Below, piece after piece: positions 1 to 22,667 of a DNA stretch of 22,667 bases; position 1 is the stretch's first letter; each line of letters begins with the position of its first letter. The translations under genes were made by a program, and so were the position numbers. The stretch spans positions 1 to 22,667 of the IMG/VR virus record IMGVR_UViG_3300042465_002050, one strand, 5' to 3'. The notes below the pieces were generated by a model. The model saw nothing but the letters and a program-made list of their open reading frames with translations, was not told where the DNA came from and did no database searches. The DNA comes from a virus.

Positions 1-1
1 C

Positions 2-973
2 GCCGACATGCAAGTTGGCGACGGTAACCAGTACGCACAGGTCGGAACGACCCTGGCGCTGCTGGAACGCGGCTCTATGGTCATGTCCAGCATCCACAAG
101 CGCCTGCACTATGCACAAACGCTTGAGTTCCGCTTGCTGTTTGAAGGCTTTGGCCAGTACATGCCCGACGAGTACCCATACGACGTGCCAGGAGCCAGCC
201 GCAAGATCAAGAAAGCGGACTTTGACACCATGGTGTCGGTGCAGCCAGTGGCTGACCCCAACATCTTCAGCTCTGCACAGCGTATTCAGCTTGCACAGAT
301 GCAGTTGCAGCTCGCTCAGAGCGCCCCGAACATGCACAACATGTACGAGGCCTACTACCGCATGTATGCGGCCTTGAATATTCGTGACATCGACGGCGTA
401 CTGTTGCCACAGAACACCAACATGCCTCGCGACCCTGCATCCGAGAACAGCGACGTGCTCAACGGCATGAAGTTGAAGGCCTTTGCAGGCCAGCAGCACG
501 ATGCGCACATTGCAACGCACTTGATGATGGGTATGTCGCCCATTTTGCAGGCCAATCCGATGTCTGCCGCCGAGTTGCAGAAGCACATCTTGGATCACAT
601 CCGCCTGCGTGCCGAAGAGGACGTGGAAGCCGAGCTGTTCAAGCAGTACGGCACCGATCCAGACCACCTGGTCTCTGCCATCCAGAAGGAAGGCATGATC
701 GCCATCGGTATTGCCATGGGCATGAAGGAAGTGCGCGACATGCAGGACAAGTTTGCTGGTGGCGACGGCCCTGATCCCCTGGTGGAGATCAAGGAGAAGG
801 AGATTGCCCAGCGTGCACAGGCTGACCAGGCCCGCATTGGCATCGACCAGAAGCGTTTGGCCCTGGACGAGCAGAAGGCACAGCAGACCAACCAGATCAA
901 CCTGCAGAAATTGCAGTTGCAGCAAGCCAAGGTCAATCAACCCCAACAACCAGGAGGCCAATATGCCGCTTAA
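2..973 (+). CDS. Portal protein, C-terminal part (5' end outside window)
   Basis: The frame is open from the first bases of the window, so this is the end of a longer gene; the ATG at 8 is probably internal. The visible 323 residues read as the crown/C-terminal part of a podovirus-type portal. There is a Gln/Ala-rich helical stretch (SSAQRIQLAQMQLQLAQ), a following YEAYYRMYAALNI segment, then helical regions and a Gln/Lys-rich coiled-coil tail ending QPGGQYAA. Portal proteins form the dodecameric ring at one capsid vertex through which DNA is packaged and ejected. Position supports this: scaffold and capsid genes follow within 4 kb. The stop overlaps the next gene by 11 nt, suggesting translational coupling. 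Family assignment is by recognition of the C-terminal pattern only, as the diagnostic wing and stem domains lie upstream. Confidence 0.75.
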   Translation, partial: ADMQVGDGNQYAQVGTTLALLERGSMVMSSIHKRLHYAQTLEFRLLFEGFGQYMPDEYPYDVPGASRKIKKADFDTMVSVQPVADPNIFSSAQRIQLAQMQLQLAQSAPNMHNMYEAYYRMYAALNIRDIDGVLLPQNTNMPRDPASENSDVLNGMKLKAFAGQQHDAHIATHLMMGMSPILQANPMSAAELQKHILDHIRLRAEEDVEAELFKQYGTDPDHLVSAIQKEGMIAIGIAMGMKEVRDMQDKFAGGDGPDPLVEIKEKEIAQRAQADQARIGIDQKRLALDEQKAQQTNQINLQKLQLQQAKVNQPQQPGGQYAA

Positions 974-1229
974 AAAAGGTTCCAGCAAGAAGACGATCAG
1001 CTCCAACATTGGAGAGATCGTTCGTGACTACAAGAAGGACGGAATGATCGGTACCAGCAAGCCAAAGAGCAAGGCTGCTGCCGTGAAACAAGCCGTCGCC
1101 GTTGCATACAGCAAGGCAGGAAAGACCAAGATGGCCAAGGGCGGTGACGTGAAGACTCCGAAGGGAGTTCAAGGTCCGTTCATGGTAGTAAAAAAGAAAG
1201 ACGGCAACCGTCCAGTTAAGATATACTAA
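963..1229 (+). CDS. Small basic protein, DUF6496-like, with MAKGGD motif
   Basis: This 88-residue, Lys-rich protein starts at ATG 963 behind a strong AGGAGG site at 952-957, inside the last codons of the portal gene. The same frame is open far upstream, but the ribosome site fixes this start. The central part (IGEIVRDYKKDGMIGTSKPK, then KQAVAVAYSKAG) matches the pattern I know as DUF6496: a short helix, a Gly-Ser-Lys turn, then a KQAIAIA-like helix. After it comes MAKGGDVKTPKG, a motif that recurs in other small proteins here and in the large internal virion protein at 18850. Function is unknown. The high positive charge suggests contact with nucleic acid or packaging into the head, which is inference only. 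Confidence 0.8.
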   Translation: MPLKKGSSKKTISSNIGEIVRDYKKDGMIGTSKPKSKAAAVKQAVAVAYSKAGKTKMAKGGDVKTPKGVQGPFMVVKKKDGNRPVKIY

Positions 1230-1247
1230 TTCGTGAGTGAGTGCTAC

Positions 1248-1275
1248 CAGACGGGGCCTTGTGCCGTCTGCTTTT
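1248..1275 (+). terminator. Hairpin with short T run, probable weak intrinsic terminator
   Basis: CAGACGG (1248-1254) pairs perfectly with CCGTCTG (1264-1270) across a 9-base loop and is followed by CTTTT. It lies in the 58-base gap between the basic protein and the next small gene. The T run is only four long, so termination would be partial. It could instead be an mRNA-stabilising or processing hairpin. Confidence 0.45.
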
Positions 1276-1287
1276 CATGGAATCACC

Positions 1288-1491
1288 ATGCTTGAATTTG
1301 CAGAAGCAGTTCTGAAAGAAATCAGGAAACTCCAGGACCAATCAAAACAGATTGTCCTGAACGGAACCATCACAGACATGGAGCGGTATCGCTTCATGAT
1401 GGGTCGCCTTGAGGGTTTGAGAATGGTTGAAGACTCCGTGAAAGAGTTACTCAAAAAAGTAACGGACGACACCGACGATTTTCTCAAGTGA
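1288..1491 (+). CDS. Small helical phage protein, unknown function
   Basis: I chose ATG 1288, giving 67 residues. A GTG at 1237 in the same frame would add 17 residues, but it would place the start before the 1248-1275 hairpin and has no ribosome site. The product is almost entirely helical and charged (EAVLKEIRKLQDQ, MGRLEGLRMVEDSVKELLKK, acidic end TDDTDDFLK). Small alpha-helical proteins are common between portal and scaffold in podovirus-like genomes; I cannot assign this one. It may act in head assembly, given that it sits directly before the co-chaperonin with an 10-base gap. No Cys, signal peptide or membrane segment is visible. Confidence 0.7.
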   Translation: MLEFAEAVLKEIRKLQDQSKQIVLNGTITDMERYRFMMGRLEGLRMVEDSVKELLKKVTDDTDDFLK

Positions 1492-1501
1492 AAGGAAGAC
1501 C

Positions 1502-1978
1502 ATGGAAGCCGAAGCAGTGATACCTGAAATCAACATGACCGCCTTGGAGCGTAAATGGGCCGAGGAGGCAGCTAACAAGCAGCCCGCCCTCGAAGACGCC
1601 TATACCGAGCTCGGGTTTGACCCCGAGAAGCTCGACCAAGCGGTTGTCGACACCATCCCAAAACCTAGTGGTTGGCGCATTGCCATCCTCCCCTATCGCG
1701 GCGCGGAAAAGACCAAGGGCGGTATCGTCCTGGCCGAAGAAACGCAGCGCAAGACCCAGCTCGGTACTACCTGTGGCTATGTCTTGAAAGTAGGCGACCT
1801 TGCCTATGCCGACCAGAGTAAATTCCCGGCCGGACCATGGTGCAAGGAAGGTGACTGGATCATCTTCGGACGATATGCGGGTGCTCGCATCCCAATCGAC
1901 GGTGGTGAGATTCGTTTGTTGAACGACGACGAAGTTTTGGCTGTCGTAAACAGTCCTGAAGACATTCTGCACATGTAA
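1502..1978 (+). CDS. Phage co-chaperonin, GroES/Cpn10-like
   Basis: This 158-residue protein has a Cpn10 fold in residues about 53-150. KPSGWRIAILPYRGAEKTKGG leads into GGIVLAEETQRKTQ, which aligns with the GroES mobile loop; the hydrophobic IVL tripeptide (residues 75-77) that docks to GroEL is intact. Next come GYVLKVGDLAY and KEGDWIIFGRYAGARI, matching the VGD..IF.. core of GroES, and the end DDEVLAVVNSPEDIL matches the last GroES strand. Residues 1-50 are an extra helical extension absent from bacterial GroES. Known phage counterparts (T4 gp31, RB49 CocO) replace host GroES so that GroEL can fold the capsid protein. Placement directly before scaffold and capsid supports this role. Ribosome site: AAAGGAA before ATG 1502. 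Confidence 0.88.
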   Translation: MEAEAVIPEINMTALERKWAEEAANKQPALEDAYTELGFDPEKLDQAVVDTIPKPSGWRIAILPYRGAEKTKGGIVLAEETQRKTQLGTTCGYVLKVGDLAYADQSKFPAGPWCKEGDWIIFGRYAGARIPIDGGEIRLLNDDEVLAVVNSPEDILHM

Positions 1979-1990
1979 AGGAGCAATGAC

Positions 1991-2917
1991 ATGAATGAGC
2001 AACTTGAATTTAAGATAGGTGAGGACGAAAGTCCGGCCACCGTCGCAATTGGTGAGGACGGCGCTGCTGAAGTGCTGGACAAGCCACAAGCGCCTCGGGT
2101 CGAGACCCCTTCGCAGCAGACCAGCGAAGCGGGAGAGCTTGACCAGTACAGCGAAGGCGTCAAGAAACGCATTGATAAGCTGACCGCGCGCCTGCGCGAG
2201 ACCCAGCGCCGTGAGCAGGCAGCCCTGGAGTACGCCAAGAGCGTCCAGGCCCGTGCTACGCAGCTCGAGCAACAGTTTATGACTGTGGACAGCGAGCGCC
2301 TGGGCGAGGCCACCGGCCGTGTTCAAACGCAAGTGGTTGCTCTCAAGCAGATCATCCGCAAGGCCCGTGAAGAAGGTGACATTGACACCGAAACGGAAGC
2401 CCAACAGCGCCTGACTTCGCTCACTATGGAGCAGAACCAGATTGCTGCTGCTACCCAGCAGCGTGAACAACAAGCCCAGCAGTGGGCCCAGCAACAACAG
2501 CTCGCCGCACAGCAAGCAGCCCAGCAACCCCAGGTACAAGTTCAGCAGGAAGTCGACCCACGCGTCGAGGACTGGGCCGAGCGCAATCCCTGGTACGGCC
2601 GCGACACTGCCATGACTCATGCAGCATGGGGAATCCACCGCCAGTTAATTCAGAGCGAGGGATTTGACCCGAACAGCAATGAGTATTATGATGAGCTAGA
2701 CAATCGCTTAAAGCAGACCTTCCCCCAGAAATTGGGTGGCGGTCAGCAAGCGCAAACTAACAGGGCCGCCCGACCCGTGCAAACGGTGGCTCCTGCATCC
2801 CGATCATCGGGTATCAACAACGCACGCCGCACTGTCAAGTTGACTCCAAGTCAAGTTGCAATTGCCAAAAAGCTGGGTGTTCCTCTTGAGGAATATGCCA
2901 AGTACGTAAAGGAGTAA
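1991..2917 (+). CDS. Capsid scaffolding protein
   Basis: This 308-residue protein has the build of a scaffold. The N-terminus is acidic and disordered (1-50). A long charged and Gln-rich coiled coil follows (about 55-175, with runs of QQ and QAQQ). A conserved domain around 188-245 contains DPRVEDWAERNPWYGRD and GFDPNSNEYYDELDNRLKQ. The basic C-terminus (VKLTPSQVAIAKKLGVPLEEY) is typical of phage scaffolds that bind the capsid protein with a C-terminal helix. Scaffolds shape the procapsid and leave before or during packaging. It follows the co-chaperonin by 12 bases with an AAAGGAG site and precedes the capsid genes. No protease motif was seen, so removal may be by exit rather than self-cleavage. 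Confidence 0.85.
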   Translation: MNEQLEFKIGEDESPATVAIGEDGAAEVLDKPQAPRVETPSQQTSEAGELDQYSEGVKKRIDKLTARLRETQRREQAALEYAKSVQARATQLEQQFMTVDSERLGEATGRVQTQVVALKQIIRKAREEGDIDTETEAQQRLTSLTMEQNQIAAATQQREQQAQQWAQQQQLAAQQAAQQPQVQVQQEVDPRVEDWAERNPWYGRDTAMTHAAWGIHRQLIQSEGFDPNSNEYYDELDNRLKQTFPQKLGGGQQAQTNRAARPVQTVAPASRSSGINNARRTVKLTPSQVAIAKKLGVPLEEYAKYVKE

Positions 2918-2921
2918 GACC

Positions 2922-3401
2922 ATGTCAGACGTTAAAGTACCTACACTCAATCGCAGCGCTCGCGGGGCCGAATCTCGTGAGAAAGATGCGCGACGTAAAC
3001 CTTGGGCTCCCCCTTCACGACTTGATGCGCCACCTCCACCTCCTGGATTTAAGCACCGTTGGATTCGGGCTGAAGCCGGTGGTATGGACGACCGCACGAA
3101 CATCTCTGGAAAGCTCCGCGAGGGGTATGAGCTGGTTCGTGGGGACGAGTACCCCGACTATCACGTCCCAACAATTGAAGATGGCCGACATGCTGGTGTT
3201 ATCAGCGTGGGAGGTTTACTTCTCGCTCGCATCCCGACAGAGACACTGGAAGAACGCAACGCGTATTACCAAAGTCGAGCAAACGACCAATTGCAGGCTG
3301 CCGACAATGAGTTGATGAAAGCGAATGCTCACAACAGCATGACCATTCAGCGACCCACACGTCAGTCCCGCGTATCCTTTGGCGGCTCTAACAAGGGCTG
3401 A
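2922..3401 (+). CDS. Conserved phage head-region protein, unknown function
   Basis: The product is 159 residues, four bases after the scaffold stop. The N-terminal 45 residues are basic and Pro-rich (ESREKDARRKPWAPPSRLD, then a PPPPP run). They are followed by a compact conserved block, FKHRWIRAEAGGMDDRTNISG and LREGYELVRGDEYPDY, then a beta-rich stretch GVISVGGLLLARIPTE and a helical tail (EERNAYYQSRANDQLQAADNE). I recognise the FKHRWIR...D..N...L.EGWE/YELVR pattern as recurring between scaffold and capsid genes in uncultured podovirus-like phages, without a known role. The C-terminus is basic and Ser-rich. A minor head or portal-associated role is possible by position only. Confidence 0.8.
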   Translation: MSDVKVPTLNRSARGAESREKDARRKPWAPPSRLDAPPPPPGFKHRWIRAEAGGMDDRTNISGKLREGYELVRGDEYPDYHVPTIEDGRHAGVISVGGLLLARIPTETLEERNAYYQSRANDQLQAADNELMKANAHNSMTIQRPTRQSRVSFGGSNKG

Positions 3402-3430
3402 CAAATTCCACTTTTTGAAGGAAACATCAA

Positions 3431-4012
3431 ATGGCAAACGTAAATAAGCCCTTTGGTCTGCGTCCTCTCGGCAACTTGTCTGCTACTGGTTCACAGAAAC
3501 AGTACGGTTACTTGATTGCTGATAACCAGTCCGGGGCAATTTTTCAAGGCGACCTAGTGACCATCGACAATGGCTACCTGGTTAAATTCAACAATACTGA
3601 CCACACTTGTGCGGTTGGTGTGTTCAACGGGTGTCAGTACATCGACCCCACCACAGGTAAACCTACCTGGAAGAACTACTACCCTGGTTCTGTCAACATC
3701 ACTGCCGGCCAGATCGTGGCTGACGTGATCGACGATCCCAGCCAGTTGTTCCTCATCCAGAACGCAGGCACTCCTACTCAAGCAAGCATCGGCTTGAACG
3801 CTGAAATCACTGCATCTACTACTGGTAGCACCACCACTGGTGTGTCCAATATGAGCATGAGTGGCACTTTCACCGAAACCGCTGCTACCAACTTGAAGGC
3901 AGTAGGCTTGTGGAATGTACCGGGCAATGAGATGGGCCAATACGCCATTCTCGTTGTGAAAATTAACGAGCACATGTACGGCAGCACTGGCACGCCGGGC
4001 TTTAGCACCTAA
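3431..4012 (+). CDS. Probable head decoration/structural protein
   Basis: This 193-residue, beta-rich protein is low in charge and full of Thr, Ser, Gly and Asn. It opens MANVNKPFGLRPLGN and continues YLIADNQSGAIFQGDLVTID. It has repeated short hydrophobic strands, a Thr-rich linker at about residues 119-140 and ends INEHMYGSTGTPGFST. The opening and the immediately following capsid gene fit capsid stabilising or decoration proteins, which trimerise on the head surface. A GAAGGAAA ribosome site precedes ATG 3431. I recognise the family as a phage virion protein of uncertain exact location. It could also be a head-completion protein. Confidence 0.75.
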   Translation: MANVNKPFGLRPLGNLSATGSQKQYGYLIADNQSGAIFQGDLVTIDNGYLVKFNNTDHTCAVGVFNGCQYIDPTTGKPTWKNYYPGSVNITAGQIVADVIDDPSQLFLIQNAGTPTQASIGLNAEITASTTGSTTTGVSNMSMSGTFTETAATNLKAVGLWNVPGNEMGQYAILVVKINEHMYGSTGTPGFST

Positions 4013-4023
4013 GGAGATCAATC

Positions 4024-4932
4024 ATGGCAATTTCACGTGCACAACTGGTGAAAGAGCTTGAGCCTGGTCTCAATGCTCTGTTCGGCCTCGAGTACAAAAA
4101 CTACGAGAATGAGCACACCCAAATCTACTCCGTCGAATCTTCTGACCGTGCGTTTGAAGAGGAAGTAATGGAATCGGGCTTCGGCGAAGCTCCTGTGAAG
4201 ACCGAGGGCGCGGGCGTTTCATACGACCAAGCTCAAGAGGTCTACACTGCTCGCTACACCCACGAGACTATCGCTTTGGCGTTCTCGCTGACAGAAGAAG
4301 CTGTTGAAGATAACCTCTACGACCGCTTGTCTGCCCGCTACACCAAGGCTTTGGCCCGTTCTATGGCCCAGACCAAGCAGATCAAGGCTGCGGCTGTGCT
4401 CAACGGCGCTTTCACCACCTCTATCGGTGGCGACGGCGTTGCTTTGTGCGCAACCAACCACCCCACTCTGTCAGGTCCTAACCTGTCCAACACCTTGGCC
4501 ACGGCCGCTGACTTGTCCGAGACATCCTTGGAACAAGCTCTGATCGACATCGCAGCGTTCACTGATGAACGCGGCTTGAAGATCGCCGTTCAAGGTTTGA
4601 AGCTGATTCTGCCGAAAGAACTCCAGTTCACGGGCGACCGTATCCTGAAGTCCACTCTGCGTGTTGGCACTGCTGACAACGACATCAACGCTGTCCGCAA
4701 CATGGGCATGGTGCCTCAGGGTTACACCATCAACCACTTCTTGACCGATCCCGATGCTTGGTTTATCAAAACCGACGCTCCTAACGGCATGAAGATGTTT
4801 GAGCGCGTGTCCTTGAAGACTGGTTTCGAAGGCGACTTCGACACCGGCAACGTCCGCTACAAGGCTCGTGAACGCTACAGCTTCGGCTTCAGCGACCCAC
4901 GCGGCTTGTTCGGTTCGCCAGGCGCAGCCTAA
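4024..4932 (+). CDS. Major capsid protein, Mu gpT-like HK97 fold
   Basis: The 302-residue product resembles the Mu-type major head subunit gpT family (PF10124 from memory), whose usual length is near 300. The N-terminal arm has helical MAISRAQLVKELEPGLNALFG. The E-loop region contains FEEEVMESGFGEAPVKTEGAG followed by YTARYTHETIALAFSLTEEA. Next come the spine helix region DRLSARYTKALARSMAQTKQ, the LCATNHPTLSG segment, and a C-terminal P-domain with GYTINHFLTDPDAWFIKTDAPNG and an aromatic end YKARERYSFGFSDPRGLFG. It would build the icosahedral shell. An AAGGAG site lies 7 bases before ATG 4024. Codons are strongly biased to highly expressed forms, and a very strong terminator follows, as expected of the most abundant virion protein. 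Confidence 0.88.
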   Translation: MAISRAQLVKELEPGLNALFGLEYKNYENEHTQIYSVESSDRAFEEEVMESGFGEAPVKTEGAGVSYDQAQEVYTARYTHETIALAFSLTEEAVEDNLYDRLSARYTKALARSMAQTKQIKAAAVLNGAFTTSIGGDGVALCATNHPTLSGPNLSNTLATAADLSETSLEQALIDIAAFTDERGLKIAVQGLKLILPKELQFTGDRILKSTLRVGTADNDINAVRNMGMVPQGYTINHFLTDPDAWFIKTDAPNGMKMFERVSLKTGFEGDFDTGNVRYKARERYSFGFSDPRGLFGSPGAA

Positions 4933-4961
4933 GCGAAAAGGGTTGGGGGTTCCCGGCCGAG

Positions 4962-4994
4962 AAAAAAGGGGCTTCGGCCCCTTTTTCTTTTTTT
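4962..4994 (+). terminator. Strong intrinsic terminator after the capsid gene
   Basis: AAAAAGGGGC and GCCCCTTTTT form a perfect stem closed by a C(TTCG)G tetraloop, one of the most stable loops known. It is followed by CTTTTTTT. It starts 29 bases after the capsid stop. The arrangement mirrors Tphi of phage T7, which sits directly after its capsid gene. The A run on the 5' side also makes it a possible terminator on the reverse strand. Confidence 0.92.
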
Positions 4995-5004
4995 AGAAAT
5001 AGGG

Positions 5005-5019
5005 TATATTGGACCCATT
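5005..5019 (+). promoter_or_regulatory. Possible late promoter (-10 TATATT) after the terminator
   Basis: TATATT at 5005-5010 is followed 5-9 bases on by CCATT (5015-5019), the same spacing of -10 box to CCATT as in the better promoter at 18746-18775. No convincing -35 box exists; the expected place is the terminator T run. Support is positional: genes past a strong terminator need read-through or a new start. A phage-encoded factor or polymerase could also be used. Confidence 0.3.
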
Positions 5020-5094
5020 CCGGGGTTTCTCGGTGCATCTGACAGTCCCGGCTGACGACATGCAGATAGATGCGCCCCAACTTGCATGTAAGGA
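5020..5094 (+). promoter_or_regulatory. Structured 5' leader RNA ahead of gene 5101, pseudoknot-like
   Basis: Three helices can form in this leader. Helix a pairs CCGGG 5020-5024 with CCCGG 5047-5051. Helix b pairs GGTGCATCTG 5032-5041 with TAGATGCGCC 5067-5076 (ten pairs, two of them G-U). Helix c pairs ACATGCA 5058-5064 with TGCATGT 5083-5089. Helices b and c interleave, which is the order of an H-type pseudoknot or of two alternative folds. Helix c ends directly against the AAGGA ribosome site (5090-5094) of the gene at 5101, so its folding could control translation. I recognise no known riboswitch class. Each helix alone could occur by chance; the combination next to the ribosome site is the argument. 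Confidence 0.42.
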
Positions 5095-5100
5095 TCAAAA

Positions 5101-5559
5101 ATGGCTTCGACCACCTTTTCCGGCCCAGTTAAAGCGGGCACCATCAAAGAAACTACCGGCACGACTGTCGGCACTAACGTCAAGAACACTGGTTTTGTGC
5201 TGATGGCACAGTCTGCCGTGATCGACATCATCGGCGCTACTGCTGCTGACCAGGTTGTTGCCACCATCCCTGCTGGCTCACAGATCGTTGACGTGATTTT
5301 GAACGTCACCACTGCCAACGACGACACCGGTACTGCCACTGTTGCAGTTGGTACCTCTGGTACTGCTACTGCCTTCTTGCCCGCTACTTCCGTCAAGACG
5401 GCGGGTACCACTCGCGGCACTTTGACCACCAGCGTGGCAACTGATGTTGGCACTACCGACATTCAGGTTCTTGCTGACTTCACCGCTCAGAACGGCAACG
5501 GCGCAGCTGGTGCGGCAACTGTCACTGTGACATACCTGCAAGCTCGCGACTTGGTCTAA
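5101..5559 (+). CDS. Small beta-rich virion protein, unknown function
   Basis: The 152-residue product is extremely rich in Thr, Ala, Val and Gly with no Cys and few charges. The N-terminus MASTTFSGPVKAGTIKETTG is flexible, and the rest alternates short hydrophobic strands (AVIDIIGATAADQVVATIPAG, IVDVILNVTTANDD, AATVTVTYLQARDLV). This looks like a single jelly-roll or Ig-like beta sandwich, as in decoration or head-fibre proteins. It is the first gene after the capsid terminator and is preceded by a structured leader, with AAGGA 6 bases before the ATG. A capsid surface role is the best guess; a tail protein is also possible. Confidence 0.75.
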   Translation: MASTTFSGPVKAGTIKETTGTTVGTNVKNTGFVLMAQSAVIDIIGATAADQVVATIPAGSQIVDVILNVTTANDDTGTATVAVGTSGTATAFLPATSVKTAGTTRGTLTTSVATDVGTTDIQVLADFTAQNGNGAAGAATVTVTYLQARDLV

Positions 5560-5571
5560 TAGGAGGCCAAC

Positions 5572-5871
5572 ATGAGCGCCAGCAATATCAAGTCGGTACA
5601 GAAGACGTCGTCTGCGGCGGCTGTCTCTGGCCGCACGCGTCTGCTGGGGGTCTACTTCACAAACACCGCTACCGCCTCTTCTGTCGTCCTCAAGGATGGC
5701 GGCAGCAGCGGCACTGCCCGTTTGTCGCTGCTGACCCCTGCTTCAGCAGGTTCACAGGACTTGATGATCCCAGACATGGGCATCTTGTTCGAGGACGGCA
5801 TTTACATCACCTTTGGTTCGGCTGAAGTGACAAGCGTCACTTTACTGTACGAAGGCGGAGCACCTGCGTAA
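5572..5871 (+). CDS. Small beta-rich virion-type protein
   Basis: A 99-residue product behind an AGGAGG site (5562-5567). It contains a beta pattern TRLLGVYFTNTATASSVVLKDGG, then ARLSLLTPASAGSQDLMIPDMG, ILFEDGIYITFGSAEVTSVTLLYEGG. This strand-turn-strand layout with an IPDMGILFEDGIYI core recurs in small structural proteins of uncultured phages; the role is unknown. Its stop shares one base with the next start (TAATG), implying coupled translation. It has no Cys, membrane segment or signal peptide. A minor head or connector component is plausible from its position between capsid and adaptor genes. Confidence 0.72.
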   Translation: MSASNIKSVQKTSSAAAVSGRTRLLGVYFTNTATASSVVLKDGGSSGTARLSLLTPASAGSQDLMIPDMGILFEDGIYITFGSAEVTSVTLLYEGGAPA

Positions 5872-6155
5872 TGGCTTCTAAAGGCATGGGCATCAAAACC
5901 TCGGTGAAGAGCGGGAACTTCCGCGCCACCAAGGAAGGTGCCGGCATGACCAAAAAGGGCGTGGCAGCGTTTCGCAAGGCCAACCCTGGAAGCAAACTGA
6001 AGACGGCGGTGACTACCAAGACACCGTCGGCTGCAGAAGCAAAGCGTAGAGCATCGTATTGTGCGCGGTCCGAGGGCCAGATGAAGGATTTTCCTGAGGC
6101 TGCCAAGGACCCAAATAGCAGGCTTCGCCAGGCGCGAAAGCGCTGGAGGTGTTAG
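5871..6155 (+). CDS. Small basic protein, DUF6321-like
   Basis: The 94-residue, strongly basic protein contains GAGMTKKGVAAFRKANPGSK followed by KTAVTTKTPSAAEAKRRASYCARSEGQMK and ends DPNSRLRQARKRWRC. This is the pattern I know as DUF6321: a G-A-G-(M/L)-T-K-K-G helix, NPGSKLKTAV, a Lys/Arg-rich helix with ARS/M-G-M, and a terminal RKRW.C. Two Cys residues, one at the very end, are typical. Function is unknown; the charge suggests DNA or RNA binding or an internal head protein. It begins at the last base of the preceding stop codon, so translation is coupled. An internal KG-M-G-IKT start resembles the tiny Lys/Gly proteins nearby. Confidence 0.8.
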   Translation: MASKGMGIKTSVKSGNFRATKEGAGMTKKGVAAFRKANPGSKLKTAVTTKTPSAAEAKRRASYCARSEGQMKDFPEAAKDPNSRLRQARKRWRC

Positions 6156-6157
6156 TC

Positions 6158-6400
6158 GTGGAAATGATGGTATGGAACATAGTTCTCACAGCGATTGTGG
6201 GCCTCATGGGGTTTTTGCTCAAGAGCAAATTCGATGAGCTCGGCCGGATCAGCATTCTGTTGAACCGCACTCGCGAAGAGGTTGCCAGGGACCATATCAC
6301 CCGAAAGGAAGTGGATGACCGGGTTGAAAAACTTGTTCTTCACATGGATCAGAGGTTCAATCGAATTGAGCAAAAGCTCGATGACATGAGAAAAGGATGA
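6158..6400 (+). CDS. Small membrane-anchored coiled-coil protein
   Basis: I chose GTG 6158 (80 residues) because GGAGG at 6145-6149 is 8 bases away. GTG 6149 in the same frame would overlap that site, and ATG 6164 is further off. Residues about 4-22 (MVWNIVLTAIVGLMGFLLK) form one transmembrane helix. They are followed by a hydrophilic helix with LNRTREEVARDHITRKEV and a coiled coil, VEKLVLHMDQRFNRIEQKLDDM. Such one-span proteins with a coiled-coil tail are common among phage structural genes and are often called holin-like, but this one is far from the endolysin. A membrane role during ejection or lysis control is possible; function is not established. Confidence 0.72.
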   Translation: MEMMVWNIVLTAIVGLMGFLLKSKFDELGRISILLNRTREEVARDHITRKEVDDRVEKLVLHMDQRFNRIEQKLDDMRKG

Positions 6401-6404
6401 AGAC

Positions 6405-6587
6405 ATGAAAGCAGCAATGAAAATGGTCAAAAAAGGCGGCAAATCAGTGCCTTCTTTTGCGGCTGACGGCGTTGGCAAGATGAAAAAAGGTGGTATGGCC
6501 ATGAAGTCCGCATCGGACAAAATGGGTCGTGCCGTTTCTCGTAAAACGGCCGATGTCAAGGGCCGCGCAATGAAAAAAGGAGCTTAA
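6405..6587 (+). CDS. Tiny Lys/Gly-rich protein with KKGG motifs
   Basis: This 60-residue protein is dominated by Lys, Met, Gly, Ala and Ser. It carries MVKKGGKSVPSFAADG and KMKKGGMAMKSASDKMG, then a basic end GRAMKKGA. It starts 4 bases after the preceding stop and ends 2 bases before the next gene. Codon use matches its neighbours, which argues for a real gene. No known domain is recognised. The KKGG motif recurs in the next gene and elsewhere in this window, suggesting a short interaction or packaging signal. The protein is probably disordered in isolation and may bind nucleic acid. Confidence 0.7.
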   Translation: MKAAMKMVKKGGKSVPSFAADGVGKMKKGGMAMKSASDKMGRAVSRKTADVKGRAMKKGA

Positions 6588-6589
6588 TC

Positions 6590-6826
6590 ATGGCTGGAAA
6601 AGGTATGGGTTGCGCCACTCGTGGCGGCGGTGCTGTTGAAAGCGGCCCCAAAAACAAGATGTTGTCCGAGACCAGTAAAAGTACTGGTCCCGTGATGATG
6701 AAAAAAGGTGGTATGGCCAACAAAGGCGGCATCAATGAGCACAAGCGCATGGCCATGGGCAAGCCCATCGGCAAAATGGGCGGTGGCATGATGGCCAAGG
6801 GCTACAAAAAAGGCGGCATGTGCTAA
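6590..6826 (+). CDS. Tiny Lys/Gly/Met-rich protein with KKGG motifs
   Basis: A 78-residue product behind a GGAG site, related in style to the previous gene: MMKKGGMANKGG, MGKPIGKMGGGMMAKGYKKGGMC. It has Cys at position 8 and as the last residue, so disulphide or metal contact at the end is possible. The stop TAA is followed directly by the ATG of the adaptor gene. The shared MKKGGMA core makes duplication from the preceding gene likely. No function is known; low complexity means homology searches will be weak. It may be a minor virion component. Confidence 0.7.
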   Translation: MAGKGMGCATRGGGAVESGPKNKMLSETSKSTGPVMMKKGGMANKGGINEHKRMAMGKPIGKMGGGMMAKGYKKGGMC

Positions 6827-7492
6827 ATGGCCACCTCGGGCACAACCACATTTAACCTGTCGATTGATGACTTAATCGAAGAGGCATTTGAGCGCTGCGG
6901 CATGCGGCCGACGAGTGGCTATCAGCTCACGTCGGCACGTCGCTCGCTCAACTTGCTGTTCCTTGATTGGGCCAATCGTGGGTTGAACCTGTGGACCATT
7001 GAGCAAGCCACTTACCCGCTGACAGCAGGCATCAATGAAATCTCATTGGACGCATCTGTTGTCAACGTGCTTGAGGCCATCATTCGCCAAAACAACCAAG
7101 GTATCAACACCGACGTTTACATTGAGCGAATCAGCCGTGAAGACTGGCTCAATGTGCCCGACAAGACTACGCAGGCGCGCCCTGCGCAGTTTTACGTTCA
7201 GCGTACAAATATTCCCAAGGTGTTTTTCTATCCCGCAGCGGATCAGGACTACACCTTTGTGTACTACCGCATCCGTCGCATCCAGGACGCAGGCGCGTAC
7301 ACGAACGATGCTGATGTCAACTTCCGCTTTTTGCCTTGTTTGACATCAGGGCTGGCGTACTACCTGGCGCTCAAGTTCGCTGCTGACCGCGCTGGAGCGC
7401 TCAAGGCGATCTACGAGGAAGACTTCCAGCGCGCTGCCCTAGAGGATCGAGACACCGCAAGCGTGCAGTTCGTACCGGACCTAGGGGTATGA
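6827..7492 (+). CDS. Head-tail adaptor-like protein
   Basis: The 221-residue product begins with a helical block, FNLSIDDLIEEAFERCGMRP then YQLTSARRSLNLLFLDWANR. This resembles the N-terminal helices of podovirus adaptors (P22 gp4 and related connectors). It continues with NLWTIEQATYPLTAGINEI, a beta sandwich including FYVQRTNIPKVFFYPAADQD and FVYYRIRRIQDAG, and ends with LTSGLAYYLALKFAADR and a helix. Adaptors form the ring under the portal that joins head and tail. A second protein of similar build is encoded at 7841. It starts immediately after the preceding stop. The exact subfamily is uncertain; a tail tubular protein A-like role is the alternative. Confidence 0.75.
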   Translation: MATSGTTTFNLSIDDLIEEAFERCGMRPTSGYQLTSARRSLNLLFLDWANRGLNLWTIEQATYPLTAGINEISLDASVVNVLEAIIRQNNQGINTDVYIERISREDWLNVPDKTTQARPAQFYVQRTNIPKVFFYPAADQDYTFVYYRIRRIQDAGAYTNDADVNFRFLPCLTSGLAYYLALKFAADRAGALKAIYEEDFQRAALEDRDTASVQFVPDLGV

Positions 7493-7493
7493 C

Positions 7494-7844
7494 ATGGCTT
7501 TTGCGACCGGCATTTATTCCTACGGACTGTGCGACTACTGCGGACAGCGGTACAAGTACAACACCCTGCGCAAGAATTGGCGCGGATTTATGGTGTGTCC
7601 GGACGATTACGAGCCGAAAGAGCCGCAACTCGAGCCGCTTCGCTACAGAGGGGACGCCATTGCGCTGCGCGATCCGCGTCCCGACCGCATCGAGCCTGTG
7701 TCCGTCTATGTGGGCGCACCAGGCTTTACAGCTTTTCAAAGTTACGGCAGCGTGCAAGGTGGCACTAACATGCAACCGTATGTGCAGGACCAGGCGCTTA
7801 TCGCGCAAGGCGTTGTCGGCTCAGTGACTGTGAGTATCACATGA
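7494..7844 (+). CDS. Small Cys-motif phage protein between the adaptor genes
   Basis: A 116-residue protein with a short N-terminal metal-site-like motif: LCDYCGQRYKYNTLRKNWRG with C13 and C16, then MVCPDDYEPKEPQ with C35. Only three Cys are present, so a zinc site would need another ligand. Next comes LRDPRPDR, common to this phage family, then a beta-rich end (QALIAQGVVGSVTVSIT). I recognise the (Y/F)KYSxLRKNWxGxxV...(Y/W)EPKxPQL pattern as a conserved phage protein of unknown role. It starts 1 base after one adaptor gene and overlaps the next by ATGA, so all three are probably made together and could occupy the same connector. Confidence 0.75.
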   Translation: MAFATGIYSYGLCDYCGQRYKYNTLRKNWRGFMVCPDDYEPKEPQLEPLRYRGDAIALRDPRPDRIEPVSVYVGAPGFTAFQSYGSVQGGTNMQPYVQDQALIAQGVVGSVTVSIT

Positions 7845-8500
7845 CCTACGACGAACTTGTCACCAACATTCGAAACTACACCGAGGTGAACAGCAACGTG
7901 TTCACTGAGCCGGTGATCAACACGTTCATCACCATGGCGGAGAACCAGATTCTTCGCGAGATTGACCTGGATGTGTTCAAACTCGAGGTAACAGGCAGCA
8001 TGACCCAGGGCAACAAGTTCCTGGCCGCGCCTGCTGACCTCTTGACGCACCGTTACATGATCCTGACGCCTGCCAGTGGCGATCAGTTGTTCCTGGATTT
8101 CAGGGACACGTCCTTTATGAAAGAGTATTGGGCCAACGGCAGCACGCAAGGCACGCCCAAGTACTATTCCGTGTGGGACCAGAACACGTTTTACATTGCT
8201 CCCACGCCAAGTCAGAACTACAGCGTGGAGCTGGGCTACATTTATCGTCCCACACAGCTGTCGTCGACCAATCCAACCACGTGGATCAGCAATAATGCGC
8301 CTGAGGCGTTGTTGTACGCGTGCCTGATTCAGGCCTACAGCTACACGAAGGGCCCTGCTGAGATGATGCAGTACTTTCGTGGGGCTTACAAAGAGGCCAT
8401 TCAAGGTCTGGGCGCAGAGCAACAAGGCCGTCGCCGCCGTGACGAATATCGTGATGGCATGCTTCGCATTCCACTTAAATCGGATTCACCTGGACCATGA
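7841..8500 (+). CDS. Head-tail adaptor protein, SU10-type
   Basis: The 219-residue product opens MTYDELVTNIRNYTEVNSNV, followed by an INTFITMAENQILREIDLDVF helix. It continues with the beta core FLAAPADLLTHRYMIL and QLFLDFRDTSFMKEYW, then TPKYYSVWDQNTFYIAPTP and a C-terminal helical part EALLYACLIQAYSYTKGP. This matches the phage adaptor family typified by vibriophage SU10, which attaches the nozzle and fibres to the portal. The last 30 residues are Arg-rich. It overlaps its neighbours on both sides by four bases (ATGA), a sign of tight co-translation. The nozzle gene at 15849 would be its tail-side partner. Confidence 0.82.
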   Translation: MTYDELVTNIRNYTEVNSNVFTEPVINTFITMAENQILREIDLDVFKLEVTGSMTQGNKFLAAPADLLTHRYMILTPASGDQLFLDFRDTSFMKEYWANGSTQGTPKYYSVWDQNTFYIAPTPSQNYSVELGYIYRPTQLSSTNPTTWISNNAPEALLYACLIQAYSYTKGPAEMMQYFRGAYKEAIQGLGAEQQGRRRRDEYRDGMLRIPLKSDSPGP

Positions 8501-8784
8501 TCACAGCACCCGCCCCCGTACACGTAGGCAGCGTCTTTGTCGAGACCACGCAAAAGCGTGGCTGGACGCCAGAAGAGCTGGCCGCTCGCGCTGCCGACAA
8601 GATCATCTATGTGGGTGATCAGTCGCATCCGGCGGTGCAGGCCCAGGCAAGAGCTTTCAAGGATAGCGTCAAGCAAGTCGTGGCGTTTTATTTGAGAGAA
8701 GCGGTTGAACAGGACCGAGCAACTATTGCCTTGCGCCTGCGCGAGGCAGGTCACCCCGACTTGGTTCATTTGTTAGGAGATTAA
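8497..8784 (+). CDS. Small helical phage protein, unknown function
   Basis: A 95-residue protein translated from an ATGA overlap. The sequence VFVETTQKRGWTPEELAARA then DKIIYVGDQSHPAVQAQARA and VVAFYLREAVEQDRATIALR is mostly helical and charged. I recognise the TxKRGxTPEExAxRAxDKIIYVGDxxHP pattern as recurring next to adaptor genes in aquatic phages, with no assigned function. It may be a minor connector component or assembly factor. There is no Cys, signal peptide or membrane helix. The next gene starts 2 bases after its stop with its own AGGAGA site. Confidence 0.75.
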   Translation: MITAPAPVHVGSVFVETTQKRGWTPEELAARAADKIIYVGDQSHPAVQAQARAFKDSVKQVVAFYLREAVEQDRATIALRLREAGHPDLVHLLGD

Positions 8785-8786
8785 AA

Positions 8787-9224
8787 ATGGCATTTTCAGG
8801 CAATTACATGTGCACCAGCTTCAAAGTGGAGCTGATGAAAGGTGTACACAACTTCACAACCGGCTCTGGCAACGAGTTCAAGCTGGCTTTGTACGACAAC
8901 AGTGCTTCGTTTACTGCAGCAACGACCGCATACACGGCCTCCAACGAGGTGTCAGCGTCCGGTTCGTACTCTGCTGGCGGTGGCGCGCTGACCAACGTCA
9001 CGCCCACGTCCACTGGAACCACTGCGTTCACGGACTTCGCTGACTTGTCGTTCACAAGCGCGACCATCACTGCCTACGGCGCGATGATCTACAACAACAC
9101 GGCTGCGGGCGACCCATCTGTCTGTATTTTGGACTTTGGTGGTGCAAAGACGTCCACCAGTGGCACCTTCACCATCATCTTCCCAACGGCCGACGCCACC
9201 AGCGCCATCATCCGCATTGCTTGA
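8787..9224 (+). CDS. Small beta-rich tail/virion protein
   Basis: The 145-residue product starts MAFSGNYMCTSFKVELMKGVHNF and is otherwise beta-rich and Thr/Ser/Ala/Gly-rich. It includes FKLALYDNSASF, TAYTASNEVSASGSYSAGG and a C-terminal TSGTFTIIFPTADATSAIIRIA. The opening SFKVELMKGVH...FKLALY is a known phage virion pattern, seen next to fibre genes in uncultured phages. The strand pattern suggests a single jelly-roll. It may be a fibre-attachment or fibre-knob protein, since the repeat protein and the S74 fibre follow. The exact role is unknown. Confidence 0.75.
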   Translation: MAFSGNYMCTSFKVELMKGVHNFTTGSGNEFKLALYDNSASFTAATTAYTASNEVSASGSYSAGGGALTNVTPTSTGTTAFTDFADLSFTSATITAYGAMIYNNTAAGDPSVCILDFGGAKTSTSGTFTIIFPTADATSAIIRIA

Positions 9225-9236
9225 TGAGGAGAGCAT

Positions 9237-9941
9237 GTGGCTGATGTCGTTGTTGCCTTCCAAGGCTGGAATGCGTCCGGCGTAGGCTGGGGCCAACAGC
9301 CCTGGGGAGAGGGCGTTCTCGACATCAAAGCCACTGGAGCCGTAGGCTCTGTGGAAGTGACCGCTGACGCGGTCGTTTTACTTTCTGGGGTAGGCGCAAC
9401 AGCGTACCTTGGCCAGATCACCGTCACCGCCAATGCTGATGTCAGCGTTACGGGCGTGTCTGCCACCGGCCAGGTTGGCGATGTCACCATCATTGGCACC
9501 GCCAACGTGCTGCTGACGGGCGTGCAGGGCACGATGGCTCTGGGCGATGTCACGGTAGCCGCCAACGCCGATGTGCCCGTCACGGGCGTGCAGGCGGTAG
9601 GCGAGGTCGGATCAGTCGATCACCAGGCAGATGCCAACGTCTACCCAGTCGGCGTTGCCGGCACGATGGCCATTGGTTCGGTGGCAATTGACGCAAGTGG
9701 AAATGTGCCCGTTACAGGGCTGCAGGCCACGGCATCGGTTGGCAGTGTTACGACAGCTGCCAATGCGGACGTATTTGTCACTGGTGTTTCTGCCCAGGGA
9801 CAGGTAGGAACCGTGCTCGTATGGAGTGTAATAGATGACAATCAGACGCCTAACTGGCAAAATGTGGATGATTCACAGTCAGGTAATTGGGTCGTTGTCA
9901 ATGACGGAAACACAGTGACTTGGACTCAGGTCCTAACGTAA
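9237..9941 (+). CDS. 22-residue-repeat virion protein with Trp-repeat tail
   Basis: The start is GTG 9237 behind GAGGAG; an overlapping ATG at 9235 is in another frame and does not stay open. The 234 residues comprise a Trp/Gly-rich head (FQGWNASGVGWGQQPWGEG), eight 22-residue repeats (residues 29-204, the last degenerate) and a tail with Trp at 196, 207, 218 and 229. Repeat units follow the pattern G-V-x-A-T-x-x-V-G-x-V-T-V, then x-A-N-A-D-V-x-V-T. Strand-length periodicity suggests a beta-solenoid or trimeric beta-prism shaft. Placement just before the S74 fibre suggests a fibre, spike or tail-tip protein. It is likely to vary in repeat number between relatives. Confidence 0.78.
   Translation: MADVVVAFQGWNASGVGWGQQPWGEGVLDIKATGAVGSVEVTADAVVLLSGVGATAYLGQITVTANADVSVTGVSATGQVGDVTIIGTANVLLTGVQGTMALGDVTVAANADVPVTGVQAVGEVGSVDHQADANVYPVGVAGTMAIGSVAIDASGNVPVTGLQATASVGSVTTAANADVFVTGVSAQGQVGTVLVWSVIDDNQTPNWQNVDDSQSGNWVVVNDGNTVTWTQVLT
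9321..9848 (+). repeat. Tandem 66-base coding repeats (eight 22-residue units)
   Basis: Units begin at about 9321, 9387, 9453, 9519, 9585, 9651, 9717 and 9783, all in frame. Protein identity between units is moderate, and the DNA has diverged more than the protein pattern. This suggests selection on the fold rather than recent expansion. The last unit passes into 11-residue Trp repeats. Confidence 0.8.
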
Positions 9942-9951
9942 AGGAAATAAC

Positions 9952-12900
9952 ATGGCAGGAAGCACCTACTCCAGTAACCTCAAGATTGAGTTGATGACCA
10001 CGGGTGAAAACTCGGGCACTTGGGGCGACATCACGAACACCAACTTGGGCACGGCGCTTGAGCAGGCGGTGATTGGTTATGGCAACCCTGACTATGTCTC
10101 TGATGCCAACCTGACCATCAGTATCACCAACAGCAACGCGGCCCAAGCTGCGCGTGCCCTGGTTCTGAATGTAACGTCCACTTTTGGTGGCTTGACAGCC
10201 ACCCGCGAGCTGGTGGTTCCTACCATCCAGAAGCAGTACATCGTTCAGAACAACACGACCGGTGGCCAAAGCATCACGGTCAAGACCTCTGCTGGCACTG
10301 GCATCACTGTCCCGAACGGCCGCAAGGCTCACTTGTATGTGAACGGCACTGACGTCATCCAGATGTTTGACTTTGTCGACATCAACGGCGGCACGATCGA
10401 CGGTACGGCCATTGGCGGTTCTTCTGCAGCGGCCGGCGCATTCACCACGCTCAACGCCTCTGGTGCAACGACACTGGACGGCGCTGTTGCCCTGGGCAAT
10501 GCCTCTGGCGACTTGATCACCTTCCCTGGCACGATCAACAGCAGCCTGCTGTTCACCGACAATAGCTTTGACATCGGCGCATCTGGTGCCACGCGCCCAC
10601 GCAACTTGTTCCTGGCTGGCGCTGCCACCATCGGCGGCAACTTGTCTGTTGGCGGCACGCTGACACTGACTGGTGGTGTGAACTTGAACGGCAATGTGAC
10701 CGTGGGCGACAGCGCTGCAGATACGCTGACGATCAACGCCACGATCACCAGCAACCTCATCTTCACCGACAACACCTACGACATCGGTGCGTCTGGTGCG
10801 ACACGTCCACGCAACTTGTTCCTGGCCGGCAACGCGACCATTGGTGGCGCTCAGACGCTGACCGGCGCATTGACCGTGGACAGCACGACTGATTCCACCA
10901 GCACGACCACTGGCTCGATCCAAACGGACGGTGGTGTGGGCATTGCTAAGGCTTTGTTTGTTGGAAGCTCAGTAAACGGAAGGGACACAAATACTTGGAC
11001 TTTGCAAAGCGTTGCTGCAAGTGGTTCTCTTGTTGCAGGTGGTTGGCTTTATGGAGTTAACGAGGGATTAAATCTATCCCCTAATGGCGCGGGATTGCTT
11101 AAACGGCTGACAATTTCCTATTTCACAGGTGCGGCGTACTCGGAGGCGCTTGGGATAGCCAACGTAAATACTGGCCCCGGAACTGGAACCCTGTCTTTAA
11201 TGGGTGGAGTGGCCTCAGTCAACTCTTCTGGCGTTGCAGTCACTGGAACAACCACTTCTTCAGGCAACATCACAATAGGCAATGCCGCCGCCGCAACAAA
11301 CGTAGCGCTAAATTTGAATGGCGTCGTCAATAAAGCACAGCGAATCGTATTTCAAAACTCTGGAGTTGAGCAGTGGCTCATTGGCGCTGGTGCGGCATCT
11401 GAAACTTCTGCGTTTGAGATTTACAACTCAAACGGAACGATGGAGTTGTCCATCAACAAATCAACTTCGGTTGCAACTTTTGCTGGTGGCACTATATCGG
11501 TTACCGGCACTGGGTCGCGTGGCGTCAGGTTGCGAGGTCTTGGCGCTGGTGAAGTTGCTATTGCTGGTGACGGTTCAACCTATGCTATTGGCTACAACTT
11601 TTACAACACAACCTCCTACACTTCATCGTTAGGCGGTATGTTTGCATATACCGCCGGTGGATCAATTCAATATATATCTATTGGGGCGGCATACAACAAT
11701 GCTGGTATTTATGTAGCCGCAAGCAATAAGGTAGGTATTGCAACAGACCAGCCTTCTAACAATCTGCAAGTTAATGCGGCGGCTGGTTTGCCTTCTTCTT
11801 CCGATGTGGCAGAAGCCGCAATTCTTGTTAAAGACTCAGGAAGTAATAGACGAATTGGTATTGGAACTTATTCGTCAGGTACTTGGATTCAAGCCGCTTA
11901 TCCCGGAGTTGCTGGGCCGGCGTATCCTATTTCTATAAACCCAAATGGTGGCTATGTTGGAATTGGGGAATCATCTCCTTCAAGTTCTTTGCATGTTTCT
12001 TTTACCAGCAATTCAGTAGACAACATTCTACAAATCCAGCAAAAAGGCAACAACACGGCGTCTGGCATCGTATTGGCGGCCAATGATAATAATGGTGCAG
12101 GGTACAATTTCATTCGCTCTACAACCACAGGTGGAACAACCCACTGGCAGATTAGCGGGGGCGTAACAACTTCGACGATGGCGTTATCGACAGGCGGCTC
12201 CGAATGCGCTCGTTACGATTCAGGCGGCAACTACTATGTGGGGGCAACATCAGGTCTTGGCGCGGCCACTGTTAACGGCCTATACGTCAGCACTGGAAGT
12301 TACGTTGCAGGTGGTCAAGTAACTCAACTGCTTGGCTATTGGATGTCAAGAGCCAACGACAACAACGGTCAAGGAGGTGTTGGCATTCAATACTACCGAG
12401 TGCCTCGTGGCGGCGGTGTGCAGACTGGTACTGAGATTCGTTTTTACACAGGCTTCTCGTATACGCCGTCTACCACTGGGCACGTTGGTACTTTTGACCA
12501 AAACGGTAATTTTTTGGTTGGATTTAGCCAGTCATTAACCAACACATACGTTGGTGTAAACCATGTCACTGGTTCTACAAATGGCGCTTCGTTCTTTGTG
12601 TCGGCCTACAACGGCGCACAGATTGGTGATATTGCTCAAAGCGGCACAACGGCTGTTGTGTACAACACCACCTCCGACTACCGTCTGAAAAACAACCCAC
12701 AGCCTTTAACAGGTTCTGGTGCGTTTATTGACGCCCTCCAGCCAAAAACTTGGACTTGGACGACAGACGGCTCAAAGGGCGCTGGCTTTATTGCGCATGA
12801 GTTTGCTGAAGTATCCCCAGCATCTGTTACTGGCGCAAAGGATGCTGTTGATGAAAACGGTAACCCAAAATACCAAGGCATGCAAGCGTCTACTCCAGAG

Positions 12901-12969
12901 GTCATTGCCAACTTGGTCGCTGAAATTCAATCACTCCGCCAGCGTCTTGCGGCGGCAAATATTGCTTAA
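9952..12969 (+). CDS. Tail fibre with C-terminal self-cleaving S74 chaperone domain
   Basis: The 1005 residues divide into three parts. Residues 1-145 are a conserved virion-attachment domain (STYSSNLKIELMTTGENSGT, later TVPNGRKAHLYVNGTDV). The shaft, about 146-900, contains a 35-residue unit repeated at 194 and 264 (FDIGASGATRPRNLFLAG) and later fibre motifs such as VGIGESSPSSSLHV. The C-terminal domain, about 905-1005, is the Peptidase S74 intramolecular chaperone, with TSDYRLKNN (Ser908, Lys913), GFIAHEFAEVSP and a terminal coiled coil (IANLVAEIQSLRQRL). In this family the domain trimerises the fibre and then cuts itself off just before the serine, leaving about 907 residues. From about 10950 base composition becomes AT-richer than the N-terminal part, suggesting an exchanged receptor-binding module. 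Ribosome site AAAGGAAA. Confidence 0.9.
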   Translation: MAGSTYSSNLKIELMTTGENSGTWGDITNTNLGTALEQAVIGYGNPDYVSDANLTISITNSNAAQAARALVLNVTSTFGGLTATRELVVPTIQKQYIVQNNTTGGQSITVKTSAGTGITVPNGRKAHLYVNGTDVIQMFDFVDINGGTIDGTAIGGSSAAAGAFTTLNASGATTLDGAVALGNASGDLITFPGTINSSLLFTDNSFDIGASGATRPRNLFLAGAATIGGNLSVGGTLTLTGGVNLNGNVTVGDSAADTLTINATITSNLIFTDNTYDIGASGATRPRNLFLAGNATIGGAQTLTGALTVDSTTDSTSTTTGSIQTDGGVGIAKALFVGSSVNGRDTNTWTLQSVAASGSLVAGGWLYGVNEGLNLSPNGAGLLKRLTISYFTGAAYSEALGIANVNTGPGTGTLSLMGGVASVNSSGVAVTGTTTSSGNITIGNAAAATNVALNLNGVVNKAQRIVFQNSGVEQWLIGAGAASETSAFEIYNSNGTMELSINKSTSVATFAGGTISVTGTGSRGVRLRGLGAGEVAIAGDGSTYAIGYNFYNTTSYTSSLGGMFAYTAGGSIQYISIGAAYNNAGIYVAASNKVGIATDQPSNNLQVNAAAGLPSSSDVAEAAILVKDSGSNRRIGIGTYSSGTWIQAAYPGVAGPAYPISINPNGGYVGIGESSPSSSLHVSFTSNSVDNILQIQQKGNNTASGIVLAANDNNGAGYNFIRSTTTGGTTHWQISGGVTTSTMALSTGGSECARYDSGGNYYVGATSGLGAATVNGLYVSTGSYVAGGQVTQLLGYWMSRANDNNGQGGVGIQYYRVPRGGGVQTGTEIRFYTGFSYTPSTTGHVGTFDQNGNFLVGFSQSLTNTYVGVNHVTGSTNGASFFVSAYNGAQIGDIAQSGTTAVVYNTTSDYRLKNNPQPLTGSGAFIDALQPKTWTWTTDGSKGAGFIAHEFAEVSPASVTGAKDAVDENGNPKYQGMQASTPEVIANLVAEIQSLRQRLAAANIA
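10531..10845 (+). repeat. Two in-frame copies of a 105-base fibre segment
   Basis: Segments 10531-10635 and 10741-10845 encode the same 35-residue unit (TIxSxLxFTDNxxDIGASGA continuing into RPRNLFLAGxATIGG), offset by exactly 210 bases or 70 residues. The intervening 35 residues are also Thr/Gly-rich and beta-like. This looks like a shaft-extending duplication. Confidence 0.8.
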
Positions 12970-12987
12970 CCCCCGAAAGGAAAAACC

Positions 12988-13326
12988 ATGACGACTTTTA
13001 CTTGGATCATCGAGTGGATGCAGACTACTCCTACGACCGCAACTCCACCTGAGACGGTCATCACCGCTGGTTGGCGCTGTAACGGCTCAACCACGGAAAA
13101 CACAGACGCTTACGCGGCCACCGTGTATGGAACTTGCTCATTCCCAATGCCTTCAGGCACATTCACTCCTTACGATCAACTGACTCAGGACCAAGTCTTG
13201 GATTGGTGCTGGTCAAATGGCGTAAATAAATCTGAAACTGAGGCCGCTGTGCAAGGAGCAATTGACAACCAGATCAACCCGCCGATCATTCAGCCACCTT
13301 TGCCTTGGGCCACACCTGCGGCATAA
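12988..13326 (+). CDS. Small fibre-linked protein, DUF7936-like
   Basis: A 112-residue product starting MTTFTWIIEWMQTTP. It continues with a beta sandwich around VITAGWRCNGSTTENTDAYA and ATVYGTCSFP, then FTPYDQLTQDQVLDWCWSNG, a helix EAAVQGAIDNQINPP and a Pro-rich end PPLPWATPAA. From memory this is the family DUF7936, regularly found directly after fibre genes in aquatic phages; I cannot check the number. Three Cys residues are present. A role as fibre-assembly helper or fibre partner is inferred from position only. It is preceded by GAAAGGAAA 8 bases before the ATG. Confidence 0.75.
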   Translation: MTTFTWIIEWMQTTPTTATPPETVITAGWRCNGSTTENTDAYAATVYGTCSFPMPSGTFTPYDQLTQDQVLDWCWSNGVNKSETEAAVQGAIDNQINPPIIQPPLPWATPAA

Positions 13327-13333
13327 TCGTTAT

Positions 13334-13358
13334 GGGGTAATCGCTGCTGCCCCTTTTT
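13334..13358 (+). terminator. Probable intrinsic terminator after the fibre block
   Basis: GGGGTA (13334-13339) pairs with TGCCCC (13348-13353), with one G-U pair, over an 8-base loop, and is followed by TTTTT (13354-13358). It sits in the 54-base gap between the fibre partner and the next small gene. The short stem suggests partial termination. Confidence 0.42.
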
Positions 13359-13380
13359 CAGCGGCGCTTTGGAGTTAAAA

Positions 13381-13554
13381 ATGAACGACCAAAAAGTTGA
13401 AGTTTCCCTGTCCTTGATGAATGGCATCCTGCAATACCTGGGCACCAAGCCCTTCCAAGAGGTATTCCAGATTGTCAATGCCATTCACGATCAAGTGACA
13501 CCGCAAATCAAGGTTCCCGATGAAGCTGCAAAGCCCGTCACGGACGCTGCCTGA
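13381..13554 (+). CDS. Small phage protein, unknown function
   Basis: ATG 13381 follows GGAG by 6 bases and gives 57 residues; a TTG at 13369 in the same frame overlaps that site and is unlikely. The protein reads MNDQKVEVSLSLMNGILQYLG then TKPFQEVFQIVNAIHDQV, two amphipathic helices, and a Lys/Pro/Ala-rich end. It is a recurrent kind of short phage protein with LxxxNxILxYLxxxPxxEV, without known function. It overlaps the start of the next gene by 35 bases in another frame. Confidence 0.65.
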   Translation: MNDQKVEVSLSLMNGILQYLGTKPFQEVFQIVNAIHDQVTPQIKVPDEAAKPVTDAA

Positions 13555-13732
13555 CGGCGGCATCGAGCCCGCACACGCCGTAGAAGTTCTCTGCGGTGCG
13601 TGCGGCTACGACCTGGATCAGTCCGAAATCGACGCAGACACCTGCGCCGATTGCGGGCAGCCACTGAACTTGAAACAGTCAGTGGCGATCCAGATCACGA
13701 CGGTCCCTGCTGCATCGGGAGCGACTATGTAA
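13520..13732 (+). CDS. Small zinc-ribbon-like protein
   Basis: A 70-residue protein with two CxxC knuckles: LCGACGYDLDQSE (C25, C28) and DTCADCGQPLN (C42, C45), spaced 13 residues apart as in compact zinc ribbons. It starts inside the preceding gene, with AAGG 5 bases before the ATG; the frame and the Cys spacing make it convincing despite the overlap. Zinc ribbons of this size often mediate protein or nucleic acid contact. Its place just before the lysis genes does not reveal a role. No other domain is present. Confidence 0.68.
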   Translation: MKLQSPSRTLPDGGIEPAHAVEVLCGACGYDLDQSEIDADTCADCGQPLNLKQSVAIQITTVPAASGATM

Positions 13733-13741
13733 GGGCCCAGC

Positions 13742-14356
13742 ATGAGCGACGATAAAGCCATTGGCGTGCTTGACAGGGTGCTGTCTTACGTAGACTCGCC
13801 TTTCAAACTGATTGCCATCATCGTCATGGCTGTTGTCGCTTTTGTAGGGTACCTGTTTTGGCAGAATCAGGCCTTCCTGATCTCTGCCTACCAAGAACAA
13901 AAAAGGATGCCCGCGATCCACGAAGAACGAGTGGATGACGCAGCATCAGTGCTTTTCAAGCACACTGAAGCCAAGTTCGTAGCTGTCTTCAAGGTAAACC
14001 CAATCCTGGGCACCCGCGTGCTGCACCGCCTGTACACCAAGGATGGCCGCACCAAAGAGATGGAGGGCCTGGATGTTGGCCTCTTCACAAGCAACCACGC
14101 CAACAACAGCGACGTGGTAAAACTCATGGCCGGCGAAATCACTTGTGGGAACTACTTACGTCCCCAAAGTGAGCTCGGCATTTGGTACATCGCACAAGGT
14201 GCAAGCTACACGTGCCGCGTGGCAGTACCACCAGACCGCAGCCGATTTATTGGCCAGATTACCGCAGGGTGGGGATCACCGCCAGATAACTTGGAGCATA
14301 TTGTCTCTATGATGGAAATTGCAGCGACCATGTTGGTCAAAAGAGGTGGAGCATGA
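13742..14356 (+). CDS. T4 gpT-like holin (class III)
   Basis: The 204-residue protein has a short N-terminal cytoplasmic segment (IGVLDRVLSYVDSPFK), one transmembrane helix (about 23-41, LIAIIVMAVVAFVGYLFW) and a 160-residue soluble C-terminal domain. This matches the topology of T4 holin T (218 residues, single helix near residue 35-55, periplasmic domain). Residue patterns also agree from memory: GVLDR before the helix, FVAVFKVNP against FSAVYSFRP, and SYTCRVAVPPDRSRFIGQIT against a Cys and aromatic stretch in T. C135 and C158 could form a disulphide. T holins set the time of lysis, and their periplasmic domain is the target of the antiholin RI. It is directly followed, with ATGA overlaps, by a membrane protein and the endolysin. 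Confidence 0.72.
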   Translation: MSDDKAIGVLDRVLSYVDSPFKLIAIIVMAVVAFVGYLFWQNQAFLISAYQEQKRMPAIHEERVDDAASVLFKHTEAKFVAVFKVNPILGTRVLHRLYTKDGRTKEMEGLDVGLFTSNHANNSDVVKLMAGEITCGNYLRPQSELGIWYIAQGASYTCRVAVPPDRSRFIGQITAGWGSPPDNLEHIVSMMEIAATMLVKRGGA

Positions 14357-14880
14357 TACCCGCACTGATTGCACCCCTCCTGTCCCAGGGCCTGAGCCTG
14401 ATCGGCAATGCCGTGATGGCCAAGGGCAAAGAATGGGTCGAGGAGAAGACTGGCGTCAAGATTGAGCCAAACATGTCCGACAAGGACCTGTTGACGCTTC
14501 GCCAGTACGAAATGGATCACGAGGAAGAGCTGTTACGCCTTCGCATTGAAGACAATAAGCTCGACCTAGAAGCCTTCAAGGAAGAGGTCAAGGACCGTGA
14601 TTCTGCACGCGGGCGCGATGTAGAGTTCATCAAGCGCGGCATGACCAACAACCGTGCCAACGTCATGTTCTTCTTGGCTGTGTGCATGGTCGGATTGCTG
14701 GTCTGGATTGTCTGGAAAGACCAGAACATCAACGAGTACGTCAAAGGCATCTTCACCCTGGTCCTGGGCCGTTTCCTGGGCTACCTGGACAACATTTACT
14801 CCTTTGAGTTTGGCACCACGCGTGGCTCAAAGGAGAAGGACGAAACTATCAAACAGCTTACAAATGGGGGCAGCAAATGA
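14353..14880 (+). CDS. Holin-like membrane protein of the lysis cassette
   Basis: The 175-residue protein starts at an ATGA overlap with the holin-like gene and ends in one with the endolysin. Its N-terminus (MIPALIAPLLSQGLSLIGNA) is hydrophobic or amphipathic. A charged helix covers about 45-95 (EEELLRLRIEDNKLDLEAFK). Two hydrophobic spans follow: about 103-121 (NVMFFLAVCMVGLLVWIVW) and about 130-148 (VKGIFTLVLGRFLGYLDN). It ends with the FGTTRGSKEKDETI motif seen in phage holin-like proteins. The layout, charged helix then two spans, resembles three-helix holins such as those of gene transfer agents. It may be a second holin, a pinholin or a helper of the gpT-like holin. No Rz/Rz1 spanin pair is recognisable nearby. 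Confidence 0.7.
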   Translation: MIPALIAPLLSQGLSLIGNAVMAKGKEWVEEKTGVKIEPNMSDKDLLTLRQYEMDHEEELLRLRIEDNKLDLEAFKEEVKDRDSARGRDVEFIKRGMTNNRANVMFFLAVCMVGLLVWIVWKDQNINEYVKGIFTLVLGRFLGYLDNIYSFEFGTTRGSKEKDETIKQLTNGGSK

Positions 14881-15242
14881 GCCTGAGCCAAGAACAAGCT
14901 GCATTTTTGCTGGACATGGGCAAGCTGGTGAAATACGCCACTTCCCAGGGTTTTATGGTCACAGCAGGAGAGCTGTACCGAACCCCTGAACAGCAGGCCC
15001 TTTACGTCAAAACTGGCCGCAGTCAGACAATGAACTCGCTTCACTTGAAGCGCCTGGCCGTGGACTTCAACTTTTTTGTTGACGGAAAACTGGTCTACGA
15101 CAAGAAGGTTTTGGCCCCACTTGGCGCATACTGGGAATCGCTGCATCCGCTCAATTCCTGGGGCGGAAATGGCCTCAAATTGGTCGACACGCCGCACTTC
15201 AGCCGAGGTGATGGCAAGCCTGAATGGAGACGTGTAACATGA
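14877..15242 (+). CDS. Endolysin, M15-family peptidase
   Basis: The 121-residue protein matches the compact M15 metallopeptidases used as phage endolysins (L-alanyl-D-glutamate or D-Ala-D-Ala type). Residues seen are GELYRTPEQQ (Arg35), the S-x-H-x4-A-x-D motif in SLHLKRLAVDFN (Ser54, His56, Ala61, Asp63), and DTPHFSR with the second His ligand (His107). His56, Asp63 and His107 would bind zinc. There is no signal peptide, so release depends on a holin, in agreement with the upstream genes. Length is at the short end for the family, with no cell-wall-binding domain. It overlaps its neighbours by four bases on both sides. Confidence 0.88.
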   Translation: MSLSQEQAAFLLDMGKLVKYATSQGFMVTAGELYRTPEQQALYVKTGRSQTMNSLHLKRLAVDFNFFVDGKLVYDKKVLAPLGAYWESLHPLNSWGGNGLKLVDTPHFSRGDGKPEWRRVT

Positions 15243-15397
15243 AAAATACCCCCGTATGGGACAAAAAACGCCCCAAGAGCCTTGGAAAACCCAAGGCTTT
15301 GACGCCTGCAAAGAAAACTGCCGCCAAGCGCGCAGCCAAGAAAGCAGGTCGTCCATACCCAAATTTGGTTGACAACATGCGCGCTGCAAAAGGTTGA
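15239..15397 (+). CDS. 52-residue Lys/Ala-rich basic protein
   Basis: The ATG at 15239 overlaps the endolysin stop (ATGA), and the frame ends at TGA 15395-15397. The product reads MKNTPVWDKKRPKSLGKPKA, then a histone-H1-like AKKTAAKRAAKKAG, then GRPYPNLVDNMRAAKG. About a third of the residues are Lys or Arg. The (D)KKRPKxLGKPKxL...AKxxAxxAGRPYPNLVDNM pattern is one I recognise from other aquatic phages as a conserved small protein of unknown role. It is the last gene of the coupled lysis block. DNA condensation in the head, or a toxic or membrane-active role, can be imagined; neither is shown. Confidence 0.72.
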   Translation: MKNTPVWDKKRPKSLGKPKALTPAKKTAAKRAAKKAGRPYPNLVDNMRAAKG

Positions 15398-15398
15398 T

Positions 15399-15839
15399 AT
15401 GGCCACAGTAAAAAAGGACGCAATTGCCAGAGGCATCAAAGAGGCTTATGCCCGTGGTGGACAAGGTGCGCCTGAGGCAGTCATGGACATCCACGTCAAC
15501 CTCAAGAACCGCAACAACGCCATCAAAGAGTACGGCTACGGCCCCTTGAATCCTGGCGCTGCGTCCACTGTGTTTTGGCAAAAGAAAGCCGACATGTGGG
15601 AAACCACAATACCCGAGGCCAAGAAGGCCTTGTGCGGTAACTGTGGCGCGTTCATTCAGACACCAGAAATGCTAAAAGCCATCGCACAAGGCATTGAAAA
15701 AGAAGACATGGGCGAGCACAAGAGTTATGCTGACGATGTCATCAATGCTGCCAATTTAGGCTACTGCGAGCTGTTCCATTTCAAGTGTGCTGGAGATCGA
15801 ACCTGCGATGCGTGGCTCATCGGCGGACCGATCAAATAA
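15399..15839 (+). CDS. Five-Cys protein resembling high-potential iron-sulfur protein
   Basis: I chose ATG 15399 behind AAAGG, giving 146 residues; an earlier TTG in frame would overlap the preceding gene. The N-terminal 60 residues are helical (AIARGIKEAYARGGQGAPEA). The C-terminal half holds LCGNCGAF (C79, C82) and GYCELFHFKCAGDRTCDAW (C123, C130, C136). The second block follows the HiPIP signature G-x-C-x-L-F-x-x-K then about 8 residues then C-x-x-W, and CxxCxxF matches the first HiPIP pair. A [4Fe-4S] or zinc site is therefore likely. HiPIPs are usually exported; no signal peptide is present here. I know this phage family as conserved and uncharacterised. The tail nozzle gene follows after 9 bases. 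Confidence 0.75.
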   Translation: MATVKKDAIARGIKEAYARGGQGAPEAVMDIHVNLKNRNNAIKEYGYGPLNPGAASTVFWQKKADMWETTIPEAKKALCGNCGAFIQTPEMLKAIAQGIEKEDMGEHKSYADDVINAANLGYCELFHFKCAGDRTCDAWLIGGPIK

Positions 15840-15848
15840 GGCGTACTC

Positions 15849-17699
15849 ATGGCACTTCTTCGACTCTTTCTCAAACCAGGTGTTGACAAACAAAACACCG
15901 AGTACGGCGCTGAAGGCGGCTGGGTGGACAGCGACTACGTGCGCTTTCGCTATGGCCTGCCAGAGAAGATGGGTGGATGGACGCAGTTTGGCAACACACA
16001 GGTGAACTTTGTTGGCTCTGCCAGTGACATCTTCACCTGGAACGCGCTGGATGGCTCGCCCTACGCGGCTCTCGGAACAAACCGCAAGGTCTATGTGTTT
16101 TATGGCGGTGCGTGGGCCGACATCACTCCCATTCGGGCCACCGGTTCGTGTACCTTCAGCACCACCAACGGCAGCACCACTGTGACTGTCAACGACACAG
16201 CGCATGGCGCAACTGAGGGAGACTTTGTCACGTTCAGCAGCGTCACTGGCAACCCAGGAGGTATCCCCAATGCTGACCTTACAAATGAGTTTGAAATTCA
16301 AGCGGTTCTTGGACCTGATAACTACACTATCGTCTCCCCGACCCAAGCGACCTCCACGGCAACAGCGGCCGGCGCGGCAACAGCGACCTACCAGATCAAC
16401 GTCGGTGGCGACATCAGCTTCGTGGACTTTGGCTGGGGCACAGGCACGTGGGGCTTGAGCACCTGGGGGACGCCCCGTCCTGCTTCAGCCTCCTTGTCTT
16501 TGCTTGCCAGGGTCTGGCAGTTTGACAACTACGGTCAGGTCCTCATCTTGCAGCTGGTTGACGGCGGCATCTACGAGTGGAATCCCAGCTCGGGCATTGG
16601 AACGCGGGCCACGGCCATTGCAGGTGCGCCCACCAAGTCCAAGTTTGCCCTGGTCTCTACCCCTGACAGGCACCTGGTGTGCTTTGGCACGGAGTCCACG
16701 CTTGGCGACCCAACGACCCAGGACCCGATGTACGTGCGCTTTTCTTCGCAAGAGGACATCAACGACTTTGTGGCCACTGCGACCAACACGGCCGGCGGAC
16801 AACGGCTCACGGACGGCAACGAGATTATCTCGGCGCTGCGCTCACGTGGTCAGATTCTGATCTGGACAGACACGTCAATTCATGGCCAACAATACCTTGG
16901 ACCACCCTACACCTTTGGCTTTCAGCAGCTCGGTGCCAACTGCGGCATCATCAGCCCCCACGCGTCTGCTGACGTGAACGGCGTGGCGTACTGGATGAGT
17001 AAGGACGCGTTCTTCGTGTTTGACGGTACGGTCAAGAAGATTCCTTGCACGGTGCAGGACTTTGTTTTTGAAGACTTGAACATTGCACAGGCCACTTCTG
17101 TGAACGTGGGCATCAACACTCAGTTCAATGAGGTGACGTGGTTCTATCCGTCTCTGAGCAGTGACTATGTCAACCGCTTTGTGACCTACAACTACATGGA
17201 AAACGTCTGGTCAGTTGGTTCTATGGCCCGCACAGCGTGGACCGACATTGGCACATTTGAAAAGCCTCTGGCATCGAAATACGATCCGCTGGACACCGAA
17301 GCAACCATCTCCACAATCTATGGCCTGACACCGGGCCGCAGCCACTTGTACAACCAGGAAGACGGCGTGGATGGCAACGGAGAGGCGATTGATGCCTATG
17401 TGTACTCGGGCTACTTTGACATCGGTGACGGCGATCAGATGATGCTGATGCAGAAGTTCATTCCTGACTTTAAGCGTCAAGAAGGAAACATTGTTGTGGC
17501 TCTTCGCTTGCGTCCTTACCCACAGGCCACTGCAGTACCAAGCTCCTTGGACCCTTATCCAATCACGCCAACAACGCAGTTTGTCAGCACGCGTGCGCGC
17601 GGCCGTCAAATTCAACTGCGTATTGAAAGTGACGAGCTGGGCAGCTTCTGGCGCTTTGGCACGATGCGCGTTGACATCCAGCCGGACGGCATGCGATGA
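15849..17699 (+). CDS. Tail nozzle protein, P22 gp10-like
   Basis: The 616-residue protein has the family pattern of packaged-DNA-stabilising and tail-nozzle proteins (P22 gp10, SU10 nozzle). It opens LRLFLKPGVDKQNTEYGAEG and WVDSDYVRFRYGLPEKMGGW. Repeated beta blades follow, including DIFTWNALDGSPYAALGTNR and YWMSKDAFFVFDGTVKKIPC. It ends with the characteristic ARGRQIQLRIESDELGSFWR and GTMRVDIQPDGMR. A Thr/Ala-rich insertion near residues 97-180 (TFSTTNGSTTVTVNDTAHG) looks like an added Ig-like domain. The nozzle closes the tail channel after packaging and carries fibres. The gene ends in an ATGA overlap with the next. Its adaptor partners are encoded at 6827 and 7841. Confidence 0.86.
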   Translation: MALLRLFLKPGVDKQNTEYGAEGGWVDSDYVRFRYGLPEKMGGWTQFGNTQVNFVGSASDIFTWNALDGSPYAALGTNRKVYVFYGGAWADITPIRATGSCTFSTTNGSTTVTVNDTAHGATEGDFVTFSSVTGNPGGIPNADLTNEFEIQAVLGPDNYTIVSPTQATSTATAAGAATATYQINVGGDISFVDFGWGTGTWGLSTWGTPRPASASLSLLARVWQFDNYGQVLILQLVDGGIYEWNPSSGIGTRATAIAGAPTKSKFALVSTPDRHLVCFGTESTLGDPTTQDPMYVRFSSQEDINDFVATATNTAGGQRLTDGNEIISALRSRGQILIWTDTSIHGQQYLGPPYTFGFQQLGANCGIISPHASADVNGVAYWMSKDAFFVFDGTVKKIPCTVQDFVFEDLNIAQATSVNVGINTQFNEVTWFYPSLSSDYVNRFVTYNYMENVWSVGSMARTAWTDIGTFEKPLASKYDPLDTEATISTIYGLTPGRSHLYNQEDGVDGNGEAIDAYVYSGYFDIGDGDQMMLMQKFIPDFKRQEGNIVVALRLRPYPQATAVPSSLDPYPITPTTQFVSTRARGRQIQLRIESDELGSFWRFGTMRVDIQPDGMR

Positions 17700-18406
17700 G
17701 CAAGATCAACAACGTCCGCCTGCCCAACGCGAGTACTGGCGGGTACGACCCCGCACAGTTCAACCAGCTTGTGCGCTCGCTCGAGCAGATTGTTTTTCAG
17801 CTGAACAACACCTACACCCCTGTTACCAGTGAAAACACTGCTGGTGCTGCAACGTGGATGGCCATGGGCAGCGGAGCGGGAGGCGGGTTTGCTGGTGGTA
17901 TCCGTGGATTTCAAAACAGCAATGGCATTATCTTGCCCAATGCAATGATGATCTCGGACCAGGACCAGGTAAATGCCAGTATCACCGGTGAGAATTTGCT
18001 CACGTTTGCTCCCGCGTTCTCCAATGGCATCACCGTGGAGAGCGGCTCACGGATCAAGGTTCCTTGCGCAGGTCAGTACCTGGTGACGTTCACGTTGCAG
18101 GTGACCAACCGCAGCAACACTGTTGCCGAGTTTGAAGTATGGGCCAAGGACACGGGCGTCAATTACCCCTTGAGCAACACACGCTTTGACGTGCCTGCGC
18201 GCAAGAGCTCGGGCGTATGGTCGCATGTGGTGCCGGCCATCACTGGCATCTTCACGGTGGAAGACCCGTTCAACGACTACCTAGAAATTGCCTGGTGGTC
18301 GGACAACATTGACGTCTTCTTGGAGAACTACGCTGCTGGCACGAGCCCCACGCGCCCTGCCATCCCATCGGTGATCCTGACCATCAACTTTGTATCGGCG
18401 AACTGA
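17696..18406 (+). CDS. C1q/TNF-like virion protein
   Basis: Residues 1-45 are a helical attachment segment (DPAQFNQLVRSLEQIVFQLN). After a Gly-rich linker (GSGAGGGFAGGIRGFQNSNG), residues about 95-236 form a beta-sandwich with the C1q/TNF layout: SGSRIKVPCAGQYLVTFTLQ, VAEFEVWAKDTGVNYPLSNT, FNDYLEIAWWSD and a final strand VILTINFVSAN. The pattern G-x-Y-x-V-x-F-x-L, then a W-x-K-x-x-G-x-x-(Y/V) strand, is the usual mark of this trimeric jelly-roll in phages. Such domains often cap fibres or bind cell-surface glycans. It is coupled to the nozzle gene by ATGA, so it may be attached to the nozzle. Confidence 0.75.
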   Translation: MSKINNVRLPNASTGGYDPAQFNQLVRSLEQIVFQLNNTYTPVTSENTAGAATWMAMGSGAGGGFAGGIRGFQNSNGIILPNAMMISDQDQVNASITGENLLTFAPAFSNGITVESGSRIKVPCAGQYLVTFTLQVTNRSNTVAEFEVWAKDTGVNYPLSNTRFDVPARKSSGVWSHVVPAITGIFTVEDPFNDYLEIAWWSDNIDVFLENYAAGTSPTRPAIPSVILTINFVSAN

Positions 18407-18408
18407 TC

Positions 18409-18741
18409 ATGGCAAACAAATACCTGCGCAAATACCTCACACCATCGGCCGCCACTGAGACTGCAATCTACACGGCCCCTGATGCAAACAACACCGTCTT
18501 GTCGTCGCTGCGCGTGACCAACGAGAATGCCAGCACTTGCGCGCTCACCGTGACGGTCTACCCGCTGGGCGGCGCTACGCCGTACCGCCTCTTGAAGACC
18601 TATGCACTGCCCACGAACCAGACAATGGACGTCTTTTCGGGTGTCCCCTGCGTGATGCAGGCCGGTGACGTGCTCAAAGTGACGGCCAGCGTATCGGACG
18701 TGGACTTTTATCTGTCCTATTTGGAAATGGACAGGTCGTAA
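18409..18741 (+). CDS. Small beta-rich virion protein
   Basis: A 110-residue product starting two bases after the C1q-like gene with no clear ribosome site, so translation is probably coupled. The sequence KYLRKYLTPSAATETAIYTA, LSSLRVTNENASTCALTVTV, PYRLLKTYALPTNQTMDVFS, AGDVLKVTASVSDVDFYLSY forms an Ig-like or jelly-roll beta sandwich. I recognise this as a recurring small virion protein of uncultured phages without a named function. Two Cys residues could pair. It is followed by a promoter and leader for the large internal virion proteins. Confidence 0.72.
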   Translation: MANKYLRKYLTPSAATETAIYTAPDANNTVLSSLRVTNENASTCALTVTVYPLGGATPYRLLKTYALPTNQTMDVFSGVPCVMQAGDVLKVTASVSDVDFYLSYLEMDRS

Positions 18742-18745
18742 TGAG

Positions 18746-18775
18746 TGGACAAAACTTGATATTTTGTTGGATAAT
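18746..18775 (+). promoter_or_regulatory. Sigma-70-like promoter for the internal virion genes
   Basis: TGGACA at 18746-18751 and GATAAT at 18770-18775 each differ by one base from the consensus boxes, with an 18-base spacer. CCATT (18781-18785) follows at the expected start point, as at the possible promoter near 5005. It lies in the 108-base gap before the gene at 18850, one of the two largest gaps in the window. Confidence 0.55.
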
Positions 18776-18790
18776 CTTAGCCATTAACGC

Positions 18791-18845
18791 GTCCTTTCCC
18801 GGCGCGCAGCCCACCATGAGGCTCTTGGCAAAAACTGGAAAGGAC
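18791..18845 (+). promoter_or_regulatory. Leader hairpin that pairs with the ribosome site of gene 18850
   Basis: GTCCTTTCC (18791-18799) is perfectly complementary over nine bases to GGAAAGGAC (18837-18845), which contains the AAAGGA ribosome site of the gene starting at 18850. A transcript from the promoter just upstream would begin with the anti-ribosome-site strand close to its 5' end. A small inner hairpin AGCC/GGCT (18808-18811 with 18820-18823) fits in the loop. The pairing would close the ribosome site until it is opened by heat, a ligand, a protein or a passing ribosome. Confidence 0.5.
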
Positions 18846-18849
18846 TACC

Positions 18850-20919
18850 ATGGCGAATGAAGGAATCATGGCTCTGCCTCAGGGCATGGGCATGCAGGGC
18901 GAACAAGCCCAACAGGAACAACCGACCGTCACGAGCGCTGACTCGTATGACGCCGCGATGACCGCCCTTGGCATGGTCAATCCAGGCGAAGACGCTGCGT
19001 TAAAAGAAGCCATTCGCCAAAACATCGGTGACCTTCAGCTCACCCCTGAGCAGCTGGATGTGCTTATCCAAGTTTTTGAATACGTCAGCCAGCATCCTGG
19101 TGACTACAAGAACCTGCTCCAAAAAATGATTGAAGGCGGTGCCCTTGATGAAGGGGACATGCCTGAAGAATACGATCCTGAGTTCATTGGCTCAATGCTC
19201 GCGGTGCTGCAAGAGATGCGCCAGATGCAGGGCGCTGGCGCTCAAGAACCCATGGACATGGGCCCGATCGTTGAAGGCCTGCAGCCTATGGGCATGGCCT
19301 CTGGCGGTTTGGCAGATGTCGGTCAATACCTCGCGGCCAAAGGCCGTGGCGGTGACAGTATCCTGGCACACATCACTCCTGAAGAAGCCGAGATGCTCAA
19401 GCGTCGTGGCGGCTCTGGCACGATCAATCCCGCCACTGGCTTGCCTGAGTTCAAAGGCGGCGTCATTGGCAAGGTCGTTGGTGCAGTCAAGGGCGTCGTC
19501 AAAGGTGTTGTGAACGTCGTCAAAGACGTGCTCAAGAGCCCTGTTGGGCGTATCTTGGGCACCATTGCTTTGGCCGCTGTCCTCGGACCAGCAGGCGTGG
19601 GTCTTTCAATGGGCACTGCAGCAGGTCTCGCGGGCGCAGGAACGACACTTATGGCCGGCGGATCAATCAAGGAGGCCTTGATCTCTGGTGCGATGGGCTA
19701 CATTGGCGGCGGCGGCACGATCATGGGCGCAAGCCCTGTGTCTGCTGTTGGCGGTTACCTGCCCGGCGCGGCTGGCAGTGCGTTGAACACAGGCCTTGCA
19801 ACAGGCGTGATCGGCGCTGGTATCGGCAAGCTGGGCGGCATGAGCACTCAAGACGCATTGCGAATGGGCATGATGTCTGGTGCATCAGCAGCAGCGCTCC
19901 AAGGCCTCAAGAACAACACCTCTGTGATGGGCGAGCCCACTCCTCAACCGGGTGGCGAAACCGCACCTACTACTGCTCCTACTCAGGGCACTCCAGCTCC
20001 TGGGCAAGTGGGCTCAACGGGTTCCGTTGGCACTACAGGCACTGCACAAGACTTGTTGGCCTCAACTTCCCAGGGTGCCCCTGGTGGCAGCATGCCAGCC
20101 GGTTATCAGGACGAGTTTTACAAACAGATCGGCATCGACCCCAAGACGGTCTCTCCATCCTTGCCTGGCACTTCGCCAACCAATATTCAAATCGAGCGCA
20201 GTGCTTTGGGCATGACTGGGCCAATGGACACTGCACGTCAGTTTGTCCAAGAGCCTTTGAACGTGGCCAAGGACATCTACAACACAAACCTGTCGCCAAG
20301 CCGCGCTGGCCTGCCCGCAGACGCTGGCATCATCCAAAAATACGGCCCCTTGGCACTGGCAGGCACTGCTGCTATAGCGGCCACTGGCGGCATGCAAGGC
20401 GAGCCTGCCAACCAGAACCCTGCGTTCAACCGCAACTACACAGGCTCCGACTACATGCGCGACAACCCCGCATTGTTCAGCGGCGGCTTGAGCAGCTACA
20501 CCAAGCCCACGACACCTGACAGCCCGATCGTGCCGACACCGTCGTATGGCTCGATCCCAATTGGCCAGCCAGGCTCTGTCATTCCCACGGGCGTGACAAT
20601 GAGTCCTGGTGGCGTGGCCCAGCCTTACAACGTGGCGGGCCTGTATGGTGTGCCTCTTGTCTACGGTCCAGACGGTCAACCCCGTCGCATGGCCAAGGGT
20701 GGTGACGCCACAATGACACAGTTCCCACGCCGCACAGGTCCGATCAACGGTCCTGGCACAGGAACTTCGGATGACATCCCAGCGATGCTGTCGGACGGCG
20801 AGTTTGTGTTCACGGCCAAGGCTGTGCGCAACGCCGGAGGCGGCAGTCGTCGCAAGGGCGCTGCCCGCATGTACAAACTGATGAAAAAGCTCGAAGGCGG
20901 AGCCGTTAAGGGGAAATAA
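18850..20919 (+). CDS. Internal virion / DNA ejection protein
   Basis: The 689 residues divide into an acidic helical N-terminus (about 30-150), a motif MASGGLADVGQYLAAKGRGG then DSILAHITPEEAEMLKRRGG, an Ala/Gly/Val-rich hydrophobic core (about 203-355: GVVKGVVNVVKDVLKS, TIALAAVLGPAGVG), a Pro/Thr/Gly-rich disordered part (about 360-640), and a C-terminal motif MAKGGDATM then TGTSDDIPAMLSDGEFVF and a basic helix RKGAARMYKLMKKLEGG. A long protein with a membrane-compatible core and disordered parts, encoded after the nozzle, fits podovirus ejection proteins that leave the head and form a channel in the cell envelope. The D-x-I-x-A-x-L-S-x-G-E motif also occurs in tape-measure proteins. Ribosome site AAAGGA is 6 bases from the ATG and inside a leader hairpin. 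Confidence 0.75.
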   Translation: MANEGIMALPQGMGMQGEQAQQEQPTVTSADSYDAAMTALGMVNPGEDAALKEAIRQNIGDLQLTPEQLDVLIQVFEYVSQHPGDYKNLLQKMIEGGALDEGDMPEEYDPEFIGSMLAVLQEMRQMQGAGAQEPMDMGPIVEGLQPMGMASGGLADVGQYLAAKGRGGDSILAHITPEEAEMLKRRGGSGTINPATGLPEFKGGVIGKVVGAVKGVVKGVVNVVKDVLKSPVGRILGTIALAAVLGPAGVGLSMGTAAGLAGAGTTLMAGGSIKEALISGAMGYIGGGGTIMGASPVSAVGGYLPGAAGSALNTGLATGVIGAGIGKLGGMSTQDALRMGMMSGASAAALQGLKNNTSVMGEPTPQPGGETAPTTAPTQGTPAPGQVGSTGSVGTTGTAQDLLASTSQGAPGGSMPAGYQDEFYKQIGIDPKTVSPSLPGTSPTNIQIERSALGMTGPMDTARQFVQEPLNVAKDIYNTNLSPSRAGLPADAGIIQKYGPLALAGTAAIAATGGMQGEPANQNPAFNRNYTGSDYMRDNPALFSGGLSSYTKPTTPDSPIVPTPSYGSIPIGQPGSVIPTGVTMSPGGVAQPYNVAGLYGVPLVYGPDGQPRRMAKGGDATMTQFPRRTGPINGPGTGTSDDIPAMLSDGEFVFTAKAVRNAGGGSRRKGAARMYKLMKKLEGGAVKGK

Positions 20920-22667
20920 ATGGCAGACGAAACAGTCACCCAACAGATAGTCCGGGAAGCCCCGGAGATTGAAGCGTATAAGCTCAAGCTACTGCAAGAA
21001 GCCCAGAAACTGGCCTTCAACCAGGGCGGTGGCCAGACGCTTGCACAACAGCTTCCTGGCTACAACGTAGCCGGATTCTCCCCTGCACAAACTGCTGCCA
21101 TCACTGCAGCTGAAAGACAGGGCGTTGGGGCATTTACACCCTACATGACCGCTGCCAACCAGGCACTGGGCGGGGCTTACAGCACCACCGGTGAGGCAGC
21201 TGACATCTTGCGCGGTGCTGACACCCGCAACCAGTTTAGAGATGCTCAAGCGGCCATGGGCCAAGCAGGTGGGGCCACGGCCAACATCACCTCGGGCATT
21301 GGTCAAATCAACCAAGGCTTGGGCTACCTTGACCTAGCCGCGCAGCGCGCAGCAGCATCCGACACCACTGGCCAGTTTGGCGCGGCGCGTCAAGACTTAG
21401 GCACGGGCCTCGGAGCGCTGGCCACGGGCCAGAACATGGCAGCCATGTCAAGCCAAGCTGATCTGCGCCCTGCAACGGCCGCAATCTCTCAAGGTATTGG
21501 CGGCCTGACTCAAGCACAGCAGATGGCCCTTGGCTCTGGCGGTGCAGACTTCAGTGGCTCTCAAGCCCTGATGGCGCAAGCTGCTGGTCAGCTCCAAGGT
21601 GCGCAGCCCCAGTTTGGCCAAGCACAGCAGATGATGCAGCAAGGCCTTGGCCAAGGTCAGCAAGCTGTTGGCATGGCAGCACAAGCGGCTCGTCAGCCAG
21701 GTTTTGGCATGGCCCAGGGCGCGCTTCAAGCAGGTATTGGAACCATCGCAGGTGCAGCGGGCGGGTATGACCCTTCTGCTGCCCAGGCGTTCATGGACCC
21801 CTACAAGCAGCAAGTCATCGACGAGACGATGAAGCAGATGAACCGTCAGAGCGCGATTGCTGGCCAAGGCCTGGCAGCTCAGGCGGTGAAGTCTGGCGCG
21901 TTTGGTGGTGAGCGTGAAGGCGTGCAGCGTGCAGAGATGCAGCGCAACTTGATGGACCAGAAGTCGGCCACGATTGCCAACCTCTTGTCTCAAGGCTACA
22001 GCCAAGCCCAGGCTCAGGCCATGTCGGCGTTTGAACAGCAGCAGGCTCGTCAGATGCAGGCTGGTCAAGGCATTGGCCAACTCGGTTCACAGCAAGCTCA
22101 AGTGGCAGCGCAGCAGGCTGGTTTGCAGCAACAAGCCGCTCAATTGGCAGCACAACAAGCAGGCTTGGGCGTCCAGGCAGGCTCACAGGCTGGCGCTTTG
22201 GAAGCACAGCGTGCACAGCTCGGACAATCCGCAGCAGGCCAGTTGGCCAACATCGGTCAACAGGTCGGATCGCAGGCCGCGCAGCAGGCTCAATTGGGCC
22301 AGGCAGCGGCAGGTCTTTACGGCAACTTGGCACAGCAGCAAGTCGGTGCTGGCCAAGGCCTGGGTCAACTTGGCGTGCAACAGGCACAGCTTGGCCAAGG
22401 TGCAGCAGGTCAATACATGCAAGCTGCGCAGCAGTATGGCAACTTGGCGTCTCAAGGTGGCGCGTTGGCTGGCCAAGAGGCAGCAATCAACCAGAACATC
22501 GCCAACTTGATGATGCAGCAGGGCCAGGCCCGCAACCAGGCCGCTCAAACGGCAGCTGGCATCTACGGTCAGCAAGCACAGCAGTTCCAAGGCTTGGGCC
22601 AGGGCATTGGCCAGTTGGCCACGCAACAGTTTGGCATTGGCCAGCAGCAAGCCCAGGGCCTCGGTCA
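20920..22667 (+). CDS. Large Gln/Ala/Gly-rich internal virion protein (3' end outside window)
   Basis: The ATG follows the preceding TAA directly, with AAGGGG upstream, and the frame stays open for 582 codons to the window edge. The N-terminus is charged (ADETVTQQIVREAPEIEAYK). It continues with NQGGGQTLAQQLPGYNVAGF, then long Gln/Ala/Gly-rich helical repeats. A better-conserved block lies at about 283-378 (FMDPYKQQVIDETMKQMNRQ, VKSGAFGGEREGVQ, ANLLSQGYSQAQAQAMSAFE). Repeats of the type QQAQLGQAAAGLYGNLAQQQ follow. Low-complexity amphipathic helices of this kind are typical of podovirus internal core and ejection proteins. No Cys is seen in the visible part. A tape-measure-like or peptidoglycan-degrading domain could still follow beyond the window. 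Confidence 0.8.
   Translation, partial: MADETVTQQIVREAPEIEAYKLKLLQEAQKLAFNQGGGQTLAQQLPGYNVAGFSPAQTAAITAAERQGVGAFTPYMTAANQALGGAYSTTGEAADILRGADTRNQFRDAQAAMGQAGGATANITSGIGQINQGLGYLDLAAQRAAASDTTGQFGAARQDLGTGLGALATGQNMAAMSSQADLRPATAAISQGIGGLTQAQQMALGSGGADFSGSQALMAQAAGQLQGAQPQFGQAQQMMQQGLGQGQQAVGMAAQAARQPGFGMAQGALQAGIGTIAGAAGGYDPSAAQAFMDPYKQQVIDETMKQMNRQSAIAGQGLAAQAVKSGAFGGEREGVQRAEMQRNLMDQKSATIANLLSQGYSQAQAQAMSAFEQQQARQMQAGQGIGQLGSQQAQVAAQQAGLQQQAAQLAAQQAGLGVQAGSQAGALEAQRAQLGQSAAGQLANIGQQVGSQAAQQAQLGQAAAGLYGNLAQQQVGAGQGLGQLGVQQAQLGQGAAGQYMQAAQQYGNLASQGGALAGQEAAINQNIANLMMQQGQARNQAAQTAAGIYGQQAQQFQGLGQGIGQLATQQFGIGQQQAQGLG

Follow-up and report, generated by a model that had tools for sequence, protein, structure and literature searches.

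The T holin of phage T4 (gpT; PF11031, PHROG 860) has an amphipathic helix, a transmembrane (TM) segment and a bridge helix as its essential parts, and an aromatic F22 and a basic R34, which lie on the same membrane face, are essential as well (PMC12162936). Residues R104, Y110 and F111 of T are reported to matter for its contact with RI (PMC11413866). A different holin, TeaA (Gp137) of ICP1, acts as a holin in experimental tests (PMC7182436), and lysis cassettes that carry two or more holin-like genes have been described, for example in P1 (PMC9025707) and in mycobacteriophages (PMC13056207). The gene considered here, which we call the T-like gene, is found in the IMG/VR virus record IMGVR_UViG_3300042465_002050. 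The whole stretch analysed, positions 1 to 22,667, is referred to as the window; it is probably a fragment, and its portal, major head and tail fibre genes fit a tailed phage. Coordinates are collected in Table 1.

Table 1. Features of the window and of related records, with coordinates
Feature	Coordinates	Strand	Remarks
Cpn10/GroES-like protein	1502-1978		PF00166, E = 4e-10; among head genes
Rz-like PHROG match	5101-5559		E = 1e-5
Series of small Lys/Gly/Met-rich ORFs	5871-6826		repeated KKGG motifs
Tail fibre protein	9952-12969		Peptidase_S74 chaperone domain at end
Zinc-ribbon-like protein, 70 aa	13520..13732	+	just 5' of T-like gene; weak zinc-ribbon matches
T-like class III holin candidate, 204 aa	13742..14356	+	TM 21-39, bridge helix, predicted periplasmic GAF-like domain
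Second holin candidate, 175 aa	14353..14880	+	TM ~102-120; PHROG 1544, E = 2.1e-11
Endolysin, M15 peptidase type, 121 aa	14877..15242	+	phrog_465 endolysin, E = 6.8e-14
Secreted protein of the ctah5458 clade	L144:5645-5917; MW202825 7821-8087; also L149, L150, L151, L155, L159, L164		
Secreted protein in MW202825.1	L084:8579-8851		GenBank start 8618
TeaA-like gene in MW202545.1, then M15-type endolysin	L210:3001-3872		unannotated

The T-like ORF begins with ATG, has AAGGG about 9 nt upstream by inspection of the sequence, and is confirmed as a real gene because it is conserved in relatives. A first scan of IMG/VR viral contigs returned 171 relatives and a second at least 580, many of the contigs encoding proteins with 60% to 100% identity, and a scan of genome contigs found a single MAG contig. 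The profile of PHROG 31287, a family that carries no annotated function, matches residues 9 to 188 of the protein, nearly its full length, at E = 5e-21, which places it in that family by sequence; other members are Edwardsiella phage GF-2 gp77, Edno5 gp70 and Cronobacter phage S13 gp076. Residues P20, L23, R92, C135, C158, P163, P164 and G171 are invariant in the family. Among 36 aligned relatives, C135 and C158 never change, residue 16 is Y or W without exception, so that an aromatic residue is invariant there, and residue 22 is K or R throughout. There is a single TM segment (KD19 peak 2.53), and the charges that flank it in the window protein do not, by themselves, fix the topology.

PF11031 scores the T-like protein at 11.1 bits, and because this falls under the cut-off of 22.2 it does not count as a formal member by that model, which also gave zero matches in eight other members of PHROG 31287. 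The PHROG 860 (T holin) profile matches it at E = 1.5e-4. Family alignments (A1 and A3) were also compared with an alignment of T (A2, containing T4, T5 and nine others), and alignments containing the window protein gave a profile-profile probability of 83-93%; five named-phage relatives taken without the window protein gave 25%. The hhalign score of the T-like profile to T is 44.0, whereas the highest of 200 column-shuffled controls reached 24.7 and the reversed profile 13.2. The N-terminal and TM part carries the similarity, reaching a probability of 82% by itself, and the isolated C-terminal domain scores 19.0 with a shuffle maximum of 18.1 and a probability of 1.7%. These profiles point to significant homology to T, residing mainly in the N-terminal and TM part. 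Neither the protein itself nor the family profile had any hit in sequence searches of the Protein Data Bank (PDB), the link there coming from the fold search only, and no paper found in our literature searches names the PHROG 31287 family as T-like.

The AlphaFold2 model, built on a 31-sequence alignment, has a mean pLDDT of 82.5 and consists of a helix at residues 9-16, a long helix at 20-54, and then a mixed alpha/beta domain with a fold that, as modeled, is GAF-like. T4 holin T ranks first in the fold search of 350,542 PDB chains (6psk_T, E = 3.1e-6), the T chains of 6px4 and 6pxe are among the top matches with E from 3e-6 to 4e-5, and the TM-score on the target reaches 0.73 (6px4). GAF domains of phytochromes and kinases come close behind T. 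Because the GAF matches are nearly equal and the C-terminal domain scores barely above its shuffled controls, its link to T is best described as one of fold; T is favored over other GAF proteins because it is the top PDB match and because of the N-terminal similarity. Among the viral models matched by fold are several named holins, from Proteus phages phiP4-3 and Stubb and from Serratia phage PS2. The first-pass annotation had proposed a profile search and an AlphaFold comparison as checks on its T4-type holin, and both do link the protein to the T family, with PF11031 alone under its cut-off. In BFVD, there are also fold matches to A0A6J5KRQ8, A0A8S5VUB8, A0A6J5LAF5 and K4F9M1, some of them named as GAF domain-containing, and these phage proteins may be further unrecognized T-type holins.

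The predicted anatomy is that of T4 T, with an N-terminal amphipathic helix, a single TM segment and a bridge helix, and in length and in its GAF-like C-terminal domain the protein resembles T4 T and the T5 type. Residue patterns common with gpT had been proposed at the outset, and they are clearest in GVLDR(L/V), on the N-terminal side of the TM helix. D11 aligns with T4 D19, a site whose changes inactivate T, and is kept in 27 of the 36 relatives. Residues 16 and 22 fall in different alignment columns from T4 F22 and R34, making that parallel only a functional one. The two cysteines that were thought to agree with gpT do so by half: C158 (in YTC) aligns with T4 C175 (in YSC), but T4 C207 has no counterpart in the T-like protein and C135 none in T, and the invariant pair C175/C207 of T is thus only half matched.

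The profile alignments also bear on lysis inhibition, since R104, Y110 and F111 of T fall opposite N86, R92 and V93, and the contact residues are not kept. The RI models PF24205 and phrog_1246 found no match in 26 records including the window, many of them fragments; T4, the positive control, was the sole match among 27 records, and with the window being a 22.7-kb fragment an absence is not proof. Crude screening for signal peptides in the window and in five long relatives turned up no conserved candidate for an RI-like partner. T4-style RI binding is judged unlikely from these comparisons because RI was not found in the 26, the contact residues differ, and one cysteine is matched, so the RI binding and lysis inhibition suggested by the first-pass annotation go unsupported. 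What stands of its T4-type holin is the anatomy, the fold and the position, and not membership in PF11031.

Around the T-like gene in the window, the zinc-ribbon-like gene just upstream is probably co-transcribed with it, the second holin candidate shares an ATGA overlap with it, and the endolysin gene has an ATGA overlap with the gene that precedes it. PF13539 scores that endolysin at 24.4 bits with a cut-off of 25, and neither a signal peptide nor a TM segment was seen in it. Judged by sequence, the T-like gene belongs to a cluster of lysis genes whose endolysin is non-secreted. No spanin was recognized in the window; the Rz-like match sits amid structural genes, and we discount it.

The second holin candidate has a described relative. 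ICP1 ORF137, which by our reading of the numbering is Gp137, matches phrog_1544 at E = 1.7e-53, and there is a shared tail (FGTTRGSKEKD / FGSTKGSKDKD). These matches place the window product in the TeaA family (PHROG 1544) as a holin candidate, and the window cassette therefore has two such candidates. TeaA is unrelated to the T-like protein itself, and each occurs without the other, the T-like gene in Edwardsiella phages and a TeaA-like gene in MW202545. The latter gene, 61% identical to that of the window, is followed by an M15-type endolysin, and a T-like match was not found in that record. PHROGs gives family 1544 no function, although ICP1 TeaA was tested.

The wider context was drawn from the loci, 127 in all, that extend 2.2 kb or more past the T-like gene, and whose downstream genes were typed by similarity to reference proteins; many of these loci are near-copies, and they do not represent 127 independent events. 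An endolysin is encoded within the 2.2 kb in 124 of the 127 and some lysis gene in 126, and the endolysins belong to three unrelated classes, GH108, lysozyme and M15. The T-like gene is followed by phrog_6637 and lysozyme in 40 loci, by GH108 and a PF11351 holin in 36, by PF11351 and M15 in 16, by lysozyme and Rz in 8, and by phrog_1544 and M15 in 8. Another 13 have a secreted candidate and a holin-type gene before GH108, M15 or lysozyme. The rest have lysozyme only (2), M15 only (1), PF11351 only (1), phrog_1544 only (1), or no lysis gene (1, Cronobacter S13). A constant first gene before exchangeable endolysins is the pattern expected of a holin, and this context supports a lysis role for the T-like gene. 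Unlike T4 T, it frequently has another holin-like gene beside it, and in many relatives that slot is filled by GTA_holin_3TM (PF11351), which is unrelated to the T-like protein in sequence and topology. T5 also has its T holin gene directly 5' of the endolysin gene. Edwardsiella phages GF-2 and Edno5 have the order Q, T-like, lysozyme, Rz, which is the lambda layout, and within their cassette a segment of TM strength is found only in the T-like protein and Rz. There the PHROG 31287 member stands alone before lysozyme and Rz, whereas in the window a TeaA-family gene is part of the same cassette.

A secreted neighbor is found in the ctah5458 clade, where the T-like proteins are about 30% identical and an ORF of 89-91 aa overlaps the stop codon of the T-like gene, beginning within it, with GTG as the start where checked. 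By inspection, its product has a signal peptide (ARSA/E or AGSA/E), it has two invariant cysteines, and the mature protein gives a confident four-helix model (pLDDT 92.6). Scanned for separately, it turned up in 20 contigs; the T-like gene is present in 19 of these, and the 20th is cut at that point. Neither Pfam nor PHROGs gave it a significant family match, and the window clade lacks it. Its resemblance to T4 RI is in size, export, cysteines and neighborhood only; a relationship to RI was considered and set aside, there being no sequence link and no PDB fold match below E = 1. It is an antiholin candidate only. In MW202825.1, the GenBank start loses the signal peptide; a start at the GTG at 8579, which overlaps the stop of the T-like gene, is more likely.

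On anatomy, fold and position, we read the T-like gene as a divergent T-type class III holin with a probability of roughly 75%. The analysis establishes the gene, its family and cassette position, the single TM segment, the predicted fold and the distant sequence link to T, while membrane orientation, disulfide, hole formation, timing and regulation are inferred. By analogy with T4, the protein would insert N-in/C-out, accumulate and oligomerize in the inner membrane, and at a set time the amphipathic N-terminal helix would swing into the membrane and open a hole through which the M15 endolysin, encoded two genes downstream, would leave the cytoplasm. The GAF-like domain would lie in the periplasm and serve regulation and not the hole, and the cysteine pair, wired unlike that of T4, may stabilize this domain through a putative disulfide. 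The TeaA-family holin and the T-like holin probably act jointly or redundantly.

The TeaA-family neighbor could also be the real holin, and the T-like protein, not itself the hole former, would then act in the membrane as an antiholin or co-holin that regulates the adjacent TeaA-like or 3TM holin. Nearly all cassettes of the freshwater-type clades do encode a second TM protein (PF11351/phrog_3427, phrog_6637 or phrog_1544), MW202545 retains the TeaA-like gene and M15 endolysin with the T-like match absent, and for the tested holin TeaA, too, the search for the antiholin, ArrA, was made among the TM proteins encoded at its locus (PMC7182436). We consider the regulator role unlikely, in view of GF-2, Edno5 and Vibrio IKEMa6-1, whose cassettes have a single holin candidate, the T-like gene, directly before a signal-less lysozyme and an Rz-type spanin. 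ICP1 ORF138, which we assume to be ArrA, also shows no relation to the T-like profile (hhalign probability 0.3).

The resemblance in anatomy and fold, together with the linkage of the secreted two-cysteine protein to the T-like gene in the ctah5458 clade, might instead be taken to mean a true T4 T equivalent complete with RI-mediated lysis inhibition. The differing RI-contact residues, the failure to find RI in the 26 records, the lack of a conserved candidate in the signal-peptide scan, and the absence from the window clade of the secreted protein, itself with no sequence or fold link to RI, make that equivalence very improbable. GAF domains dominate the PDB matches after T, and several viral fold matches are named GAF domain-containing proteins, from which one could imagine a membrane-anchored GAF-domain sensor unrelated to lysis and near an endolysin by chance. 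We give this hardly any credence, given the endolysins of three unrelated classes in nearly every locus, the occupation of position S in a Q-S-R-Rz order, and the similarity of the N-terminus to the hole-forming part of T.

Returning to the T-type holin reading, it can be extended, tentatively and with more doubt than belief, to PHROG 31287 as a widespread second branch of T-type holins, the GAF-like domain being regulated by something other than T4 RI. In the ctah5458 clade the holin would be paired with its own secreted antiholin, and lysis timing or inhibition would be RI-independent, often with a second holin. A T-type reading gives a probable function to an unannotated family, one that recurs often among the viral contigs searched and has members in Edwardsiella, Vibrio, Cronobacter and Citrobacter phages, and it extends the T-type holin fold past the T4- and T5-like holins recognized by the T profile. 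It opens the question of whether regulation via a periplasmic GAF-like domain is general, and cassettes with two unlike holin candidates are suited to asking which one sets the lysis time.

The T4-like phages Cronobacter S13 (L087) and Citrobacter Ci1 (L089) encode a member of PHROG 31287, and searching these two for PF11031 and RI gave no match. The protein may replace t there. In S13 the T-like gene lies apart from the endolysin gene, like t in T4, and both phages look as if t and rI had been replaced or lost.
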